From NCBI GenBank assembly GCA_016201105.1, contig JACQDN010000067.1:1-64000 (forward strand): DNA of 64,000 nt, read 5' to 3'. The notes under the pieces were generated by a model. It did no database searches, was not told the origin of the DNA, and saw only the letters and a list, made by a program, of their open reading frames with translations. Shown here one piece after another: positions 1-64,000 of this stretch. Source of the stretch: Pseudomonadota bacterium (GTDB lineage: Bacteria > Pseudomonadota > Alphaproteobacteria > Micropepsales > Micropepsaceae). Positions within the stretch are counted from its first letter, which is position 1, and every line of letters starts with the position of its first letter. The position numbers and the translations under genes were made by a program.

Positions 1-85
1 GGCCGCCATCTTCGCGGCCATCCTTCCACAACCCAGCCTCAAGACGCTGCGTGAAAATCTTGGCGCCCTCAAATATCGCTTGCAC
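1..85 (-). CDS. Possible partial ORF running off the left edge
   Basis: On the minus strand a frame opens after a stop near 112. It could start at a GTG at 83-85 with a GAGG four bases upstream and stays open to the window edge (28 codons, with KIFTQRLEAGLW inside). No family is recognised. The forward frames over the same bases are also open for part of the way, so the strand is uncertain. The rest of 86-288 holds no gene I can support. Confidence 0.25.
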   Translation of the reverse strand, partial: MQAIFEGAKIFTQRLEAGLWKDGREDGG

Positions 86-288
86 GAGTCCTCGCGTCGG
101 CGAACGCCCCAATCCCTACAAATCCTATGTTAGCGCCTATGTCCACAAGGGAGAGGTAATTGATGCGTCGTGCCGTTAACGAATTTGCCAATTTAACCTA
201 ACCGCGCTGCTGCCGACACCCCAGGATGCCTCGTATTTCGATGGGGCGGCCCAGCACCATTCGGCGGCCGATTTGATTTCGTCGGTGG

Positions 289-1695
289 ATGTTGTTCGGC
301 CGGGCGGCGGCATTGATCCGGTCACGCGTAGCGCAGATCTTCAGTTCGGCCTTTGCGCTCGCGATTTGCCCCGGCGCGCCCGCGTTCGCGTCCGATCGGT
401 ATACGATCAAGCAGGTGCGATGGGAGGAAGATTACTCCTATCTCGCCGCGCCGGATGCGAAACCACGAGGGCTTGAGCGTCTCAAATATATTCCGCTCTC
501 GGCAGACGGCACGTTCTGGCTGTCGCTCGGCGGCGAAATCAAAAACCGCCTCGACGTCATCGACAACGCGCAGTTCGCGTTGCGCTCCCAGGCCACCTAC
601 ACCGTGTATCAACTTCGCACGCTGCTGCACGGCGATCTTCACATCGCAAAGTGGTTTCGCGTTTTCGCCCAGTTCGGTTACTTCGACGAGAAGGGCAGAA
701 AGCCGGCTCCCAGATCGTACGACATCAGCGCCGTCGACCTGCAGCAAGGTTTTGCGGACGTCTCCCCGGCGAGCTTCGCGCGATTGCGCATCGGCCGGCA
801 GGAATTGCCTCTGGGCGATCTACGGCTTTCCGACCTTCGCGACGGCTACAATATCCGGCGCAGCTTCGACGCGGCGCGCGCCGATCTGCAAATCACCAAT
901 CTGCAACTGACAGGCTTCTGGGGTCAGCCGGTTCTCAACCGAAAAGGTTTGTTCGACGATCGTGCGGCAAAGGGAGAGTCGTTTTACGGCGTCTACGCGA
1001 CGTTGGCGGGGCCGGCCCTGTGGGCAAGCGTCGACGCCTATTGGCTGGTGCGCGTCAAGCCGAATGCCGTCTTTTCGGACGGAACGGCCCGCGAGCGTCG
1101 CGACACGTTCGGCGCGCGGGTCTACGGCGCGCTCGGCGGCTGGGACTACAATGTGCAGGGCCTGGTGCAAACCGGCCGGTTCGGGACCGGGCGCATCCTC
1201 GCTTATGCGGCAACCTCCGATATCGGCTGGACGGCGACAGCATGGCCGTGGACACCGCGGCTTGGCGTTCGCGCCGATTTCGGCAGCGGCGATCTCAAGC
1301 GCGGCGACAACGTCCTGAACAGTTTCGACGCGCCATATCCCAACACCTCGTATCTGTCGCTGACGAGCGCCTATTGGCCGGGAAACGCGTGGTCCCTCTC
1401 CGCCATCGGCGTCGCCAAGCCGGACGACAAGACGACGGTCTATCTCGGCGCGCAGTACATGGCGCGCGCGTCAACGCAGGACGGATTCTATTATGGGCCG
1501 GAATCGCCGATCTCGCTGGCGGGTAGCGGCGCGCGGGGATTGATGACCGAGGTCTACTCCCGCGTGCGCTGGGAGCCCACGCTTCATTGGACGCTTTCGG
1601 GAACGATGCTCTATCAGTTCGCGGGCACCGCGACGCGCGCGGTCGGCGGCAAAAACGTGGCCATCGGCTCGATGAGCGTCGACTGGCGGTTTTGA
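289..1695 (+). CDS. Alginate-export-type outer-membrane beta-barrel protein
   Basis: The 468-residue product has an N-terminal signal peptide (about residues 1-35, ending APAFAS) followed by a long stretch of alternating, aromatic-flanked strands. These include RLRIGRQELPLGDLRLSDLRDG-type segments typical of the alginate_exp porin family, and the protein ends in a C-terminal Phe (VDWRF) as outer-membrane barrels do. It would sit in the outer membrane as a substrate-selective channel. No alginate genes are nearby, so the substrate is unknown. The ATG at 289 gives the signal peptide directly; the ribosome-binding site is weak. It is followed by about 115 bases without a gene, then genes on the other strand, so it appears monocistronic. 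Confidence 0.8.
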   Translation: MLFGRAAALIRSRVAQIFSSAFALAICPGAPAFASDRYTIKQVRWEEDYSYLAAPDAKPRGLERLKYIPLSADGTFWLSLGGEIKNRLDVIDNAQFALRSQATYTVYQLRTLLHGDLHIAKWFRVFAQFGYFDEKGRKPAPRSYDISAVDLQQGFADVSPASFARLRIGRQELPLGDLRLSDLRDGYNIRRSFDAARADLQITNLQLTGFWGQPVLNRKGLFDDRAAKGESFYGVYATLAGPALWASVDAYWLVRVKPNAVFSDGTARERRDTFGARVYGALGGWDYNVQGLVQTGRFGTGRILAYAATSDIGWTATAWPWTPRLGVRADFGSGDLKRGDNVLNSFDAPYPNTSYLSLTSAYWPGNAWSLSAIGVAKPDDKTTVYLGAQYMARASTQDGFYYGPESPISLAGSGARGLMTEVYSRVRWEPTLHWTLSGTMLYQFAGTATRAVGGKNVAIGSMSVDWRF

Positions 1696-1810
1696 TTTCA
1701 AGCTCAGTGGGGTTGGGGTGCTCGATTTCAACAATTCGGTTTGGTGTGGAGACTGCCATAGAAGGTGTCGTGAATGTTTGTCGGAGATGTCGCTAGTTGT
1801 CGCGGTGGCG

Positions 1811-2212
1811 TTACTTCCCCATCTTCGAATATGTCTCGCTCGTGGCGATGATGACATGGTCTTCCACGCTGTTCTCGCGATGGATGTTCGCCGTCGCATA
1901 GTCGTCGGACGTCATCATGTCGAGGAAGGCGGCGCGGGAGGGATAGCGTACCAGCACGACATAGTCCCAGCGCGCGCCCTTGAGATCGCCGAAAGAGACG
2001 GCTTCCGCGTTTCCTGCCCATAGCACGGTGCCGCCGCGCGCCTTGATGAGCGGCATGGTGGCTTGGCTGTAGCGCAGATAAGCGTCGTATCCGCTGCCGT
2101 TTCCGTCGGCCGCACGCTCGCGAAAGCGCACGAGGTTCACCATCACCACCGGACCTTTGTCGGGCAGACTTTTGACGAGCGCTTCGTTGAGGGCATGGGG
2201 TGGCGTGGGCAT
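1811..2212 (-). CDS. DUF1330 family protein
   Basis: The 133-residue product has the ferredoxin-like alpha/beta pattern of DUF1330: PVVMVNLVRF near the N terminus, then YDAYLRYSQA, a DYVVLVRYPSRAAFLDMM strand-helix block, and a short C-terminal tail. Members are small cytosolic dimers related to dimeric alpha-beta barrel proteins, mostly of unknown function and often next to catabolic genes. It lies 90 bases downstream of the P450-rubredoxin pair on the same strand and may belong to that transcript. Confidence 0.8.
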   Translation of the reverse strand: MPTPPHALNEALVKSLPDKGPVVMVNLVRFRERAADGNGSGYDAYLRYSQATMPLIKARGGTVLWAGNAEAVSFGDLKGARWDYVVLVRYPSRAAFLDMMTSDDYATANIHRENSVEDHVIIATSETYSKMGK

Positions 2213-2301
2213 GGCGGTGGCTCGGGTGGCATCTACTCCTAGTCAGTATATCGAAAAGATCGGAACAGATATCGAGTGCTCAACGGGGATGACAGGGCCC
2301 C

Positions 2302-2475
2302 TCAAATCTCCACCATCTCAAAATTGCTTTTGGCGAAGCCGCAGGAAGGGCAGACGAAATCGTCCGGCACGTCTTTCCAGCGTGTGCCCGGTGCAATGCC
2401 TTCTTCGGGCAGGCCGTCGGCCTCGCTGTAGAGCCAGCCGCAATTGTTGCACTGCCAGGTTTTGTAGCCGGCCAT
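2302..2475 (-). CDS. Rubredoxin
   Basis: This 57-residue protein has two iron-binding CxxCG knuckles (CNNCGWLY and CPSCGFAK) separated by the usual acidic PGTRWKDVPDDF segment, so it should bind a single Fe(Cys)4 centre and carry one electron. The start is fixed by MAGYKTWQC: its ATG shares one base with the TGA of the P450 gene (TGATG), implying translational coupling. Longer upstream in-frame starts would lie inside the P450 gene and are rejected. Rubredoxins classically serve AlkB-type hydroxylases; here the coupling suggests service to the P450, which is inference. Confidence 0.92.
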   Translation of the reverse strand: MAGYKTWQCNNCGWLYSEADGLPEEGIAPGTRWKDVPDDFVCPSCGFAKSNFEMVEI

Positions 2476-3752
2476 CACTGCATCGTGTAGCGGATGGGAA
2501 CGCTCTTGGGCCCGCAGACGAAGTTGGCTTCGGTGCGCCGCGGTTCGCCTGCCAGCTCCACCTGTTTCAGCCGCGGCAGCAGCTCTTCCCAGAGAATGCG
2601 CATTTCCATGCGCGCCAGATGCTGGCCCAGGCACACATGCGCGCCGTAACCGAAGGCAACATGCTTATTGAGCGTGCGGTCTACTTTGAAGGTGAAAGGA
2701 TCTTCGAATACGTCCTCGTCGCGGTTGCCCGACGGGTAGGCGAGGAACAGCCAATCGCCTTTCTTGATGGCGGTGTCGCGCAATGTCGCATCCACCGTCG
2801 CCGTGCGCATGAAGTGTTTGACCGGCGTGACCCAGCGGATGCTTTCCTCGATGAAGCCGGCCATCAGTCCGGTGGTGTCGTGCTTGAGCTTGGCAAATTG
2901 CTCGGGCGCTTCGGCCAGCGCCCACAGCGCGCCGGCCGTCGTGTTCGAGGTGGTGTCGTGGCCCGCGCTCGCCACGATGATGTAGTAGGACATCGCTTCA
3001 AGTTCGCCCAGCGGCTGGCCGGCGATCTTGCCGTTGGCGATGACGGAAGCAACGTCGTCGCGGGGTTGTTCGCGGCGGTCCTTCGTCATCTTGTTGAAGT
3101 AGGTCACGAAGTCGGCCACCGTCGCCATGATGGCTTGCAGCGCCTCTTCCTCGGTCATTTCGGCTTTGCGGTTGCGGTTGGTGTCGGGATCGGCGGGGCC
3201 GAACAGTTCCTGCGTCAGGCGCAGCATGAAAGGCTCGTCCACTTCCGGCACGCCCAGGATCTCCATGATGACGTGCAGGGGATAAAGAAACGCAACGTCG
3301 CGCGCGAAATCGCACGTGCCGCCCTTGTCCGCCATGCGATCGACGAAGGATTTGGCGATCTCGCGGATGCGCGGTTCGAGCTTCTTGATGTTCTGCGGCA
3401 GGAAGTAGGGCTGCGTCAGGCGGCGGTAGTTGCCGTGATCGGGATTGTCCATCTGCACCAACGAACGCACCAGATGCGGCGAGCCACCCATCATGGCGCG
3501 CACGCGCTGATCGTTGGCTTTCGAGGTGAGCACGGTCGCGCGGTCGCCGTTATGGTAGAGATCGTTGTTGCGCTCGACTTCCAGGATGTCGCGATTTTTC
3601 GTGACCACCCAGAACGGATCGACACCCTCAGGCTCGGCGACGGCAAGCGGCATTTCCCGGCGCAGCCAGGTGAACGCATCCTGCATCGGCTTTTCGGCGG
3701 CATAGGATTTCGCGTCGACGATCGCTTCGACGATATTCTGAGGGATGCGCAT
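2475..3752 (-). CDS. Cytochrome P450 (bacterial class I type)
   Basis: The 425-residue soluble P450 has no membrane anchor. Visible landmarks are the I-helix oxygen-activation motif AGHDTT (residues 263-268), the K-helix ExxR (E303-R306) and the heme loop FGYGAHVCLGQH with the thiolate ligand Cys374. It should insert oxygen into a small hydrophobic substrate, with electrons from a small redox protein. The sequence resembles the large group of proteobacterial P450s acting on terpenes, alkanes or sterols, but the substrate cannot be read from it. The start ATG at 3752 has AGGAC upstream. It heads the P450-rubredoxin pair, with no reductase gene in sight. Confidence 0.93.
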   Translation of the reverse strand: MRIPQNIVEAIVDAKSYAAEKPMQDAFTWLRREMPLAVAEPEGVDPFWVVTKNRDILEVERNNDLYHNGDRATVLTSKANDQRVRAMMGGSPHLVRSLVQMDNPDHGNYRRLTQPYFLPQNIKKLEPRIREIAKSFVDRMADKGGTCDFARDVAFLYPLHVIMEILGVPEVDEPFMLRLTQELFGPADPDTNRNRKAEMTEEEALQAIMATVADFVTYFNKMTKDRREQPRDDVASVIANGKIAGQPLGELEAMSYYIIVASAGHDTTSNTTAGALWALAEAPEQFAKLKHDTTGLMAGFIEESIRWVTPVKHFMRTATVDATLRDTAIKKGDWLFLAYPSGNRDEDVFEDPFTFKVDRTLNKHVAFGYGAHVCLGQHLARMEMRILWEELLPRLKQVELAGEPRRTEANFVCGPKSVPIRYTMQ

Positions 3753-3885
3753 GAGAGATGTCCTAAATGGCGGCCGCCGAGGTTAGCAGCTTTGCCGCCG
3801 GCGCAAGGATATCTCTGATTCAAATCAACATCGCCCAGCGCGCCGGTTGCCCGAGCGTAAAGGCCGTCAATCGTCAGCGCCGTTT

Positions 3886-4221
3886 TCAGTCCCCGGACTG
3901 CACCGTCCGTTGCCAGCCGCGAAACCAATGCGGGCGCATCGCACGCTCGATCATTGGCCGCGGCGGGCGAGTTGCGGTATCGGCCGCGCCGGAATCCATG
4001 GCTTCGCGCGAGGAGCTGCCGAGGGTGTAGGTGCTGGAGACCGAGCCCTGGCCGGCATTCGCGATCTTTGTGACCTGGATACTGTTGCCGCTGTGGATCA
4101 CCGACACGTACGAATAGTTGTTCGAGCCGGTTTCGGACACCGCCACGCGCTCATCCGCATGCGCGGCTTGCATTGCGATGCCGAGGGCCAAAGCCGTCAT
4201 CGTCAAAAGCCTGCCGTTCAT
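3886..4221 (-). CDS. Small secreted protein of the curli locus
   Basis: The 111-residue product has a signal peptide (cleavage likely after AHA at about 22) and a short Asn/Gly/Gln/Ser-rich segment (TGSNNYSYV, SGNSIQVTKIANAGQG) reminiscent of a degenerate curlin repeat, followed by a basic, Pro/Arg-rich tail. Its ATG overlaps the csgH stop (ATGA, 4218-4221), so it is translationally coupled to csgH. It may be a minor curli component or nucleator; this rests on context and composition only. Confidence 0.65.
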   Translation of the reverse strand: MNGRLLTMTALALGIAMQAAHADERVAVSETGSNNYSYVSVIHSGNSIQVTKIANAGQGSVSSTYTLGSSSREAMDSGAADTATRPPRPMIERAMRPHWFRGWQRTVQSGD

Positions 4222-4640
4222 GACCTGTCTCCGGTGCCGAAGGATTGAAACCGGCCGTCGCGATAGTCGAGTTCGCAGCGCGCGGTGCGTTGCCTGGTGT
4301 TGAGAATCATCGTTGCGCGGTAGGCGTCGTGACGGTCGAGGTTGAGCTCGGTCGCGGTCACCGTCTGTGCGCCGGACGAGTCGATCTCGAACTCGCCTCC
4401 CTGGTTGACGCTGGAGTTCCCGCCGGCGCCGATCTTCTCAAGCGCGAACGTGTAGTCGCCGGCGCTGCCCGGTTTTCCGGACACCGTTCCTTCCAGATTG
4501 ACGCCGTCTTGCGTGGCACTGGCGCGTATCTCGCACGTGGGTGCCGCTGTGCCGTCGCGTTCGGCGTGCGCGAACGTGGCAAGGCCGAGTGTTGCAAGCG
4601 CTACGCCGACGGACAAAATCTTTGTGTTCGACATGGACAT
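4218..4640 (-). CDS. csgH: CsgH-like curli assembly chaperone/inhibitor
   Basis: The 140-residue periplasmic protein has a signal peptide ending THA-type (ATFAHA) and a predicted all-beta, immunoglobulin-like domain with two cysteines (CEIRASATQ and RCELDYRDG) placed as in the CsgC/CsgH fold. In alphaproteobacteria CsgH replaces CsgC and stops curlin from forming amyloid in the periplasm. It lies between the curlin gene and the coupled small gene on the same strand. The secretion channel genes csgE, csgF and csgG are not adjacent; a CsgG-family gene lies about 42 kb away at 46469-47461. Confidence 0.75.
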   Translation of the reverse strand: MSMSNTKILSVGVALATLGLATFAHAERDGTAAPTCEIRASATQDGVNLEGTVSGKPGSAGDYTFALEKIGAGGNSSVNQGGEFEIDSSGAQTVTATELNLDRHDAYRATMILNTRQRTARCELDYRDGRFQSFGTGDRS

Positions 4641-4699
4641 CTCCCGAGAAAGCGGGCGTGTGAGAGGCGAAGGTCATCGCCTCTCACCGCGTCGCGTTT

Positions 4700-5203
4700 C
4701 TAGTCGCCTCCCTGAATGATCACGCTCGTATTGCCGTCGCCCACCTGATGGGTCACGGCATTCTGGTTGCTACCGACCTGGATGGTGGCCGACGTGTTGT
4801 TCGACCCCGACTGATCGGTGAGCGCGCGGTTGTTGCTGCCGATCTGGGCGATACCGGAGGTGTTGGAGCGTCCGGTCTGATAGGTCGCCGCGGCGTTGTC
4901 GACACCCTGCTGACCGGTGACGGCATAGTTGTTGTCGCCATACTGATCGGTAAGCGCGCGATTGCGATTGCCGAGCTGCTGTTGATAGAGGTAGTTCCAG
5001 CGGCCCTGCTGGATGGCGCGCGAATAGTTCCGGTCGCCGTTCATGCGCAACGTGCCTCTGTTGTTATGGCCGTTCTGCACGAACGACCCGGTATTGTCGT
5101 AGCCGTACTGGTAGACGGCTGCCGAGTTGCCGGCATAGGCCGGGGTAAAACCGGTTGCGGCCAAAGCGGCCAGGACCCCGGCGACTGCAAAAACGCGTTT
5201 CAT
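4700..5203 (-). CDS. Curlin-repeat amyloid protein (CsgA/CsgB-like)
   Basis: The 167-residue product has a signal peptide (MKRVFAV...PAYA) and then a run of imperfect repeats of about 11 and 22 residues containing Q-x-G-x-x-N units (VYQYGYDN, QQLGNRN, TDQYGDNN, AQIGSNN, IQVGSNQN, HQVGDGN). These are the strand-loop-strand repeats of curli subunits. It should be exported and polymerise as extracellular amyloid for biofilm or surface adhesion. The start at 5203 is chosen for the strong GGGAGAAG ribosome-binding site and the signal peptide; a longer frame reaching 5308 adds an implausible leader. It is the first gene of the set with csgH and the small coupled gene. Confidence 0.9.
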   Translation of the reverse strand: MKRVFAVAGVLAALAATGFTPAYAGNSAAVYQYGYDNTGSFVQNGHNNRGTLRMNGDRNYSRAIQQGRWNYLYQQQLGNRNRALTDQYGDNNYAVTGQQGVDNAAATYQTGRSNTSGIAQIGSNNRALTDQSGSNNTSATIQVGSNQNAVTHQVGDGNTSVIIQGGD

Positions 5204-5467
5204 TTTTCTTCTCCCGTTTTGGACTGCCCTATTGGTTCGTCCGGTTGACGGGAGAATCTCTAGCGGAACGAATCTATTGGCCGGCTGAAGCAAGCATTCA
5301 CGCGCCATTCAGACTGTTCATCCGCGCCTGCTTCGCCAGCCTCGAAAGCACGAAGAAGTGGCGGAAATGCTCTGTTGGATCGATGGGCGCCGTTGCGATG
5401 CGCGATGTGATGGTGAAAATCGGAAGCGATCCAAGCAGATCACATGCGCGTGAGACGAAGGGTGTTC

Positions 5468-6526
5468 TCAAGCCGCGGGCGCCGGCGCCAGATCCTTGAC
5501 GGAAAAACGTTCCAACCGGCCCTGTGGAATCCAGACGGTCATGCAAGTGCCTTCGCCCAGTTCGCTTTCCAGGGAAATGCGCCCCTGAAGGGCATCGACG
5601 AGCCCCTTCACGATCGGCAGGCCGAGGCCGGTTCCTTTTTCGGCGGTCGTTACATCGTGGCGGGCCTGGCCGAAACGTTCGAAGACGCGGGCATGATCTT
5701 CCTGGGCAATGCCGATGCCGTTGTCGCGCACGCCGAACAGGAGGCCGCCATACCTGTCCAGGTGCGCGAACGCTTCGACTTGGCCGCGTGGCGGGGTGAA
5801 CTTGATGGCGTTGGACAGCAGGTTCAGGACGATCTGCTTCAGCGCTCGCGAGTTGCCCTGGACGCATGGGAGCGCCGGCGCGATCGTGCGAATGAGCGTC
5901 ACCAGACCGTGGTCGGCGCGTGGCCGCACCAGCGCCAGACAGTCGTCGATGACGGCGGCAAGATCGACGGCCTCGTCGCTCTTTTGCGCGTGTCCCGCTT
6001 CGATTTTGGCGAGATCGAGCAGATCGTCGATCAAACCCAGCAGATGCGCCCCGGACTTGTGGATCATCTGGGCGTATTCCGCCCGCCGGTCGGCGAAGGT
6101 ATCGATCGACAGCAATTCGGAATAGCCCAGAATGGCGTTCAAGGGCGTGCGCAGCTCATGGCTCATATTGGCGAGGAACTGCGACTTGGCGGTGTTGGCT
6201 TCGACCGCGGCTTCGCGGTCGCGTTCGGCTGCTTGCCGTGCGGCGTTGGTGAGAGCGAGTGCCGCAAGAGCGCCCTCGCGCGCCGTCTCCGCCGCATCGC
6301 GCGCTTGGGCGAGATCTTCGCTCAGCGCTTTCAGATTGTAACGGCTGTTGACGAATGCGTAGACGGACGGAAGCGTCACCAGCGTCGAAATCACCAGGGT
6401 GACGAACGGTGTGTAGCCGGCGGGATCGTGCAACAATAGGATGCTGATCGCGTAGTCGATCACCATCACACACGCGATCAGCGTCGCCGACCATAACGCC
6501 GTCATGGTCAGTTTGACGCGAAGCAT
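5468..6526 (-). CDS. Membrane-bound orphan sensor histidine kinase
   Basis: From the ATG at 6526 the product has 352 residues (a GTG at 6553 would add nine). Order: two membrane helices (about 8-32 and 40-58), an Ala/Glu-rich coiled-coil linker (65-115), a HisKA dimerisation domain with phospho-acceptor His123 in MSHELRTPLN, then a HATPase_c domain with N box NLLSNAIKFTP, DNGIGI, FERFGQ and GTGLGLPIVKG. There is almost no periplasmic region, so it probably senses a membrane or cytosolic cue. No response regulator is adjacent, so the partner is unknown. Confidence 0.92.
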   Translation of the reverse strand: MLRVKLTMTALWSATLIACVMVIDYAISILLLHDPAGYTPFVTLVISTLVTLPSVYAFVNSRYNLKALSEDLAQARDAAETAREGALAALALTNAARQAAERDREAAVEANTAKSQFLANMSHELRTPLNAILGYSELLSIDTFADRRAEYAQMIHKSGAHLLGLIDDLLDLAKIEAGHAQKSDEAVDLAAVIDDCLALVRPRADHGLVTLIRTIAPALPCVQGNSRALKQIVLNLLSNAIKFTPPRGQVEAFAHLDRYGGLLFGVRDNGIGIAQEDHARVFERFGQARHDVTTAEKGTGLGLPIVKGLVDALQGRISLESELGEGTCMTVWIPQGRLERFSVKDLAPAPAA

Positions 6527-6690
6527 CGCGGCAGTCTGAGGGCCTCTGAGCACGCCTTAGACTAGGCTCAGTTGGTTGCCGACGTGTTACGCAAGGCTAC
6601 AGTGGGCGAAGCGCGGCACGCCTCGGCGATCGCAACCCGAGATCGAAAGGATTTGTTAAGCCTGTCGGAACGAGGCCAACCACTCACTTT

Positions 6691-7089
6691 TCAGGGCGAG
6701 ATCACCACGACATCGGCCGTCATCGTGGCGCCCGCGCCGTGATACTGCACTTCGACCGTTTCTCCGGTCTTCAGATCGCCGACGGTCGCCGGATTGGTGC
6801 CGCGGCGAAATTGCGTCGTGCGCGAGATCTCAAACGTATGCAGTTTTCCACCCCACCAGCATTTGAAACGCGACTTGTTGTGGGCGACGAATTTGACCTT
6901 GCCGGTGCCCGACAGCTCTGCAGCCATCATCGGCGGCGGCGGCATGGACTTGTCCATCGCAGCAGGAGCGTCCGCGCTCGGACTGCCTTTGCCGATGCCG
7001 GTGCTGTCGGCGAGGGCCGATGTCAGTGCGGGAAGCGCACTCATGCAGAGCACTCCGACGAATGCCGCGGCCGCATGGGATCGTTTCAT
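6691..7089 (-). CDS. Small secreted protein with a C-terminal DUF5666-like beta domain
   Basis: The 132-residue product has a signal peptide ending ALA, a low-complexity segment with STGIGKGSPSAD, a Met/Pro-rich stretch (MPPPPMMAAE), then a compact beta-rich domain (KVKFVAHNKSRFKCWW through VEVQYHGAGATMTADVVVI) resembling small OB-like DUF5666 domains. The start at 7089 has GGAGA seven bases upstream and gives the signal peptide; longer frames do not. The TGIGKGSP motif is repeated in the next gene. Function unknown. Confidence 0.75.
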   Translation of the reverse strand: MKRSHAAAAFVGVLCMSALPALTSALADSTGIGKGSPSADAPAAMDKSMPPPPMMAAELSGTGKVKFVAHNKSRFKCWWGGKLHTFEISRTTQFRRGTNPATVGDLKTGETVEVQYHGAGATMTADVVVISP

Positions 7090-7123
7090 GCTGGTCTCCA
7101 ATTTCTTCTTTGTTCGGCGACGG

Positions 7124-7402
7124 TCACGGACAGTCGGTGGACTTTCCATTCGTATCGGTCGTGCCGGTGCCAGGCGTGACATTTCCAGGCGTCCCTTTGC
7201 CGATGCCGGTGTCGGTCGTCCCGGAATTGGCGGTCGTCGGACTGCCTTTGCCGATGCCCGTATCGTTCGTTCCGGAATTATCCGTCGAATCGCATTTTTT
7301 GCCGGTGTCCGTTGTGCTCGTCGAGTCGGAATCGGCGAAGCTCGCCACGGGCAGAAGAAAAGCGGAAACAGCCAATGAAGCGATAATGAATATACGGTTC
7401 AT
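7124..7402 (-). CDS. Small secreted Thr/Gly/Asp-rich protein with TGIGKG repeats
   Basis: The 92-residue product starts MNRIFII, has a signal peptide (cut after SFA), and the mature part is nearly all Ser/Thr/Asp/Gly/Lys with two copies of TDTGIGKG(S/T)P and two Cys near its ends. It looks disordered and was probably produced by repeat expansion. It lies 34 bases upstream of the neighbouring gene sharing the same motif, on the same strand. No function is recognised. Confidence 0.65.
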   Translation of the reverse strand: MNRIFIIASLAVSAFLLPVASFADSDSTSTTDTGKKCDSTDNSGTNDTGIGKGSPTTANSGTTDTGIGKGTPGNVTPGTGTTDTNGKSTDCP

Positions 7403-7508
7403 GTGATAATCCCCAAACCCTGCAACCAAAGTCTACAGGACGAAGCTGGCGCAGTCACCCGCCAAATCCACGGGGCCATTCAGGGGCATCGGGGTATGTC
7501 CTGTAGAC

Positions 7509-7820
7509 GTGACCTGCGCGACCGCTGTTGTTACCCTCATAGGCGTGTCGAACGCAAAAGACGATTTGGGTGAACCAGCGCCGCCGGGGTGCTTTTTTAA
7601 ACTCCTGTTATCCCTGCCGTGGACGATCGCATGGGTCGAGTGGTTTGATCCTTGGGTCACTTCCATGGCGACTTGGCTCATGCCCTACATTGGGTTCGAT
7701 TGGGCTCAGGCCTTGGTGCTGATCGTTCCAGCCTTTATGGCGTTCTGCGGATGGCTGGCAACGATGAAATTGATCGCGATGATCTTCGAGATCGAAGATT
7801 GGCCGTACGGAAAGTCCTAG
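7509..7820 (+). CDS. Small membrane protein, unknown function
   Basis: The 103-residue ORF opens with GTG at 7509 (other in-frame starts exist downstream). It encodes two hydrophobic segments, roughly FFKLLLSLPWTIAWVEWF and WAQALVLIVPAFMAFCGWLA, consistent with an inner-membrane protein. No family is recognised. It is the only sensible coding frame here, but there is no strong ribosome-binding site. Confidence 0.5.
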   Translation: MTCATAVVTLIGVSNAKDDLGEPAPPGCFFKLLLSLPWTIAWVEWFDPWVTSMATWLMPYIGFDWAQALVLIVPAFMAFCGWLATMKLIAMIFEIEDWPYGKS

Positions 7821-7955
7821 TCTTGTCGCTTCAATAGCTGAGAATTGCGAGCGTGCGATGGGCCCAGTCTGGTCGCACTCCGCTACATGGGATAGAATTA
7901 CTCGTCCGGGACTCCTGGGTTGGGCGCCCCTCATTCCATACGATTGAAGAGGCGG

Positions 7956-9761
7956 ATGGAGCGATTTCTCCGCGCGCTGCAAGCAAGACGGATCGACCGC
8001 ATCGCGGCCGGCTATGCCGTCGCCGGCTGGGTGCTGGTGCAGGCGGCCTCCATCGCGGTGCCGACCTTCGATGCGCCGGCCTGGCTGCTCAAGACGTTCA
8101 TCATTTTCGTCCTGCTCGGCTTTCCTATCACGCTCGGCACCGTTTGGTTCGCCACGCCGCATCTCGCCGGCCGCGCGGCGAGAGGAGAGCGGTTGAAGCC
8201 CATTCACGCCACTGCGTTGGCGCTTGTTGCCGCCGTCATTGTTTTCGTGGCGGGCGATCTTTCCTACCAGCTTGCTCACCTCTTCGCAGGAAGCACGGTG
8301 CAACAAAAGGCAGCGGCCCCGTTTGCGCCATCGCACGCCTCCATCGCGGTGCTGCCGTTCGTGAACATGAGCGGCGATCCCAACAAGGAGTATTTCTCCG
8401 ACGGCATCTCCGAGGAATTGCTCAACGATCTCGCCAACACGCCGGCGCTGCGCGTGGCGGCGCGCACCTCGTCCTTTGCCTTCAAGGGCAAGAACCAAGA
8501 CATCAAGCAAATCGCCCGCCTGCTCGGTGTGGCCTCGGTGCTGGAAGGCAGCGTGCGCGAGAGCGGCGAGCATCTGCGCATCACCGCGCAGCTGATCGAC
8601 GCTGTGAACGGCTATCATCTGTGGTCCAAGACCTACGACCGCGATCTGACCGACGTTCTTGCCGTGCAAGACGAGATCGCGCGCGCCATCACCCAGGCGC
8701 TGACCCATGCGTTGCTGCCCGCGGCCCGCGTGGGGTCCTCGCAGAAGCCGACGGCCATCGATCCTGAGGCCTATCGCGCTTATCTGCTGGGCCAGCACGA
8801 GATGGGGCCGCGCACGCAAGAAGGCGTCGAGAACGCGCTGGCGCTCTTTGAGAAGACGACGCAGCTTGCGCCCAATTTCGCCGAAGGGTTTGCGGCGCTG
8901 GCGCGCGCCCAGATCAATACCTCCGAATATCACGCCGAGCGCACGGACCTCATTCCGGCGGCGCATGTTTCGCTCCAGCGGGCGCTCGAGCTCGATCCCA
9001 ACAATCTGAACGCACTGGCCTCGCACCTGGATCTGGCGCTGCACCGGCTCGACTGGAAGACGGCGACCGCCGATGCGCGCCGCATGCGGGCGCTCAATCC
9101 CAACAGCGCCACCGTGCTGCACGAGATGTTCCGCTATTACCAGATCATGGGCTTTCCCGACCTTGCGCTCGACACGGTGCGCAGCGCCGTCATCCTGAGC
9201 CCGCTTTCCATCGTCGACCGCTTCAATCTTGCCGCGGCGTTGGTCCACAATGCGCGATATGCCGAAGCCGCCGCAGCCGCTCGCGCGGCACTCGCGCTGC
9301 AGCAGGACAATCCCATTGCGCTATCCTATCTGTGCACCGCGAGCGCGCACAGCAACGATCTGGATAGTGCCGGCGCCATCGCCGCCAAGTTCGCGTCCAT
9401 GCCCCATCAAGAAGTCTCCGCCCTCGGCTGCCAGTTCGACATCGCCGTGGGCAGCGGCAATCACGGCGAGGCGCGACGGCTCGCCGACGATCTTTCCAAG
9501 AAATACGCGACCGGTGATTTTTCGGCGACCGATGTCGGCGACAACTATGCCGTGGCCGGCGACTATCCCAATGCCGCCAAGTGGCTCGCGCGCGCCTACG
9601 ATCTGAAGGAGTTCGCGCTCTACACGATCATCTACGATCGCGCCATCGAGCCCGATTTCTTCCAGACCCCGGGGTGGAAGAAGCTGTTCGCCCGTCCGCT
9701 GTTTCAGGATTGGCAGCAGGCCCACGATGCGCTCGCCGCGGAGCTTGCGGCGAAGCATTAG
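7956..9761 (+). CDS. Membrane-anchored TolB/FlgO-like plus TPR protein
   Basis: From the ATG at 7956 (AGAGG just upstream; a TTG at 7920 would add 12 residues) the product has 601 residues. It has an N-terminal membrane region with three hydrophobic segments, then a periplasmic FlgO/TolB-like domain (SIAVLPFVNMSGDPNKEYFSD through DVLAVQDEIARAI), then TPR-type helical repeats to the end. Such proteins are common in alphaproteobacteria, often fused to adenylate cyclase or wHTH domains, which are absent here. It is probably a scaffold or sensor. It is followed closely by the DUF4139 genes. Confidence 0.85.
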   Translation: MERFLRALQARRIDRIAAGYAVAGWVLVQAASIAVPTFDAPAWLLKTFIIFVLLGFPITLGTVWFATPHLAGRAARGERLKPIHATALALVAAVIVFVAGDLSYQLAHLFAGSTVQQKAAAPFAPSHASIAVLPFVNMSGDPNKEYFSDGISEELLNDLANTPALRVAARTSSFAFKGKNQDIKQIARLLGVASVLEGSVRESGEHLRITAQLIDAVNGYHLWSKTYDRDLTDVLAVQDEIARAITQALTHALLPAARVGSSQKPTAIDPEAYRAYLLGQHEMGPRTQEGVENALALFEKTTQLAPNFAEGFAALARAQINTSEYHAERTDLIPAAHVSLQRALELDPNNLNALASHLDLALHRLDWKTATADARRMRALNPNSATVLHEMFRYYQIMGFPDLALDTVRSAVILSPLSIVDRFNLAAALVHNARYAEAAAAARAALALQQDNPIALSYLCTASAHSNDLDSAGAIAAKFASMPHQEVSALGCQFDIAVGSGNHGEARRLADDLSKKYATGDFSATDVGDNYAVAGDYPNAAKWLARAYDLKEFALYTIIYDRAIEPDFFQTPGWKKLFARPLFQDWQQAHDALAAELAAKH

Positions 9762-9825
9762 CCGGTCTCGCTCTCGACACCGCGCGGCGCTCATGAAACG
9801 CTGGTGTCGGGTAGGGGAGGGGCAG

Positions 9826-11271
9826 ATGAAACGTTTGGTTCTGTGCGCCGCTTTGCTGGCTTTGGCCGGTCTTGTCTCGGCAAGTCTGGTTTCGGTCGAT
9901 CCTGCGCAAGCCGCGAGCCATGCGAAGAAATCAACTGCAAACAAGCCGATTGTCGACAAATCCGCGCCAGAAACGGCGCAACAGCTTTCGCTGACCGTCT
10001 ACAACAACAATCTGGCCTTGGTGCAGGATGTGCGCCAGATGAATGTCGCCGCAGGGCGTTCGCGGCTTGAGTTCAAGGGTGTGTCGTCGAACATCCGGCC
10101 GGAAACGGTTGCGCTGAGCGGCAAGGGGCTCAGTATCGTCGAACAGAATTTCGACTACGATCTTTTGACGCCCGCCAAGATGATGGAGAAGGCGGTCGGC
10201 AAGCAGATCCAGATCGTCCGCACCAATCCGGCTACCGGTGCGCAGGCCACCGAAACCGCGACCGTGCTGTCCGTCAACAACGGCGTGATCCTGAAGATCG
10301 GCAATCGCATCGAAGTGCTGCGCGACGACGGCATTCCAACACGAGTCGTATTCTCCAGCATTCCGGAGAATCTGCGCGCCGAGCCGACGTTGTCGGTGAC
10401 CGTGGATTCAGCTGACGCCGGTACGCGGCAGACGACACTGAGCTATCTGACGACAGGGCTCACCTGGAGATCGGACTACGTCGCGCTGTTCGACGAGAAA
10501 CAAGGCACCATTCGTCTGCAGGGCTGGATCACCCTGACCAACAGCTCCGGCACCAGCTTCAAGAACGCCAAAACCCAGCTGGTGGCGGGCGATGTCAGTT
10601 TTGCCGACAGCTACGACGACCAGGATTGGCAAAGTCGGCGCAGTGCCAACGTGAAGGCGGGCACGATGCAGAACGATCAATCCGCGCTCGGAGACTACTA
10701 CGTCTACGACTTGCCGCTACGGGTGACGGTTGCAAACAGCCAGACCAAACAGGTGGGATTTCTCGATCTGCAGGGCGTGAAGGCGGACAAGACCTATGCT
10801 GTCGAGGTCGACGGCTTCGACAGCATCTCCACGCCAATGCATGTCGATTCGATCCTGATGGTATCGTCGATCGCCAAAGCGCTTCCGGTAGGAACGGTGC
10901 GAATCTACATGCGCGATGTGACGGGCGAGCCGAAGTTCATTGGCGAGAATCCTGTGGCCCACGCGCCTGCCGGATCGGATCTAGCCATCAAGCTGGGACA
11001 GGCCTTCGACGTGACAATGCAGGCGACTTTGGTCTCCAGCGAAAAAGCGCCCAATGACCACACCCGCGACTCCATGCTTTACGCCTTTCACAATGCGCGG
11101 GCGGTGCCGGTCACGGTCAATCTCAAACAAGGCGGACTGTGGCGCGGCGGACGCGTCGTGGACGAGAGTTTGAAAAGCAAGCGTCTCGACGCCGGCACGC
11201 TGCTCTGGGCGGTCCCCGTGCCAGCCCACGGCGATGCCACTCTGACGTTCACCGTCGATACCGGCGGCTGA
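9826..11271 (+). CDS. DUF4139 family secreted protein (first of tandem pair)
   Basis: The 481-residue product starts MKRLVLCAAL with a GGGGAGGGG ribosome-binding site and a signal peptide (to about AQA). The rest is the beta-rich DUF4139 architecture: an N-terminal strand domain (LSLTVYNNNLALVQDVR), a central TLSYLTTGLTWRSDYVALFDE block typical of the family, and a C-terminal beta-sandwich ending TFTVDTGG. The biochemical role of DUF4139 is not established. The next gene is a paralogue three bases downstream, so the two are cotranscribed. Confidence 0.88.
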   Translation: MKRLVLCAALLALAGLVSASLVSVDPAQAASHAKKSTANKPIVDKSAPETAQQLSLTVYNNNLALVQDVRQMNVAAGRSRLEFKGVSSNIRPETVALSGKGLSIVEQNFDYDLLTPAKMMEKAVGKQIQIVRTNPATGAQATETATVLSVNNGVILKIGNRIEVLRDDGIPTRVVFSSIPENLRAEPTLSVTVDSADAGTRQTTLSYLTTGLTWRSDYVALFDEKQGTIRLQGWITLTNSSGTSFKNAKTQLVAGDVSFADSYDDQDWQSRRSANVKAGTMQNDQSALGDYYVYDLPLRVTVANSQTKQVGFLDLQGVKADKTYAVEVDGFDSISTPMHVDSILMVSSIAKALPVGTVRIYMRDVTGEPKFIGENPVAHAPAGSDLAIKLGQAFDVTMQATLVSSEKAPNDHTRDSMLYAFHNARAVPVTVNLKQGGLWRGGRVVDESLKSKRLDAGTLLWAVPVPAHGDATLTFTVDTGG

Positions 11272-11274
11272 AGA

Positions 11275-12876
11275 ATGGACGCCTTGCGCGGCATCGCGGC
11301 GCTGCTTCTGGCGCTGGGTTTCTTGAGCACGGCGGTGATGGCCGATGTGATCTCCGAGCGCGCCGACAGCGTTACGGTTACGAGCTATCACAGCTCTTCG
11401 CCGGACACTGCGGAGTTGATGAAGCTGAATAGCGTCGAGGCCAGCGAGGAGGGGTTCACGCTGGTCAACGAGACGCGCAGCGTGGACTTGCCGGCGGGCG
11501 AGACCGTCATCCGCTTTCGCGGCGTCGCATCCACCATCGTGCCGCAGACTGCCGACGTCGAAGGCTTGCCGGCGGCGCCACTCGAGCGAAATTTCGACTA
11601 CGATCTGTTGGGGCCCGGTTCGCTCGTCGCCAAATCCATCGGGCAAACCGTGCATCTGATCCGCGTCGATCGCAAGACGGGAAAAGAAAGCGAACAATCG
11701 GCCATTGTCCGCTCCGGCCCCAACGGCGTTTTTCTGGACGTCGGCGGCAAGATCGAAGCGCTGGATTGCAGCGGCCTTCCCGAGCGGCTGGTCTTCGATC
11801 AGATTCCCGAGGGCCTCGCCGATACGCCGACCTTGTCGATGCGCGTCGCGGTGCCGGAGGCGGGGCACTACACGCTCAAGCTGACATATTTGATGACCGG
11901 GCTGCAGTGGGCTGCGGACTATGTCGCCCAGGTCGCGCAAGATGGCCGCAGCGTGCATCTGACAGGTTGGGTCACGCTTGCCAATGCGAGCGACACAACG
12001 TTTGCCGGTGCGCCGACGGAGGTTGTGGCGGGCCAATTGGCCACGACCGGTGACGACAAGCCTGTTCGTGTGCAAACGCTCGAGCGAAGTGCGCAATGCT
12101 GGCAAACCGATATCGATTGGGCGACTTACGCGGCCGTGGCCGCACCGCCGCCACCGGACCAGCGGCCACCCGGAGTTGAAACGGTGGTTGTAACGGCCGA
12201 AAAGCGCAAAGAAGACGTGCAGTCGGTACCACTCGCAGTGAACGCATTTGCTGGTATCGACCCGCGGCTGCTCGGCGACTACAAGCTTTATCCCTTGCCC
12301 GAGCCCACCACGGTCGCCGCGCGCCAGATCAAGCAGATCCAGTTTCTCGACCAGTCCGACGTGACGGTGCAGAAGCTTTATGTCTACTACGCCGATACCG
12401 ATTTCGAGTCCGACACGCCTCCCGCGGCACAGGTGATGTATCGCTTCAAGAATGACGTCGCTTCGGGCCTCGGAAAACCTCTTCCGGCGGGAAACTTCGC
12501 GTTCATGCTGCAGATCCGCGATCGCGATCCCTTGTTCGCCGGGCGGGGGCATATCGACGACACGTCCGTGGGCGATCCGCTGGAAATCATCTGCGGCGGG
12601 GCCATGGATATCCCCGTCGAACGGCGAAGGATCGAATCCAAGACTCTCGGCAAGGGTGAAGCTCAGCGCCGCAGCGACACGTTCGAATATGTCATCAGCA
12701 ACGACAAGGCGGAGGGGATCCAATTCGAACTTGGGCAATCGCTTGAAGGGGATGGCTTGCGGATTGTTTCTGAATCTCAAACCCACGTCACCCGCGCCAG
12801 AGGGGCGATCTGGAGTTTTTCGCTCAAGCCTGGTGAGCGTGCGACGCTGCGCTACACGGTCGAATATTCCTGGTGA
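11275..12876 (+). CDS. DUF4139 family secreted protein with TonB-plug-like insert
   Basis: The 533-residue product has a signal peptide (to about VMA) and the same fold signatures as its neighbour (LKLTYLMTGLQWAADYVAQV; LGDYKLYPLPEPTTVAARQ). Between the two halves, residues 302-327 read ETVVVTAEKRKEDVQSVPLA, the motif that normally opens the plug of TonB-dependent receptors, preceded by a Pro-rich stretch. No beta-barrel follows. It lies three bases after the first DUF4139 gene. The pair may act together at the outer membrane; that is inference. Confidence 0.88.
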   Translation: MDALRGIAALLLALGFLSTAVMADVISERADSVTVTSYHSSSPDTAELMKLNSVEASEEGFTLVNETRSVDLPAGETVIRFRGVASTIVPQTADVEGLPAAPLERNFDYDLLGPGSLVAKSIGQTVHLIRVDRKTGKESEQSAIVRSGPNGVFLDVGGKIEALDCSGLPERLVFDQIPEGLADTPTLSMRVAVPEAGHYTLKLTYLMTGLQWAADYVAQVAQDGRSVHLTGWVTLANASDTTFAGAPTEVVAGQLATTGDDKPVRVQTLERSAQCWQTDIDWATYAAVAAPPPPDQRPPGVETVVVTAEKRKEDVQSVPLAVNAFAGIDPRLLGDYKLYPLPEPTTVAARQIKQIQFLDQSDVTVQKLYVYYADTDFESDTPPAAQVMYRFKNDVASGLGKPLPAGNFAFMLQIRDRDPLFAGRGHIDDTSVGDPLEIICGGAMDIPVERRRIESKTLGKGEAQRRSDTFEYVISNDKAEGIQFELGQSLEGDGLRIVSESQTHVTRARGAIWSFSLKPGERATLRYTVEYSW

Positions 12877-12909
12877 AGACACGCTGGGGGTCTGCGGAAT
12901 CTTTTTTCA

Positions 12910-13926
12910 TCACGCCCGCCTTGTGCGCTCGATGATCTTGCGCGGCTGGTTGAGGCACGTGAGAAGACCGAGCTGGATCAGTTCTTCGACCCGATTGCGA
13001 TCTTCCATGGCGACGCGCTCGCGATAGAAGGCGAGGGCCGCCTCCCGTCCTTGCATCACCACGTTGCGCGCTTCCAGATGAAAGGTGCCGATGGCGGCGA
13101 CGATGTCGTGCTGGCCCCACCATTTGTCGGCGAAGCGCCCGAGCGTGACGTATTTCATCCAGAACGTGTCGAACCCGCAGCAGGCATAGTGCAGCACGAA
13201 TTGGCGTGGGCTGAGTAACGCAGTGGCGGCGCCCATCGCGTGCTTGAAGCGATGCACGCCCGCGGGGAGCAAGCCGTCGGCTGCCAGGCGCACCGCCGCT
13301 TTGCCGTTGTTGTAGAAGTGGAAGAACGCGGGCCGCAGCTGCGGCACCGTCTCGACGGCTTGGCGCATCTGCGGCGTGAGCCGCGCAAGGTCCACCGGCG
13401 GCTTGAAGAGGTCCACCTCGCGGAAGAAATCGTCGATCCCGTCGCGTTCCGGCACGGCCTCGAAGTTGAGATAGTTGACCGACTCAACCGGTGTTTTTGT
13501 CATGGCAGCGAAATGTTCGCCGACGCTTTCATCCGGCGTGAAGAACAGTTCGTCGGCATCGATGCTGAGGAGCCAGCCATAGCCGCGGCTGCGCGCAAGG
13601 CTCATCGCATATTCGACGTTGAGCAGCTGGCGCGACATCACCTCGCTGCCGGTGGTCGCGCCGTATTGCGGATAAGAGGGCAATGTCCGCCACGCCTCTC
13701 GCAGCGCCCCATCGTGCGCGATGGCGGTCACGCCCGGCATTGCGCGGGCGCGGGGCAGGTCGGGATCGGCGGGATCGTCGAAGATCAGGAACAGATGCGC
13801 AAAGCCGATGGCGCGATGATAGGAGACGAACGAGTCCAGCACCGCCCCCGCATTGCGCAGGGTGGTGACAATCGCGGCCGCGTTTTGGGATGAGTTCGCC
13901 ACGGACTTTGGGTTCTTTGCGGTCAA
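12910..13926 (-). CDS. Glycosyltransferase, family-2-like (Glyco_tranf_2_4)
   Basis: The 338-residue cytosolic protein has an N-terminal nucleotide-sugar fold (IVTTLRNAGAVLDSFVSYHRAIGF; LFLIFDD), the metal-binding SIDADELFF motif in place of a DxD, and a C-terminal region with FHFYNNGKAAVR and HRFKHAMG. This fits the Glyco_tranf_2_4/GT92-like group that adds sugars to surface polysaccharides. The ORF opens at TTG 13926; a GTG at 13902 is an alternative. It converges with the DUF4139 operon with a 33-base gap. Confidence 0.85.
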   Translation of the reverse strand: MTAKNPKSVANSSQNAAAIVTTLRNAGAVLDSFVSYHRAIGFAHLFLIFDDPADPDLPRARAMPGVTAIAHDGALREAWRTLPSYPQYGATTGSEVMSRQLLNVEYAMSLARSRGYGWLLSIDADELFFTPDESVGEHFAAMTKTPVESVNYLNFEAVPERDGIDDFFREVDLFKPPVDLARLTPQMRQAVETVPQLRPAFFHFYNNGKAAVRLAADGLLPAGVHRFKHAMGAATALLSPRQFVLHYACCGFDTFWMKYVTLGRFADKWWGQHDIVAAIGTFHLEARNVVMQGREAALAFYRERVAMEDRNRVEELIQLGLLTCLNQPRKIIERTRRA

Positions 13927-14012
13927 ATCGTATTTCAGGTCCGTACGTCATGCCATAGCGCAGGTATCACAGGGAGTCATTCGCCGGGGCCACCGGGTCG
14001 AATTGCCTTCAG

Positions 14013-14612
14013 TTAGTCCGATCCCGATTTTGGATTCGGTTTGTTGTCGCTCCTCTTGCACGCGACTTCCACAAGGCCCGACGCAGGGCCGCTGTAGGAT
14101 CGCCGATTGCGCACGATGTCCATGCGCCTGCGAAAAATCTTTTGAGCTTTTCTGAGGGTGTCCGAAGCCTTCTGGCGCGCGGCGGCAAGGTCGCCGGCTG
14201 ATGTTTTGGGGTTGGACTGGATGCGCATTTCCGCCATGGCGGCTTGGTCGGAATCGTTGGTCGCTTGCTTCACGTCAGGGCTCAGCAACGCTTCCTCGCG
14301 GACATATAGGTCCAGCATTCTGTTTGCGTCGATGAGCCGTTTTGCCGCCGCGTTTCGTTCCGACGGGCTGGCGTTCTTTCCGCATGCCGCCTTGCGATAG
14401 TCCGCGTAAGCTTTCGTAGCGGCTGCCTCTGCAACATCCCCATCGGCCTGTGCCCGTTGCATGGGTGAATTGGATGAGAGCGCAGAAGAAGGTGCCGGCT
14501 GCGGTTGAGTCGCGGATTGTTTGGCATATGCGGGAATAAAGAGTCCCGTCATAGTCACGGCCGCCGCCACGCACGCGACCGTCAGCACTATCGAAATTCT
14601 TCTCGGATGCAT
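14013..14612 (-). CDS. Secreted hypothetical protein
   Basis: The 199-residue product has a signal peptide (MHPRRISIVLTVACVAAAVT to AYA), a Pro/Ser/Gln-rich linker and an alpha-helical, charged body (AEAAATKAYADYRKAACG; ASDTLRKAQKIFRRRM). It has two Cys, which could pair in the periplasm. No family is recognised. Confidence 0.65.
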   Translation of the reverse strand: MHPRRISIVLTVACVAAAVTMTGLFIPAYAKQSATQPQPAPSSALSSNSPMQRAQADGDVAEAAATKAYADYRKAACGKNASPSERNAAAKRLIDANRMLDLYVREEALLSPDVKQATNDSDQAAMAEMRIQSNPKTSAGDLAAARQKASDTLRKAQKIFRRRMDIVRNRRSYSGPASGLVEVACKRSDNKPNPKSGSD

Positions 14613-14770
14613 GTTCCGCCCCCGCGAACCAGGCGACCAACATATACCGCCAGGTGGAGCGTTGTCTGATTTTTCCCCCGACCTTCACAAGATCGCGCTC
14701 CTTTTTCCTCGGCCATGTGGGAGGGGTTGTCTTCCTCTGTGCCTGCCTTGCTCTTTTTCGGCGCGCCACC

Positions 14771-15193
14771 CTATATCTTCGACAACGATGCCAGGTGCAA
14801 CAGTGCCTTGCGGCGTGCCGCGGGATCGCGAATGGCCAGATAGGCGCCGATGAGGGTCTGGATTTCCGCCGCTTCGGCCTGTGCGGCCTTGGAAGTGTTG
14901 CGCCGCGCTGCAACCGAGTTGGCCGTGAAGTTCGCCATGGCAATCGGCGCGAGATCCTTGAAGGCTTCTATCTCCTCGAAGAAATAGGCCGGCGAAATCT
15001 TCATGAGCCGTGCGATCTCGAGCAGCGTGGATAGCGCCGCGCGGTTGGTGCCTTTTTCGTATTTCTGAATCTGCTGGTAGCTGACGGCAAGCTTCTCGGC
15101 GAGCGCCTTTTGCGAAAGCCCGTGGGCCTTGCGCAGCTCGTGAACCCGCCGCCCGATATGCACATCGATGGAGGTGGTCGGCCGCTTGGGCAT
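14771..15193 (-). CDS. XRE-family transcriptional regulator
   Basis: The 140-residue product has a helix-turn-helix at about residues 12-67 (LRKAHGLSQKALAEKLAVSYQQIQKYEKGTN), with LTIARLM-like helix five, and a C-terminal helical region of unknown role. The pattern is that of short alphaproteobacterial XRE regulators. It lies eight bases downstream of the LysR gene on the same strand, so the two regulators are probably cotranscribed. Confidence 0.88.
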   Translation of the reverse strand: MPKRPTTSIDVHIGRRVHELRKAHGLSQKALAEKLAVSYQQIQKYEKGTNRAALSTLLEIARLMKISPAYFFEEIEAFKDLAPIAMANFTANSVAARRNTSKAAQAEAAEIQTLIGAYLAIRDPAARRKALLHLASLSKI

Positions 15194-15201
15194 GGCGGCA
15201 C

Positions 15202-16296
15202 CTATTCCGCGGCTTCTGGACGGGCGATGGGCGAGACGTCCGGCATGTTTGCGGCGCGCGCCCGTGCGATCGCCTCAGCGAACGCTTCCCGCCATGACGG
15301 ATCGGGAGCAACGAACTCCGGTGCGAACCAAGGCATCGTCTTGGGGTCGAAGAGCTTCGTCTTCAAGAACTTGAGCATCGTGCGCACCGGCAGCTTTAGC
15401 GCGCGTTCGCGGTGATAGCTGGCGAACAGCTTGACGGAAAACCGCATGCCGATATCGAGCGGCACGAAGCTTTCGTCGGCCAGCGTCACATAAGTCGGCA
15501 TCAGCGCGATGCCGATGCCGGCATGCACCGAGCGGGCGAGAAAGGCACTGTGGTTGGTGAAGAGCGAGGTCGACTTGACGACGTTGTCGCCGAACCACGC
15601 GGCCCAGGAGCCTTTCGCAACGAGATATTGCGACTGGTCCATCAAGCGATGATGGACGAGATCTTCCGTCGAAGCAGGCTTGCCGTGCTTGGCGATATAG
15701 GCCTTGGACGCGAACGGGACGAAATGCACGTTGGCCAGAGGCCTTGAGATCTGCGCCGGGTCCGCCGGCTCATGATAGTGCAGGCGGATGTCGAAGACTT
15801 CGTTGCGCGGCGCGCTCAAGTCGTGATCGAGAATGACCTTGAGTTCGATATTGGGATGAAGATCGAAGAACACGTCGAGGAACGGCGGCAGCCAGTAGTT
15901 GGCGAGGCCGTCGCCCAGCAACAGGCTGCAATCGCCTTCAATGCGATGCTCCGCGGCGCGGGCTTCGCCATGGGCGCGCGATAGAGCGGAATGGGCGGAG
16001 AGGGTGTGGTTCAGCACGCGCTCGCCTTGATAGGTGAGAACCGTGCCGGTGGGTCCGCGATCGATCAGCCGCACGCGCAGATCGCGTTCCAGCCGATCCA
16101 ATCTTTTGCTCACGGCCGATTGCGTGGTGCCCAGTTCGGCGGCCGCGCGCTTGATGCTCGTTGTCTTGGCCACCGCCAGGAAATAGCGGAAGTCGTCCCA
16201 GCGTCCGCCTTTGGGCCCGCCGTTGGGCTCGCCCTTGGGTCCGCCTTTGCGTCCGCCTTTGGGCGGCGAGCCCTCATCTTTTTCGGAATAGGTCAA
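15202..16296 (-). CDS. LysR-type regulator with Lys/Gly repeat leader
   Basis: An N-terminal winged HTH (FRYFLAVAKTTSIKRAAAELGTTQSAVSKRLDRLERDL) is followed by a LysR substrate-binding domain of usual size. I place the start at TTG 16296, eight bases after a GGAG; an upstream TTG at 16338 would add 14 residues. Ahead of the HTH, five 12-base tandem repeats at 16204-16263 encode Pro/Arg-Lys-Gly-Gly units, giving a flexible basic leader not usual in the family. It is divergent from the GNAT gene, which is a likely target. Confidence 0.85.
   Translation of the reverse strand: MTYSEKDEGSPPKGGRKGGPKGEPNGGPKGGRWDDFRYFLAVAKTTSIKRAAAELGTTQSAVSKRLDRLERDLRVRLIDRGPTGTVLTYQGERVLNHTLSAHSALSRAHGEARAAEHRIEGDCSLLLGDGLANYWLPPFLDVFFDLHPNIELKVILDHDLSAPRNEVFDIRLHYHEPADPAQISRPLANVHFVPFASKAYIAKHGKPASTEDLVHHRLMDQSQYLVAKGSWAAWFGDNVVKSTSLFTNHSAFLARSVHAGIGIALMPTYVTLADESFVPLDIGMRFSVKLFASYHRERALKLPVRTMLKFLKTKLFDPKTMPWFAPEFVAPDPSWREAFAEAIARARAANMPDVSPIARPEAAE
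16204..16263 (-). repeat. Five 12-base tandem repeats inside the LysR gene
   Basis: Read on the minus strand, the unit is CCCAAAGGCGGA with small variations, repeated five times in frame. It encodes (P/R)-K-G-G. It sits in the leader before the HTH, so copy-number change would not disturb the reading frame. Confidence 0.85.
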
Positions 16297-16422
16297 TTCT
16301 GAATCTCCAGCTTCCTTGGCGACCGCCGTGGCTGCCAAGCTGCCCCAGTATTAACCACGGGTTGCAGAGCGGCCAGCCTCCAGTCGGGCCACCGCAGCCC
16401 GATGTTTTGCGGGGCGTGCGGC

Positions 16423-17565
16423 ATGGATACCAAGGAAATCAAGGTATTAGGCGCGCGATCCTTTGGCCGGCAGTTCGCCGTCGCCCACCCGGACGGCGGC
16501 GAAATGTGGGTGCGGCCCCCGAAGATCGAGGAATTCGAAGCGCTGCACCGCCTCCTTATTTCGGAGATATCCCCCGATGCGGGTCCGGTGGAGAGCATGC
16601 GATCGGTCTTTGCCCGCAACCCGGATTCTTTCTGGGTGATCGATCGCGCGCTCGGCGCGAGCGCGCCTCTGCTTGCAGGTTTCTACGCGTTTCTTCCGCT
16701 CACCGACGAAGGATGCGAAGCGCTGCAGGCGGGTACGCTCGACGGCCGCAATCCTTCGCTCGATCTCATCGCAAAAACGGGCGAACGTCCGGGCGGACTT
16801 TATCTCTGGGCGGTGGTGGCGCGGCACATTGCCAAGCGCATCAATCCTCTCATCACGCTGGCGATGGGCGATCTCTATCGCGGCGTCACGGTCTACACCA
16901 AAGCCGCGACGATGGGCGGCGTAAAGGCGGGCGCCGAACGCGGCTTTGCGCCCATGGGCGGCAGCGGTGACGAACCGGGGACGCTCCTGAAGCTCGAAGC
17001 CCGTCCGCGGCGGATCAAGACAACGACCGCCACCAACGGCGAGCATTTGCAGATGGCGTTTGCCATTCGCTCCGCCGTCTTCATGGCGGAACAAGCTTGC
17101 CCCTATCCCGAAGAGTTCGACGGCAACGATTACTGTGCCACCCACGTGGTGGGCTTTGTCGACGACGAACCGGCCGCCACCATGCGCATCCGCTACTTCG
17201 CGGGCTTCGCCAAACCTGAGCGGCTCGCGGTGTTGCCCAGGTTTCGCGGCACGCACGTCGCCAGGAAGGTGATCGAAACCGGCGTCGAGATCTGCCGGCG
17301 CAAGGGTTACACGCGGCTCTACGGCCATTCGCAGATCAGACTTCTCGATTTCTGGGCGCAGTACGGCTTCAAGCCGCTGCCGAAAAACGCGCCGTTGATC
17401 TTCTCCGACCACGAATATGTCGAGATTGCCGCCGACATCGAACCGCACGAGGCGCCCATCACCATGATGAGCGGCGCCTATGTGATCCTGCGCCCGGAAG
17501 GCAAGTGGGACGACACCGGCGTGCTGGACCGTTCCGCGATCCGTCCCGTCACCAATCCCCATTGA
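16423..17565 (+). CDS. GNAT acetyltransferase-like protein, two-domain
   Basis: The 380-residue product (ATG 16423; an ATG at 16402 would add seven) has an N-terminal domain with a hydrophobic LYLWAVVARHIAKRI segment and a C-terminal GNAT domain: AIRSAVFMAEQACPYPEEFDG, the beta-4 strand TMRIRYFAGF, an acetyl-CoA loop region LPRFRGTHVARKVIE and RLYGHSQIRLLDFWAQYGF. GNATs acetylate small molecules or proteins with acetyl-CoA. The N-terminal half looks like a second, degenerate GNAT domain. It is divergent from the LysR gene. Confidence 0.82.
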   Translation: MDTKEIKVLGARSFGRQFAVAHPDGGEMWVRPPKIEEFEALHRLLISEISPDAGPVESMRSVFARNPDSFWVIDRALGASAPLLAGFYAFLPLTDEGCEALQAGTLDGRNPSLDLIAKTGERPGGLYLWAVVARHIAKRINPLITLAMGDLYRGVTVYTKAATMGGVKAGAERGFAPMGGSGDEPGTLLKLEARPRRIKTTTATNGEHLQMAFAIRSAVFMAEQACPYPEEFDGNDYCATHVVGFVDDEPAATMRIRYFAGFAKPERLAVLPRFRGTHVARKVIETGVEICRRKGYTRLYGHSQIRLLDFWAQYGFKPLPKNAPLIFSDHEYVEIAADIEPHEAPITMMSGAYVILRPEGKWDDTGVLDRSAIRPVTNPH

Positions 17566-17595
17566 AACCACCGCGTCAAGACAAGGAAGAGTGCT

Positions 17596-17805
17596 GTGAA
17601 GATGAAGAATTCGAAGAGTACAGATTGCCTGACGCTGTGGCTCGCCACAGACGCAAAGTTGGTGAGGCTCGGCAGCGCTTTGCGCGCCGCCGGCATGCGC
17701 GCGGCAGCGCGCGAGATCGAAGCGGTGCGCACCGCGCTCGCGCGCTCCGTGGAACGCGTGCAGGACAAGGCCTATGCCGCGGTGGTACGGGAACGCGGCG
17801 CGTAG
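17596..17805 (+). CDS. Small hypothetical protein
   Basis: This 69-residue product starts at GTG 17596, six bases after AGGAAGAG (an ATG at 17602 is also possible). It is helical and Arg/Ala-rich (LGSALRAAGMRAAAREIEAVR). It follows the GNAT gene by 30 bases and may share its transcript. No family is recognised. Confidence 0.5.
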   Translation: MKMKNSKSTDCLTLWLATDAKLVRLGSALRAAGMRAAAREIEAVRTALARSVERVQDKAYAAVVRERGA

Positions 17806-17898
17806 GTTTTGTCTTTGCCCCCAACGCGCGAACTTCGTTGCGCTCGCTGGCGATGACGGATAATTTCGAGATCGCGCGATCTTCGAGGACGTCCACGC

Positions 17899-18255
17899 AT
17901 GATTCAAGCTTCCTGCCATTGCGGCGCGGTCCATATGCAGATCGAGACGCCGCCGGAGACGGTGACGGATTGCGCCTGTTCGATCTGCCGGCGCAAAGGC
18001 GCGCTGTGGGCGTACTACTCGCCCAAGCAGGTGCGCATCGCGCCACCGTCGGGCGCGACCTTCATCTATATGTGGGGCGACAAGGAAATCGAATTCCACA
18101 CCTGCAAGACCTGCGGCTGCACCACGCATTGGGCCGCGGTCGACAAGACGCTCGACCGCATGGCGGTAAATGCGCGGTTGATGGAGCCGCAGGTGCTGGC
18201 GCGAGCGAGCGTGCGGAAGATTTTGGGGCCGGGATTAGCGCGCTCCTTTCCTTGA
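17899..18255 (+). CDS. GFA/CENP-V family zinc-binding protein
   Basis: The 118-residue protein has the GFA zinc signature: CHCGAV near the N terminus, CACSICRRKG in the middle and CKTCGCTTHW downstream, the spaced cysteines that bind two structural and catalytic zinc ions in the Gfa fold. Family members include glutathione-dependent formaldehyde-activating enzyme, but most have unknown substrates, so a specific reaction should not be assumed. Confidence 0.9.
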   Translation: MIQASCHCGAVHMQIETPPETVTDCACSICRRKGALWAYYSPKQVRIAPPSGATFIYMWGDKEIEFHTCKTCGCTTHWAAVDKTLDRMAVNARLMEPQVLARASVRKILGPGLARSFP

Positions 18256-18282
18256 GGATTGGCCCGCAGACTCCATTCAATT

Positions 18283-18396
18283 GATATAGTATAGGGCATC
18301 AAATGATATTGTTGATATAGTATACTATATCACACATTGACTTTTCGGATATACTATTATATATCATATGTTGCTTATGATATAGTTTAGGACATC
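18283..18396. promoter_or_regulatory. Four-site operator array upstream of hipBA
   Basis: Four 18-base sites share GATATA at one end and ATC at the other: 18283-18300, 18314-18331, 18348-18365 and 18379-18396. The second, GATATAGTATACTATATC, is a perfect palindrome. Start-to-start spacing is 31, 34 and 31 bases, about three helical turns, on a strikingly AT-rich background. E. coli HipB also binds four operators ahead of hipBA, so these are probably HipB sites; the last ends six bases before the hipB GTG. Confidence 0.85.
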
Positions 18397-18401
18397 ATGC
18401 G

Positions 18402-18698
18402 GTGACGCCCAGGTCCATTCCCGGCACGCTCAAACGGGCGCGCGAACAAAAGATGTTGAGCCAGCGTGAGCTCAGCGGCCGCATTGGGCTGCCGCAAGCC
18501 CAGATTTCCAGAATCGAAAACGGAACGGTCGATCCCAGATTGTCGAGCCTGATCGAAATCGCGCGCGCCTTGGATCTGGAGCTGGTGTTCGTTCCGCGCG
18601 CCATCGTGCCTGCCGTCGAAGCGCTGAAGCGGGGCAGAAGCGGCACAACCGCCGCCATCCCCGCTTACAAGCTCGACAGCGAAGACGACGATGGCTGA
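18402..18698 (+). CDS. hipB: HipB-like antitoxin, XRE family
   Basis: The 98-residue protein has an HTH (LKRAREQKMLSQRELSGRIGLPQAQISRIENGTVDP) and a short acidic C terminus, as in HipB antitoxins. HipB binds HipA and represses the operon. It starts at GTG 18402, since the ATG at 18396 meets a stop after two codons. Its last eight bases overlap hipA, and the operator array lies directly upstream. Confidence 0.9.
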   Translation: MTPRSIPGTLKRAREQKMLSQRELSGRIGLPQAQISRIENGTVDPRLSSLIEIARALDLELVFVPRAIVPAVEALKRGRSGTTAAIPAYKLDSEDDDG

Positions 18699-19923
18699 TG
18701 TCTCCATCCTCGATGTTCGCCTTCACGGCCGTTCGATCGGCGCGCTGACGCGCCTGCCGGACGATAAGAATCTCTTTGCCTTCGATCGGACCTATATCGA
18801 AGATCGCGAACGCGCAGTGCTGAGCCTTTCCTTCAAGGACGCATTCGGCGAACTGATCGCCGATGTGAAGCCGACGCAAACGCGGGTGCCGCCGTTCTTC
18901 GCCAATCTCCTGCCAGAAGGGCCGATGCGGGATTATCTCGCCGGACGCGCCGGCGTGAATCCAGCTCGCGAGTTTTTTCTGCTCTGGGTGCTCGGCCGCG
19001 ATCTTCCCGGCGCGGTGGAAATCCGCCCCATGGACGGCGAGAGTTGGCCCGATGCAGCGCGTGCGCAGTTGGCTGGAAATTCGCAGAAAAGAAAATCCGC
19101 CATGCGGTTTTCGCTGGCGGGGGTGCAGTTGAAGTTCTCGGCCGTTAAAAGCGCGCGGGGCGGGCTCACCATTCCCGTCGACGGCACCGGGGGCTCGTGG
19201 ATCGTCAAACTTCCCTCCACTGTCCACGACGGTGTGCCAGAGAACGAATTTGCCATGATGGAGCTCGCCCGGCGCATCGGCATGGATGTGCCGCAGACGG
19301 CACTTGTTCCGCTCGGAAGCATTGAAGGAATGCCCGAAGGCATCGAGCGCGCCGGCAAGAACGCTTTCGCCATCCGCCGTTTCGACCGTGGCGAGAACGG
19401 CGCACGCATCCATATCGAAGATTTCGCCCAGATCTTTGCGCTATATCCCGACAAGAAATACGAGCGGCTGAATTATCGCAACATCGCCGAAGTGATCTGG
19501 ACCGAGATCGGCGAAACCGGCATCGCCGAGTTCGTCCGTCGTCTCGTCTTCAATACGCTGATCGGCAATGGCGACATGCATGCCAAGAACTGGTCGCTGA
19601 TCTATCCCGACGCGCGCCATGCGGCCCTGGCGCCGGCATACGATTTCGTGTCGACCGTCGCCTACATTTCCGGCGACAAGCTCGGGCTCAACTTCGCGGG
19701 CTCGAAGGACTTTGAATCGGTGAGCGAAGACCGTTTTCGCCGTTTCGCCGAAAAAGCGCGGCTGCCTGAAAAACTGGTGATGGATACGATGCGCGATACG
19801 GTCCAGCGCTTTGCTTCGGCTTGGGGGGATAAGTCGCAATCGGCAATGGCGAGAAAATTGAAAAGCGTCATCGACGCCCACCTCAAGCGTATTCCCATTT
19901 ACGCCGCGCCTGCTCGGCGTTGA
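18691..19923 (+). CDS. hipA: HipA-like serine/threonine kinase toxin
   Basis: The 410-residue protein is close to the length of E. coli HipA (440). It has an N-terminal HipA_N domain (VPPFFANLLPEGPMRDYL), a nucleotide-binding loop FSLAGVQLKFS (140-150), catalytic-loop Asp295 and Asn300 in GNGDMHAKNW, and a metal-binding YDF motif (Asp318). Active HipA phosphorylates glutamyl-tRNA synthetase and triggers growth arrest; the exact substrate here is not known. The key residues look intact, so it should be active. It overlaps hipB by eight bases and its 3' end overlaps a convergent gene by 41 bases. Confidence 0.93.
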   Translation: MADVSILDVRLHGRSIGALTRLPDDKNLFAFDRTYIEDRERAVLSLSFKDAFGELIADVKPTQTRVPPFFANLLPEGPMRDYLAGRAGVNPAREFFLLWVLGRDLPGAVEIRPMDGESWPDAARAQLAGNSQKRKSAMRFSLAGVQLKFSAVKSARGGLTIPVDGTGGSWIVKLPSTVHDGVPENEFAMMELARRIGMDVPQTALVPLGSIEGMPEGIERAGKNAFAIRRFDRGENGARIHIEDFAQIFALYPDKKYERLNYRNIAEVIWTEIGETGIAEFVRRLVFNTLIGNGDMHAKNWSLIYPDARHAALAPAYDFVSTVAYISGDKLGLNFAGSKDFESVSEDRFRRFAEKARLPEKLVMDTMRDTVQRFASAWGDKSQSAMARKLKSVIDAHLKRIPIYAAPARR

Positions 19924-20281
19924 GACTCAATTGATCGACGGATGGGCCCGCCTCGCAGCAAAGTTCTGCGATCGTAGCGGTGCGAGCGGGGTTCGGCCAT
20001 TCGCTCATCGCCGTGCGCGCGGGAGCATAGTATTGGCGCAGGCCCAGGCGGCGGGCCTGGGCGCGCACGTCGCGGTCGTCGCCGTGGCAGAAACCGCCTT
20101 GCCACACCGGCACGTGCCAGAGCAGGCGCGCGAATTCCTGCGCGAAGCGCTCGCTGTCTTCCGCGTTGGGACGATCGCGTCCTTCGGCGCGCATGCGGGT
20201 GACGACGCGGTCACGGGCGAGATGGCGCGCGCCGGAGAAACTGGGCTTGGAGAGATCGAACGGTTTCGCGCTCAGCTTCAT
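19883..20281 (-). CDS. Hypothetical protein of the prophage-like region
   Basis: From ATG 20281 the 132-residue protein is mostly charged and helical (ERFAQEFARLLWHVPVWQGGFCHGDDRD). A longer frame upstream is a shadow of the next gene. It lies downstream of the 89-residue gene on the same strand and overlaps the hipA end by 41 bases. No family is recognised. Confidence 0.55.
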   Translation of the reverse strand: MKLSAKPFDLSKPSFSGARHLARDRVVTRMRAEGRDRPNAEDSERFAQEFARLLWHVPVWQGGFCHGDDRDVRAQARRLGLRQYYAPARTAMSEWPNPARTATIAELCCEAGPSVDQLSLNAEQARRKWEYA

Positions 20282-20315
20282 GTTCGGTGCACCCGGCCGC
20301 TCAACGCATGCGGGC

Positions 20316-20585
20316 TCAGCGCCGTGCGTCTTCGAGAAGGGTGACGAGATCGAGATCGGAAGGATCGTTCTCCTGCGCGCCGCCGAAAAAACCGCGCCAA
20401 TCGAATTCGCGCACACTGCCGCAATCGGCCTGGGCGACGACGGGGCAGGTGGGATGGGCGGAGAGCGCCACGATCGTCCAGCGCTCGCAGCCGCCGCCGC
20501 GCTTGCGAGGGCACCAGATCTGACCGACGCGGAAATCGCGGACAGGCGCGAGGGTGGGGCGGGAGGCGAGGGCGGCAGCTTGCAT
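20316..20585 (-). CDS. Hypothetical protein under repressor operator
   Basis: The 89-residue protein starts at 20585 with a clear GGAGG six bases upstream. It contains VRDFRVGQIWCPRKRGGGCERWTI and two further Cys, which may form a small metal site. The operator TTGCGAATATCGCAA lies 32 bases upstream, so it is probably under the control of the S24 repressor. No family is recognised. Confidence 0.65.
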   Translation of the reverse strand: MQAAALASRPTLAPVRDFRVGQIWCPRKRGGGCERWTIVALSAHPTCPVVAQADCGSVREFDWRGFFGGAQENDPSDLDLVTLLEDARR

Positions 20586-20616
20586 GGGATCCTCCGGGGT
20601 ACGGGTGTAGAGAGTA

Positions 20617-20631
20617 TTGCGAATATCGCAA
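20617..20631. promoter_or_regulatory. Repressor operator, leftward promoter
   Basis: TTGCGAATATCGCAA has perfect six-base arms around three bases, with a further half-site (ATCGCAA) at 20635-20641. It matches sites at the repressor's own promoter (21585-21608). Confidence 0.75.
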
Positions 20632-20668
20632 CCAATCGCAACTATGAATCCGGGACCGGTGGCACGTT

Positions 20669-20873
20669 GTGAAAGAGAAAGGGTTCGCGCGGAGCCGCGG
20701 AGTTCTTATTCCCTTTCACCCCTAAGAAACGTCATGGCCGGGCTTGTCCCGGCCAGGATCACCGTTGCAGATCGTGATCCTGGGTGGCCGGCATAAAGCC
20801 GGCCATGACGGATTGGTTGGAGCGGAGAACTGTTCCTCCGCGGCTCTGCGTCTCCGCGCGAACCATTTTTCAC
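20669..20873. repeat. Long inverted-repeat element with a second palindrome nested inside
   Basis: Imperfect arms read GTGAAA...GGTTCGCGCGGAG at the left and its complement at the right. Nested inside, 20730-20811 begins CGTCATGGCCGG and ends CCGGCCATGACG. The right arm overlaps the last bases of the S24 repressor gene. A related outer element lies at 34345-34548. Confidence 0.8.
20730..20811. repeat. CGTCATGGCCGG palindromic repeat, copy 1
   Basis: Perfect 12-base inverted ends (CGTCATGGCCGG/CCGGCCATGACG) surround an imperfect hairpin. Related copies lie at 23726-23837 and, partial, at 34579-34644. This class is widespread between genes in alphaproteobacteria. Confidence 0.85.
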
Positions 20874-21541
20874 GTCTCGCCGCTGCCGACGATCCGGTGC
20901 ATGGCGATGAGGCTCGAGGCCTTGATCTCAAGCTCCTTTTTCGGATTGAACTGGGCCAGCACGATGGTGTGCGAGGTGCGGCGCACCAGCTGCTTGATCA
21001 GCGCGCGCGGGGCGGTGTGGCCTTCGACGCGAATCTGGAACACGCCATAGCCGCCCGGCGACACCGGGCGCTTGGGATGCACATAGATCAGCTCGCCGGG
21101 ATTATAGCGCGGCACCATGCTTTCGCCGACGACATAGAGCGCGTAGGCGTCTTTCACGTCGGCGAGGAAAGGCGGGCGCGGCACCAGTTCGATCACTTCG
21201 CCGTTCCATTCCACCACGCCGTCGCCGCCGCCTTCGGCGGTGCCGAACACGGGGATGGAATCGCCCGAGCGGTAGGCGCGCGCGGGTTCGCTCGCCTGGT
21301 GCAGCGTCGGGCTGTCTTGCGTTCCGAAATAAGCGGTGATCTTGGGGATCTCCGACGCTTTGATCTGGCGCGTATCGTTCAGCATGCGCGTGACGGCGGA
21401 AGGATGAAGCCCAAGCGCGCGCGCAAGTCCCGTCTGGGATTTCTCCGGCAATTCCTTCAGGCGGTTTTTGATCCAGGTCGAATCCATCGCCAACTCACTC
21501 TCGGCTTCTCTGGCGGCTTGCAACTCTCTCACGAAATCCAT
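20870..21541 (-). CDS. CI/LexA-like repressor (HTH plus S24 peptidase)
   Basis: The 223-residue product has an N-terminal HTH (KSQTGLARALGLHPSAVTRML) and a C-terminal S24 domain with the Ser-Lys dyad (Ser141 in GESMVP; Lys183 in ALIKQL). This is the layout of phage repressors that self-cleave when RecA is activated. The ATG at 21541 has GGTGGAG close upstream; an internal ATG at 21487 is possible. Operators with TTGCGA half-sites lie between this gene and the rightward wHTH gene. Confidence 0.9.
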   Translation of the reverse strand: MDFVRELQAAREAESELAMDSTWIKNRLKELPEKSQTGLARALGLHPSAVTRMLNDTRQIKASEIPKITAYFGTQDSPTLHQASEPARAYRSGDSIPVFGTAEGGGDGVVEWNGEVIELVPRPPFLADVKDAYALYVVGESMVPRYNPGELIYVHPKRPVSPGGYGVFQIRVEGHTAPRALIKQLVRRTSHTIVLAQFNPKKELEIKASSLIAMHRIVGSGET

Positions 21542-21550
21542 GACTCCACC

Positions 21551-21608
21551 TTGCGATTATAACAACTTCACTCTTGTCATTGTATTGCTATTATCGCAAT
21601 ATCGCAAC
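21551..21608. promoter_or_regulatory. Repressor operators, divergent promoter
   Basis: TTGCGATTATAA at 21551-21562, TTGCTATTATCGCAA at 21585-21599 and a following ATCGCAA (21601-21607) carry the same TTGC/GCAA arms as the site at 20617-20631. They lie between the repressor gene and the rightward wHTH gene. Confidence 0.75.
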
Positions 21609-21686
21609 CATGATGGGTGGGACACGAGGGAGCCGCGCCAAAGCGGCCGCCAAACCGGGCAAAAGCCGGCAAAAGGGAAGGGGCCG

Positions 21687-21965
21687 ATGATGCCGCTCGT
21701 TCGCCGCCAGGCTCAGCTCAAGGAATTTATCGCCGCGCACATCGCCAAAGGCGAAGGCGCTCCCTCGGTCGAAGAAATGCGCGTTGCGCTGGGGCTCAAG
21801 TCGAAAGCCTCCGCGCATATCGCGCTCACCAATCTGGAACGCAGGGGCCACATCCGCCGCACTCGTCATTCCAGCGCGCGCAACGGCTGGGCGATGAAAC
21901 GGGCCATCGAAATCGTGCACGAACGCCACGCCTGTCCCCATTGCGGGAGAGACGCCGATGCGTGA
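21687..21965 (+). CDS. Small LexA-type winged-helix protein
   Basis: The 92-residue product (ATG 21687 after AAGGGAAGGGG) is essentially the LexA N-terminal winged helix alone: LKEFIAAHIAKGEGAPSVEEM, then KASAHIALTNLERRGHIRR. It ends with a CPHCG motif. There is no S24 domain, so it cannot self-cleave. It is probably a Cro-like early phage regulator, divergent from the repressor. Confidence 0.75.
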   Translation: MMPLVRRQAQLKEFIAAHIAKGEGAPSVEEMRVALGLKSKASAHIALTNLERRGHIRRTRHSSARNGWAMKRAIEIVHERHACPHCGRDADA

Positions 21966-22371
21966 GCGCGCAACACAACGAATTTCCGAGATCAGGGGAA
22001 CGGCAAAGGCCAATCTTAAGTCAGGAAGAGCGGGCGTCTTTGATCCCACAATGCACGGCGCCGCCCCTGAGGGTGTCTCCCCACCTCACACGAAGGCGCC
22101 GTGCGCCCCGCTCATTCCCTTTCTCGGCGGCCGTATCGGCCAAAAAGGTTCACGCCGGAGCAACTGGGAGGAAGGCGAAGAAACGGGCGAAAGTCAGTCG
22201 CACCAAACGTGGCGCTGGAAAACGAAGCGCATTTGCAATGTCTCAGGTTGCTACAGGAGTCTGAAGAAAGGTGAGTTCTTCTGCGCCGCCCATCAGGCCA
22301 AGCCGGACGTGCGCGACGACGGCGCGCTCAAGCCCATTCCGCTGTCGCGGCTGATGGGGAGACGCGCCTGA
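21958..22371 (+). CDS. Small Cys/His phage-type protein
   Basis: The 137-residue ORF overlaps the previous stop by eight bases. The N-terminal half is low-complexity; the C-terminal part has CNVSGCYRSLKKGEFFCAAHQ, a likely small zinc-binding unit (C-x4-C, C-x2-H), often seen in prophage early genes. The exact start is uncertain because the upstream part is poor in recognisable structure. Confidence 0.55.
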   Translation: MRERATQRISEIRGTAKANLKSGRAGVFDPTMHGAAPEGVSPPHTKAPCAPLIPFLGGRIGQKGSRRSNWEEGEETGESQSHQTWRWKTKRICNVSGCYRSLKKGEFFCAAHQAKPDVRDDGALKPIPLSRLMGRRA

Positions 22372-22372
22372 C

Positions 22373-23422
22373 GTGGCGCGCATCCGCACCATCAAGCCGG
22401 AGTTCTTCCGCCACGAAGAGCTTTTCGCGGCGGAGAAGGAAAGCGGCCTGCCGCTGCGGCTCGCTTTTGCCGGCCTGTGGACGGTGTGCGATCGCGAGGG
22501 CCGCTTTCGTTGGCGGCCCAAGGCGCTGAAGCTCGACATTCTTCCCTACGATGACGTCGATATAGAGCGGGTGCTGGACGAACTGGCGGCGCGCGGTTTC
22601 GTCGCGCGTTACGCGACGCGAAGCGGAGAATGCGGGTACATCCCGTCGTGGTCGCGCCATCAGATGATCAACAATCGGGAGGTCGAAAGCGTTCTGCCTC
22701 CACCGCCCGACGCATCTTTCACGCGTGAGGCACGCGTGGCGCACGCGTCGTCCACGCCTCTTGTGCGTGCGCAAGGGGAGGGGAAGGGAAAAGGAAAGGA
22801 AGGGAATCCATCCTCACTTCGTTCGGATGGCGCGCGAGCAAGTGCGATTTCACGTGAAACATATCGCGGGACACCGCTTCCTCCCGACTTTCCAAGCCGG
22901 CGCGAGCGCGATGAGGCGCAGGCGTTCTGGCGCGACAAGGGCAGGGGCGATCTCGCCGAAGCCGTGAGCGATCACGCCGCGCAGTTCCTCGATTACCACG
23001 CCGCCAAGGGCACGCGCTCAAAGGATTGGGCGGCGTCGTGGCGAACCTGGACGCGCAACGCGCTCGCCTTCAACCGGAGACCAAGCCATGGCGCAGCAAC
23101 TGGTGCAGGCGTTGCTCGCAAGCCCACCGCCCACGAAAATTTCCTCAAAGGCGCTGCGATCTTCGCTGGCTTCGAGCTTGACGCAGATGACGAACGCGAC
23201 GGCGATGCGCGAAGTGCTGGACGATCCGGCGAAGATGCGCGCGGCGATCGAGGAAGCACGCGCCAAAGCGGGGCCGGCGCTGACGCAGGCGCAATTGGCG
23301 GCGCAGCTGGGGCGGCTGGCGCTGCACTACTGGCGCCCGGATTTCACGGCGGAGCATGTGAAGTTGATGCTGGCGGACTTCTTCGCCGATCTGAATGGCG
23401 CGACGGAGAGCCATGTGATTGA
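22373..23422 (+). CDS. Phage replication-like protein with probable frameshifted tail
   Basis: The GTG-started ORF of 349 residues begins RIRTIKPEFFRHEELFAAE and has a winged-helix-like block (LRLAFAGLWTVCDREGRF; ERVLDELAARGFVARY), typical of phage replication initiators or DnaD-type proteins. A central Pro/Lys/Gly-rich linker leads to a second helical block (RERDEAQAFWRDKGRGDL). The last 78 codons overlap the next gene in another frame and are a Gly/Ala-rich shadow, so the true end is probably near 23200. Confidence 0.7.
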   Translation: MARIRTIKPEFFRHEELFAAEKESGLPLRLAFAGLWTVCDREGRFRWRPKALKLDILPYDDVDIERVLDELAARGFVARYATRSGECGYIPSWSRHQMINNREVESVLPPPPDASFTREARVAHASSTPLVRAQGEGKGKGKEGNPSSLRSDGARASAISRETYRGTPLPPDFPSRRERDEAQAFWRDKGRGDLAEAVSDHAAQFLDYHAAKGTRSKDWAASWRTWTRNALAFNRRPSHGAATGAGVARKPTAHENFLKGAAIFAGFELDADDERDGDARSAGRSGEDARGDRGSTRQSGAGADAGAIGGAAGAAGAALLAPGFHGGACEVDAGGLLRRSEWRDGEPCD

Positions 23423-23663
23423 GGCCTGCGCGCGCTATCGCCGCAACGCGAAGAACGCGTATTTCCCCACGCCCGGCAAACTCTACGAACTGGCGAAGGA
23501 CGACATCGCGCTGCGCCGGCGCACGCTGAGCGCGATCGAACGCACCGAGCGGCTGCTGGCGGCGGAGATTTGCGAGGAGCCGCAAGAGCCGCTCATCGGC
23601 CTCACGCCGGAACTGCTTGCGCAGATCGATGCGATTTTCGAGCGAGAGGAACGGGAGAGGTAG
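23187..23663 (+). CDS. Phage-type hypothetical protein
   Basis: From ATG 23187 the 158-residue product is helical (TQAQLAAQLGRLALHYWRPDFTAEHVK; HVIEACARYRRNAKNAYFPTPGKLYELAKDD). This resembles the small protein that follows replication initiators in alphaproteobacterial prophages. Upstream in-frame sequence to 23088 lies inside the previous gene and is not needed. It ends before a block of repeats. Confidence 0.65.
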   Translation: MTNATAMREVLDDPAKMRAAIEEARAKAGPALTQAQLAAQLGRLALHYWRPDFTAEHVKLMLADFFADLNGATESHVIEACARYRRNAKNAYFPTPGKLYELAKDDIALRRRTLSAIERTERLLAAEICEEPQEPLIGLTPELLAQIDAIFEREERER

Positions 23664-23689
23664 CGGTGATGCAAGCTCAGATTTTCTCC

Positions 23690-23725
23690 CACTCCAATTC
23701 CAACTCCAATTCCCATTCCCAAATT
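23690..23725 (+). repeat. Short imperfect CAATTC-type tandem repeat
   Basis: About six units of (C)AATTC/CAACTC/CCATTC lie directly before the second CGTCATGGCCGG palindrome. This is low-complexity sequence with no evident role. Confidence 0.5.
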
Positions 23726-23837
23726 CCGTCATGGCCGGGCTTGTCCCGGCCACCCAAGATCACCCATGCGGATCGTTCCGCGCGAACCTGTTCGCATCGA
23801 GATCCTGGGTGGCCGGCACGGGGGCCGGCCATGACGG
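23726..23837. repeat. CGTCATGGCCGG palindromic repeat, copy 2
   Basis: It begins CCGTCATGGCCGG and ends CCGGCCATGACGG, with a long imperfect hairpin between. It is the same family as 20730-20811, with a longer loop, in the gap between the phage-type gene and the DUF6456 gene. Confidence 0.85.
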
Positions 23838-23865
23838 ATGTGGGGAGAGGGATTGAGGAGTAAGA

Positions 23866-24405
23866 GTGAGCAAACGCACCAAACGCAAAACCCGCGAAAA
23901 ATCGCTCGCGCTCCCGCATCCCGGCCATGGCGGTTTCGCGCCGGTGCTGCAGGAGCCGCGCAATCTTTCCGCGCAGGAGCGCGCATGCGGCGACTTCGCG
24001 CTTGAGAACGTGAACATCGACCGCCTGCGCTGGCTCTGCGCGCGCAAATGGATCGACCAGCATCACTACGAAGCGGGCGTGCGGCTGCAGCGCGATTGGG
24101 AGATGGCGATGATCATGCCGGTGGCCTCCAGCGTCATCGTCGGCAGCGGCGGCGGCACGCAGCTTCCCGGCGACGCCAAAGTCGACGCCATGAAACGCCA
24201 CGCGAGCGCGATGGCGGCGCTCGGCGCGCGCGGCCGGTCAATCGTCGAACTGGTCGTGCTCGGCGAGGAAGGCGGCGTCAGCGTCGAAAAAGCGGCGGCG
24301 ATTTTGCGGCTGCATCCCAAGCGGGCGATCGAGCGGCTGGTGTTCGCGCTGGACCTGCTGGCGGAGCATTACGGGATGGCGGCGCGGGCTGGGCGGCTGC
24401 GGTGA
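23866..24405 (+). CDS. DUF6456-like protein
   Basis: The 179-residue product starts at GTG 23866 after GGAG. Its N-terminal half is basic, and the C-terminal half is a compact helical domain (GRSIVELVVLGEEGGVSVEKAAAI; RAIERLVFALDLLAEHYG) resembling the C-terminal region of DUF6456 proteins and some phage terminase-like or sigma-like helical domains. A broken second copy of its 3' end lies at 27580-27725. Role not established. Confidence 0.7.
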   Translation: MSKRTKRKTREKSLALPHPGHGGFAPVLQEPRNLSAQERACGDFALENVNIDRLRWLCARKWIDQHHYEAGVRLQRDWEMAMIMPVASSVIVGSGGGTQLPGDAKVDAMKRHASAMAALGARGRSIVELVVLGEEGGVSVEKAAAILRLHPKRAIERLVFALDLLAEHYGMAARAGRLR

Positions 24406-24549
24406 ACCTGTATGGTGTCGCCAGTTCGCTACGATAACGATTGCCCGCGTCGTCGATCAATATGCCTTGAACCCAGGGCCACGCGGAATCTGCGGGCGAA
24501 TGTCTTGGGTCAGACGGGGTATGGTGCTCCCATCACCGGGCCCTGCGCA

Positions 24550-25008
24550 TCAGCGCCAGCGGTCTGCGGGCTTCTTCAGGTAATTGGAAAAAATATAACC
24601 CCAAGGAAGCAGGGGAAAGAGGACAATGACCGGCGCGATTTCGAAGAATGATCTGCTTGTGTCGGCGTCGACCTGGTTGGCAGCCCACAACGGCAGCGCG
24701 ATACCCAAGAGCCAGATCATCTTCCAGAGCAGCTCGTAGACCATGAGCGGCAGCATCTTGAGCGGATATCGGATTCCGACAATCGACAGGAGCGCGAGCG
24801 CCAGAAGGAAGCTGTGCGCCACTGCGCTCGGTTGCGTCCAATGTGCGTGATGAAGGAACGCCGAAAACTGGATCGAGCCCTCTGCGGCCGCAAGGACCGC
24901 GTAGAGGGCGCGCAGAACGTAAAGTCGCCATAAGGGTACGGCATCACCGGCGCCACTGCCGCCTGAGACCACATCCCTGTCTGCCGCCGCGCCGTGCACC
25001 CGTGTCAT
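24550..25008 (-). CDS. Integral membrane protein, unknown function
   Basis: The 152-residue product has about four hydrophobic segments (LYVLRALYAVLAAAEG; AVAHSFLLALALLSIVG; YELLWKMIWLLGIALPLW; APVIVLFPLLPWGYIF). No family is recognised. It is followed upstream on the same strand by another membrane-protein gene, so they may form an operon. Confidence 0.75.
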   Translation of the reverse strand: MTRVHGAAADRDVVSGGSGAGDAVPLWRLYVLRALYAVLAAAEGSIQFSAFLHHAHWTQPSAVAHSFLLALALLSIVGIRYPLKMLPLMVYELLWKMIWLLGIALPLWAANQVDADTSRSFFEIAPVIVLFPLLPWGYIFSNYLKKPADRWR

Positions 25009-25123
25009 GTCCGCCTCCTTTTCGGCTCGTGATCGGCTTTAGCGAGCCTTCCGGGCCGTTGCATGTCCGTGAAACGACCACTCAGACTCAGGTTCGCGCT
25101 CCACGCAAATCAGGACACGACAA

Positions 25124-25561
25124 TTAGGACACGACCGGGGACGCCGAGAATTTTGCGGTAGGGTTCGCTGCGCTTTTCTCCCATGTCCACGCTTGCCGGA
25201 CGATGATCAAGGTGCAAACAGTCTCGATCGTTGCGAAGAACAAGTACTCGGGCAAAGCAGGCGTGCTGCCCCATCCGGCCAGCGGCGGAACGTAGGTCAG
25301 GAAACCGTTCACGACGGTCACGATGACGCCGGCGGTGATATTCGCCAGCCGGTTCGCTCTGAACGGAAGCAGCCGGCACGCCACAATCATGGCGATGGGG
25401 ATTTCCATCAGGACCGCCGAACCCATCAGAGCCCATGGCGGGAGATGCACGTGAAAATTCGGCGTGCCAATGATATCCCAGAGGGCAATAACGTCCGCAT
25501 AAAGGTAGTTCAATAACGCGAACAGCCACAGGAGAGACAGCCGCTCTTTAATGTCGTGCAT
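25124..25561 (-). CDS. DUF6326-like membrane protein
   Basis: The 145-residue product has four predicted membrane helices and begins KERLSLLWLFALLNYLYADV, then LMEIPIAMIVACRLLPFR and EYLFFATIETVCTLIIV. It resembles the DUF6326 small membrane proteins of alphaproteobacteria and actinobacteria, whose role is unknown. No enzyme motif is visible. Confidence 0.7.
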   Translation of the reverse strand: MHDIKERLSLLWLFALLNYLYADVIALWDIIGTPNFHVHLPPWALMGSAVLMEIPIAMIVACRLLPFRANRLANITAGVIVTVVNGFLTYVPPLAGWGSTPALPEYLFFATIETVCTLIIVRQAWTWEKSAANPTAKFSASPVVS

Positions 25562-25642
25562 GTGAGCCTCCTTCGGAAGGATGAGGGAATGTTTGCGTTG
25601 TGCTCCCGCGCAGTTTGGGGCAGGGATTGATTTTCGAGTATG

Positions 25643-26119
25643 TCATTTGCGGTCGTACACTTGGACGTTCCTGATCGGCGTCCCGTTTGGTGTCGTGCCG
25701 ATGGTTGTCGAGGTGAGCGTGTTCAAATCTCCTGCCATGACCTCGGTCGTCGTCCCGATGGGTTTGCCGTCGATTTTGAGCGTGCTTTCGATGGTTTCGG
25801 CACCGACATATCTGCTCGACGCCGTTTCGCCCGGCATAGGCCCGGCGATGGAATAGTCGGCACCGTCATTGGCATAGTTGACTTCGAAGTGCGCAACCTT
25901 GCCGTTCTGCTGCGTCACGTCGATGATCGTGTCGAATTTTCCATTGCCGATCTCTCTCGTCGTCACGGTGACGGCGGCGGGCGCAGGACCCGGGCTGTAG
26001 CTTGACCTGGCCACATCCAACACCCACGTCCCGGCAAAGGGGTCCGCCGCAAAGGTGGGCCCGATGGCCATGACAATCGAGGCGACGCCGGCGGCGCATC
26101 CCAACACAGTGCTCCTCAT
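25643..26119 (-). CDS. Secreted hypothetical beta-rich protein
   Basis: From ATG 26119 the 158-residue product has a signal peptide (cut after TFA) and the pattern DPFAGTWVLDVARSSYSPG, then repeated antiparallel strands, as in a large group of lipocalin-like secreted proteins common in acidobacteria and alphaproteobacteria. It would be periplasmic or extracellular. No ligand is known. Confidence 0.7.
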   Translation of the reverse strand: MRSTVLGCAAGVASIVMAIGPTFAADPFAGTWVLDVARSSYSPGPAPAAVTVTTREIGNGKFDTIIDVTQQNGKVAHFEVNYANDGADYSIAGPMPGETASSRYVGAETIESTLKIDGKPIGTTTEVMAGDLNTLTSTTIGTTPNGTPIRNVQVYDRK

Positions 26120-26168
26120 GCGTATCTCCCTTGAGTCCCTGAGGCCCACGCGAACCGCGAAGCAGCCA

Positions 26169-26423
26169 CTACTCGACCGCTTTCAGGATTTTCTCGACGC
26201 TCGCCATGCGCGACTTGATTTCCGCAAGCTCGCTCTGGATCGCCGACAATGTGGCCGCATTGCCCGATTGCGCCGTCACCGCGTCGGAAGCGAGCTTGCG
26301 ATAGGAGTCGGTATGCGCGGCATCGGCGCCCGCCACGGCGGAGGCCTGAAGAAAGCGGATGACGAAGACGAGGATGATCGTTCCGAGCATCGCGCCCACG
26401 GTGATGAAATAGATGGATGTCAT
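26169..26423 (-). CDS. Single-pass membrane protein with coiled coil
   Basis: The 84-residue protein starts MTSIYFITVG, with one N-terminal helix (about 3-26), then a helical, coiled-coil-prone C-terminal part (LSAIQSELAEIKSRMASVEKIL). It lies 11 bases downstream of the wHTH gene on the same strand and is probably cotranscribed, forming a regulator-plus-membrane-protein pair. Confidence 0.7.
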   Translation of the reverse strand: MTSIYFITVGAMLGTIILVFVIRFLQASAVAGADAAHTDSYRKLASDAVTAQSGNAATLSAIQSELAEIKSRMASVEKILKAVE

Positions 26424-26434
26424 AGTGTTTCCTT

Positions 26435-26749
26435 TCACTTCCCGGAATCGGTGAGAGACTTAGCGGCCTGTGCGATGGCCCGTGGCGTGAGCTCGAATTC
26501 GAACTTCGCCACTTCGAAATAGTTGAGCGCCTTGCCGTCGGACGAGAGCTCCAGCCTTGAGGTCACGAGCCCGGCCTCCTCGAGTTTCTGCAAGTGCAGA
26601 TGGAGCAGCGGACGGCTGATGCTCAATTCGCGCGCCAGCTGGCTGACATAGTTGCGCCCGTCGCGCGTCAGCGCCGCCACGATCCGCAACCGGTGCGGAT
26701 TGGCGAGCGCCGCGAGCGCGGCCAGCAGCTGGTCCCCCATCAGGGCCAA
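26435..26749 (-). CDS. ArsR-like winged-helix regulator
   Basis: The 104-residue product contains LAALANPHRLRIVAALTRDGRNYVSQLARELSISRPLLHLHLQKLEEAGLVTSR, the classical ArsR/MarR-type wHTH. TTG 26749 has GGAG seven bases upstream; an ATG at 26740 is an alternative. No metal-binding cysteine motif is visible, so it is not an obvious metal sensor. An 18-base palindrome lies directly upstream and is probably its own operator. Confidence 0.85.
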   Translation of the reverse strand: MALMGDQLLAALAALANPHRLRIVAALTRDGRNYVSQLARELSISRPLLHLHLQKLEEAGLVTSRLELSSDGKALNYFEVAKFEFELTPRAIAQAAKSLTDSGK

Positions 26750-26770
26750 GTAACAGCTCCATCAGACATA

Positions 26771-26788
26771 TGTAAGAGATAACTTACA
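26771..26788. promoter_or_regulatory. Palindromic operator upstream of the wHTH gene
   Basis: TGTAAGAGATAACTTACA has six-base perfect arms around six bases, and flanking bases extend the pairing to ten per side with one mismatch. It lies 22 bases upstream of the regulator start, suggesting autoregulation. Confidence 0.7.
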
Positions 26789-26880
26789 CATGATAGATGA
26801 AATTTCAAGGGCCTGTTGGGCGAATTGTTGAGACGCGGAAATTTTTGCGGATTTTATGGGGCTTTTTGGCTCTGAAGCGA

Positions 26881-26961
26881 GAATAGAGTGACGCCATACA
26901 TATTACCCGAACTCAAATCGGTGCGGACGATCGGGAAATGTTTATGGCGTCACGCAATTTC
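26881..26961 (+). repeat. 81-base direct repeat, copy 1 (hairpin-forming)
   Basis: The inner part 26888-26953 has GTGACGCCATA at its left end and the perfect complement at its right, so it folds into a hairpin. A second copy at 27496-27576 differs at only four positions and lies 615 bases away. Confidence 0.9.
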
Positions 26962-27052
26962 GGTCTCCCCAATATGGCAATTTCGACCTTCCCCGGAATC
27001 TTCCATTCTCTGCGGGAATTATCGCAGCGCGATTTCCTGATATTCTGGCGAC

Positions 27053-27580
27053 ATGAGGTGGGCTAGGCTTGCAAATTCTCTCGTCGCCGGGCTGGCCGTA
27101 ATCGTCACGGCCCTTGCTTGCGCGACTGCATCGGCACAACCGCGGCACTTGAAGCGCCCTCCCTGCGACGTGTTTGACGAGGACCGTTACGGCGCCTGCA
27201 TATTGGCGCTTGCCGTTTCTCACCCCCTTGAATGGCATCGCGCCCGAGGCGACGACGTGGTGCGCATGGTTATAGCCCACCCCAGCATGATCGTTCCGGA
27301 CATTCTGATCGTGGAGATCGTTCATCCCAGAACCGGAACGGACTGGATGACTTTGCGCGATCCTCTGGATCTGAAAAGTCATCGCACTTATCACCTCGAT
27401 AGCAGCCTTTTCTCGACTTTGCGGACCGATCTGGCCAAACGCACGCGCAAGGTCACGCCTCAACAGCCCGGGTACATGAAGGTCTCGGACAAGGCGAATA
27501 GAGTGACGCCATACATATTTCCCGAACTCAAATCGGTGCAGACAATCGGGAAATGTGTATGGCGTCACGCAATTTCCTGA
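27053..27580 (+). CDS. Secreted hypothetical protein between the two hairpin repeats
   Basis: The 175-residue product starts ATG 27053 with a signal peptide (cleavage near ASA). The mature part (DVFDEDRYGACILALAV; IVEIVHPRTGTDWMTLRD) matches nothing I recognise. About the last 28 residues are encoded by the second 81-base repeat, so the natural C terminus may have been replaced when the repeat arrived. Confidence 0.55.
   Translation: MRWARLANSLVAGLAVIVTALACATASAQPRHLKRPPCDVFDEDRYGACILALAVSHPLEWHRARGDDVVRMVIAHPSMIVPDILIVEIVHPRTGTDWMTLRDPLDLKSHRTYHLDSSLFSTLRTDLAKRTRKVTPQQPGYMKVSDKANRVTPYIFPELKSVQTIGKCVWRHAIS
27496..27576 (+). repeat. 81-base direct repeat, copy 2 (hairpin-forming)
   Basis: Same as 26881-26961 with four differences. 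The hairpin 27503-27568 has 23-base arms with one mismatch. It ends four bases before the broken DUF6456 copy begins, so it marks an insertion or rearrangement junction. Confidence 0.9.
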
Positions 27581-27725
27581 TCGTCGAATTGGTCGTGCTC
27601 GGCGAGGAAGGCGACGTCAGCGTCGAGAAGGCAGGCGGCGATTTTGCGGCTGCATCCGAAACGCGCCATCGAACGGCTGGTGTTCGCACTGGACCTGCTG
27701 GCGGAGCATTATGGAATGGCGGGAA
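27580..27725 (+). pseudogene. Broken copy of the DUF6456-like gene 3' end
   Basis: Bases from 27580 align with 24241 onward (ATCGTCGAA..GGTCGTGCTCGGCGAGGAAGGC) for about 145 bases. An extra base after the conserved GTCGAGAAGGC shifts the frame. The left edge abuts the second hairpin repeat. It is a decayed duplicate of the prophage-region gene. Confidence 0.85.
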
Positions 27726-27748
27726 TTAAGTGCGCCGCGTTCGCGTGA

Positions 27749-27860
27749 ATATCTAGATATTACAATAGGATAGTATATGCGGAGAATAGGTCTGATATTC
27801 TACGCATAATTTGCAGAGAATATATTGCCTCTGCGGAGACCGGGGCCTATAATCTCCGCA
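27749..27860. promoter_or_regulatory. AT-rich Fic promoter region with repeated octamers
   Basis: It contains the palindrome ATATCTAGATAT (27749-27760) and four TGC(G/A)GAGA octamers: 27778-27785, 27812-27819, 27832-27839 and, inverted, 27853-27860. All lie within 100 bases upstream of the fic start, suggesting a dedicated regulator. Confidence 0.5.
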
Positions 27861-27875
27861 AAAGGTGCTTAGATT

Positions 27876-29033
27876 ATGGTCCACTATATCCATGAACGCC
27901 CCGACTGGCCGGGCTTTCGCCGGAACAGCGAGCGGCTCGCGGAAAAGCTCGCATCGGTGCGCCATCGCCAAGGCCGGCTGCTCGGCCGCATGGAAAGCCT
28001 CGGCTTCAAGCCACGCAACGAAGCCGCGCTTCAGGCGCTGACCGAAGAAACCGTTAGGAGCAGCGAGATCGAAGGAGAGATATTGGATTCTTCGGCGGTG
28101 CGATCGTCACTGGCACGCCGTCTCGGCGTCGACATCGGCGCGCTCACGCCGGCCGACCGCAATGTCGAAGGCATCGCGCAGGTGATGGTTGATGCGACGA
28201 GGAATTATACCGCGCCGTTGACGCGTGAACGGTTGTTCGGCTGGCACACCGCGCTCTTTCCCACCGGCTGGAGCGGTCTGCGCAAAATTGCCGTGGGCGC
28301 CTGGCGTCCGCCGCAATCGGGCGCGATGCAGGTCGTATCTGGTGCACCGGATCACGAACGGATTCACTTCGAAGCCCCGCGTGCCGAACGGATCGATGCC
28401 GAAATGGATGCATTTATCGGTTGGTTCAACGTCGGCCAGGAAAATCTCGATCTCGTCCTGAAAGCGGCGATCGCGCATTTCTGGTTCGTCACCATACATC
28501 CTTTTGAGGACGGCAACGGCCGCATCGGCCGCGCGCTCGCCGATATGATGTTGGCGCGATCGGAGGAGAGCGAGCAGCGCTTCTACAGTATCTCTGCACA
28601 AATCTGTAAAGAGCGCGACAGCTATTACGACCATCTTGAAGACGCGCAAAAGGGCGATCTCGACCTCACAGAACATCTGCTCTGGTTTTTGGGATGTCTG
28701 GAGCGTTCCTTCGACGGCGCCGAACTCATGCTCGCTGATGTGCTCCGCAAGGCGAGATTCTGGGAATTGCACGCAGGAGAATCATTCAACGAACGTCAAC
28801 GGTTTGTCATCAACCGCCTGCTTGATGGATTCGAGGGAAAGCTCACCTCATCGAAATGGGCGAAGCTGACCAAGACCTCGCAAGACAGCGCCGGTCGCGA
28901 CATCGATGGGCTTTTGACCAAACGTGTTCTGATCAAAGAGCCGGCGGGCGGCCGAAGCACAAGCTATATCCTCGCGGCCACGCCGCAGGACGTCGTCATG
29001 CACGCACGGGCACCGCGAAGGCCGCGCCGGTAA
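27876..29033 (+). CDS. Fic family AMP-transferase
   Basis: The 385-residue product has the canonical HPFEDGNGRIGR active loop with catalytic His208, so AMP (or other NMP) transfer to a target hydroxyl is expected. SSEIEGE at 62-68 matches the (S/T)xxxE inhibitory helix of class II Fic proteins, so it is self-inhibited. N-terminal DUF4172-type and C-terminal winged-helix-like (SSKWAKLTKTSQDSAGRDIDGL) regions complete the common layout. No antitoxin gene is needed. The promoter is AT-rich with repeated octamers; the target is unknown. Confidence 0.92.
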   Translation: MVHYIHERPDWPGFRRNSERLAEKLASVRHRQGRLLGRMESLGFKPRNEAALQALTEETVRSSEIEGEILDSSAVRSSLARRLGVDIGALTPADRNVEGIAQVMVDATRNYTAPLTRERLFGWHTALFPTGWSGLRKIAVGAWRPPQSGAMQVVSGAPDHERIHFEAPRAERIDAEMDAFIGWFNVGQENLDLVLKAAIAHFWFVTIHPFEDGNGRIGRALADMMLARSEESEQRFYSISAQICKERDSYYDHLEDAQKGDLDLTEHLLWFLGCLERSFDGAELMLADVLRKARFWELHAGESFNERQRFVINRLLDGFEGKLTSSKWAKLTKTSQDSAGRDIDGLLTKRVLIKEPAGGRSTSYILAATPQDVVMHARAPRRPRR

Positions 29034-29325
29034 ATGGACCATCGGAAGACAAGCCCTTAGCTTCCACCGCATAATCATCGCCATGGAAAGGGGTCTGTCC
29101 CATTTCCTATTTCCCAAATCGCCCGTCCACCCGCTTGCACTTCGCTTCGGCGTGGCAGGTGTGAACTCAAGGCACGCCGTAGCTCTTAGCGGAGGCGGCG
29201 AGGGAGAGGAGATTGGGATAATCGACTCTGAGCTAACTTCCGTAAAGAAACGTCCGAACGCGACATCGCATGCGCTCGCGGCGCGGAGGGGTTTATGTAT
29301 GCTGTCCCCCTATGACGGTGAGGTC

Positions 29326-30024
29326 ATGTCAGCCATGAAGAGGGCGACGCGCCAGCCGCGCCGGCGCCGCTCGCAAGCCGAACGTCGCGACGAATCCGAG
29401 CGGCTGCTGGTCGAGGCGACGCTCAGGATCGTGGCCGAGCGGGGCGTCAGCGCCGTCACCTTTGCGGAAATCGGAAAGAAGGCGCGTCTGAGCCGTGGTC
29501 TGGCCACGCAAAGATTCGGATCCAAACGCGGCCTGATCGAGGCCGTCATCGCCCACCTTCATCGCAAGCGCGAAGCGATCATGGAGGCCCAGCACATCGA
29601 CCAGATGCCGGCCATGGACGCGATCGCGCTTTATATCGACTCCCATATCCGCAGCCTAGAGAGGGAGCACGACGGCTTGGCGTATTTCATGCTGCTCGCC
29701 TCGACCGTCGCGGACGCCAGCGAGCCGCGCGCGCTCTTCGCCGCTTCGCACGAACGCGTTCGCGTCTGGCTGCGCGGCCTGCTCGCGCGCGGGCAAGCCA
29801 AGGGTGAAATCTCCCGTGACATCGATGCCGATGCGAGCGCGCTGATGATCGGCAGCTTGCTGCTCGGCGTCAGCATGCAGCGTCTCGCCGATCCATCGAC
29901 CGATCTTGAGTCCATTCGCGCCACGACAATCGCCACGCTGAAGCGCGCTTTCCTGCCGGCCGAAAAACCTGCGGCTCGTGATGGCGCCACGCTGCGCGGC
30001 CGCGGCGCGATCCGGCGTCACTGA
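29326..30024 (+). CDS. TetR-family transcriptional regulator
   Basis: From ATG 29326 the 232-residue product has an Arg-rich leader, an HTH (GVSAVTFAEIGKKARLSRGLATQRFGSKRGLIEAV) and a helical ligand-binding domain. ATG 29335 is also possible; the long upstream frame has no support. It precedes two oxidoreductase genes on the same strand with a 107-base gap, so it is a likely local regulator of the catabolic block. Confidence 0.85.
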   Translation: MSAMKRATRQPRRRRSQAERRDESERLLVEATLRIVAERGVSAVTFAEIGKKARLSRGLATQRFGSKRGLIEAVIAHLHRKREAIMEAQHIDQMPAMDAIALYIDSHIRSLEREHDGLAYFMLLASTVADASEPRALFAASHERVRVWLRGLLARGQAKGEISRDIDADASALMIGSLLLGVSMQRLADPSTDLESIRATTIATLKRAFLPAEKPAARDGATLRGRGAIRRH

Positions 30025-30131
30025 TTCAGATCAATTTCGCTGCAAAACATATTTATTTGTCGAGTAGCCAATAAGTTCTAGCCTCCGCATCAGCCGCACG
30101 TCGAAGCGGCCCCGATGCAGCGAGGCGGCCC

Positions 30132-31841
30132 ATGGCTGGTCCAACAAAAGAATACGACGTCATCATCGTCGGCGGCGGCATCAACGGACTCGCGGCGGGC
30201 GCCTATCTGCAGAAAGCCGGCCTCAAGACGGCGATCTTCGAGCGGCGCGACGAGTCGGGCACCTTCTGCTCGACCGAGGAAGTGCTCAGTCCCGGCGTGA
30301 AGCTGAACATGCACGCCTCGCTGCTGATGCCGCACTACGGTCCGGCCTATGTCGATCTCGAGCTGGAGCGCTTCGGCCTGGAGCCCCTGGCCCCGCCCGA
30401 TTCCAAATACGCCTATTTCTATCCGTTCCTCGACGGCAACGCCGTGTTGTTCTCGCGCCGCGACGCCCGCGAGACCTATGAGGCCTGGAAGCGCATTTCG
30501 CCGAAGGATGCCGAGACGTATCGCAGGATCGCCAACTTCTTCGGCCCCACCGTTCCGCTGATGGCCCACCAGGGCTACATCACGCCGCCGAGCGATGAAA
30601 GTTTCCTGGAATTTCTGGAGGCTCAGGGGCACGGAAACGTTCCGGTCCTGCCGAAGGACTGGATGTGGATGACCGGCTTCGAATTCGTCGACGCCTTGTT
30701 CGAAAACGAACAGATCAAGCTGGCGGTTCTAAGCTACGCCGGCACCTCCGGACTCGATGTCATCTCCAGCCGCTTGTCCGGGCCGCTCGTGGTCTTGAAC
30801 TTCCTCACCATCTTCACCGCCGACGGCGGCTACACCGCGCGCGGCGGCAGCCACGATCTGGTGCACGCGCTGGTGCGCTGCTTCGTCCATCATGGCGGGC
30901 GGATTTTCTACAACTGCCCCGTCGAGAAGGTGATCGTCGAAGGCGGCGAGGCCAAGGGCGTGGTGCTGGCGAGCCGCGCGACGTTCGCCGATGCCGCGTT
31001 CACCGCCACCAAGGCGGTCATCAGCGATGTCAGCGCCAAGCCGACCTTCTTCAAGCTGATCGGCGAGGAGCACCTGCCGCTGCAGGCGCGCGTTGCGCTG
31101 AAACGCTTCGACTATCGCGGCTCGAGCCTGTTCACGAACTACTACGTGATGAGCGAAAAGCCCGATTTCGCCTGCGCGCGGAAATTCCCCGAAACCAACA
31201 ACACCTATGTCTATAACTTCGGCGCCGAGACGATGGCAGACGCCGAGCGCCTGGTCAGTTCCGTGATGCTGCGCGACCAGCCGCCCGATCCGCCGGTCGT
31301 CTGGGGCGCCGCGTTCAACTATTGCATCGCCGACCGCACGCAGGCGCCGCCGGGGCAATACACCATCCTCACTTGGGCCAATGTTCCCTACGAGCTCAAC
31401 ACCTTGGGCGGGCCCGCCCAATGGGACGAACTGCGCGAGACCTACGCCGACAAGGTCGAAGACGTCCTGGTGCGCTATTTGCCGAACCTCAAGTCCGCGA
31501 AGATCGCCCGCTATGTGAACACGCCGCACGATTATGTGCGGCGCAATCCGCACTGTGGCGGCAACATGCATCCCAGCGGCTCGTTCACCGAATCGCAAAT
31601 GTGGAGCTGGAAGCCGTTCGCCGGCTGCAACGAGCCGCACACGCCGATCGAACGCTTCTACATCTGCCAATCCACCGGCACGACCAACTACACCAATCTC
31701 GGTGCCGGCACGGTCGCCGCCAACGTGATCTTCGCCGACCTCAAGCGGGAAAAGCCCGACTGGTGGAAGGCGATGGCCTTCGACGGCGCCAAGACGCTGC
31801 TCGCGCGCGAGGGCGTGACCCAGCGGTTCACCGTGGATTGA
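30132..31841 (+). CDS. FAD-dependent phytoene-desaturase-like oxidoreductase
   Basis: The 569-residue product begins with a Rossmann dinucleotide motif ([18 protein letters not shown]) and ends with [12 protein letters not shown], as in the PYNDRD2/phytoene-desaturase-like amine oxidase superfamily. It should bind FAD and oxidise or isomerise a hydrophobic substrate that cannot be named. The start ATG 30132 has GAGGCGG upstream. It is followed by a paralogue 34 bases downstream. Confidence 0.88.
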
Positions 31842-31875
31842 GACATGAGTTTCCGCACCAACGCGGGAGGACGCT

Positions 31876-33525
31876 ATGGCTGAACAGAATTCCTACGATA
31901 TCGTGGTGGTCGGCGCGGGCCACAACGGTCTGACGGCGGCCGCCTACCTGGCGCGCGCCGGGGCGAAGGTTCTCGTCGTCGAGCGCCGCCACGAGACCGG
32001 CGGCGCGCTGGTGACGGAAGAGTTCTCCGGCTACCGCTTCAATCTTCACGCCAACTACATGCTGATGCTGGATGTGGCGCCGCCCTATCGCGACCTCGGG
32101 CTCGAGGAGGACGGCTGCGTCTACATCCGCCCGCAGGTCGAGGCGTCGCTTTTGAAGAAGGACGGCGATGCGATCACGCTCTATTCCGATCTGGAGCGCT
32201 CGGTGCAATCCATTCGCCGCTTTTCCGCGAAAGATGCCGAGCGTTTCCGTGAAGTCTATCTCTCCTACAAGGAGATCGCCGACGCCTATCTGATCCCTTC
32301 GACCTATGGTCGCCCCGTCGGCTCCGCTCAGCTCGCCGCCACCTACATGGAGAGCGAGTTGGGGAAGAGGATTCTCGAAATCACGGAGATGACGCCGGCA
32401 GAGATTTGTGCGAGCTGGGGCTTCGAGACGCCGGGGTTGAGCGCGCTGCTCCTCTATCTGATCTGCATGTGGGGCATCGATCCCAAGGAATCCAATTCGA
32501 GCTATCTCGTTCCGCTTTATTTCAACCGGATGCTGAATGCGACGCTTGTCAAAGGGGGCTCGCACCGTTTGTCGTCGACCTTGCAGAAGGCGGGCATCCT
32601 GGCCGGCATGGAGGTGTGCGAGAACCACGAGGTCAGACGCTTCATTGTCGAGAACGGCGCGGCCAAGGCCGTCGAGATCGCGCCCACGGGCTGCGAGGGG
32701 CCGATCCGGCGCATCGAAGCGAAGGCGATCGTCACCTCGACCGATCCCGTCACCACCTTCGGCCAGTTCATTCCCGAGCCCGAACTGCTCAAGCGTTCGA
32801 AACTCTGCGCCAACACGGCGCGCAATTGGGAATGGGAACAAAGCTCGCTGTTCCTCTGTCATCTCGCGCTCAGCAGGAAGCCTCACTTCAAGGCCGAGGT
32901 CGCCGATCCAGGCGTGGCGACCGCCTTCATCCGCGTCTTCGGCGTGGAGACGCCGCAGGATGTGATCCGCCACATCAGCGAAGTGATGGACAAGCGCCTG
33001 CTGCACGATGTCGGCCACGTCACCTTCACCACCGATGTGGATGCGGGGCAGGCGCCCAGGGAAACCGATCCCGACGGCGCGGTGTGCCGCCTCGAGGCCT
33101 GCGTGCCTTACGCGCCGGCCGACGGCGACTGGCGAGAGATCTCCAAGCGGTATGGCGACCGCCTGATCGCGGCGTTCGCCCAACACACCACCGACTTCGA
33201 TCCTTCGAGCATCGTTCGCCGCTACGACTACACCCCGCTCGATATCGAGATGAAGATTCCGCAGATGAAGCGCGGCTCGTTCAAGCACGGCGCGTACATC
33301 ATGACCCAGATGGGTTATTCGCGCCCCAACGTGCAGTGTTCGTCGTACAAGACGCCGATCGACAACCTCTATCTCTGCGGCGCCAGCACCTTCCCCGGCG
33401 GCATGATCACGTTCGGCGGCGGCTACAACGCCGCGAAAGTCGTCGCACAAGACCTTGGGCTGAACGTGTGGTGGACCGAGCCGGCGTCGGTCACCGCCGC
33501 CCGCGAAAAAGGATTCCTGCTGTGA
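31876..33525 (+). CDS. FAD-dependent phytoene-desaturase-like oxidoreductase, paralogue
   Basis: The 549-residue product has the same layout: DIVVVGAGHNGLTAAAYLARAG near the N terminus, then LVKGGSHRLSSTLQ and NLYLCGASTFPGGMITFGGGYNAAK at the C-terminal FAD contact. The start has GGGAGGA upstream. Its TGA overlaps the next GTG (GTGA), so the following gene is coupled. The two paralogues may act as subunits or on successive substrates. Confidence 0.9.
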   Translation: MAEQNSYDIVVVGAGHNGLTAAAYLARAGAKVLVVERRHETGGALVTEEFSGYRFNLHANYMLMLDVAPPYRDLGLEEDGCVYIRPQVEASLLKKDGDAITLYSDLERSVQSIRRFSAKDAERFREVYLSYKEIADAYLIPSTYGRPVGSAQLAATYMESELGKRILEITEMTPAEICASWGFETPGLSALLLYLICMWGIDPKESNSSYLVPLYFNRMLNATLVKGGSHRLSSTLQKAGILAGMEVCENHEVRRFIVENGAAKAVEIAPTGCEGPIRRIEAKAIVTSTDPVTTFGQFIPEPELLKRSKLCANTARNWEWEQSSLFLCHLALSRKPHFKAEVADPGVATAFIRVFGVETPQDVIRHISEVMDKRLLHDVGHVTFTTDVDAGQAPRETDPDGAVCRLEACVPYAPADGDWREISKRYGDRLIAAFAQHTTDFDPSSIVRRYDYTPLDIEMKIPQMKRGSFKHGAYIMTQMGYSRPNVQCSSYKTPIDNLYLCGASTFPGGMITFGGGYNAAKVVAQDLGLNVWWTEPASVTAAREKGFLL

Positions 33526-33923
33526 TTGTATGGTCGCGCGGCCTGGGCCGGCTGAGACTTCCCCTGGTGCTTCCGGCGGCGACGCTTCGCGTCACGTCCC
33601 ATGAACTCACGATGGAAGGCGTGATCGAGCCGGTGTGCTGGAATTACGCCATCAGGCTCAGCCCGGCCGACCTCACCGACTTCCTCACGATCATGGCCAA
33701 GCCGCAGACAGCGCGGTTTCTCGCCGAGCGCGGCGGCCTTCTTCTGCCCTTCGTCTTCAATCTGCTGCGCCGCATTCCTGGCGTCGTCGTGACGTTCCTG
33801 TTTCGCAAGCGTGCCGGAGCGCAATCCGGCGAGGTGGGGTCCATAGCGGTAGCGCGTGGACGTTCGCCGTTAGATGGCGCGGCAATCAAGAAATCCGGAG
33901 ACCAAGATGCGCTTCTGGTCTGA
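33522..33923 (+). CDS. Hypothetical protein coupled to the oxidoreductase
   Basis: The 133-residue ORF starts GTG 33522, overlapping the previous stop by four bases. The recognisably coding part begins at ATG 33612 (MEGVIEPVCWNYAIRLSPADLTDFL), which would give 103 residues. It has a hydrophobic segment near the C terminus (LLLPFVFNLLRRIPGVVVTFLF). No family is recognised. It overlaps the next gene by 17 bases. Confidence 0.55.
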   Translation: MIVWSRGLGRLRLPLVLPAATLRVTSHELTMEGVIEPVCWNYAIRLSPADLTDFLTIMAKPQTARFLAERGGLLLPFVFNLLRRIPGVVVTFLFRKRAGAQSGEVGSIAVARGRSPLDGAAIKKSGDQDALLV

Positions 33924-34284
33924 AGGCCTCGGCGAACGCCAGCTCGTGATGAATCTGGGCAAGGCCGCCATCAAGCGCCAGGGCGAGATCACGCTGCTGA
34001 GCGGCGTGGTCGATTCCCCAGCGCCGTGGGAATACGAGGTGAAAATTCAGCGCGAGGATTGGGCGCGCATTCTGCAAACCGCGGTCACGAAGGAAGCGTG
34101 CGGTTTCATCGCCACGCACACGACGCTTGTTCAACTCCTCGCCATGGCCTGGTCGATCGTCGTCTTTGTCATTCTCCTTGCCTGGTTCCGGACTGCCAGG
34201 TTGCTGGGCTTTGAGGCGGAACGCGTCGCTGTTCCAGGCGGCTCGCCGATCCCCACCGCGGCACCGGCGCTGAAGCGGAAATAG
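33907..34284 (+). CDS. Small membrane-associated hypothetical protein
   Basis: The 125-residue product (ATG 33907 with GGAGACC upstream) has a polar N-terminal domain and one membrane helix (TTLVQLLAMAWSIVVFVILLAW) before a short C-terminal tail. It is the last gene of the oxidoreductase set. No family is recognised. Confidence 0.6.
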   Translation: MRFWSEGLGERQLVMNLGKAAIKRQGEITLLSGVVDSPAPWEYEVKIQREDWARILQTAVTKEACGFIATHTTLVQLLAMAWSIVVFVILLAWFRTARLLGFEAERVAVPGGSPIPTAAPALKRK

Positions 34285-34344
34285 AGTCGGGAGCCGCTGC
34301 GCGCCGGCGACTCGATTTTCGTGGTTCGTGGCGGCGTTGCGAAA

Positions 34345-34548
34345 CGTGAAGGGTTCACGCGGAGACGCGGAGGCCGCAGGGATGGCGAGCCTGAGTTGGT
34401 CGAATTCTCTGGTGCGTCGAGAATCCGGCTGGCGCGCGAAGCGCACCAACAAGATCACAAGAGTTCGGTGGTTGTCGATGAGTTCAAGCCTGTGCGATCT
34501 CCGCGGTGCGCCGCAGGCGCACCCGCGTCTCCGCGTGAACCCTTCACG
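34345..34548. repeat. Long inverted-repeat element, copy 2 (26-base perfect arms)
   Basis: 34345-34370 and 34523-34548 are perfect reverse complements (arms start CGTGAAGGGTTCACGCGG). The interior is unlike the nested palindrome in copy 1 at 20669-20873, so only the arms are conserved. Confidence 0.85.
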
Positions 34549-34578
34549 TTTTTCTACATCTCGCTGCCGCCCCCGGTC

Positions 34579-34644
34579 GCATCGAGATCTTGGATGGCCG
34601 GGACGCGCTCCACATCGTTACGCGCCGCCCGGCCATGACGGATG
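34579..34644. repeat. CGTCATGGCCGG palindromic repeat, partial copy
   Basis: It has the right-hand end CCCGGCCATGACGG and a diverged left half (GATGGCCGGGAC). It lies just downstream of the long inverted-repeat element. Confidence 0.6.
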
Positions 34645-34698
34645 GGGAGTTGAGGACTCAAAAAGATTCAAAGAAGAAAGATTATCCCTTTAGCGCTT

Positions 34699-36321
34699 CT
34701 AAACCGCCAGCGCCCTCTCGAGGAGTTCGGTTTCGGCGCGAAGGCCGAGGTCGCTTGCGCCGTATTGCGCAAACGGGGCCGCCGCGAAGCGGGTGCGGGC
34801 ATAGAGCGAAGCAAAGGGCGAACCCGCCTCCACCAGCGCCGCCACGGCAGCCAACCGCGCCAGTCCCTCGCAGATATAGCGCGCGTGCCGTTCGGCGTCG
34901 CCCGCGCGCAGCCGCGCCTTGAGTTCGGACACGAACGGCGGGAGATCGAGCACTTCGCCGGCCGTCTTGGCCAGCCGGTCGATCGTGTCGCTGGCGGCAT
35001 CGGGCTGGCGCGATGCGGCGCGCAGCACATCGAGCGCCATGACATTGCCCGAACCTTCCCAGATCGCGTTGAGCGGCGCTTCGCGATAGTAGCGCGCCAG
35101 GGGAAGTTCTTCGCTGTAACCGTTGCCGCCGAGGCATTCGAGCGCTTCGTAGACGAATTGCGGCGCCGATTTGCAGACGAGGTATTTGATCGCCGGCGTC
35201 ATCAGCCGCAACCACGCGGCTTCGGCGCCGTTCTCGCGAAGATCGGAGGCGCGGGCAAGGCGGAAGGCGAGGGCGGCCTGGGCTTCCAGTTCGAGTGCAA
35301 GGTCGGCGGCCACGGCGCGCATGGCCGGCTGATCGACAAGACGTCTTTGAAAGACCGAACGGTTGCGAATGTGGCTGATCGCCTGCGACAGCGCGATGCG
35401 CATAAGGCCGGCAGAAGCGACGGCGCAATCGATGCGCGTCAGCTGCACCATCTCGATGATGGTGCGCACGCCTTGGCTTTCGGGGCCGATGCGCTGGGCA
35501 TAAGCGGCGTGAAACTCCACTTCCGACGACGCGTTGGATTTGTTGCCGAGCTTGTCCTTCAAGCGCTGAAAGCGCAGGGCATTGAGCGATCCGTCGGGCT
35601 TAAAGCGCGGCATCAGATAGCAGGTCAATCCGCCCTCGCCCTGCGCCAGCACGAGGAACGCATCGCACATCGGCGCCGACATGAACCATTTGTGGCCGCT
35701 GATCTCGACGTGATCGCCGTGGTTCACGGCGGTGGTGATGTTGGCGCGCACATCGGTCCCGCCCTGGCGCTCCGTCATGCCCATGCCGATGGTGACGCCC
35801 GCTTTCTGCGTCCACGGCTTAAGCGACGGATCATAGTCACGAGAGAGAATCTTGGCTTTCCAAGCGGCAAGAAGGCTCGGCTCGGCCGCGAGCGCGCCGA
35901 AACAGGCATGCGTCATGGTGATGGGGCAGAGATGGCCGCTTTCGGCTTGCGTCGCCATATAAAGACGCATCGCGCGCTGGGTCATCGGCGCATGCGGCTC
36001 CGAGCCGTCATGCGCGGAAGAATGAATTCCGTAAGCGATGCTCTTTGCCATCAGCGCGTGATAGGCCGGATGGAATTCCACGCGATCGATCCGGTTGCCT
36101 CTGCCGTCCAGCGCGCGCAGGCGCGGCGGGTTCTCGTTCGCGATACGCCCCAGTTCGAGCGTTTCGGCCGAGCCGAAGTCGCGGCCGCAGAGAGACAGCG
36201 ACTCTTCATCCAGCCCATAGCGCTTGGCCGCATCGACCAACGGCCGGTCCGCACGAAACAAGTCGACGTCGGCGAAAGGGGGAGACTGGTTGAACGAAGC
36301 GTCTTCGAGAAACGTCTGCAT
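34699..36321 (-). CDS. AidB-like acyl-CoA dehydrogenase
   Basis: The 540-residue flavoprotein starts at ATG 36321 with GGAG four bases upstream; this matches the length of E. coli AidB (541). It has an N-terminal segment before the acyl-CoA dehydrogenase body (TERQGGTDVRANIT; GHKWFMSAPMCDAFLVLAQ; ECLGGNGYSEELPLARYYR). AidB proteins bind FAD and DNA and are linked to the alkylation response; many homologues act on branched acyl-CoA. No Ada-type genes are adjacent, so a catabolic role is as likely. Confidence 0.9.
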   Translation of the reverse strand: MQTFLEDASFNQSPPFADVDLFRADRPLVDAAKRYGLDEESLSLCGRDFGSAETLELGRIANENPPRLRALDGRGNRIDRVEFHPAYHALMAKSIAYGIHSSAHDGSEPHAPMTQRAMRLYMATQAESGHLCPITMTHACFGALAAEPSLLAAWKAKILSRDYDPSLKPWTQKAGVTIGMGMTERQGGTDVRANITTAVNHGDHVEISGHKWFMSAPMCDAFLVLAQGEGGLTCYLMPRFKPDGSLNALRFQRLKDKLGNKSNASSEVEFHAAYAQRIGPESQGVRTIIEMVQLTRIDCAVASAGLMRIALSQAISHIRNRSVFQRRLVDQPAMRAVAADLALELEAQAALAFRLARASDLRENGAEAAWLRLMTPAIKYLVCKSAPQFVYEALECLGGNGYSEELPLARYYREAPLNAIWEGSGNVMALDVLRAASRQPDAASDTIDRLAKTAGEVLDLPPFVSELKARLRAGDAERHARYICEGLARLAAVAALVEAGSPFASLYARTRFAAAPFAQYGASDLGLRAETELLERALAV

Positions 36322-36410
36322 CGCGCTCCATCCTTTACGCTGCCGCTTCCGTGAAGCGTGCGCCCGGCCGGCGGCCGTGGCAAGCGTGACGCGATGCTTG
36401 AGTCGGAGCG

Positions 36411-36782
36411 CTAGCCCGCCAAGGCCTTGGTGTAAGTCGCCATGTCGAAATAGTCGCGCCAGGTTTTGATCTTGCCGTCCTTCATCTCGAAAACCCCGCA
36501 ACAGGGAAGAGTCACACTCTTGCCGCCGACCGTGGTTCGATCGACGCGCTCGGCGATGACGACGTCGCCGTGCGACACGAGGTTGAGGATGTCCCACTGC
36601 GTCGCCGTCCAGCTTTTCAGGAACGCCGCGATGAAGCCGCGCAGGTTGTCGCGTCCGGCGACGGGCGCGAGGGGCATGTTGTGGTAGACGCCGTCGCTGG
36701 CGAAGAAATCCACCAGCTCATTCACGTCGAGCCGCGACCATGCCTTGATGAAGTTTCGCACGATCTCTTCATTGCTTACCAT
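36411..36782 (-). CDS. Limonene-1,2-epoxide hydrolase-like (SnoaL fold)
   Basis: The 123-residue protein has the LEH pattern: an N-terminal helix (EIVRNFIKAWSRLDVNELVDFFASDGVYHN), then the Arg-Asp pair in ERVDR and a late Asp in WRDYFDMATY, candidates for the Asp-Arg-Asp centre. It could open an epoxide on a terpene-like molecule, or be a SnoaL-type binding protein. It lies 32 bases downstream of the dioxygenase gene. Confidence 0.8.
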   Translation of the reverse strand: MVSNEEIVRNFIKAWSRLDVNELVDFFASDGVYHNMPLAPVAGRDNLRGFIAAFLKSWTATQWDILNLVSHGDVVIAERVDRTTVGGKSVTLPCCGVFEMKDGKIKTWRDYFDMATYTKALAG

Positions 36783-36814
36783 GAATATTCCCTTCCTCGC
36801 CGCTGTTTCCGTCT

Positions 36815-37912
36815 TTAAGCGGACTCCACCGCATAGTCGTCGCCATAGAACTTGGCTGTGCTGCGAGTGTGGAAGGTGATGGCTTTGACCGGCTCATATT
36901 TCGGCGCGCCCAGGCCGGGCAGCACTTCGAGGGTTTCGTCCTCCCACACATAGACCGCGATCGGGAATGAGACTCTGGCTTTGCTCAGGTGCGAGCCGTC
37001 GGCCGGTTTGCCGACGCGATGGGTCGTCGACGGCAGGCGGTCGTTGGTGATGCGCTGCATGTAATCGCCGGTGTTGATGATGATCGAATTCTGCGGCGCG
37101 CGCAGGCGCACCCACTTGTTGCTGCGATGGTTCCAGATCTGCAGGCCGTCGAGCTTTGGCGCCGGCAGAATCGTGAACAGATCGACGTCTTCATGTCCGA
37201 GCAGGCGCCCGGCGCCGGAGCGTTCCTGAGCGGCCGTTATCGGCGGGTAGTAGTTCAGGCGCATGCCGAAGTTGGTGCCACTGAGTTTGCGGTCGTAGAC
37301 ATGGGGATCGCAGCCGAGGCCCTGGAACATCGCCTGCGCGATGGGTTTGAACAGCGCCTCGTGCGCAAGAGCGAGGCGACGAAACTCCCGCTCGTACTCC
37401 GCCCGCGGCCAGTAATCTTCCGCGCGCCAATCCTCCGCGAGCAACGGCGCGTCGCGATGCTGGGGCCCGTTGTTCTGGGGCATATCGAAGGCGCGCCTGC
37501 ACCACACCCAACCCTCCACTAGGTCCGGATGGATGTCGCTGGTTTCCTCCAGCGGAAAGTAGCCCTGGCTCACCGAGCCGTGACGCTTGGCACGGAAGCG
37601 CATCTTCTCGGCGAGCGATGTCGAGGTGAACAGCTCGAGCACGGAATCATGGATCCGATCGTAGAGCCCCGGTTCGACACCGTGCCCGGTCAAGACGGCA
37701 AAGCCGATCTCCTGCAGCGCGCCGGCGAAGGCTTGCGCAAAACGCGCTTTGTCTTTCGCATCGCCGTGCAGAAACGGGCCGAGATCCAGCGTGCTGATCC
37801 GGGTGTCGTCGTCGAACTGGTCGCTCTCATGTTCGGCCAGACGATAGGTATGCGTCTTGCGCACCTGATCGTATTTCGTGAAGTCCTGGTTGAGAGCAGT
37901 GGGATCGGCCAT
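36815..37912 (-). CDS. Fe(II)/2-oxoglutarate dioxygenase, isopenicillin-N-synthase-like
   Basis: The 365-residue protein has the jelly-roll iron ligands HxD in GHEDVDLFT and His in STTHRVGK, and the 2-oxoglutarate-binding RxS in KARVSFPIAVY. An N-terminal 'DIOX_N' domain (FAGALQEIGFAVLTGHGV) confirms the isopenicillin N synthase family. It probably hydroxylates or desaturates a small substrate. It is the first of three same-strand genes (dioxygenase, epoxide-hydrolase-like, AidB-like). Confidence 0.92.
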   Translation of the reverse strand: MADPTALNQDFTKYDQVRKTHTYRLAEHESDQFDDDTRISTLDLGPFLHGDAKDKARFAQAFAGALQEIGFAVLTGHGVEPGLYDRIHDSVLELFTSTSLAEKMRFRAKRHGSVSQGYFPLEETSDIHPDLVEGWVWCRRAFDMPQNNGPQHRDAPLLAEDWRAEDYWPRAEYEREFRRLALAHEALFKPIAQAMFQGLGCDPHVYDRKLSGTNFGMRLNYYPPITAAQERSGAGRLLGHEDVDLFTILPAPKLDGLQIWNHRSNKWVRLRAPQNSIIINTGDYMQRITNDRLPSTTHRVGKPADGSHLSKARVSFPIAVYVWEDETLEVLPGLGAPKYEPVKAITFHTRSTAKFYGDDYAVESA

Positions 37913-38069
37913 GCCGGAAGCTTAGCGCGCGGAGTGGATTTTTTACAGAGCCTGAATTCGGTGACGGGAGCGGTGTTCCGCACATATTTCCCCATTGTGA
38001 TGTCCGGTTCTCATTCGCGGCGGACGGCGCAACTGGTATCGTGCCTTCCAACTCGTAAGTGGGGGTGAA

Positions 38070-38336
38070 ATGGATCTTCGCCGCGTGCTCATTCGAGGAT
38101 GGTTGCTGCTCACAGCAATCTGGACGTTGTATTTTCTGCATCACGCAATCGCCAACTGTGAAAGTTTTAGCGGCCGGGACGCTCATCTACTGGATGCGCT
38201 CCCAAAGTTTGGGATCGGCCCTGTGCATGGCAGCGATGGCCTCAGCCAGACCGTCCATAGGCAAGCGGACAGTCGGCTGCATGCCGTCATGGCCGGGCGG
38301 AAACTCCAGAGTCGCCTGAGACGCCGCAACCAATAG
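38070..38336 (+). pseudogene. Possible N-terminal fragment of a membrane protein
   Basis: The ORF begins at ATG 38070 after GGGGGTG and encodes a convincing start, MDLRRVLIRGWLLLTAIW followed by hydrophobic residues and FLHH. After about residue 38 it overlaps antisense the 3' end of the TonB/IalB gene and loses coding character. It looks like the 5' piece of a gene cut off by a rearrangement, or a spurious ORF. Confidence 0.35.
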
Positions 38337-39314
38337 AGTCTCCTGATCGACGGAAAAGCCGCTCAACGCCGTGCAACCGTCCTTGTCGGTACAACCCACG
38401 ACAGGAAGCTTCACGCCTTGATCGCCGAGTTCGAGCAGCACGGTATCGCCCTTTTTGGCCAACGGCGGCATGCGAATGATCATCGCTATGCTTCGACTCA
38501 GGCCGAGGAGGCGGAACGACACGGCCATTACAGCCTGTTCCGGATTCTGTTTGCTGTGAAAGATCATCATGACGTGACAGCGACCCATCGTAACCGGTCG
38601 GACCGCAGTCCTCGCTGGCGGCTGGGCGGCTATTGCCGATAGCGGCGTAGGGGTATCTGGCTTTGCGCCCGCTGTGGTGAGCGACGTAACCGGCTTTTGA
38701 TCCGCCGAGATGGCCGGCGCTGCACTGGGTGTGGAAATCACAGTTGTTGGGGCGGGCGGCGAAGGGGAATCTGCCGGCTTCTCGGGTTCGCTTAGGATCA
38801 TTGCCGAGCTTTTGCAATCGAGTTCCCAGGTCGCGACCTTGAGATTCCCAACCCAGCCGGCATGGATTTGTAAGAATGATGTATCCGTCGACGGAGGGCG
38901 GACAACGGTGTCCCTGCCGCTGCTGCAATGATCGGTACAACCTATCTTGGGGGCGGCCGCCTCGGAAGGGGACGACGAGAGCGTCCAGCGAACGTTGGTC
39001 TGCCACGAGACCTCGACCGGCGCGCCGTTTTCAACGGTGGAACGGTATTTCCACGTGTACGCGCACTCCACAGCGGCGTCGTCGAGCTCCTGATTGCCAC
39101 TCGATCCCACCACCGAAACGTCTTTCACACGACCTTGCACAGTGATCGTGAATTGCAAAAAGGTGGTACCTTCGATGCCGGCTCGCACAGCAGCAGCCGG
39201 GTATTCGCAATTATGGGATGTCCCGATCGTCGTCGACGCTTCGGGTGGGGGTGCGGTCACGGGCGGCGGCACATCGGCTACACCCATGAGCAATACCAAA
39301 AGTGCTGCCAGCAT
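38187..39314 (-). CDS. TonB-C-domain plus IalB-like fused secreted protein
   Basis: The 375-residue product has a signal peptide, then a TonB C-terminal-type domain (CEYPAAAVRAGIEGTTFLQ; DVSVVGSSGNQELDDAAV), a Pro/Thr-rich linker, and an invasion-associated-locus-B-like module (MPPLAKKGDTVLLELGDQGV; VVGCTDKDGCTALSGF). IalB proteins are periplasmic. The TonB domain lacks an N-terminal membrane helix, so it is not a classical energy transducer. The fusion is unusual. Confidence 0.75.
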   Translation of the reverse strand: MLAALLVLLMGVADVPPPVTAPPPEASTTIGTSHNCEYPAAAVRAGIEGTTFLQFTITVQGRVKDVSVVGSSGNQELDDAAVECAYTWKYRSTVENGAPVEVSWQTNVRWTLSSSPSEAAAPKIGCTDHCSSGRDTVVRPPSTDTSFLQIHAGWVGNLKVATWELDCKSSAMILSEPEKPADSPSPPAPTTVISTPSAAPAISADQKPVTSLTTAGAKPDTPTPLSAIAAQPPARTAVRPVTMGRCHVMMIFHSKQNPEQAVMAVSFRLLGLSRSIAMIIRMPPLAKKGDTVLLELGDQGVKLPVVGCTDKDGCTALSGFSVDQETLLVAASQATLEFPPGHDGMQPTVRLPMDGLAEAIAAMHRADPKLWERIQ

Positions 39315-39537
39315 TTTTCACCCCGCTGCTGGACTATAACCCGAGGCCCAAATTAGGAGAACTGTCGCAATTCAGAATTCGGCGGAAAACGGGGATAGCA
39401 AAAGCTGAATCGGATTGAAAATGGTCTTTAACAAGGTTTTTGTTCCGAAAGCATCGTCCGCACCACGACAAAGATTCCACTTGGTGGTAACGCTCATGAT
39501 TCGCATCATCTCTTCGGACATCGGAGTTCGTGGGACC

Positions 39538-40260
39538 ATGGCCAGTCTTCAAGGCAAGAAAGTCGTCGTCATTGGAGGCACGTCGGGAATCGGGTTCGCT
39601 GTCGCCAGCGCTGCGCATGATGACGGCGCCCAGGTGATTGTGGCCTCCAGCCAGCAGGTGAAAGTCGATGGCGCCGTGAAACAGCTCGGCGCCAAGGCCA
39701 GCGGCTCGGCGCTCGACGTCAAGAACGAGGACGATGTGAAGCGCTTCTTCGGCGATGTCGGGCGCTTCGATCATCTGGTGTTCACCGCCGGCGATTGGGG
39801 CGGGGGCACGTTCGGCGGCGGGACGTTGCAGGAGATGGATCTGGCCGCCGCCGCGCAGACTTTCGCGGTGCGCTTTTGGGGCGCGTTGGCGGCGGTCAAG
39901 CACGGCTGCGCCCGCATCGCCGAAGGCGGATCCATTACGCTGACGGACGGGATTATCGCGCATCGGCCCATGAAAGGCGCAGCCGTCGCCACCGCCATGG
40001 CCGGGTCGATCGAGCATCTGGTGCGCGGGCTTGCCTTCGATCTCGCGCCGGTGCGGGTCAATGCGGTTTGCCCCGGATTCGTTTTCACCGAACGCGCCAA
40101 ATTGTATCCGGAAGAGATGCTCAAACGTTTCACCGCCACGCTGCCCCTGCCGCGCAGCGCCACGCCCGCCGAAGCGGCTGAGGCCTATCTCTACTTGATG
40201 CGCGGCGGTTACACGACGGGGCAGGTGCTCATCGTGGACGGCGGGCGTTCTCTCGTTTGA
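39538..40260 (+). CDS. Short-chain dehydrogenase-like protein without the YxxxK pair
   Basis: The 240-residue product has the SDR nucleotide-binding motif GGTSGIG, a late NAVCPGF, and a GG.-terminal VDGGRSLV. The catalytic YxxxK is missing: the aligned bases read VATAM (in AVATAMAGS), so both Tyr and Lys are replaced. A start ATG at 39538 is chosen for length; further upstream is weak. It may bind a dinucleotide without catalysis, or use an atypical mechanism. Confidence 0.85.
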   Translation: MASLQGKKVVVIGGTSGIGFAVASAAHDDGAQVIVASSQQVKVDGAVKQLGAKASGSALDVKNEDDVKRFFGDVGRFDHLVFTAGDWGGGTFGGGTLQEMDLAAAAQTFAVRFWGALAAVKHGCARIAEGGSITLTDGIIAHRPMKGAAVATAMAGSIEHLVRGLAFDLAPVRVNAVCPGFVFTERAKLYPEEMLKRFTATLPLPRSATPAEAAEAYLYLMRGGYTTGQVLIVDGGRSLV

Positions 40261-40362
40261 TGCGATTTTTTCGATGGAGCGGGAAAAACACCAGTTCTAC
40301 GGCTACGCGTTGACTTCTTGCGCGATCGCGGGGAACACTTCCCACAGGGTCTGGGTAGCCGC

Positions 40363-40722
40363 ATGGCGATCGGAGTCTTTCGTCTTTGTTTCAAGGCCGG
40401 TGCGCTCGTTGCTGCCGCGATGCTGCTTTCGACGCACGCCTTCGCGGTCGGCGAAAGAGAAACCGTCACCATCAAGTCCGATAAGCGCAACACCCCGCCG
40501 CCCAAGGTGCGCACGATGCCGCCTTCAAGCATTCCCGTCGTTCAAGCGCCCATAACGCGCATCGATCCGGTGAACGCCAATCCGAAAGTTGGTTTCGGAG
40601 CCAGCGGTGGGCCCGGCGGCCAACTCGGATTCCAAGGCGGCGGCAACACCGGGGTCAGCCGCGCCGCGAACATCGACACGGCGAGAGCGCCTCCCCCCGG
40701 CAGCGGCACATCGGGGCGCTGA
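40363..40722 (+). CDS. Secreted Pro/Gly-rich hypothetical protein
   Basis: From ATG 40363 the 119-residue product has a signal peptide (to about THAFA) and a low-complexity mature part rich in Pro and Gly (NTPPPKVRTMPPSS; GASGGPGGQLGFQGGG). No family is recognised. Confidence 0.55.
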   Translation: MAIGVFRLCFKAGALVAAAMLLSTHAFAVGERETVTIKSDKRNTPPPKVRTMPPSSIPVVQAPITRIDPVNANPKVGFGASGGPGGQLGFQGGGNTGVSRAANIDTARAPPPGSGTSGR

Positions 40723-40779
40723 TTTCGCCGGGAGCATCTCGTATTGTCGGCTCAGCGATAATTCTCATAGCGAGTCCTC

Positions 40780-41313
40780 ATGAGCCTTACAGACTTGGCC
40801 TCCCTGGGCAGCTTCGTCAGCGGTGCGGCGGTTCTCGTCTCGCTTGTCTATCTCAGCCTGCAGATCCGGCAGAGCACCAAACATTCGCAGGCGCTGATTC
40901 AGCAGGGCCGCGCCGCGCGGATCAGCGACACCTCTTTGCGTCTGGCCGAGTTGCGCGCCGATGACGGGCTCGACAAGTGCTTTGAAGGGTCGCCCGATGT
41001 CAGTCCCAAGGATCTCGCTCGTTTTCTTTTCGTCTGCCGCTCCATCTTCGTCAGCGCGGAGGATTCCTATTTCCAGAATCTGCAAGGCTTGCTGGACAAA
41101 GTCGCGTTCGAGAGTTTCGAGAGTAGCGTGAAAGCCGGCATGGCGTCACCCGGCATTGCAGCAGGATGGCTTATGACCCGCGAAATGTACGAGCCGCAGT
41201 TTCGCGACTACCTGGACCGCACCATGGGCGACATGCCCGGACGAGCGTCTCCCGAGAAGCGTCGATTGGCGAACTGGAAGGCTGCGATCGCGCAGGTCAC
41301 GGGCGAGACGTAG
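40780..41313 (+). CDS. Membrane-anchored hypothetical, paralogue of 62716-63228
   Basis: The 177-residue product has one N-terminal helix (SGAAVLVSLVYLSLQIRQS) then a helical soluble domain (RFLFVCRSIFVSAEDSYFQN; GWLMTREMYEPQFRDYL). The same plan, VLxSLxFxxLQIRQxTK, occurs in the gene at 62716-63228, so they belong to one family without a known role that is common in alphaproteobacteria. Confidence 0.75.
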   Translation: MSLTDLASLGSFVSGAAVLVSLVYLSLQIRQSTKHSQALIQQGRAARISDTSLRLAELRADDGLDKCFEGSPDVSPKDLARFLFVCRSIFVSAEDSYFQNLQGLLDKVAFESFESSVKAGMASPGIAAGWLMTREMYEPQFRDYLDRTMGDMPGRASPEKRRLANWKAAIAQVTGET

Positions 41314-41346
41314 TCACGTCGCGCGCCGTCTCCTGCTTTGCCGCTC

Positions 41347-41682
41347 TCACTCCGGCACCAGAAAGTTGAACGGCTTGCCGCGCGAGGCGGGATTCCAGCC
41401 GGCGTCCATGGCGCGGCGAATGTCCGCCTCGACGGCGCGCGGATCTATCTTGGGGCGTTCGGGAACATGCGCCATGCCGCTCGGCTTCTTCTCGCCGAAC
41501 GGATATTCGAGGATCAGTTCGCGGCGAGTGCTTTGCGCGAGCCGAACGAGGATGCGCAGGCCTTGATGGCCAAGGTCTGTGGTGTATCGCGGTTCGCTGC
41601 GGCGCTGCCAATAGAGCTCGAAACCGTCGATGGTGACGGCGTGCCGATTGGACTGCTCTTGCCGCTTTTTCTGACCGCGCAT
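41347..41682 (-). CDS. Hypothetical protein
   Basis: The 111-residue product is mixed alpha/beta (HAVTIDGFELYWQRRSEP; GLRILVRLAQSTRRELILEYPF) and ends in AMDAGWNPASRGKPFNF before LVPE. Its final 91 bases are duplicated with few changes at 42457-42547. No function is recognised. Confidence 0.65.
   Translation of the reverse strand: MRGQKKRQEQSNRHAVTIDGFELYWQRRSEPRYTTDLGHQGLRILVRLAQSTRRELILEYPFGEKKPSGMAHVPERPKIDPRAVEADIRRAMDAGWNPASRGKPFNFLVPE
41361..41451. repeat. 91-base direct repeat, source copy
   Basis: The 3' end of the gene at 41347-41682 is duplicated at 42457-42547 with about five differences and no gap. Confidence 0.9.
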
Positions 41683-41888
41683 GATTCACAGCTCTTCTTC
41701 CGGGCCGTCTTCTAGCTCGCTTTGTCGTCTCCCGCGAGCGCGAGGACAAAAATAGCGGGGCGGTGCGCCCAATTTCTCCAAGATCGCGGTTGCCCGCAGG
41801 TTCCCGCTGTCGGGTCTGTCGTGCGTTATCGATTCGCGTACGGTCAAATACTTAGCGCCGCCACCCCTGAAATCCGCGATACTACGCG

Positions 41889-42458
41889 TTGATTGTTGAT
41901 GCTCGCCGTCGATCCGTTGTCACAGAGTTCAATGCGAAAGCCGTGGCGCTCGATTGGGCGGTACGCTGCGACGATGCCCTGATATTCGACCATGCCGAGC
42001 TGACCGCTCTGTGCAATTTATGGCTCAGCAAGGTGCAAGACGGCCGGCTTCCGTCGCGCGAGCAGTTCGATTTGCGAACCCTCAAGACCTTCGTGCGCAA
42101 CGTCTCGATCATCGAGCGCGTCGCCGACGAGGGGCCGCGCTACCGGTTTCGCCTGCTCGGCACGGACATGGTGCAGGTGTTCGGCGAGGTCACGGGAAAG
42201 CTACTCGACGATGTGGTTCCGCCCGAGCGGCTGGACAATTGGAATGCAGGGTACGATGCGGTTCTGGCTTGCGGCCTGCCTCTGCGCTTCGTGAGCCACT
42301 ATCGCATTCCAAAGGTCGATTACCTCACGGGCGAAAGCTTCACCGCACCGTTGCGCACGGACGAAGGGCCGCCACGCACGATCCTCGCGGCCACGTTTGT
42401 GAAGACGAAGCAGAGCACGACGCCGCCGTGGCAAGACAAAGCGGACGGAAGAACGTGA
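41889..42458 (+). CDS. PAS_5 domain protein
   Basis: The 189-residue product starts at TTG 41889 (a GTG at 41943 is possible) and carries the alphaproteobacterial PAS_5 pattern (LCNLWLSKVQDGRLPSREQFD; YRFRLLGTDMVQVFGEVTGK). It has no output domain. Such stand-alone PAS_5 proteins are abundant in alphaproteobacteria, with unknown ligand and role. It ends directly ahead of the duplicated 91-base fragment. Confidence 0.8.
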   Translation: MIVDARRRSVVTEFNAKAVALDWAVRCDDALIFDHAELTALCNLWLSKVQDGRLPSREQFDLRTLKTFVRNVSIIERVADEGPRYRFRLLGTDMVQVFGEVTGKLLDDVVPPERLDNWNAGYDAVLACGLPLRFVSHYRIPKVDYLTGESFTAPLRTDEGPPRTILAATFVKTKQSTTPPWQDKADGRT

Positions 42459-42547
42459 AAGTTGAAGGGCTTGCCGCGCGAGGCCGGATTCCAGCCGGCG
42501 TCCACGGCGCGGCGAATGTCCGCCTCGACGACGCGCGGATCGATCTT
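42457..42547 (-). pseudogene. Duplicated 3' fragment of the 41347-41682 gene
   Basis: Read on the minus strand the fragment would encode VVEADIRRAVDAGWNPASRG and KPFNF, matching the source gene over about 30 residues but without its 5' part or start. It is a truncated duplicate inserted between the PAS_5 gene and the zinc-ribbon-like gene. Confidence 0.85.
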
Positions 42548-42567
42548 ACGTTCGGCCGGCGATCGCT

Positions 42568-42960
42568 TCAGTCGCCGGCCAGGGAGAAGCTGCGGCTGGT
42601 TTCAATGCGATGAGCCTTCAGCCCATCCCACACGCCGCGCGCAGTCTGCACACCTAGGGCAAGGTGGGACGGACAGCGGCAATCGCTCTTGCGCGGGGTT
42701 GGGCATTGCTCGATCAACCCGGCGATGGCGGAAAGCGTCGCCACCGGAACGCGGTATCCGGTATGCCGTGTCGCTTCGGCGCCCAAGACACCGCGGCGCG
42801 ACTCCTCATAAACCGCCAGAGCACGGCAGCCGCAATTGGCGCAGCTTACGATCTGCAGCGCGATCTCGTCACTTGACGCATCGGCCGGCAATTCGATTGC
42901 GGGGCCGACGACGAGCGCATGGCGCGCGCAATCTGGACATAAAAGGCGACTCTCGCTCAT
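42568..42960 (-). CDS. Zinc-ribbon-like hypothetical protein
   Basis: From ATG 42960 the 130-residue product has CPDCARHALVV near the N terminus and CANCGCRALAVYEESRRG further on, a four-Cys zinc-ribbon-like arrangement, and a CPTPRKSDCRCPSH segment. It is probably a small cytosolic metal-binding protein. Confidence 0.65.
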   Translation of the reverse strand: MSESRLLCPDCARHALVVGPAIELPADASSDEIALQIVSCANCGCRALAVYEESRRGVLGAEATRHTGYRVPVATLSAIAGLIEQCPTPRKSDCRCPSHLALGVQTARGVWDGLKAHRIETSRSFSLAGD

Positions 42961-42993
42961 GCACGGCACCGCGCTTTCCAATGCGACTCCGCC

Positions 42994-43998
42994 TCAGTGC
43001 GGAATCGGAATCTCCGGCTTGGTGTCGGACTTGTCGTTGTCCGGCTCATCGCTTTTCTGGTCCTCGCGCGACGGGCCGCCGGTGTCGCTATTTTTGTGCG
43101 TCGTGTGGGGCTTGGGTTTGGCGGTCGATTTGTAGTTGTCCATGTAGAGCGGACTGTCTTCGCTCAGCCCGCGCTTGTTGCTCGCTTTGGATTTGGGACT
43201 TTTCAGCGGCGGCGGCGGTCCCGGCGGCTCCACGCTTTGCGGCGGTTGCACCAGGCAGGTGCGCTCGCAGACGTTCAGCGCCCGCGCATAGATCTGCATG
43301 TCGCTTTGCAGCTTGCTGATCGAATGTTTTTTCGCCCAGGCGTCTTTCAGCTCGTCGATGATGTCGTTCACCTGATCCGCCAGCGATTTGCATTTGGCGC
43401 AGCTGGTCACGACGTGATGCGGCTCGCGGTAGGGCGGTGGATTGCGATCGTTGGGACCTGGCGGATATGGCGGCATCGGTGGTGGGGGAGGCGGCGGCGT
43501 CACCGGGGTTTCGCAGGGCGGCAGCTTGTAAAGCGCTTCGAGCCAGTTGAGATCCACTTGACGCCGTTCTTCCAGGGTCTTCTGCGCGGTATCCAATTGC
43601 TTGATTTCGGTCTGGAGTTCGGCGATGCGAGGCACGCCGGCGTCGACGCCGCCGGAGAATTTCTGGTGGAAGCCGGCATTCGAATATTTTGTTTCGAGGG
43701 TTTCGAGTTCGCTCTCCGCTTTGATGATTTGCCAGGAGACCGAATCCGCCGCGACGTGATTCACCGCGATGTCGTCGTTGTACCATTCCACGGCTGCATA
43801 CCAGGCTTCGTTTCTGCAAATGATGCCTTTGGTCGAAGGCTCACCCTTGTGGTTCATCGCAGCATCGTAGGCGGTACGATCCCAGGCTTGCGCGACCACG
43901 ACGGATGCGGTGACGATGGCCGCCACGACAAAAAGCCATGCAATGGTCTGGAACCGCCCAACAATCCAGGCAGGAATCCGAGCAGCGGTGATTTTCAT
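42994..43998 (-). CDS. EIPIPH-tail family member: anchored coiled-coil protein
   Basis: The 334-residue product starts ATG 43998 with an N-terminal membrane/signal helix (about 16-36). Next come a helical segment bracketed by Cys61 and Cys162 (101 apart), a Pro-rich linker, then a hairpin-like Cys200-x2-Cys203 ... Cys244-x3-Cys248 segment. The tail reads DSPLYMDNYKS, HKNSDTGGPSREDQ and ends in EIPIPH. Two proteins at 55996 and 57186 share this plan and tail. Function unknown; the spaced Cys suggest disulfides in an oxidising compartment. Confidence 0.8.
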   Translation of the reverse strand: MKITAARIPAWIVGRFQTIAWLFVVAAIVTASVVVAQAWDRTAYDAAMNHKGEPSTKGIICRNEAWYAAVEWYNDDIAVNHVAADSVSWQIIKAESELETLETKYSNAGFHQKFSGGVDAGVPRIAELQTEIKQLDTAQKTLEERRQVDLNWLEALYKLPPCETPVTPPPPPPPMPPYPPGPNDRNPPPYREPHHVVTSCAKCKSLADQVNDIIDELKDAWAKKHSISKLQSDMQIYARALNVCERTCLVQPPQSVEPPGPPPPLKSPKSKASNKRGLSEDSPLYMDNYKSTAKPKPHTTHKNSDTGGPSREDQKSDEPDNDKSDTKPEIPIPH

Positions 43999-44206
43999 GG
44001 GCGCGTCCCCGGCCAGGTGACGATCTTGGGGGCAGCATAGGTCCGGCCGCGGCGGCTTCACAATGCGGCGGCGCGAACGGTTTTCGGATAACGTGCGCTG
44101 CCCACCCTAGGAGCGGCACGGGCGTTGGGCCGCCGCGTTCCTCCGGTCGATGCGCTTTGATAGTTTGAGAGAGGCCGATCGCCCGCTTACATATATAAGG
44201 ACAATC

Positions 44207-45145
44207 ATGCGCTTTGTGGATGCCGCGGAAATCAGGCGCGTCTTGACGTTCCCGCTTCTCGTTGCCGCTCTGGAAGCGGCGCATCGCCGGCCCAAGATCG
44301 AAATCCAGGATGGTTTCCTCGGCGGCGAAAACGAACTCTATTTCGTGCGCCACGCTCTCGATCGCGGGCGGTTCATGGCGAGCAAGCTGATTACGAGCTT
44401 TCCCGAAAATCCCGCTCGCGCGCAGTTGCCCGCGGTGCAGGCGGTCTGCGTCATGTTCGATGGCGCAAACGGGCGTCCGCTCGCGGTGCTGGACGGCACC
44501 GAGATCACCTATTGGCGGACCGCGGCAGACTCCGCGCTTGGCGTGAAGCTCCTGGCCAATCCCGAACCCACGACGTTGCTCGTTGTGGGAGCCGGCGAGA
44601 TGGCACCGAGATTGGTTCGCGCGCACAAAGCGGTGCGGCCATCGCTTCGGCGGGTGCTGATCTGGAATCGTAGTGCGGAAAATGCGGCCAAGGTCGCCTC
44701 TCTTCTGACGCAGGAGGGGATTGCGGCGGAGACAGCGGACGATCTCGATGCGGCAACGCGCACCGCCGACATCGTCACGACCTGCACGCGTTCGCATGCG
44801 CCGCTCATCAAAGGCGCGAACCTGAAGCCGGGCACGCATCTGGATCTCGTCGGCGGCTACACGCCGCAGACCCGCGAAGCGGACGACGAGGCGGCCCGGC
44901 GCGCGCGCGTCTTTGTCGATCGGCGCGAAACCGCTTTTGCCGGCGTAGGAGATATCCTTGGGCCCATCGCCAGCGGCGCCATTCGCGAGAGCGACGTGCT
45001 CGGCGATCTCCACGATCTCGCAGGCGGGACGATCGCCGGGCGAACATCGTCGGCGGACATCACGATGTTCAAGAATTCGGGAGGAGGGCATCTGGATTTG
45101 ATGACGTGCGAAGTAGTACTCCACGAGATCGGGCAACTGCGCTGA
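44207..45145 (+). CDS. Ornithine cyclodeaminase/mu-crystallin family
   Basis: The 312-residue product (ATG 44207 after AAGGA) has the substrate-side domain of the family and a Rossmann NAD site (LLVVGAGEMAPRLVRAH). The family includes ornithine cyclodeaminase, ketimine reductases and alanine dehydrogenase. The typical GxGxQ is read GAGEM here, so the exact reaction is uncertain. It is divergent from the 42994-43998 gene. Confidence 0.88.
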   Translation: MRFVDAAEIRRVLTFPLLVAALEAAHRRPKIEIQDGFLGGENELYFVRHALDRGRFMASKLITSFPENPARAQLPAVQAVCVMFDGANGRPLAVLDGTEITYWRTAADSALGVKLLANPEPTTLLVVGAGEMAPRLVRAHKAVRPSLRRVLIWNRSAENAAKVASLLTQEGIAAETADDLDAATRTADIVTTCTRSHAPLIKGANLKPGTHLDLVGGYTPQTREADDEAARRARVFVDRRETAFAGVGDILGPIASGAIRESDVLGDLHDLAGGTIAGRTSSADITMFKNSGGGHLDLMTCEVVLHEIGQLR

Positions 45146-45300
45146 GCGGCGTTGCCAGCGCGTCGTCAGAAATTTAACGATATGATACTCATGAATTCCC
45201 GTTACTCCTCAGCTCGGTCGTGACGTCGGAAATGTGTATCATATCCCCACTGCTCATTCCGGCTTTAGGACGCTGAGGCGCAAATGAAGGAACGCAAGTC

Positions 45301-45480
45301 ATGATAAAAGAAGAAGACGTGTTGGCCGCATTGGACAAACCCCGCGCCGTTTATTCGCTACAGCAGCGGCTCGACCCCAGCAACAAGAGCACCGACGCCC
45401 TGCAAGAACTGTTGATGCGTATGCGAACCGAGAGAAAAGTGAAGTTCGACATAAAGACCGGCAAATGGAGTAAAGCGTGA
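45301..45480 (+). CDS. Small winged-helix-like protein, 59 residues
   Basis: ATG 45301 follows AAGGA seven bases upstream, and the frame is clean to TGA 45478-45480. The product, with VYSLQQRLDPSNKSTDALQE and MRTERKVKFDIKTGKWSKA, resembles a compact winged helix (recognition helix followed by a basic wing). It lies 14 bases ahead of the ICMT gene. A ten-base inverted repeat (45179-45188/45236-45245) lies upstream. Confidence 0.6.
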   Translation: MIKEEDVLAALDKPRAVYSLQQRLDPSNKSTDALQELLMRMRTERKVKFDIKTGKWSKA

Positions 45481-45493
45481 GGCCAGATATTTC

Positions 45494-46123
45494 TTGGGGC
45501 GTTCTTTCGATAACGGGATATTCGTTGTGCCAGTAGAAACCGCCGCCAATATTTTATGGATCGGCTGGTATACAAGTTGGATTGTTTCGGCTTTTTGGTC
45601 CGCGGAAACAAAAAAGCGAATGAGACCCGGCGTTGGCGGCCTTTATCGCCTTGTAGCGATGACCGGCTGCCTGTTCCTGTTCTTTCCGTTGAGCGCCGGC
45701 ACGCCGCTGTTCGGAGCGGCCAAGGTAGGGGCCTATACGCAAAAGCTTTGGCAAAACCCGACATGGGCTGCTTGGGGCTTGCTTGCCTTGATTGCAGGAG
45801 CGTTCGCGTTTTGTTGGTGGGCGCGGCTGCACTTGGGAAAATTGTGGTCCGGCTTCGTGAGTCTGAAAGAAGGACATCATGTCGTCGATACGGGACCATA
45901 CGCGCTCGTAAGGCACCCCATTTATTCGGGCGTGTTCTTCGCAGCGCTGATGACAGCGCTCTTGCATGCCACCCCGGCAGCTTTGCTTGGTTTCGTCCTC
46001 ATTACGCTGGGATTTTCGATGACCGCCAGGGTCGAGGAACGTTTCCTGCGCGAACAATTGGGCGCCGAATCCTATGACGCCTACAGTAGCCGGGTACCAA
46101 TGCTGGTCCCGAAGGTTTGGTAG
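45494..46123 (+). CDS. ICMT-like membrane methyltransferase
   Basis: The 209-residue product starts TTG 45494 (GTG 45527 is an alternative) and has about five membrane helices. The C-terminal signature GPYALVRHPIYSG and EERFLREQLGAESYDAYSSRV is that of the isoprenylcysteine carboxyl methyltransferase family, which in bacteria methylates unknown lipids or small molecules with SAM. Its partner is the small wHTH-like gene just upstream. Confidence 0.88.
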   Translation: MGRSFDNGIFVVPVETAANILWIGWYTSWIVSAFWSAETKKRMRPGVGGLYRLVAMTGCLFLFFPLSAGTPLFGAAKVGAYTQKLWQNPTWAAWGLLALIAGAFAFCWWARLHLGKLWSGFVSLKEGHHVVDTGPYALVRHPIYSGVFFAALMTALLHATPAALLGFVLITLGFSMTARVEERFLREQLGAESYDAYSSRVPMLVPKVW

Positions 46124-46468
46124 CTGCGTTTGTGCCGTGGGATGGTCGGGACATGACGCACATTTCCTCGGGCGCGGGTTCCAGGCGATGGGAATATGTA
46201 TCGGGGAATCCGGGGACGGCTAACATAGCCTCCAATTGTCTCCGCCTCCACCGGGTGCAAAACTTCGACAATGAATTAGACGTCCCGCGTTTCGGCACTT
46301 CGCAAAGCGCATCGAAAAAATCGCCGCCGCGAGGGCCGCTTAGATTTCGAAAGAAAAAGAGCGAGGCGCGTTTCCTCGAAGGCATTCTTGCGCCAGCACA
46401 AGGGCCTTCGCGTCACCCACCGCGACCTCCACGGCAAGGGACCGACAAGGATCCGTCCTCCAAATCGT
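46124..46468. other. 345-base gap without a supported gene
   Basis: Both strands contain short open frames with unnatural composition (for example Arg/Pro-rich), and I find no ribosome-binding site, hairpin or repeat I can defend. It probably holds the 3' ends of two convergent transcripts. Confidence 0.5.
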
Positions 46469-47461
46469 TCAATTGCCCGATACGACAATATCGCCGCGTT
46501 GCACCGCGGCACTTGGCAGTGTCTCGAAACGGCCGGTGGAGAACCTGTCCTGGACGCCGGTGATATCGATCACCGCGACGCGGGCTTTCAGCTCGCCCAA
46601 CACTTCGGACGTCGCGGGATCCGTGATCTGCTTGGTCACATGCTCGACCGCGAGTTTGTCGCCGACCTTCAAACCGGCGACACTGCCGGCGTTCACATAG
46701 ATGGTATCGCCGTCGATGTCGGCGATCTGAGCCTCCCAACGGCCGCCCGAAACGATCTGCACGATCTTGTTCACCGCATCGTTCATAGCTCCGCGCGTGG
46801 CTTCACCCAAAGGCGTATTCCAGAACGTGCTGTCGCCGAACGAGATTCCCTTGTAGTTGCCGGTAAATCCGAAGCTGGAATTCGAAACGTCCCTGGTGAC
46901 GACGAAGGACCCGATCACGGCCATAGTTCTTGCACTGATCACTTTGAAGTCGATGGCGATTTTTCCCGCCGTGTGCGACATCGATAGCGTGTTGTCGAAC
47001 GCGCCGCCGATGCCTCCGATCCCCGCCGACGTGCCGCGCGACTGGCCGAACTCGGTGACCATGCCGCTCACCGCATATTGCGCGGGGATCACGTGGCCGG
47101 ACGGAGCGACAATCTGGCCGCTCTCCGCAAGGCTCTTGGCCAGATCGTGTTCGCCTTGCAGTGTTGCCGCCACGCTGCGATCCACAACGATGAAGCGCTC
47201 AGATTCGGTGAGGGCCGTTGTCAGCATCGCGGACAATCCGGCTGACACGTCCCACCCGTTGGGATCGTTGGAGATGGGTCCGCTTGCCTGGATTTGATCG
47301 ACGAAGATCGATCGTCTCGGTCCGGCGATCTGTTGAACGGGTCCGGTGAGAATTGTGATGGGGGACTTTTCCGCCGCGTGCGCGGCGTCAAGCGCAAGGG
47401 TCAGGCAAAACGAGATTGCGAGACAGATCCACGCCAACCAGCGTACCGGAGTCAGTTTCAT
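46469..47461 (-). CDS. CsgG-family protein without lipobox
   Basis: From ATG 47461 the 330-residue product has a signal peptide of type I style (CLTLALDAAHAA) and the CsgG fold: SAGLSAMLTTALTESERFIVVDRSV, HVIPAQYAVSGMVTEFG and GKIAIDFKVISARTMAVIGS. CsgG forms the curli pore in the outer membrane and is normally a lipoprotein; here no lipobox Cys is evident. A C-terminal beta domain of about 90 residues extends it. It is divergent from the candidate RiPP cassette. Confidence 0.85.
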   Translation of the reverse strand: MKLTPVRWLAWICLAISFCLTLALDAAHAAEKSPITILTGPVQQIAGPRRSIFVDQIQASGPISNDPNGWDVSAGLSAMLTTALTESERFIVVDRSVAATLQGEHDLAKSLAESGQIVAPSGHVIPAQYAVSGMVTEFGQSRGTSAGIGGIGGAFDNTLSMSHTAGKIAIDFKVISARTMAVIGSFVVTRDVSNSSFGFTGNYKGISFGDSTFWNTPLGEATRGAMNDAVNKIVQIVSGGRWEAQIADIDGDTIYVNAGSVAGLKVGDKLAVEHVTKQITDPATSEVLGELKARVAVIDITGVQDRFSTGRFETLPSAAVQRGDIVVSGN

Positions 47462-47862
47462 CGCATGCTCCCAGTTCTGTGCTCGATCGACCTCTTCTTT
47501 GCGCGACGCAATCTGCACCGGAACACAATATCACCAGGCGGGGGCAGCGTGACCGACAAAGACGTGCAACCAGCGTCAAACAATATTGCGCACCCTCCGG
47601 ACTTGGACTGTCGTCCAGGCGAGGGCGGTTATCGTCCGCAGACGGAATTTGCTTGACGCCGCAGACACATGCGTCCCGCATTGTCGATGCGATGACTTTT
47701 TGTCATATGTTTGCGCGTTCATCTAAGTTGCCAGACCGCGCTGCAACATAAGTCGCGGTCCCGGAGGCTTCACATTGTGAAGCGTATGGGACCGAACTAG
47801 GATTAACGCGGCTCTGACAGCGGCGTCACTCAGCCATTGCAGATGCCGAGGGAGATCAAGCC
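47462..47862. promoter_or_regulatory. Divergent intergenic region with palindrome
   Basis: It holds the promoters of the CsgG-family gene (minus) and the cassette (plus). The clearest element is GCTTCACATTGTGAAGC at 47767-47783, with eight-base perfect arms around one T, 80 bases before the first gene of the cassette. No other gene is visible. Confidence 0.65.
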
Positions 47863-48240
47863 ATGCAGTTCAAGTTAACGGATTTTGTTGTGTTGCTTGC
47901 TGCGACGTCTGCTTTGACCGGGGTCAGCCTTGCCACGTCGAGTCCGGTGAGCGCCCAGACCCAACAACCCGCCACGACCTCGCCGATGGCCGCCCAGTCC
48001 AAAGATATGATGCAGTCATCGCACATCGCGATGCCGCATTCGAGCTTTGGAAAGCTAAAGGCAGAGCTTGCGCGTTCGCAGGATCCGACGAGGAACGCGA
48101 TCCTTCAAGCCGCGATGGATAGGTTGCAAAAGAGTCATCCGGGTGGCGCGGCGAACGACAGATGGAGCTTCAGCCTCGTGTTTACTTTGACTTGGGGCAG
48201 TATGGCCCAAGTCCCAGGCAACGGCACTATCCACGATTGA
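47863..48240 (+). CDS. Small secreted protein, candidate RiPP precursor
   Basis: The 125-residue product starts ATG 47863 (GGGAG upstream) with a Sec-like signal peptide (cut near VSA), a Gln/Thr/Pro/Met-rich middle, a helical segment (SFGKLKAELARSQDPTRNAI) and an unusual end with alternating aromatic and Ser/Thr residues, WSFSLVFTLTWG, and then VPGNGTIHD. It lies directly ahead of a radical SAM/SPASM gene and an HEXXH gene, which suggests it is their substrate. This is inference from position and composition. Confidence 0.6.
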   Translation: MQFKLTDFVVLLAATSALTGVSLATSSPVSAQTQQPATTSPMAAQSKDMMQSSHIAMPHSSFGKLKAELARSQDPTRNAILQAAMDRLQKSHPGGAANDRWSFSLVFTLTWGSMAQVPGNGTIHD

Positions 48241-48314
48241 TTGGGATTTCAGAAACGGACCGGCAGCCGCGCGCCGCAAACCTAGGCGCGCGGCCCGGGC
48301 ATTCGGATCGCGAG

Positions 48315-49454
48315 ATGTTCGGCGTATTCATTGTGAAGCTCACAGGCTTCTGCAATCTGAATTGCTCGTACTGCTATATGTTCAACAGCGCCGACCGCAG
48401 CTTCGAGCGCAAACCGAAATACCTGGACCGCGACGTCGCCTTGGCGGCGCTGCGGCGCATCGGATCGCATGTCGGGCGCGGCCCGACGAAGAAGGCTTCG
48501 ATCGTTCTTCACGGCGGCGAACCGACGTTGTGGCCGCTTGAATCGTTTCAAGCATTCTTTGACGAGATCGAGCGGCTGCGCGACGGCGGCATCGCCTGCG
48601 ACGTTTCCATGCAGACCAACATGTGGCAGCGGCCGAGTCGCGCGCTGATGGAACTCTGCCGGCGTCATCGCGTCGGACTCGGAATCAGCCTGGACGGCCC
48701 GCTCGAGATCAACGACCTTTACCGCCAGGATTTCGCGGGCCACGGTTCCTACCGCAAGATCATCGCCAACGTTCAGGCGTTGCTCGATGAGGGTTACGGC
48801 GACGTGATCGGCGGTTTCTTGTGCGTCATGCAGCCGGCGATTGCACCGGCCGCGTTCGTGCAATGGGTCGCGGGTCTTCCGATGAGCCGCGTCGATCTGT
48901 TGTGGCCGCTCCAATTCAACAAGGTCCATACGCCGTGGGCCGCCGGCGGCGAAGCGCCGTACACCAGAGATCCCAAATACGGAAAATGGGCCGAAGAGGT
49001 TTTCGAGGCCTGGTGGTCGCTCGACCGCCCCGACATTCATATCCGCATGTTCAACGATGCCATCGAAGCGCGGTTGGGTGGCGGGCGCTCCACCGACATG
49101 ATGGGCGCGCTGGCATTCCATTCGCTCGTTATCAACACGGACGGCGACATCGAGATGTCCGATTACTTTCGCACCTCCATCGATGGCGGCTGTGCGACGG
49201 GATATTCGGTGCTGCGCGACGATCTGGAGGCGGTCGCCCGCGATTCCAGGTTCGCCGCTATGAAACGAGCCGCTGAAACCGCGCCCAGGCGCTGCCGTTC
49301 ATGCAAGCATCTGGGAATCTGCGGCGGCGGCACGCTGGCCGGACGCCTCGACGCAGCGGGCAACGTGACGGCCGAGCCGTCTGTGCTGTGCGCCGACCAT
49401 ATGCGCCTCTTCGACACCATTGCCAGGCGTGTCGACGAAGCGGTCGCGGCCTAA
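48315..49454 (+). CDS. Radical SAM/SPASM peptide-modifying enzyme
   Basis: From ATG 48315 the 379-residue product carries the [4Fe-4S] cluster motif CNLNCSYC (Cys13, 17, 20), the HGGEPT loop, and a C-terminal SPASM region (CRSCKHLGICGGG, later LCADH) for extra iron-sulfur clusters. It groups by motif with peptide maturases of the FxsB/anaerobic-sulfatase-maturase type. A TTG at 48237, overlapping the precursor stop, is an alternative start. The HEXXH gene follows after four bases. Confidence 0.9.
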   Translation: MFGVFIVKLTGFCNLNCSYCYMFNSADRSFERKPKYLDRDVALAALRRIGSHVGRGPTKKASIVLHGGEPTLWPLESFQAFFDEIERLRDGGIACDVSMQTNMWQRPSRALMELCRRHRVGLGISLDGPLEINDLYRQDFAGHGSYRKIIANVQALLDEGYGDVIGGFLCVMQPAIAPAAFVQWVAGLPMSRVDLLWPLQFNKVHTPWAAGGEAPYTRDPKYGKWAEEVFEAWWSLDRPDIHIRMFNDAIEARLGGGRSTDMMGALAFHSLVINTDGDIEMSDYFRTSIDGGCATGYSVLRDDLEAVARDSRFAAMKRAAETAPRRCRSCKHLGICGGGTLAGRLDAAGNVTAEPSVLCADHMRLFDTIARRVDEAVAA

Positions 49455-49458
49455 CGCC

Positions 49459-50712
49459 ATGAAGCTCGACGGCGGCGAACTGCGAAACGTGCTCGGCGCT
49501 CCGGCGCCGCAGGTCACCGAGGCGCTCCTGCAATCGTCCGCGCGCAAGGCGTTCGATCATCTCAATATGGTGCGCGAGGTGGTCGAGCTCGCCGAAGGGC
49601 TGGAGGCGCACGCCGTGGCGCTGACGTCGCTTTGCTACGATATCGCCATCCGCGGCCCTGAGAGCGACGAACGCTTGCGCTCTCCGGCTTTTCGCGCCTG
49701 GCTCAGCGGCTTTTCGAGCATCGACGCGTGGTCGGCGGACAATCCCACGCTCGCGGCTCAGCTGGCCATGATCGACAACATGCGCTTCAGTCCGCTCGCC
49801 GACGGCGATTGGGAGGGAAATTTCGCCGTGCACGACGGCATCTGCGCCGGCTGGGATTGCCGGATTGCGCTTGGCGGCTTGCCGACGGGAAACGTGCATC
49901 TGGAAAAATCGGGCGCGCGCATTTCAGGGACGGTGCAGGGGAAAGCACCGATCGTTTTCGATCTTGGCGAAACACGCGATGTGCGCATCTTGCGCGCGCC
50001 CTATTTGCCGGATTCCAGCATTGCCGTTCGCAACGATCTGCCCCTGTTCAAGGTGCGCGTGCGCGAGGAAGCCATCTACACCAGGCGGGCGGTCGAGTAC
50101 GGCGACTATGACCCGCGCGAGGCCTCGTACGGGCCTTTCGATTGCGAGCCCTTCCTGCAGACCGCTTCGCTGCTTCGCGACGTCTGGCCCGAGGAATACG
50201 AAGATTGGAAGAAGACCCTTCGCATCGTCGTTCCCCGCAATGTGCCGCAGGGCTGGAAGATGGAAGGATTTACCGTCGGCTCCTATCAGGGCGCCTGCTG
50301 GATCGGCAGCCGCGCCTTTCCGGAATTGCTGGATTCGATGGTGCACGAGCAAAGCCATATCAAGCTGCGCTATGTGCAGGAGACCTGTCCGATCCTGGAA
50401 GACATCCAGCCGGACAAGGCGTTTGCCGTCGGCTGGCGCAAGGATCCCAGGCCGCTCGTCGGAATCTACGAAGGCGTCTATGTGCACCTTCATGTCGCGG
50501 AAGCCTTGCGCCGGGTCGTCGAGCGGGAAGCCGTGGGCGACGAGGGGATCGAGAACTGCCGGGCACGGCTCGACGAATTGCTGGTGCAGATCGTCGAAGC
50601 CAAGGACGTGCTGTCACGGCACGCGAAGTTCACGCCGGAAGGCGAGGCATTTCTTTCTTGGGCGAGCGAAGCCGTCGCCGACCATTCCCGCTTTGCGGCG
50701 GACACGCAGTGA
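49459..50712 (+). CDS. HEXXH-motif putative peptide modification protein
   Basis: The 417-residue product starts ATG 49459, four bases after the radical SAM stop. His296-Glu297-x-x-His300 in VHEQSH forms the HEXXH motif found in the TIGR04267-type domain that is often fused or adjacent to FxsB radical SAM enzymes. In some members the motif belongs to a beta-hydroxylase-like fold rather than a protease. Here it is a separate protein. The tail (AEALRRVVEREAVGDEG) is helical. The three genes look like one operon. Confidence 0.85.
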   Translation: MKLDGGELRNVLGAPAPQVTEALLQSSARKAFDHLNMVREVVELAEGLEAHAVALTSLCYDIAIRGPESDERLRSPAFRAWLSGFSSIDAWSADNPTLAAQLAMIDNMRFSPLADGDWEGNFAVHDGICAGWDCRIALGGLPTGNVHLEKSGARISGTVQGKAPIVFDLGETRDVRILRAPYLPDSSIAVRNDLPLFKVRVREEAIYTRRAVEYGDYDPREASYGPFDCEPFLQTASLLRDVWPEEYEDWKKTLRIVVPRNVPQGWKMEGFTVGSYQGACWIGSRAFPELLDSMVHEQSHIKLRYVQETCPILEDIQPDKAFAVGWRKDPRPLVGIYEGVYVHLHVAEALRRVVEREAVGDEGIENCRARLDELLVQIVEAKDVLSRHAKFTPEGEAFLSWASEAVADHSRFAADTQ

Positions 50713-51107
50713 GTCGGACAACCGCGCGACGGTGTCTCGGGCACCTCGGCGCAACGTCCTCTATGCGGATAATCGGTTGCACTCGCGGCATATTCCCAAT
50801 CCAGCAACTTATATTTGTGTCAAATGCTCGGGGTTCGCTCCGATTTTGAGCGCCTCAAAAGCGCTCCTCGGTTCGGTGCGGCCAAGGTATCCGGCCTTTT
50901 TCGCGAGCCGCCAACGTACATTTATGAACGAACTTCCGGGCGGTGTTCGAGTTCCGCCCATTAAGAGTTGAGAAACGTCAAAATCGCGACAGTGACATCG
51001 GCATGCTTTCTCGCGCGTCGGAAGATTGATATCTTACCTCCTGGGCTGGGGTTTTGGGGGGAATGTCAGTCGGCCGTTTTCGAAGTTGCGACGAAAGGAG
51101 CTATTCG
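50713..51107. other. 395-base gap without a supported gene
   Basis: Short frames on both strands lack start signals and natural composition. The sequence is less GC-rich around 50785-50830 and 51000-51060, consistent with promoters for the following gene. I see no repeat or RNA gene. Confidence 0.5.
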
Positions 51108-52379
51108 ATGGGCGCGTTCCAACCTGTACGTGCAACAGTCACACATCGTCATCAATCACGCTGGAGTTTGTGCGCTGCCGTCCTGGCCGCAATGGCCGTG
51201 TCAGTCGCGGCCGGATCGCCGTCCCGTGCGGCGACCCCCGTGCGCGTGCGCACTCACGTTACCGTCAGACAAGTTCAGTCCGACCCGGGTGTTCAACCCT
51301 TCTCCCAGTGGCGAGCCAGATTTGTCACGCTCATGCATCCAAGGCTCAACATCAATACGTTGAGGCTTCAAGCAGCGTCGGGCGCCACGGTTCCGTTCTG
51401 GACGTCGCTCGTAACCTCGCCGGTCGACGGATTGTCCTACACGACATCCATGGTAGGCGCCTCACCGTTCGCGACAACGACGAATACAAATGTCACCTAC
51501 GCGCCGATCGTTCTTCGTATCCACTTCGGCCGCAATGTGGTGCTCGATCCCACCCGGCCGGACTGCAGCGATACCGTAGCGATTTCGTCGCGGTTCTTTA
51601 GCTCTCCGCTGTTCCAGCCGTCATCGCTCACGTCCAATGGCGTCTATGTCGGCACTGTCCAGCTGATCAGCGGTTATCAACGGGCGAATTTCTGGACAAG
51701 CGTGTCGAGCAGCGGTTACGGAGTGACACTGGTCGCGTCAGGCGCCCCGATAGTCGTCGATGTCAACGCGCCCCTCGGCTCCAGGGTTTCTTCGATCACC
51801 CTGCAATGCGGCAACTCCGTCAAAACCGTCAAGCTCGGGCAAATCGATATCAATCGATATGACAGCCTGATCCAAAGCGTGATCTCGAGATACTCCAATG
51901 CATCGCAACTGCCCGTGGTTCTGACCTACAACGTGGTTCAGACAATCAGCGGCTCTTGCTGCGTTCTCGGATATCACAATGCGGTTCCGGTGAGTTCGGG
52001 TACCCAGACCTATGCGGTAGGCTCTTACATCGATTCCGGGATCTTTTCCGGGGTCGACGATATCGTGGTTTGGTCGCACGAGTTGGCCGAATGGCTGGAC
52101 GATCCGTTTGTACAAGCCTCCGTTCCAGGCGGCGGAAACGACGATCTGACACCTGCCTGGGGTCATGTCGGGCAAGTCTCGGGCTGTCAGAACAACCTGG
52201 AGAACGCCGATCCGCTGAGCGGCACGGAGTTCGCTCTCTCCGGCGCGGGCGGCTTTGTCTACCACTTCCAGGATATTGCCTTTGAGGACTGGTTTTACCG
52301 TACGCCGGCGCAAGGCACTCGGGGCTTGTTCTCGTTCACGGGTGACTTTGCGACGGATGCAGGCGCCGTTTGTCATTGA
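51108..52379 (+). CDS. Secreted putative metalloprotease-like protein (HExxE)
   Basis: From ATG 51108 (AGGAG eight bases upstream) the 423-residue product has a signal peptide (to about RAA), a beta-rich N-terminal part, and SHELAEWLDDP with His324-Glu325-x-x-Glu328. HExxE with a nearby DDP and the conserved GCQNNLENADPL segment suggests a zinc site. It may be a metallopeptidase or an inactive relative. Four Cys may form disulfides. It follows the candidate RiPP cassette by 395 bases. Confidence 0.6.
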   Translation: MGAFQPVRATVTHRHQSRWSLCAAVLAAMAVSVAAGSPSRAATPVRVRTHVTVRQVQSDPGVQPFSQWRARFVTLMHPRLNINTLRLQAASGATVPFWTSLVTSPVDGLSYTTSMVGASPFATTTNTNVTYAPIVLRIHFGRNVVLDPTRPDCSDTVAISSRFFSSPLFQPSSLTSNGVYVGTVQLISGYQRANFWTSVSSSGYGVTLVASGAPIVVDVNAPLGSRVSSITLQCGNSVKTVKLGQIDINRYDSLIQSVISRYSNASQLPVVLTYNVVQTISGSCCVLGYHNAVPVSSGTQTYAVGSYIDSGIFSGVDDIVVWSHELAEWLDDPFVQASVPGGGNDDLTPAWGHVGQVSGCQNNLENADPLSGTEFALSGAGGFVYHFQDIAFEDWFYRTPAQGTRGLFSFTGDFATDAGAVCH

Positions 52380-52474
52380 CTGGATCAACCAAAAATCCAG
52401 CCGGATCGAGCGCAGGGACGGTTAACCGAAGAGGATGAATTTACAAAGCAGATGCAGTCGAGCATCCTTGTTTG

Positions 52475-54019
52475 ATGCTTGAGATCCGGAGCGGCATTGC
52501 TGCACGATCGCTGTTGGCGCTGGCGGTTGCGCTTCTGGTATTGGGCCAGCGCTCCGCGATCGCACAGGGAAACAGAACGCCTGCGCTGCTGACAGGTGTG
52601 TCTGTTGCCGCCGGGCAAGGGCGCGCAACGCGCGTAATTCTGACATTCAGTCAAGATGTGCCCCAGTACTCGGTTGTCTCAAACGATTCGCAGCACGTCG
52701 TCATCGGGTTCGAAGGCACCGTTCGCGCGCAGCAAGCGGTTGCTCCCATCAACGCGCAGGGGGTTCTCGGATCCATAGAATTCGATCAAAACGCCAAAGT
52801 TCTTTCGCTGTCGTTGATCGGAACCACAACATTTCATGTAGCGGCGATACCGATTAATTCACGTACCTTGAGCCTGTCTTTGACTGCGATCTCAAACGTC
52901 AAGGCCTTCAAGGGATCGGTCACGGAAGCAACGCAGGACGCTGTTCCCGCCCGTGTGGATTGGAAGCGCGGGGGTTTTGAAGTTGTGCTGCTGAAGTATG
53001 CTGATGTGAGCGAGATTGTGGGTATCCTGACGTCGTCGCAGGATGTCAGGCCGAATGACAACTTCAATCCTCAGGAGCCGGCGTTCGGGTCGTCCGGGGT
53101 CAACAACTACGGCAACACCGGGGTTTCGACGAGTCTGTTTCCGGGCAGCGGAACGCAGACTGCGCCTGCCGAAGAGCAAGCCCTGGGTCAATCGATCAAC
53201 GAAGACATTGGCATCGATCGCCGTTTGAACGCGATCATCCTGCACGGATCGGCCGCCCATATTGCGCAGCTGAAGGCGATCATCGCCCAACTCGATGTTC
53301 CTGTAACCAGCGTCGTGCTGGAAACCGTTTTCGTCGAACTGACCGAGACCGGGGCGCACAATGTCGGACTGGATTTCAACAACAGCAATTCGCAGATTGC
53401 CGTTGTCACCTACGATGCCGGCTCGTTCAATCCCAACAACTTTGGAACGGCTCGCGGCCTGGTCAGTGCGTCGCTGCAAGCCGCCATTTATGCCCAGGTG
53501 AAAGAGGGCCGGGGAAGGATCATCTCCAAGCCGCGGATCGCGGCGCAGAGCGGTTCGTCGGCCAAGATTGTGACGGGTGATGCCTTGCCGATCCTGACGG
53601 CCATCACACTGTCGGGCGTCAATGGCGTGTCGCAGCAGGTTCAATATGTGAATGTCGGGGTCTCGCTGCAAATCGCCCCGCGCGTCAGCGACAACGGCGA
53701 TGTTACGTCCCATATTTTCTGCGAAGTCTCGAGCGTGACCGGCTACAGCCAAGGTTATCCCACGATCAGTCAGCGCGAAGCCTCGACATCGGCCACGGTC
53801 AAGGATGGCGAGTCCTTCATCATCGGGGGGCTAAGCCAGGAGAACAAGCTTTCCAGCAACAACCGGGTGCCGGGTCTGGGAGATATTCCTCTCATCGGCG
53901 ATCTTTTCGATTTCGACTCGGGAACGTCCTCCAAGACCGACCTTTACATCGTCGTCACGCCCCACATCGTGCACGGCCGCGATACCGCAGCCACCGACAT
54001 AGTCAAAACCGTGCCTTGA
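52475..54019 (+). CDS. Orphan secretin with AMIN-like N terminus
   Basis: The 514-residue product (ATG 52475; TTG 52472 adds one residue) has a signal peptide (to AIA), an AMIN-like beta domain (ATRVILTFSQDVPQYSVV), a secretin N-domain (FEVVLLKYADVSEIVGIL) and the secretin core ending VPGLGDIPLIGDLF and DLYIVVTPHIV. Secretins form large outer-membrane rings for type II secretion or type IV pili. No other secretion genes are adjacent, so its partners lie elsewhere. Confidence 0.88.
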   Translation: MLEIRSGIAARSLLALAVALLVLGQRSAIAQGNRTPALLTGVSVAAGQGRATRVILTFSQDVPQYSVVSNDSQHVVIGFEGTVRAQQAVAPINAQGVLGSIEFDQNAKVLSLSLIGTTTFHVAAIPINSRTLSLSLTAISNVKAFKGSVTEATQDAVPARVDWKRGGFEVVLLKYADVSEIVGILTSSQDVRPNDNFNPQEPAFGSSGVNNYGNTGVSTSLFPGSGTQTAPAEEQALGQSINEDIGIDRRLNAIILHGSAAHIAQLKAIIAQLDVPVTSVVLETVFVELTETGAHNVGLDFNNSNSQIAVVTYDAGSFNPNNFGTARGLVSASLQAAIYAQVKEGRGRIISKPRIAAQSGSSAKIVTGDALPILTAITLSGVNGVSQQVQYVNVGVSLQIAPRVSDNGDVTSHIFCEVSSVTGYSQGYPTISQREASTSATVKDGESFIIGGLSQENKLSSNNRVPGLGDIPLIGDLFDFDSGTSSKTDLYIVVTPHIVHGRDTAATDIVKTVP

Positions 54020-54050
54020 AAACCTCTGCACCGTCGTGGTCACCTGCGGC

Positions 54051-54305
54051 ATGCTTCGAGGGCTGGCGTCGCTCCTCCTTTTCTCTTTGGCGTTGGCCTC
54101 CGCTCCCGCGGCCGCCGATTTGCGCCCGCTTTGTCCTGATCGTCCGGGCAAGGGCACGTCGGCCTGCACCGGCGATGAAGGTTACTTCCAGATCGAGAGC
54201 GATGTCTTCAACGAGACCATCGAGCGCTCCGGCGGCATCAATTTCGGCATCAATGCCGCCACGCCGCGCTCGCAGATCTATGTCGGTGTTTCGTGGAGAG
54301 TCTGA
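54051..54305 (+). pseudogene. Transporter-like gene reduced to its N and C termini
   Basis: The 84-residue ORF (ATG 54051) begins with a signal peptide and LRPLCPDRPGKGTSACTGDE, the start of a widespread outer-membrane transporter-like family, then jumps to INFGINAATPRSQIYVGVSW, the end of that family. The roughly 200 residues of beta-barrel that should lie between are absent. The frame is intact across the join, so this is an in-frame deletion remnant. Confidence 0.7.
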
Positions 54306-54309
54306 AGCG

Positions 54310-54708
54310 TTAACGGCACTTCGAGATCGTGAAATCGGCAAGCGCTGCCCGCTTGGCCGTCACGTAATGATATTCGTAACGAAAGCCATCCTCTTTGATG
54401 GTGCGGGCGGTATCGGCGTTGGCGCAGAGGCCGCTTTGAATCCGCTGCTCGATCGCTTGCGCGGAGAGCGTGCCGCGCGTGGTGTCGATGACGTACCAGT
54501 AGGTCGTCTTGCCGGACTCGTATTTCAGATTCACCAGCGTCGTGACGTCGTCGATCTTCAAAGGCAGGCTCTTCTTGGCCTCCGTTTCCGAGGCTTTCAG
54601 ATCGCGCGCGAGGTTGGGGCCTGAGAATTCACGGATAAGCAGGCTGCTGCCCGCCACGACGATCAGCACCGCAACAGAGATCAGAATATATTTCCGCGTC
54701 TGCGACAT
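54310..54708 (-). CDS. Hypothetical membrane-anchored periplasmic protein
   Basis: The 132-residue product has an N-terminal helix (YILISVAVLIVVAGSSLLI) and a periplasmic domain with two Cys (SGLCANADT and the C-terminal ISKCR) and a strand-rich TYWYVIDTTRG. No family is recognised. It converges with the transporter remnant with a four-base gap. Confidence 0.65.
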   Translation of the reverse strand: MSQTRKYILISVAVLIVVAGSSLLIREFSGPNLARDLKASETEAKKSLPLKIDDVTTLVNLKYESGKTTYWYVIDTTRGTLSAQAIEQRIQSGLCANADTARTIKEDGFRYEYHYVTAKRAALADFTISKCR

Positions 54709-54781
54709 GGTCCCTCGCGACGTTTGGTGTTTACGGTGTCATCGTGTTGCCGAATATGACGGAAATTGTTATCGCCGGCGC

Positions 54782-54848
54782 CCGCCTACGCTAAAGCTTC
54801 GGCGGGTCAAGAGATACTCCTTGTCCGCCGAAGCCCTGGCGTAGGCGG
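54782..54848. repeat. CCGCCTACG-type palindromic repeat
   Basis: CCGCCTACGCTAAAGC at the left pairs with GGCGTAGGCGG at the right through a 24-base imperfect stem (about 20 matches) with a short loop. It is a REP-like element between genes. Confidence 0.75.
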
Positions 54849-54946
54849 AAGCATTCGCGCCAGCGAATGGGAGGTCAAGGGGATGACAAGTGTATCGTCC
54901 GCCGCATTCGCCGGAACCGCTCCATACAAATAGAAAGGCTTCCATC

Positions 54947-55897
54947 ATGAAATACCGCAAGCTCGGTGCAAGCGATCTCAACGTTTCGGAAATCTCGCTC
55001 GGCTCGTGGCTGACCTACGGTGTGGGTGTCGAGCGCGATCGGGCGGTGGCCTGTGTCAACAAGGCCTTCGATCTCGGCATCAATTTCATCGACACCGCCA
55101 ACGGTTATGGCCGTGGTGCGGCGGAGAGCTTTCTGGGCGAGGTGCTGGCCGGACGGCCGCGCCAGTCTTATGTGATGGCGACGAAAGTGTTCTTTCCCAT
55201 GACCGCGACCGACAAAGGCCTGTCGCGTGCACAGATACTTAAGCAGATCGACGCGTCGCTCAAACGCCTACGGCTTGACTATGTCGATCTCTACCAATGC
55301 CACCGCTACGATACGGAAACACCGATCGAAGAAACTATGCAGGCGCTCAGCGACGTCGTGCGCCAGGGCAAGGCGCGCTACATCGGCTTCAGCGAATGGT
55401 CGCCCAAGAATATCGAGGACGCCTTCGCGGTGCCGGGGACCGTACCTTTCGTTTCGAGCCAACCGCAATATTCGCTGCTGTGGCGGCGGCCGGAGGAGAA
55501 GATCGTTCCGCTTTGCGCCGCGAAAGGCATTTCGCAGATTGTGTGGTCACCGCTGGCCCAAGGCGTGCTCAGTGGAAAATACCAGCCGGGTGCAAAGGTG
55601 CCACAAGACACGCGTGCCGGCAGCGACAGCATGGGCCAGTTCATTCAATCCTGGATGACGCCGCGCGTGCTCGAAGCAGTGCAGAAGCTGAAGCCGCTCG
55701 CACAGCAAGCGGGGTGCACGCTTTCGCAATTCGCGCTCGCCTGGGTGCTGCGTGCGCCGAATGTGACTTCCGCGATCGTTGGCGCGAGCAGGCCGGAGCA
55801 ACTCGAAGAAAATGCGCAAGCGTCAGGACTCACAGTGGATCCCGCGCTCTTGCTCCAAGCCGAGGCGATCGTAAAGGGCGTGGAACGCGGCGCTTAA
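54947..55897 (+). CDS. Aldo/keto reductase (Kv-beta-like)
   Basis: The 316-residue product (ATG 54947 after AAAGG) has the AKR barrel: GINFIDTANGYGRG with the catalytic Asp/Tyr, VMATKVFFPM (Lys), YVDLYQCHRYD (His), and IVWSPLAQGVLSGKY near the cofactor site. It should reduce aldehydes or ketones with NADPH. The sequence is closest to the Kv-beta/AKR6-AKR14 type. Confidence 0.93.
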   Translation: MKYRKLGASDLNVSEISLGSWLTYGVGVERDRAVACVNKAFDLGINFIDTANGYGRGAAESFLGEVLAGRPRQSYVMATKVFFPMTATDKGLSRAQILKQIDASLKRLRLDYVDLYQCHRYDTETPIEETMQALSDVVRQGKARYIGFSEWSPKNIEDAFAVPGTVPFVSSQPQYSLLWRRPEEKIVPLCAAKGISQIVWSPLAQGVLSGKYQPGAKVPQDTRAGSDSMGQFIQSWMTPRVLEAVQKLKPLAQQAGCTLSQFALAWVLRAPNVTSAIVGASRPEQLEENAQASGLTVDPALLLQAEAIVKGVERGA

Positions 55898-55995
55898 GCC
55901 CGCGATTGGCGGGCCCGTCGAATTGATGGCATGCTCAAGGATAGTGGCGTGCGACGCCGACGGATTCTTCTTCGGCGTCTTCGAGGGAGATTGCC

Positions 55996-57048
55996 ATGAA
56001 TTTCGTGTGGCGAATGGCACGCATTCCGGCACTTGCGGCTTTGATATGTGCGTTGTCGTTCTTTGCGATCGGCACAACCGGCGCCTACGCCCAAGAGAAA
56101 AAGACCGAGCATTGCCGCACGGCGGCCGACGATGCGGAACTCGTCAAACTCGAGACGGAGCTCGAAAATCTGCGTACGCACCGCCAAGTGCTGGAACACC
56201 TGAAGCACGATGCGGAAGAGGTCCTCAAAATCGCCAAAGACGATGACAAGTATTTCGACGAAAAGCATCCCGATATCGACGGCAAGTGGGCCAAGCACAA
56301 GGCCGACCTACAAAAGGGGATTGACGATCTGGCTGCCCTGCTGAAGGAAGACGCGGCCAGGACGAGCGAAGTGGAAGCCCGGATCAGGGTGTTGAAGGCC
56401 ATGAAGCCTTGTGCGCCCGGCAGCGAAACGCCTCCTCCCGTCGGTCCGTCGACGGCGACGCCGCCCGTGCCAGCGCATCCCTGCCGCACGCCCGAAGACG
56501 ACAAGAGGATCGACGCCCTGAACGTGAAGAAGGCGATCTATCAAAAGGAGTTGAGCCTTGTGAACGGCTGGATCAAGTCGCTGATAAAGAGCTACGTTAA
56601 GCTCAAGCAGAAGGGCGATGCACCCCTCGAGCTGGCGAGCGTGGACAAGCAGCTCACGTCCTTTCAAAATCTGCGCTTCTATCTGGAAGTCGAGATCGGA
56701 AATCTTGGCGCACAGATCAAAGCGTTGCAGGCCCTCAAGCCATGCCCCGAAGAGCCCAAGACCACGCCGCAGCCGACCCCGCAGAGCGGGGAGAAACCTC
56801 CCACGGGCGGCAGCAAGACAACCGCGCCCAAGCATCCCAAGAAGCCGGTGAAACACGGCAAGCGCGCCGTGACGGAAGACAATCCGCTCTACGAAGAGCA
56901 TTACACGCCGCCGCCGAGCACCAAGACCAAAACGCACAAGAAGAGCGGCGACGACACCTCCGGCCCGTCGCGCGACGACGCCGACCGGCAGACGGACGAA
57001 CCGTCAAACGACAACGCGAACCAACCGGAGATTCCGATTCCGCACTGA
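55996..57048 (+). CDS. EIPIPH-tail family member: Cys-bracketed coiled-coil protein
   Basis: The 350-residue product has a signal peptide (to about AYA) and two helical units, each bounded by cysteines: Cys40 to Cys139 and Cys163 to Cys250, starting CRTAADDAEL / CRTPEDDKRI and ending LKAMKPC / LQALKPC. The Cys-to-Cys distances (99 and 87) fit disulfide-closed helical hairpins. A Pro-rich linker leads to a tail with EDNPLYEEHY and a final EIPIPH. There is no Cys in the mature protein outside these two pairs. Its 3' end is nearly identical to that of the next gene. Function unknown. Confidence 0.85.
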   Translation: MNFVWRMARIPALAALICALSFFAIGTTGAYAQEKKTEHCRTAADDAELVKLETELENLRTHRQVLEHLKHDAEEVLKIAKDDDKYFDEKHPDIDGKWAKHKADLQKGIDDLAALLKEDAARTSEVEARIRVLKAMKPCAPGSETPPPVGPSTATPPVPAHPCRTPEDDKRIDALNVKKAIYQKELSLVNGWIKSLIKSYVKLKQKGDAPLELASVDKQLTSFQNLRFYLEVEIGNLGAQIKALQALKPCPEEPKTTPQPTPQSGEKPPTGGSKTTAPKHPKKPVKHGKRAVTEDNPLYEEHYTPPPSTKTKTHKKSGDDTSGPSRDDADRQTDEPSNDNANQPEIPIPH

Positions 57049-57185
57049 GGTCGAGACCCCACGGTGACACGGCGCTTTCGCTGCCCGCGATTGGCGCCAG
57101 CATCAATTTAGTGCCATGTTGAGGGATTGCGCGTCGTGCTCCGCTCACGGCTTGCCCGCGACGTTGTGTTCGAAGGGGACTTGCT

Positions 57186-58289
57186 ATGGCCATCGCATCG
57201 CTCCGTCACGCCCATTCTGACGGCCCCGTCAAATCGAATTCTGCGCTCTTCAAGCGAGCGGTGCGCGCGGTCGTATTCGGCGCGCTGGCCAGTGCGTTTT
57301 GTTTCTTCTCTGTTGGAATAACAGACGCGCATGCGCAAGCCGGACAACCCGCCGTCAAATGCCGCACCGCAGCCGACGACGCCGAACTGGCGAAACTGGT
57401 GAAGGAGCTCGACAGCCTGAAGGGCCACAAATGGCGGCTGGAAGCGCTGAAGGCGGAAGCGCAGAAACGGCTCGAAGGCGATAAACAAGACAAAGAATAT
57501 TTGCCCTGGCCGCGCAAACAGGAAGATATCGCACAGGCCGATGCGCGCATCGAACAAACGACCAAGGACATCGCCATGCTGGACGCGGCGCTGAAGGAGA
57601 ACGCGGCAAGGATGAGCGAAGTGGAAGCAAAGATCGCCGCGCTGAAGGCGCTGCCGCCCTGTCAGGGTCCGTCCGCCGGTCCGGGTCCAGTGCCGCCGCC
57701 GGCCGCCATCCCTCCGTGCCGAACTGCGGAAGTCGATGCTCAGATCGCCGCATTGAAGGCGAAAAAGGAGCTCTATGAGAGAGAACTGCGGCTCTTGGGA
57801 CGTACGATAAAAACTTTAGGCAAGCGCGTCAGCCCTTTACGAGATCCCCGGAATTATAGGCCCGAGGAAGAAAACGGCCTGCGAGCCCTCGACAGGCAGC
57901 TTACAGAATATGAAAGGCAACGCACAATTCTGGAGGCGGAGATCGCCGCGCTGGACGCTCAGATCAGAGCGCTGGCGGCGCTCAAGCCCTGTCCCGAAGA
58001 ACATTGGACGACGCCGCAGCCGCCGGGCGTGGAAAAACCTGTCGTTGGCGGCGGCAAGACAACCCCGCCCAAGCATCCCAAGAAGCCGGTGAAACACGGC
58101 AAGCGAGCCGTGACGGAAGACAATCCGCTCTACGAAGAGCACTACACGCCGCCGCCGAGCACCAAGACCAGAACGCACAAGAAGAGCGGCGACGACACCT
58201 CCGGCCCGTCGCGCGACGATGCCGACCGGCAGACCGACGAACCGTCAAACGACAACGCAAACCAACCGGAGATCCCGATTCCGCATTAG
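57186..58289 (+). CDS. EIPIPH-tail family member: Cys-bracketed coiled-coil protein, paralogue
   Basis: The 367-residue product has a longer N-terminal region before its signal/membrane helix (to AHA, about 50), then two helical units: Cys59 to Cys159 (100 apart) and Cys178 to Cys269 (91 apart), starting KCRTAADDAEL / PCRTAEVDAQI and ending LKALPPC / LAALKPC. The tail is the same as in the gene above, almost base for base. The two are separated by 137 bases and are a recent tandem duplication. Confidence 0.85.
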   Translation: MAIASLRHAHSDGPVKSNSALFKRAVRAVVFGALASAFCFFSVGITDAHAQAGQPAVKCRTAADDAELAKLVKELDSLKGHKWRLEALKAEAQKRLEGDKQDKEYLPWPRKQEDIAQADARIEQTTKDIAMLDAALKENAARMSEVEAKIAALKALPPCQGPSAGPGPVPPPAAIPPCRTAEVDAQIAALKAKKELYERELRLLGRTIKTLGKRVSPLRDPRNYRPEEENGLRALDRQLTEYERQRTILEAEIAALDAQIRALAALKPCPEEHWTTPQPPGVEKPVVGGGKTTPPKHPKKPVKHGKRAVTEDNPLYEEHYTPPPSTKTRTHKKSGDDTSGPSRDDADRQTDEPSNDNANQPEIPIPH

Positions 58290-58327
58290 GGAAGGTAGAA
58301 CGAGTTGATTTCTGAGAGGACTTCGCC

Positions 58328-58798
58328 ATGGATTTCGCCGCCGCGGACCTGCATCTGGCCATCGCGCATCATCTGCTGGTCTTCGCGCTGGCCGGCATTC
58401 TCGCGTTCGAGATCGGAGTGATCCGCGCAGGCATGACGGGTAAGGATATCGTGCGCGTGGGCAGGGTGGATTTATGGTACGGCATTCTCGCCGCCGCGAT
58501 CGTCCTCGTCGGATTTTCGCGCGCCATATTCGCCGCGAAAGGCTGGGCCTTCTACTCCCACAACATGTTCTTTTGGGCGAAGATCGCCACCTTCGCGGTG
58601 ATCGGGCTGTTGTCGATCGCGCCGACGCTGGTGATCTTGCGCTGGCGGCGCGCCCTTAAAGGCAATGACGCGTTTGTGCCTGAGGCAAACCGGATCCGGC
58701 GCGCCAGGCGCTTTCTCTGGCTGGAGATTTTGCTCTTCGCGCTGCTGCCGGCTTTCGCTGCCGCAATGGCGCGCGGCTACGGGATGATGAACCTTTAG
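58328..58798 (+). CDS. DUF2214 family membrane protein
   Basis: The 156-residue product has four membrane helices (AHHLLVFALAGILAFEIGVI; LWYGILAAAIVLVGFSRAIF; KIATFAVIGLLSIAPTLVIL; LEILLFALLPAFAAAMARGYG) in the DUF2214 pattern. The family has no known role. It follows the paralogous pair by 38 bases. Confidence 0.85.
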   Translation: MDFAAADLHLAIAHHLLVFALAGILAFEIGVIRAGMTGKDIVRVGRVDLWYGILAAAIVLVGFSRAIFAAKGWAFYSHNMFFWAKIATFAVIGLLSIAPTLVILRWRRALKGNDAFVPEANRIRRARRFLWLEILLFALLPAFAAAMARGYGMMNL

Positions 58799-58807
58799 CG
58801 CTTTGTC

Positions 58808-59176
58808 TTACCGCTTTGGCGGCCCCGATGTTCCAAGCGAGGCCCGATAGCGCGCCAGAAGCAGTCCCCCGGCAAAAAAGAATGGGAAACAGAACGCGAC
58901 GATCAAAGGCGGAACACCGAGTGTCGTCAGGTCTTCGTCACCGACGGTCGCGCCCGCCGCATCGGCACAACGCCATCGCACATTTCTCGACTGAACGGTT
59001 CCCACGACGGTACCGAAGCTCCGCGTCGTCAGCGCGGTGTCGGAGGGACAGAGCACCGGGTCTGCAAGTGTGGCCGCCGTTTCCGGCAGCATCAACGCAG
59101 ACACCGTTCCCACCGCGGCCGATGGAATCCAGGCGAAAGCGAAAACCATGAGCGCTATCTTGGGAGTGAGCCGCAT
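58808..59176 (-). CDS. Two-helix membrane hypothetical
   Basis: The 122-residue product has an N-terminal helix (IALMVFAFAWIPSAAVGTV) and a C-terminal one (PLIVAFCFPFFFAGGLLLARY), with a periplasmic loop carrying two Cys. No family is recognised. Confidence 0.6.
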   Translation of the reverse strand: MRLTPKIALMVFAFAWIPSAAVGTVSALMLPETAATLADPVLCPSDTALTTRSFGTVVGTVQSRNVRWRCADAAGATVGDEDLTTLGVPPLIVAFCFPFFFAGGLLLARYRASLGTSGPPKR

Positions 59177-59206
59177 ATGTGCGCCTCAAGACGAAGAGAA
59201 ATATCC

Positions 59207-59653
59207 TCAATGGCCATAGAGCTTTTTCGCGTCTGCCGGACAAAGCGATTGAAATTCGATGTCGGCGACCTTCGTCTTGGTGTAGTCGGCCTTGAACGCA
59301 ACCGCGGAAATCCTGCAGAGGCCGGCTTTTTTTACGTCCGGCACATCGAGATAACCGAAGTCGTTCAGCTTCAGCAGCGCCGTTGCCAATGACGGATCGA
59401 CAGACTTGAGCTTGAGTGCAGCAAGCGCGGTCTTGTTGGCACGCGAACAATCGCGCTCCACGCCGGTTTCGATCTGGCGCGCCCGCTCGGGCGCGTTGTC
59501 ACCCTCTTCGCCGGCCCAATGCAAGCATGCGGCGATCGCCTTGCGCGCGGTGTCGGCCACAGCCGCGTCGCTCACGACCGGTTTCGCGGGTGCGGCACTC
59601 GACGATGCGCTCGACGCAATCACAAAAGCCACGATAAGCGCGCGCGTGTTCAC
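59207..59653 (-). CDS. Secreted hypothetical protein
   Basis: The 148-residue product starts at a GTG that overlaps the stop of the gene above it (GTGA at 59650-59653), so the two are coupled. A signal peptide is followed by a helical domain with three Cys (IAACLHWAGEEGDN; GLCRISAVAFKADY; FQSLCPADAKKLYGH). No family is recognised. Confidence 0.7.
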   Translation of the reverse strand: MNTRALIVAFVIASSASSSAAPAKPVVSDAAVADTARKAIAACLHWAGEEGDNAPERARQIETGVERDCSRANKTALAALKLKSVDPSLATALLKLNDFGYLDVPDVKKAGLCRISAVAFKADYTKTKVADIEFQSLCPADAKKLYGH

Positions 59654-60153
59654 AGTTTGAATTCTCCGCTCAGCGTGCCTTTTGCGGGTTTCGGTTCGTC
59701 GAATTTGAGCAAACTGACCGGTTTCACCGGATCTTTCGCGTCCGGCACCATGAATTCGATGGACATGCCGGCATCCGATTTTCGTTCGTAAGACACTTGG
59801 ACCTGGTTCTTGCCTGACCGGAGTACGCAGTGCGATTGGGCCGCCGTCTTCGGCATTTGCGCACAGATCGGATCGTTGATCCGAAATAGACGTACCGACT
59901 CGCTTTTCTGCCCGACGAGCCCCAGATCCGTGCCATTCACTTTCACATGCAGAGCATAACCGTAGCTCATGGAATCCATCGAGACGTTAGGAGGAGAACT
60001 CGCAGCGGCCGCTTCGCCGTTGGCCAGAACGGATGAAAAGGCCAAACCGAGCGTCGCGGCGACGATGGCGCAGCGAGACGCGAGAGAAAGGCGGGGTGTT
60101 GCACTTGGCCTGATGAAGCTGAGCCGCTTCAGCACAGCGTCGGTGTCGAACAT
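59650..60153 (-). CDS. Secreted or membrane-anchored hypothetical protein
   Basis: From ATG 60153 the 167-residue product has a charged leader, then a hydrophobic helix (CAIVAATLGLAFSSVLA) and a beta-rich domain (YGYALHVKVNGTDLGLVG; NQVQVSYERKSDAGMSIEF). Two Cys lie in the soluble part. Upstream in-frame sequence to 60303 has no start with a ribosome-binding site. It is coupled to the next gene. Confidence 0.6.
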   Translation of the reverse strand: MFDTDAVLKRLSFIRPSATPRLSLASRCAIVAATLGLAFSSVLANGEAAAASSPPNVSMDSMSYGYALHVKVNGTDLGLVGQKSESVRLFRINDPICAQMPKTAAQSHCVLRSGKNQVQVSYERKSDAGMSIEFMVPDAKDPVKPVSLLKFDEPKPAKGTLSGEFKL

Positions 60154-60373
60154 GGAAATCACGCGATACCCCCCGGGAAATCCGCGACTGACGTTCAGTA
60201 TACGATGAAAAGCGGACCGGTGGAACACGGCGGCATAGTCCGCCGGTAGGCACGGTAGCGCCGCAGGCAGCGCATGGTTGCTGACCCAAATCAATGACTT
60301 CAAGCGTTGCCGCCATTGTCATGGCCGTTCGCGTCTGGACGCGCGATCCAGCCAGGTGCAGAGGAGCAGCGCC

Positions 60374-62113
60374 ATGACTCACATGTCGAAAATCAAGACC
60401 GGAGGCGATCTCTTCGCCGAAACGCTCGCAGCCGCCAACGTGCGCCACGTTTTCGCGCTGCACGGCGGGCATTTGGAGGCTTTGCTCAAGGGCTGCGTGG
60501 ATAACGATATCGCGCTGCACGATTTCCGTCATGAATCCTCTGCCGGCCATGCGGCGGACGCCTACGCGCGCGCCACCGCCACGCTCGGTGTCTGCGTCAT
60601 CACCGCAGGTCCCGGCTTCACCAACGCGGTCAGCGCCATTGTCAATGCGTATCTCGATTGTTCGCCGGTGCTTTTTGTCATCGGCGCGCCGCCGCTGCGT
60701 GAGCTGGAGACCAATCCCCTGCAAGGCGGCTTCGATCAGATCGCCATGGCGACGCCGGCCGTCAAATGGGCGCACCGCGTCACCAACACGGAGCGCATCG
60801 CGGAATTCACCGCGATGGCCATCCGCAAAGCAATGACGGGGCGGCGCGGTCCGGTGCTGCTCGAATTGCCCATCGACGTGCTGCACACGCCGATTCCCGC
60901 CGAAGCGGCGACCGCGGCGAGCGGACTTGATGTGCATCCGCGGCCGGCGCCTTCACCCGTCGAAACGGCGGCGTTGCTCAAGCTGCTGTCGGAAGCCAAA
61001 CGCCCTGTCATCATCGCCGGCGGCGAAGCGCGCTTTGCCGATTGCGGCGCCGCCTTGAAACAGTTCGCCGAGCGCAGCGGCATTCCCGTGTTCGCCAACA
61101 CCCGCGGGCTGGGCTTGCTCGCCTGCGATCATCCGCTCAGCGGTCATTCCGCTACCAATCTCGGTGCGCTTGCGCTCACCGGAGGCGAGCCGCCCGATGC
61201 GGTGTTGCTGCTGGGCGCGCGGCTGGGGCTGTTTCTCGGCGGGCGCGGCGGCCAAGTGGTGCCGAGCGCGGCGCGCTTGGCACAGATCTATTCCGATGCC
61301 GGAGAAATCGGGCGCTTGCGCGATGTCGATGTCGCGATCGCCGCCGATTGCGGCGCCGCGCTCGACGCGCTGCTCGAAGCCTCTCGCAACTCATCGTTTT
61401 CCGTCGACAAAACCTGGGTCAAACGCGCCGTTTCCATTCAGCATATGGCGGCGCAAATTTATCCCACGCGCGAAGGCAAAGGCGGCATTCATCCCTGGCA
61501 TGCGGCGGCGGCCGTGATGGCGGCGGCGGGGCCGGAGGCGGCCTATGCCTTCGACGGCGGAGAGGCCGCAAGTTGGGCGGGCGACTGTGTGAAAGTCAGC
61601 GGTCCGGGGCGCGTGCTGAGCCACGGTTATCTCGGCTGCCTTGGCATCGGTCCGGGCTTCGCCATCGGGTTGCAGACCGCGTTTCCCAAACGCCGCGTCG
61701 TGCAGGTCACCGGCGACGGCGCGATGGGATTCCATCTGCAGGAATTCGATACGATGGTCCGCCACAAGTTGCCGATCGTGACGGTTGTGCTCAACAACCA
61801 TGTCTGGGGTATGTCGATCCATGGCCAGCAAATCATGTTCGGCGCGAACTATAGCGCCATTACCCGGCTGGGCGAGACGCGCTATTCTTCCGTGGCCGAA
61901 GGCTTCGGTTGCCACGGCGAATACGTCACGTCCTGCGATGACATCGCTCCGGCGATGGAGCGCGCGTTCAAAAGCGGCAAGCCCGCTTGCGTCGAGATCG
62001 TGACGGATGAAGCGGTCATCCATCCCGTGACGCTGTCCATGCTGGGAAAGGCCGCGGAGGGCTCGCCGGACGTTGTCATTCCGTATTACGAGAACCTGAC
62101 GAAGCCGGGATAG
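60374..62113 (+). CDS. ThDP-dependent enzyme, acetolactate-synthase-like
   Basis: From ATG 60374 (GAGGAG upstream) the 579-residue product has the three-domain ThDP fold: catalytic Glu in HESSAGHAADAYAR (N-terminal Pyr domain), a central FAD/Rossmann-like domain (KRPVIIAGGEARF), and the C-terminal PP domain with the GDGAMGFHLQEFDTMVRH..VVLNN ThDP/Mg motif. It belongs with acetolactate synthase, benzaldehyde lyase and oxalyl-CoA decarboxylase-type enzymes; no small subunit gene is near. The reaction is undetermined. Confidence 0.9.
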   Translation: MTHMSKIKTGGDLFAETLAAANVRHVFALHGGHLEALLKGCVDNDIALHDFRHESSAGHAADAYARATATLGVCVITAGPGFTNAVSAIVNAYLDCSPVLFVIGAPPLRELETNPLQGGFDQIAMATPAVKWAHRVTNTERIAEFTAMAIRKAMTGRRGPVLLELPIDVLHTPIPAEAATAASGLDVHPRPAPSPVETAALLKLLSEAKRPVIIAGGEARFADCGAALKQFAERSGIPVFANTRGLGLLACDHPLSGHSATNLGALALTGGEPPDAVLLLGARLGLFLGGRGGQVVPSAARLAQIYSDAGEIGRLRDVDVAIAADCGAALDALLEASRNSSFSVDKTWVKRAVSIQHMAAQIYPTREGKGGIHPWHAAAAVMAAAGPEAAYAFDGGEAASWAGDCVKVSGPGRVLSHGYLGCLGIGPGFAIGLQTAFPKRRVVQVTGDGAMGFHLQEFDTMVRHKLPIVTVVLNNHVWGMSIHGQQIMFGANYSAITRLGETRYSSVAEGFGCHGEYVTSCDDIAPAMERAFKSGKPACVEIVTDEAVIHPVTLSMLGKAAEGSPDVVIPYYENLTKPG

Positions 62114-62132
62114 CAGAGTAGAAATCGGCGCG

Positions 62133-62151
62133 GCCTCGACGTGGTCGAGGC
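62133..62151. terminator. Possible bidirectional terminator hairpin
   Basis: GCCTCGAC and GTCGAGGC form an eight-base perfect stem with a three-base loop between two convergent genes. No strong U-tract follows on either side, so termination is uncertain. Confidence 0.4.
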
Positions 62152-62183
62152 AGCGCTACTGTTTCAAGTCGGCACGGCTCCTA

Positions 62184-62546
62184 TTAACGACCCGCCGTTA
62201 GCGAATAGGTCGTCGTCTGCTTCTTGTCGTCGGTCACGGTCCAGGTGTCGCCGACTTTGTGCTCGTCGATCTTTGCACAATTGGGGGCGGCGGGGGCTCT
62301 AGGTGCTGGATCGGTCTGGGCAAAGCAGGCAGTGCCGGCGTCTTTCCACGCGTAGGTGCCCTTCAGCACGGAGCCGTCGGCCATGTGCTGTTCCCAGCTC
62401 ATGTCCTGATTCACATAGGCCTTGGACGTTTTGCCGTCCGGCGTGGTGATGCTGACAGTGTTTGCGTACATATTTGCAAATGGGTCGGCGTGCGCCGTTC
62501 CCGTCATGAGCAATGCGGCAGCGGTCGCCAAGAGGATGCGTTTCAT
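62184..62546 (-). CDS. Secreted hypothetical protein
   Basis: From ATG 62546 the 120-residue product has a signal peptide (to AHA) and a small beta-rich domain (VSITTPDGKTSKAYVNQD; LKGTYAWKDAGTACFAQTDP), with two Cys. Short secreted proteins of this type are common in the lineage. No function is known. Confidence 0.7.
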   Translation of the reverse strand: MKRILLATAAALLMTGTAHADPFANMYANTVSITTPDGKTSKAYVNQDMSWEQHMADGSVLKGTYAWKDAGTACFAQTDPAPRAPAAPNCAKIDEHKVGDTWTVTDDKKQTTTYSLTAGR

Positions 62547-62715
62547 TTTCGATGTCTCCCAATTGGATATCGAAATCCGTGCACGAACGGCGCGGCGATG
62601 GCGTGGGAAGCCTAGCAAGGTTCCAACAGACGAGAAAGCTGAAGCGGCCGTAAATTTCGCACTCCACGCGTGCGTCATGGTAGGCTGACGCCAAATAGCT
62701 GGCAGGGGGACAAGC

Positions 62716-63228
62716 ATGTCGCTGGAGCAAGCGGCCTATCTCAGTCAGATCATCGGCGCGTTCGCGGTGCTGGCGTCGCTGCTGTTTGTCGGACTGCAGA
62801 TCCGCCAGAACACGAAATCTCAGAAAGTCGTTGCGGTGGATTCCCTGTCGGCGGCGATCGCGGCCATCAACGTACCCGCGATGGAGTCTCCCGAACTCGG
62901 CGAGGCGCTCGCAAAGGCAACCCACAATTGGGCGAGCGCGAGCCGCGAGCAGCGCATCATCGCGCACTACTTTCTGTTTTCGTATTTCAAGCTCGCCGAG
63001 AACGCCTGGTACCAGCGCAGGGCGCATGTCCTCGACCCGGAACAATGGGCGGGCTGGGAAACGATGATGCGCACTTATTATCACACGCCCGGCGTGCAAA
63101 GCGTCTGGTGGCCGCGCCGCCGCAATGCCTATTCGCCTGAGTTCCAGGTCTATCTCGCAGGTACGGCCACGCCGGAAGAGATCGGGAGTCTGAACGATCT
63201 TTTCGACAACGTCGGTATAGGGACGTGA
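62716..63228 (+). CDS. Membrane-anchored hypothetical, paralogue of 40780-41313
   Basis: The 170-residue product (ATG 62716, AGGGGGA upstream) has an N-terminal helix (GAFAVLASLLFVGLQIRQN) and a helical soluble domain (RIIAHYFLFSYFKLAENAWYQ). The gene at 40780-41313 shows the same plan and motif spacing. Their shared role is not known. Confidence 0.75.
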   Translation: MSLEQAAYLSQIIGAFAVLASLLFVGLQIRQNTKSQKVVAVDSLSAAIAAINVPAMESPELGEALAKATHNWASASREQRIIAHYFLFSYFKLAENAWYQRRAHVLDPEQWAGWETMMRTYYHTPGVQSVWWPRRRNAYSPEFQVYLAGTATPEEIGSLNDLFDNVGIGT

Positions 63229-63233
63229 GATCC

Positions 63234-63410
63234 CTAGTTGTTGGCGGTCGGCGCCTCGGCTTCGGTAAGAACTTGCATCAAGTAGGCGTAGTAAGGATCG
63301 TCGTGCGAGGCGTCGCGCAAGACCGTTTCGACGATCCGGCGCGGTCCAGGTTCAAGCCTGAGTTGGCGCAGACAACGCTTGCGGACCCAATCGAATTTAA
63401 TGTCAGTCAT
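63234..63410 (-). CDS. Small hypothetical protein, 58 residues
   Basis: ATG 63410 has GAGGGG close upstream and starts MTDIKFDWVRKRCLRQLRLE. It is basic and helical and ends in a Glu-rich tail (TEAEAPTANN). A longer frame starting at TTG 63515 lacks a ribosome-binding site. No family is recognised. Confidence 0.5.
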   Translation of the reverse strand: MTDIKFDWVRKRCLRQLRLEPGPRRIVETVLRDASHDDPYYAYLMQVLTEAEAPTANN

Positions 63411-63603
63411 GAGCCCCTCGTTCCACCGCCGGAAGATATCTTCTATTGAAGGGCTTGAGGCTGTGACTTGCAGGGCGAGTTCGCCGTGACTGGCGGTTCG
63501 CGCTTGTGGCACCAATACGGAGTGACTAAGCTTTCAGACGTGCCGGCCTTTTTCTCAGTAGACCGCGGTTTCACTTCACAACACATCAACAGGGGGACTA
63601 CCT

Positions 63604-64000
63604 ATGCGCAAGCTCATCCTCGCCGCTGCTTTGGTAGCAATCGCAGCGCCTGCCGCCGCGTCCGACCAGACGGACATCGCGGCCGTCGTAAAACAATACA
63701 ACGCCGAGTTTTCGCCAAAGTTCTGCGCGCCGCAGGCGTCGATCATCGACGACTTCGGTCAGCATTTTTGGCAGGGCGCGACCGCGTGCGCCGATTGGTT
63801 GACCAGCTTTGCTGCCGACTCGAAAGCCAACGCCATCACGGACGGAATCGTCAAGCCAGGAAAACCGTGGCGCATCAAGGTCAACGGAGATCGCGCCTAT
63901 GCTGTCTATCCCTCCAAGTACGATTACAAGATGAAGGGCAAAGCCGTGCACGAGACCGGTGTATGGACGTTCGCGTTCCAGAAGCTGGCGGAGGGGTGGC
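63604..64000 (+). CDS. Secreted SnoaL-like protein, partial at right edge
   Basis: From ATG 63604 (GGGG upstream) 132 codons are visible. A signal peptide (to about AAAS) is followed by ADWLTSFAADSKANAITDGI and WRIKVNGDRAYAVYPSKYD, the alternating helix and strand layout of a secreted NTF2/SnoaL-like protein. The gene continues past 64000. Confidence 0.7.
   Translation, partial: MRKLILAAALVAIAAPAAASDQTDIAAVVKQYNAEFSPKFCAPQASIIDDFGQHFWQGATACADWLTSFAADSKANAITDGIVKPGKPWRIKVNGDRAYAVYPSKYDYKMKGKAVHETGVWTFAFQKLAEGW

Follow-up and report, generated by a model that had tools for sequence, protein, structure and literature searches.

The window, as the whole analysed stretch of 64,000 nucleotides of alphaproteobacterial DNA is called here, carried two related genes in tandem (Table 1). 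The encoded proteins shared 30.6 % identity (BLASTP E 1.5e-64). The downstream product, here named the window protein, has an N terminus resembling a signal peptide, as judged by eye. Its residues 302-327 read ETVVVTAEKRKEDVQSVPLAVNAFAG, a TonB box with the start of the plug of a TonB-dependent receptor (TBDR). This feature of receptor N termini was present, but at an internal position. The motif had been recognized in the first-pass annotation, and its absence from the neighbouring paralog (9727-11271) was confirmed; the coordinates given there, 12180-12256, were shifted by two bases and did not follow the reading frame. The true span is 12178-12255, and the sequence quoted at that time, VVVTAEKRKEDVQSVPLA, corresponds to residues 304-321.

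Table 1 Features of the tandem locus in the window
Feature	Position	Strand	Basis
Tandem paralog of the first type (DUF4139/DUF4140), lacking the insert; start probably near 9829	9727..11271	+	ORF, Pfam, sequence
Second-type DUF4139/MuiA-like protein (window protein)	11275..12876	+	533-aa ORF; signal-peptide-like N terminus; homologues found
Low-confidence, probably disordered linker, residues 254-335	12034..12279	+	AlphaFold2 pLDDT < 50
Pro-rich stretch APPPPDQRPPG, residues 290-300, just ahead of the box	12142..12174	+	Sequence
TonB box core ETVVVTA, residues 302-308	12178..12198	+	Receptor-profile matches, logo
Plug-start-like tail EKRKEDVQSVPLAVNAFAG, residues 309-327	12199..12255	+	Spacing same as in own-genome receptors, e.g. 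VTAQKREQDIQSVPIAVSAFSG

The DUF4139 label given to the window protein stood by homology and was weak by score. Homology to the superfamily was evident from BLASTP comparisons with first types (E 1.5e-64 to 7e-43, best segment each), and a first-type member in genome G030 exceeded the PF13598 cut-off with 35.2 bits. The window protein itself reached 18.1 bits against the PF13598 cut-off of 31.8 and 21.7 bits against the cut-off of 112.6 for TIGR02231 (MuiA). Its sequence marks it as a divergent DUF4139/DUF4140 (MuiA-like) superfamily protein that reaches neither the Pfam nor the NCBIfam curated cut-off. A Pfam search with the whole protein at E up to 1 yielded DUF4139 and DUF4140 only, with neither a Plug domain (PF07715) nor a beta-barrel, and the linker alone matched no curated family.

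The tandem arrangement was constant: each of the 41 loci of sufficient length to reveal a pair had a first type next to the second type. The pair also occurred in a named Sphingobium record, where only the second member had DIIVTAQRRQEAMQSAPMAF and both proteins were annotated just as hypothetical. The neighbours of second types differed by genome (a glycosyltransferase, an FtsW/RodA-type protein, an efflux protein) and included no constant partner; ton genes were not seen among the few neighbours checked. Locus L226 in genome G762 had two second types in tandem, one of which keeps the box (GDIVVTAERIRQYNLTSPSPITAI) and the other of which has lost it and kept the poly-proline.

Full-length relatives of the window protein were found in 6 of the 96 genomes of its order, the own genome included, the others being 43-48 % identical to it. 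Their linkers varied widely, yet kept the theme (TETIVVTGSRIDPRQ, LVESVVVTGSRIPQRGVYASSPLTAV and, in two cases, METVAVTGMRAS). The linker of L010 retained the tail only (SPLAVTAIAGGDL), while a relative from Parvularculaceae (L004) had a longer plug-like stretch, FVVVGSRIRRRGFEDVSQPAVVLDTEILDKRGFTNVAEALNEVP, plus a second box further on. On the level of the class, PF13598 located DUF4139 in 98 of 387 genomes. The strict box regex matched three of these proteins only, two of them second types. The third, L151 in genome G011, was a distant DUF4139 protein of 690 aa with EDIVVTGSTIS in a Pro-rich linker; its paralog in the same genome (L145) was without the motif. Canonical, high-scoring PF13598 proteins (loci L056-L073, with L064 left out) gave no match to the box regex. 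With a model built from nine second types (A1), used for the subfamily searches, second types turned up in 8 of 386 class genomes. In one family they were present in 128 of 249 genomes; we take it to be a Sphingomonad family because the named Sphingobium record has the same pair. The second types collected came from alphaproteobacteria, mostly from this one Sphingomonad-like family. The sample comprised 124 unique second types, about 19 listed places being left out; five sequences with masked stretches were dropped, which left 119, and L227, with a visible box in a linker that was not delimited, was set aside, giving 118 linkers. Very long frames in L220, L221, L222 and L224, considered as receptor fusions, were rejected as runs of N read as X.

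A TonB box was present in 115 of the 118 delimited second-type linkers, and the rest of the linker hardly aligned. The strict core regex accounted for 111 of the 118, and four single-substitution variants were added by eye (L002, L003, L194, L241). A canonical box was missing from L010, L004 and one of the two tandem copies in L226; the box is therefore sometimes dispensable. The excess over chance persisted among representatives clustered by whole-protein identity: the core regex matched 23 of 27 at 50 % identity, 55 of 60 at 60 % and 85 of 90 at 70 %, with 0.58, 1.16 and 1.76 matches expected from shuffled linkers. Receptor profiles gave a concordant picture. One was made from the stretch around the plug start of 40 receptors, 11 of the own genome and 29 from eight genomes, all chosen by their Plug domain and not by their box. 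With a threshold of 4 bits it recognized second types in 63 of 119 cases, 62 of these within the linker, whereas first types accounted for 1 of 89 and shuffles for 17 of 2380. Raising the threshold to 10 bits left 11 of 119, 0 of 89 and 0 of 2380. The window protein scored 21.1 bits with this profile and 38.3 bits with a profile of the 11 Plug-domain receptors of its own genome, for which 0 of 2380 shuffled relatives reached 8 bits; the latter profile at 4 bits or more matched 36 of 119 second types, 0 of 89 first types and 4 of 2380 shuffles. Most single profile matches were short and worth only a few bits each, so the case rests on repetition. Residues ~281-335 alone matched the plug N termini of dozens of receptors in related genomes (96 of the order; best E 2.6e-8). 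The open reading frames matched were mostly 700-1150 aa long, and those of the own genome coincided with Plug receptors.

The TonB box of the window protein is, on this sequence evidence, real and not a coincidence lacking conservation among relatives, the possibility that had been raised against it. The first-pass interpretation is partly supported. The suggestion that the segment mimics a TonB box and may contact TonB has good support at the sequence level, though not as a trait of DUF4139 proteins at large: the regex found none among the canonical PF13598 proteins and the 40-receptor profile 1 in 89 first types. The suggested link to outer-membrane transport is conjectural. The insert, for which a survey of DUF4139 proteins had been proposed, occurs in the second-type subfamily and not in the canonical members examined.

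The way in which the box varies was informative. Second types and receptors had the same logo preferences, hydrophobic-hydrophobic-V-T-[G/A]-x-[R/K]. Among the 115 boxes V was conserved in 98 %, T in 96 % and R in 86 %, and the plug tail was gone in many members. The invariant V and T were each encoded with all four codons. Across 116 linkers, a count that includes the relic in L010, the distance from the box end to the next conserved strand ranged from 6 to 52 residues (median 20); the first poly-proline run lay ahead of the box in 81 relatives, behind it in 14 and was absent from 21. Varied codons and a free position are what selection on the peptide sequence of a linear motif should produce. 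When the 118 proteins were placed on a tree that excluded the linker, 26-27 changes between VTG and VTA were needed, at least 20-21 of them forced by well-supported branches, with clustering somewhat above that of shuffles. The box has therefore endured through repeated changes of its form. Longer plug-like stretches, e.g., RGINTVAEALQRVSADG and RGFTNVAEALNEVP, were observed in the linkers of L004, L276 and L231 and in the loci L377 and L381 of another protein family described below; they hint at a repeated capture of receptor DNA, by which the box may be renewed. Among ten bare second-type linkers Pfam reported Plug PF07715 below threshold in two (L004, E 0.14; L276, E 0.034) and NCBIfam a receptor family for one; otherwise the curated libraries returned mostly nothing or chance Pro-rich families. 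A fresh gene conversion in the window was considered and rejected: the best DNA match to any receptor compared was only 77 % over 64 bases, hence the segment is not a fresh receptor copy.

An AlphaFold2 model of the window protein, built on a shallow alignment of nine sequences, had a mean pLDDT of 70.5; residues 254-335 stayed below 50, with no strand at the box. Sequence and model together place the box in a flexible, presumably accessible Pro-rich linker joining two beta-rich halves. Structural comparisons led to no trustworthy relative. The best Foldseek hits, ribophorin I/OST1 chains, combined E 2.2e-6 with a TM of only 0.12, and VIA-align gave Z values of up to 8.5 to common beta-sandwiches; no fold relation is claimed.

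The same module appeared in a second protein family. A weak box-model match in genome G146 was a YfbK-like vWA protein of 625 aa with ADEIVVNGSRIRRDPANAPTPLVQVEREALLASGQTGTVDYLATVPALSNS adjoining poly-proline (L366/L332). The box regex matched 3 of 30 YfbK_C loci from 241 class genomes, all three in two families that also hold second types, and none of the 27 YfbK-like proteins of other class families. Within these two receptor-rich families, 22 of 32 YfbK loci had a regex match in Pro-rich N-terminal linkers (L366/L332, L365, L364, L368-L396; 29 new and 3 earlier loci, L369 being incomplete, all counted by regex). With the 40-receptor profile, 8 of the 32 loci scored 4 bits or more, compared with 1 of the 27 YfbK-like proteins from the other class families and 2 of 640 shuffles. 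In L377 the segment read EAIVVTGTRLPQRNVETATPIAVVQSEEFKLSGTVNVSNVVNNLPQVVPG; Pfam Plug matched it with E 0.012 and NCBIfam listed receptor N termini including BtuB, all below the cut-offs. A loose regex detected a lipobox-like motif in 24 of the 32 loci. With this occurrence the module is not confined to DUF4139; from the sequences, the trait belongs to one DUF4139 subfamily and some YfbK-like proteins, and the observation is more general than the first-pass annotation had assumed.

The genomes concerned are rich in receptors. The own genome had 11 Plug and 13 TonB_C matches, and a box model of 15 receptors (A3) hit ten places in it at E up to 0.01, nine of them Plug receptors and the tenth the window protein (E 2.5e-6). 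At least 11 Plug matches were present in 8 of 8 class genomes with a second type, compared with 59 of 386 overall in the same draw, where scoring stopped at 12 matches per genome; the 8 genomes belong to only three families, and shared ancestry may underlie the association. Three further proteins were noted. The window encodes on the minus strand (38187-39314) a TonB_C protein of 375 aa (74.5 bits) with the domain near the N terminus, unlike classical TonB. A protein in genome G104 (L334:1700-3619), assigned to no Pfam family, had GETTITVTGTKIRD directly behind a signal-peptide-like N terminus and is perhaps another TonB-box carrier. An RHS-repeat protein of the own genome (L337, genome G000, contig C36) contained STVTVTGSRVPYEAS; its match to the A3 box model (E 0.3) is probably due to chance.

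We propose, with a probability of roughly 0.6, that the window protein is a non-barrel client of TonB that works like TolB with TolA, a proposal drawn from the sequence comparisons, the model and the analogy. The protein would be exported to the periplasm, as its N terminus suggests. There the flexible Pro-rich linker between the beta-rich halves would display the TonB box and then the plug-start-like segment, and this segment would join the TonB C-terminal domain as an added beta strand, as with receptors. ExbB-ExbD-TonB could then exert a pull on the DUF4139 protein like the one presumed for TolA on TolB. Alternatively, the DUF4139 protein might hold TonB and keep it from the receptors. A force-coupled envelope factor is in our view more likely than a simple TonB sink, with titration of TonB as the main variant. 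Selection at the peptide level would retain the box, its exact form being repeatedly exchanged within the repertoire of the receptors.

The linker segment may have other explanations. It might pass for a receptor N terminus before some partner that is not TonB (for instance a protease, a chaperone, or a sensor of receptor export or turnover), or act as a decoy. The likeness indeed takes in the plug start as well as the box, and longer plug pieces occur in a few linkers (L004, L276), which exceeds the need of TonB pairing; a link of MuiA in Pseudomonas to envelope stress, besides motility, is stated in excerpts of PMC10418997 and fits a role of this kind. However, the strongest conservation coincides exactly with the box, with the percentages given above for V, T and R, while the plug tail is often lost, and we regard this alternative as unlikely. 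Somewhat less likely still is that receptor DNA was captured time and again, by neutral events, at proline codons rich in GC and left a functionless piece. Close relatives do have inserts resembling different receptor classes (VTAEKRKEDVQSVPLAV in the window protein, VTGSRIPQRGVYASSPLTAV in L007), and longer plug pieces adjoin poly-proline also in an unrelated protein family; yet the box was kept in nearly all linkers with varied codons, and the DNA identity of the window segment to its best receptor match is low.

It is very improbable that the segment just belongs to the DUF4139 fold as an internal beta strand with a superficial likeness to a TonB box. A run of V-V-V-T has a strong tendency to form strands and the structure model was built on nine sequences only, but this model predicts no strand and low confidence at the segment, the position is free at 6-52 residues to the next domain with poly-proline on either side, first types are without the linker motif, and unrelated YfbK-like proteins have the module as well. 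In extension of the preferred reading of the window protein as a TonB client, receptor-rich alphaproteobacteria might possess a class of non-barrel TonB clients, comprising at least two unrelated families (second-type DUF4139 and YfbK-like vWA proteins) with exchangeable, receptor-renewed TonB-box/plug-start cassettes beside poly-proline, so that ExbB-ExbD-TonB would power or regulate envelope machines beyond import gates, comparable to TolA-TolB. This extension is tentative, and we rate it at a little under even odds.

In the usual view TonB drives outer-membrane receptors, colicins being the exception. If the proposal is true, the conservation of a TonB box in envelope proteins other than receptors and toxins means that TonB has further cellular clients. 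The box would be a first handle on the function of DUF4139/MuiA-like and YfbK-like proteins, and a single point change in it is predicted to abolish function or TonB binding. The findings also suggest that receptor-derived cassettes move between genes. In one open-licence library we found nothing on DUF4139 together with TonB, on any two or more of TonB box, DUF4139, mucoidy inhibitor MuiA and VIT domain, on the TonB box in combination with von Willebrand factor and plug domain, or on the TonB box with Sphingomonadales; judged by their listing, the records on DUF4139 alone were unrelated work and those with TonB-box-like wording did not concern such proteins.

TonB-dependent receptors such as BtuB and FepA have the box core [E/D]-T-hydrophobic-V-V-T-[A/G]. 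The window protein is alike in this core, and its tail and spacing equal those of the receptors of its own genome, but it is without plug domain or barrel and bears the box internally between two folded halves. MuiA/TIGR02231 and DUF4139-DUF4140 proteins have a homologous scaffold (paralogs 29-39 % identical); the window protein falls below both curated cut-offs and the canonical members examined are without a box. TolB, with a beta propeller and an N terminus through which it pairs, resembles the window protein as a mechanistic analogue only; to our knowledge, no sequence link between TolB and DUF4139 exists. A review (PMC8928145) describes TolB as soluble and periplasmic, its disordered segment being added as a strand to the C-terminal domain of the PMF-driven TolA, and calls this pairing analogous to that of TonB and TonB boxes. 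In the passages of a 2025 paper (PMC12204202), TolB is derived from a protein that lost its barrel and vWA proteins are proposed as force transducers; DUF4139 is not mentioned. That paper likewise puts forward the idea of further envelope proteins tied to the Ton/Tol motors, but its vWA proteins are proposed as transducers tethered in the inner membrane and not as TonB-box clients, whereas the YfbK-like proteins described here carry TonB boxes. Group B colicins have a TonB box of their own (PMC12511343, in excerpt) and are, like the window protein, non-receptors with this box in a flexible part. Colicin receptor-binding or killing domains were not detected in the window protein at E up to 1, and colicins are secreted toxins that enter from outside, whereas the second type is part of a tandem pair conserved in many genomes.

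Follow-up and report, generated by a model that had tools for sequence, protein, structure and literature searches.

Several described systems share parts of their design with the locus analysed here. ChlBH of Chlorogloeopsis is a fused radical SAM (rSAM) and αKG-HExxH enzyme (Morishita et al. 2024, as cited in PMC12636437), in which ChlH catalyzes β-hydroxylation of Asp and His (PMC12636437). Stand-alone αKG-HExxH proteins are represented by PflC/PosC and BpmH, which act on RiPP precursors (PMC12636437); PflC/PosC hydroxylate a Gln and cleave the backbone oxidatively (PMC12636437). YhhB, XncB, OscB and MscB are formers of three-residue cyclophanes, and the cross-link introduced by MscB joins C4 of Phe to Cβ of Ser (PMC11002830). 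In the YhhA/YhhB and FxsA/FxsB triceptide systems, a small substrate gene lies directly upstream of the SPASM enzyme, and some of them have an oxygenase partner (YhhC or an HExxH protein). Bufferins and oxazolins, which are MNIO-modified, have a Sec signal peptide on the precursor and enzymes encoded just downstream (PMC12452194). Sec signal peptides are highly unusual among RiPP precursors, and bufferins are the only ones for which experiments have demonstrated the use of Sec by the natural host (PMC12452194).

The three-gene unit studied here comes from an alphaproteobacterium and is located in a window of 64,000 nucleotides, the whole stretch of DNA that was analysed. All three ORFs are on the forward strand and separated by short gaps, at the positions given in the preliminary description, and the gene order (substrate, rSAM, HExxH) and short gaps are as in relatives. 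The features, in window coordinates except for the last, are:

47767-47783, no strand: palindrome GCTTCACATTGTGAAGC, with arms of 8 and a single central base; candidate operator
47848-47853, forward strand: GAGGGA, probable ribosome-binding sequence of ORF1; the same sequence is present at the paralog
47863-48240, forward strand: ORF1, candidate RiPP precursor of 125 aa, ATG start
47863-47955, forward strand: signal-peptide-like segment, ORF1 residues 1–31, MQFKLTDFVVLLAATSALTGVSLATSSPVSA, from sequence and hydrophobicity scan
48040-48135, forward strand: leader-like region, ORF1 residues 60–91, with two predicted helices (61–71 and 75–91); nearly identical in the paralog
48136-48237, forward strand: candidate core, ORF1 residues 92–125, HPGGAANDRWSFSLVFTLTWGSMAQVPGNGTIHD, predicted to be disordered and to hold the putative modification sites
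48315-49454, forward strand: ORF2, radical SAM/SPASM peptide maturase, ChlB/YhhB/FxsB-like, 379 aa; alternative start TTG 48237
49459-50712, forward strand: ORF3, αKG-HExxH-type peptide β-hydroxylase homologue, 417 aa
Contig C54, 63378-63743 (L110:1501-1866): orphan ORF1 paralog, 72% identical, with a conserved upstream block

The ORF2 frame is open from an ATG at 48162, inside ORF1, and its conserved part begins at the ATG at 48315 (MFGVFIVKLTGFCNLNCSYC); translation could also start at the TTG at 48237, which overlaps the stop of ORF1. The ORF3 frame opens at 49420, with a likely start at the ATG at 49459, four bases past the ORF2 stop. The third-position G+C (0.68 for ORF1 and 0.78 for both ORF2 and ORF3) is in line with that of neighbouring genes.

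Other genes flank the unit. A CsgG/FlgT-like protein is encoded divergently from the cluster (window 46469-47518, reverse strand). Just downstream of the cluster is a protein of 441 aa that looks secreted, contains a HELAEW motif and has no Pfam match (window 51054-52379, forward strand); a secretin gene follows it (52472-54019). Three further secreted-looking proteins (window 42994-44061, reverse strand; 55996-57048 and 57186-58289, forward strand) have a common C-terminal tail, ...GPSR(E/D)D...DEP.ND...PEIPIPH; the two members of this tail family that were searched gave no confident Pfam match.

ORF3 is almost certainly a member of the αKG-HExxH peptide β-hydroxylase family, as judged from both profile and modelled fold, with its catalysis predicted accordingly from the family. 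Its sole match in NCBIfam is TIGR04267, ‘aKG-HExxH-type peptide beta-hydroxylase’ (92.5 bits, cut-off 40), the family to which the preliminary description had pointed, with the correction that the chemistry described for this family is α-ketoglutarate-dependent hydroxylation (PMC12636437). The significant relatives of ORF3 among solved structures are 22nu (a PDB chain of a 440-residue HExxH protein) and ChlH (8s5f), against which a 26-sequence profile of ORF3 scored 389 and 99 bits, respectively. The AlphaFold2 model, built from the 26-sequence alignment (pLDDT 71, with residues 129–224 poorly modelled), superposes onto ChlH 8s5f with a Z of 27.1 and an rmsd of 3.6 over 293 residues, and onto SjiH (22ob) with a Z of 25.5, compared to a Z of 7.2 for the next unrelated row. 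ORF3 retains His296, Glu297 and His300 of the HExxH motif (VHEQSH, residues 295–300), as well as Trp326, Arg327, Asp329, Arg331 and Pro332 of the WRxDxRP segment. On the TIGR04267 profile and the ChlH fold, we reject the reading of ORF3 as a peptidase.

The closest profiles to ORF2 are YhhB (NF041707; 241 bits, cut-off 445) and FxsB (TIGR04269; 233 bits, cut-off 370), and the best match among solved structures is ChlB (9gm3; 137 bits), in agreement with the kinship to FxsB and the cyclophane formers proposed earlier. The invariant cysteines are present, both those of the CxxxCxxC motif (Cys13, Cys17 and Cys20) and those of the SPASM region (Cys327, Cys330, Cys336 and Cys359). As ORF2 scores below every curated cut-off, it qualifies for no named subfamily (YhhB, FxsB or TIGR03942), and its reaction is not readable from its family. 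In a tree of 97 related domains, no branch is longer than that of ORF2, at 2.15 changes per column against a median of 0.33; ORF2 has no supported close partner there, and its highest identity is 33%. The best interpretation of these sequence comparisons is that ORF2 would work like a cyclophane (triceptide) former.

ORF2 also matches the sulfatase-maturase model TIGR03942, at 125 bits, and the genome contains four sulfatase-superfamily genes, so that an anaerobic sulfatase maturase in a cluster unrelated to peptides might be considered. We regard this as highly improbable and reject it on scores and neighbourhood. The score is far under the cut-off of 349 and lower than those of YhhB and FxsB; sulfatase maturases follow ChlB among the solved structures, at 66 bits; and the αKG-HExxH partner indicates peptides. 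None of the four sulfatase-superfamily genes is on the contig of the cluster (C11), and no sulfatase was detected in the surroundings examined. Thus, the sulfatase maturase with a sulfatase nearby, which the preliminary description had named as the finding that would speak against it, was not encountered.

The separate HExxH protein, presented earlier as a notable feature, turned out to be ordinary. In the tree set, 20 of the 97 related rSAM domains are fused to an HExxH domain, and a separate same-strand HExxH ORF was scored for at most 35 of the 97, an upper count that includes some overlapping frames and genes at distances above 500 bases. Start–stop overlaps of 4 bp between the rSAM and HExxH genes are frequent (for example L013, L014, L018, L032, L035 and L054), and NCBI annotates rSAM and separate HExxH pairs in Rhizobium ruizarguesonis and Nocardia. 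On these counts, the novelty of a separate HExxH protein is rejected. The term undescribed can be justified for the substrate family, which has no match in profile libraries, and does not apply to the enzyme pair, which is common in both fused and separate form. Two alphaproteobacterial loci (L118:2786-5577, reverse strand, and L117:1516-4355, forward strand) encode an rSAM enzyme, a short peptide whose tail is YxxTxHRHNR-like, one additional small protein and an HExxH protein; they look like YhhA/B/C systems to which an αKG-HExxH enzyme has been added.

ORF1 is almost certainly a real gene, given its 72% identical paralog, the same upstream block at both copies and the third-position bias in the C-terminal codons. 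The Sec-like leader and the aromatic end previously noted in this 125-residue protein are both kept in the paralog. ORF1 has no known match in the profile libraries (none in NCBIfam at E up to 1), and the YhhA precursor profile NF041705 matched neither ORF1 (E up to 1) nor the paralog (E up to 10). Its start is signal-peptide-like by a scan of composition and hydrophobicity and by a conserved AxA-type site, with likely signal peptidase cleavage between VSA and QT in ORF1 and between ASA and DQ in the paralog; the protein is likely to be exported. Residues 1–31 are conserved between the two copies, 32–59 are divergent and 60–125 are nearly identical. The conserved elements include HPGGAAND(R/K)WSFSLVF(T/N)L(T/S)WGS and, at the very end, the seven residues GNGTIHD. 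Aromatic-X-X motifs (WSF, FSL, F(T/N)L and WGS) are present and kept in the paralog, such motifs being frequent by chance. A model of ORF1 from its single sequence (mean pLDDT 50, about 74 in residues 60–91) has helices at 6–18, 61–71 and 75–91 and is mostly disordered after residue 92. A signal peptide, leader-like helices and an apparently unstructured tail are as expected for a Sec-type RiPP precursor, an architecture that does not by itself prove modification.

The paralog, on contig C54 and far from the enzymes, is the sole ORF1 relative in this genome; no rSAM or HExxH gene was found in the 10.8 kb around it. A secreted-looking 273-aa protein with no Pfam match is encoded divergently from it (L115:6156-6977, reverse strand). 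A third partial match to ORF1 (window 7502-7696; E 0.05, with a stop) was taken as chance. The DNA similarity between ORF1 and the paralog starts upstream of the palindrome, spans the ribosome-binding sequence and goes no further than the stop codon of ORF1. Of the 37 base differences in the 62 C-terminal codons, 26 fall at third codon positions (P about 5e-6 if all positions were equal), and 22 codon changes are silent while 8 are not, a pattern indicating that the pair is under purifying selection. The perfect palindrome noted earlier at 47767 is present; its inner 11 bases, TCACATTGTGA, have just two occurrences in the genome of 3.85 Mb, one upstream of ORF1 and the other upstream of the paralog, in the same place and orientation. 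This recurrence is only a weak hint of an operator, since the two regions share descent and the surrounding block is conserved as well. A promoter scan found nothing.

Of the 96 genomes examined from the bacterial family, only this one has ORF1 and the HExxH protein, and the rSAM enzyme is found here and as one 31% identical enzyme of another lineage with its own HExxH neighbour. No orthologous cluster was detected in the family (96 genomes), the class (387) or the phylum (397), or in plasmids and viral contigs. The class and phylum samples also yielded no close relative of the rSAM enzyme. A wider contig scan gave no close rSAM relative or orthologous cluster among the matches listed, and orthologues may exist. 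Relatives of ORF1 were sought across the family, in 30 genomes or records that carry the nearest rSAM genes, and among plasmids and viral contigs, and only the two copies of this genome were returned; weak matches in G116 and G002, which overlap with other genes, were taken as chance. E. coli genomes gave no match. As no orthologous cluster was found, the link between substrate and enzymes rests on gene order and shared rarity, from which we consider ORF1 to be probably the substrate of ORF2 and ORF3.

A scan upstream of about 100 related rSAM genes, for a ribosome-binding sequence and a signal-peptide-like start, gave one convincing case beyond ORF1 and its paralog, in Spirirestis rafaelensis:

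L018:4431-4784: Spirirestis candidate precursor, ATG after AAGGAG, a good Shine-Dalgarno sequence; signal-peptide-like start, then a YhhA-like leader and YDSHGSSHS

It is followed by tandem rSAM and HExxH genes, the same gene order as here, with an overlap of 4 bp between the two in Spirirestis, although the precursor sequences are dissimilar and the YhhA-like leader and YDSHGSSHS stretch are features of the Spirirestis protein. The remaining matches of the scan look like other proteins, and the precursors at the loci of proteobacterial relatives have the form of plain leader peptides that often end in YNRxxHRHNR-like sequences. In the literature we found no signal-peptide precursor of a cyclophane former, in a search that left subscription papers mostly outside and so does not prove absence.

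The locus can thus be compared with the described systems. It has the two domains of ChlB/ChlH in the same order, with ChlH and ChlB as the structural matches given above; unlike ChlBH, the domains are separate proteins, the identity over the HExxH fold is 14%, and the substrate has a Sec-like signal peptide. The small candidate substrate gene upstream and the SPASM enzyme of the wider family are shared with triceptide systems, and the oxygenase partner with some of them, whereas the ORF2 scores fall short of YhhB and FxsB, and ORF1 matches neither NF041705 nor other precursor models and lacks the His-rich core of YhhA. The position of the enzymes downstream of a candidate precursor with a Sec-like leader is that of bufferins and oxazolins; in contrast to those, the operon has no MNIO or DUF2063 partner, ORF1 has no cysteine, and the enzymes are an rSAM and an αKG-HExxH protein. 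ORF3 stands alone, as do PflC/PosC and BpmH, but these act from clusters that contain further enzymes (an MNIO-nitroreductase next to PflC), and the PflC/PosC substrate motifs are absent here.

We lean towards a compact RiPP operon, in which the Sec-leader protein ORF1 would be cross-linked by ORF2, β-hydroxylated by ORF3 and exported, with the paralog modified in trans. In ORF1, the signal peptide would be followed by a helical segment for recognition (the leader) and by an aromatic C-terminal core that is rich in Ser/Thr. ORF2 would bind the leader in the cytoplasm and join a core aromatic residue (Trp101, Phe103, Phe107 or Trp111) to the β-carbon two residues on, giving a three-residue cyclophane. 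Trp111-Gly-Ser113 would be closest to the published Phe-X-Ser substrate of MscB, which we take, from its InterPro number in PMC11002830, to be of the FxsB type. ORF3 may then hydroxylate β-carbons, for example in the conserved Ile-His-Asp tail, His and Asp being the residues targeted by ChlH. Once modified, the protein would leave through Sec, with signal peptidase cutting after VSA, and the orphan paralog on C54 would be modified by the same two enzymes. Provided that ORF1 is the substrate, the combination of a cyclophane and a β-hydroxyl is, by analogy with the characterized relatives, the outcome to be expected on balance.

The pairing of ORF1 with the enzymes is a single case, since no second genome with an ORF1 relative and an orthologous enzyme was found, and the C-terminal ‘core’ is conserved as much as the leader between the two copies, while RiPP cores often vary; both points weigh against the RiPP operon. 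ORF1 could be an ordinary small exported protein, present in two copies, that happens to lie before a RiPP enzyme pair, the true precursor being elsewhere or a missed short ORF. The paralog stands alone, so ORF1-like proteins need no such neighbours, and ORF1 is longer than usual and has a Sec-like leader, unlike nearly all precursors at related loci. However, the gaps before and just after the enzymes hold no other plausible small ORF of at least 30 aa, ORF1 resembles a precursor in lying upstream, in the short gap that follows it and in its leader-plus-tail design, and ORF1 and the HExxH protein both occur in one and the same of 96 family genomes. We therefore consider an ordinary protein rather unlikely.

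ORF1 might also be the substrate of a different chemistry, either another rSAM cross-link or an oxidative backbone cleavage by the HExxH enzyme, as in PflC/PosC, releasing a C-terminal fragment. The long, isolated branch of ORF2, below all cut-offs, would allow for this, and oxidative backbone cleavage is known for αKG-HExxH enzymes alongside hydroxylation (PMC12636437). The nearest characterized relatives of ORF2, by profile and by solved structure, are nonetheless cyclophane formers, and ORF1 lacks the C-terminal ARMD motif used by PflC/PosC, which makes a different chemistry improbable.

Returning to the operon of Sec-exported substrate, cross-linking enzyme and hydroxylase, what is new here is the type of substrate, with an ordinary export signal that is rare for such products; the enzyme families are known. 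A bolder reading, which we put forward tentatively, is that the locus represents a new class of RiPP: a Sec-exported protein about 90 residues long would be modified by a divergent SPASM enzyme together with a stand-alone αKG-HExxH hydroxylase, and a shared operator would control two unlinked substrates, of which one is an orphan acted on in trans; the products would be cross-linked exported proteins and not classical leader–core peptides. If the rSAM/αKG-HExxH pair does act on a Sec substrate, cyclophane or hydroxylation chemistry would be used on exported proteins too, and this would raise the question of how modification finishes before translocation. The unlinked paralog would offer a built-in test of leader recognition, since its helices and core are nearly identical to those of ORF1 and its spacer is not.
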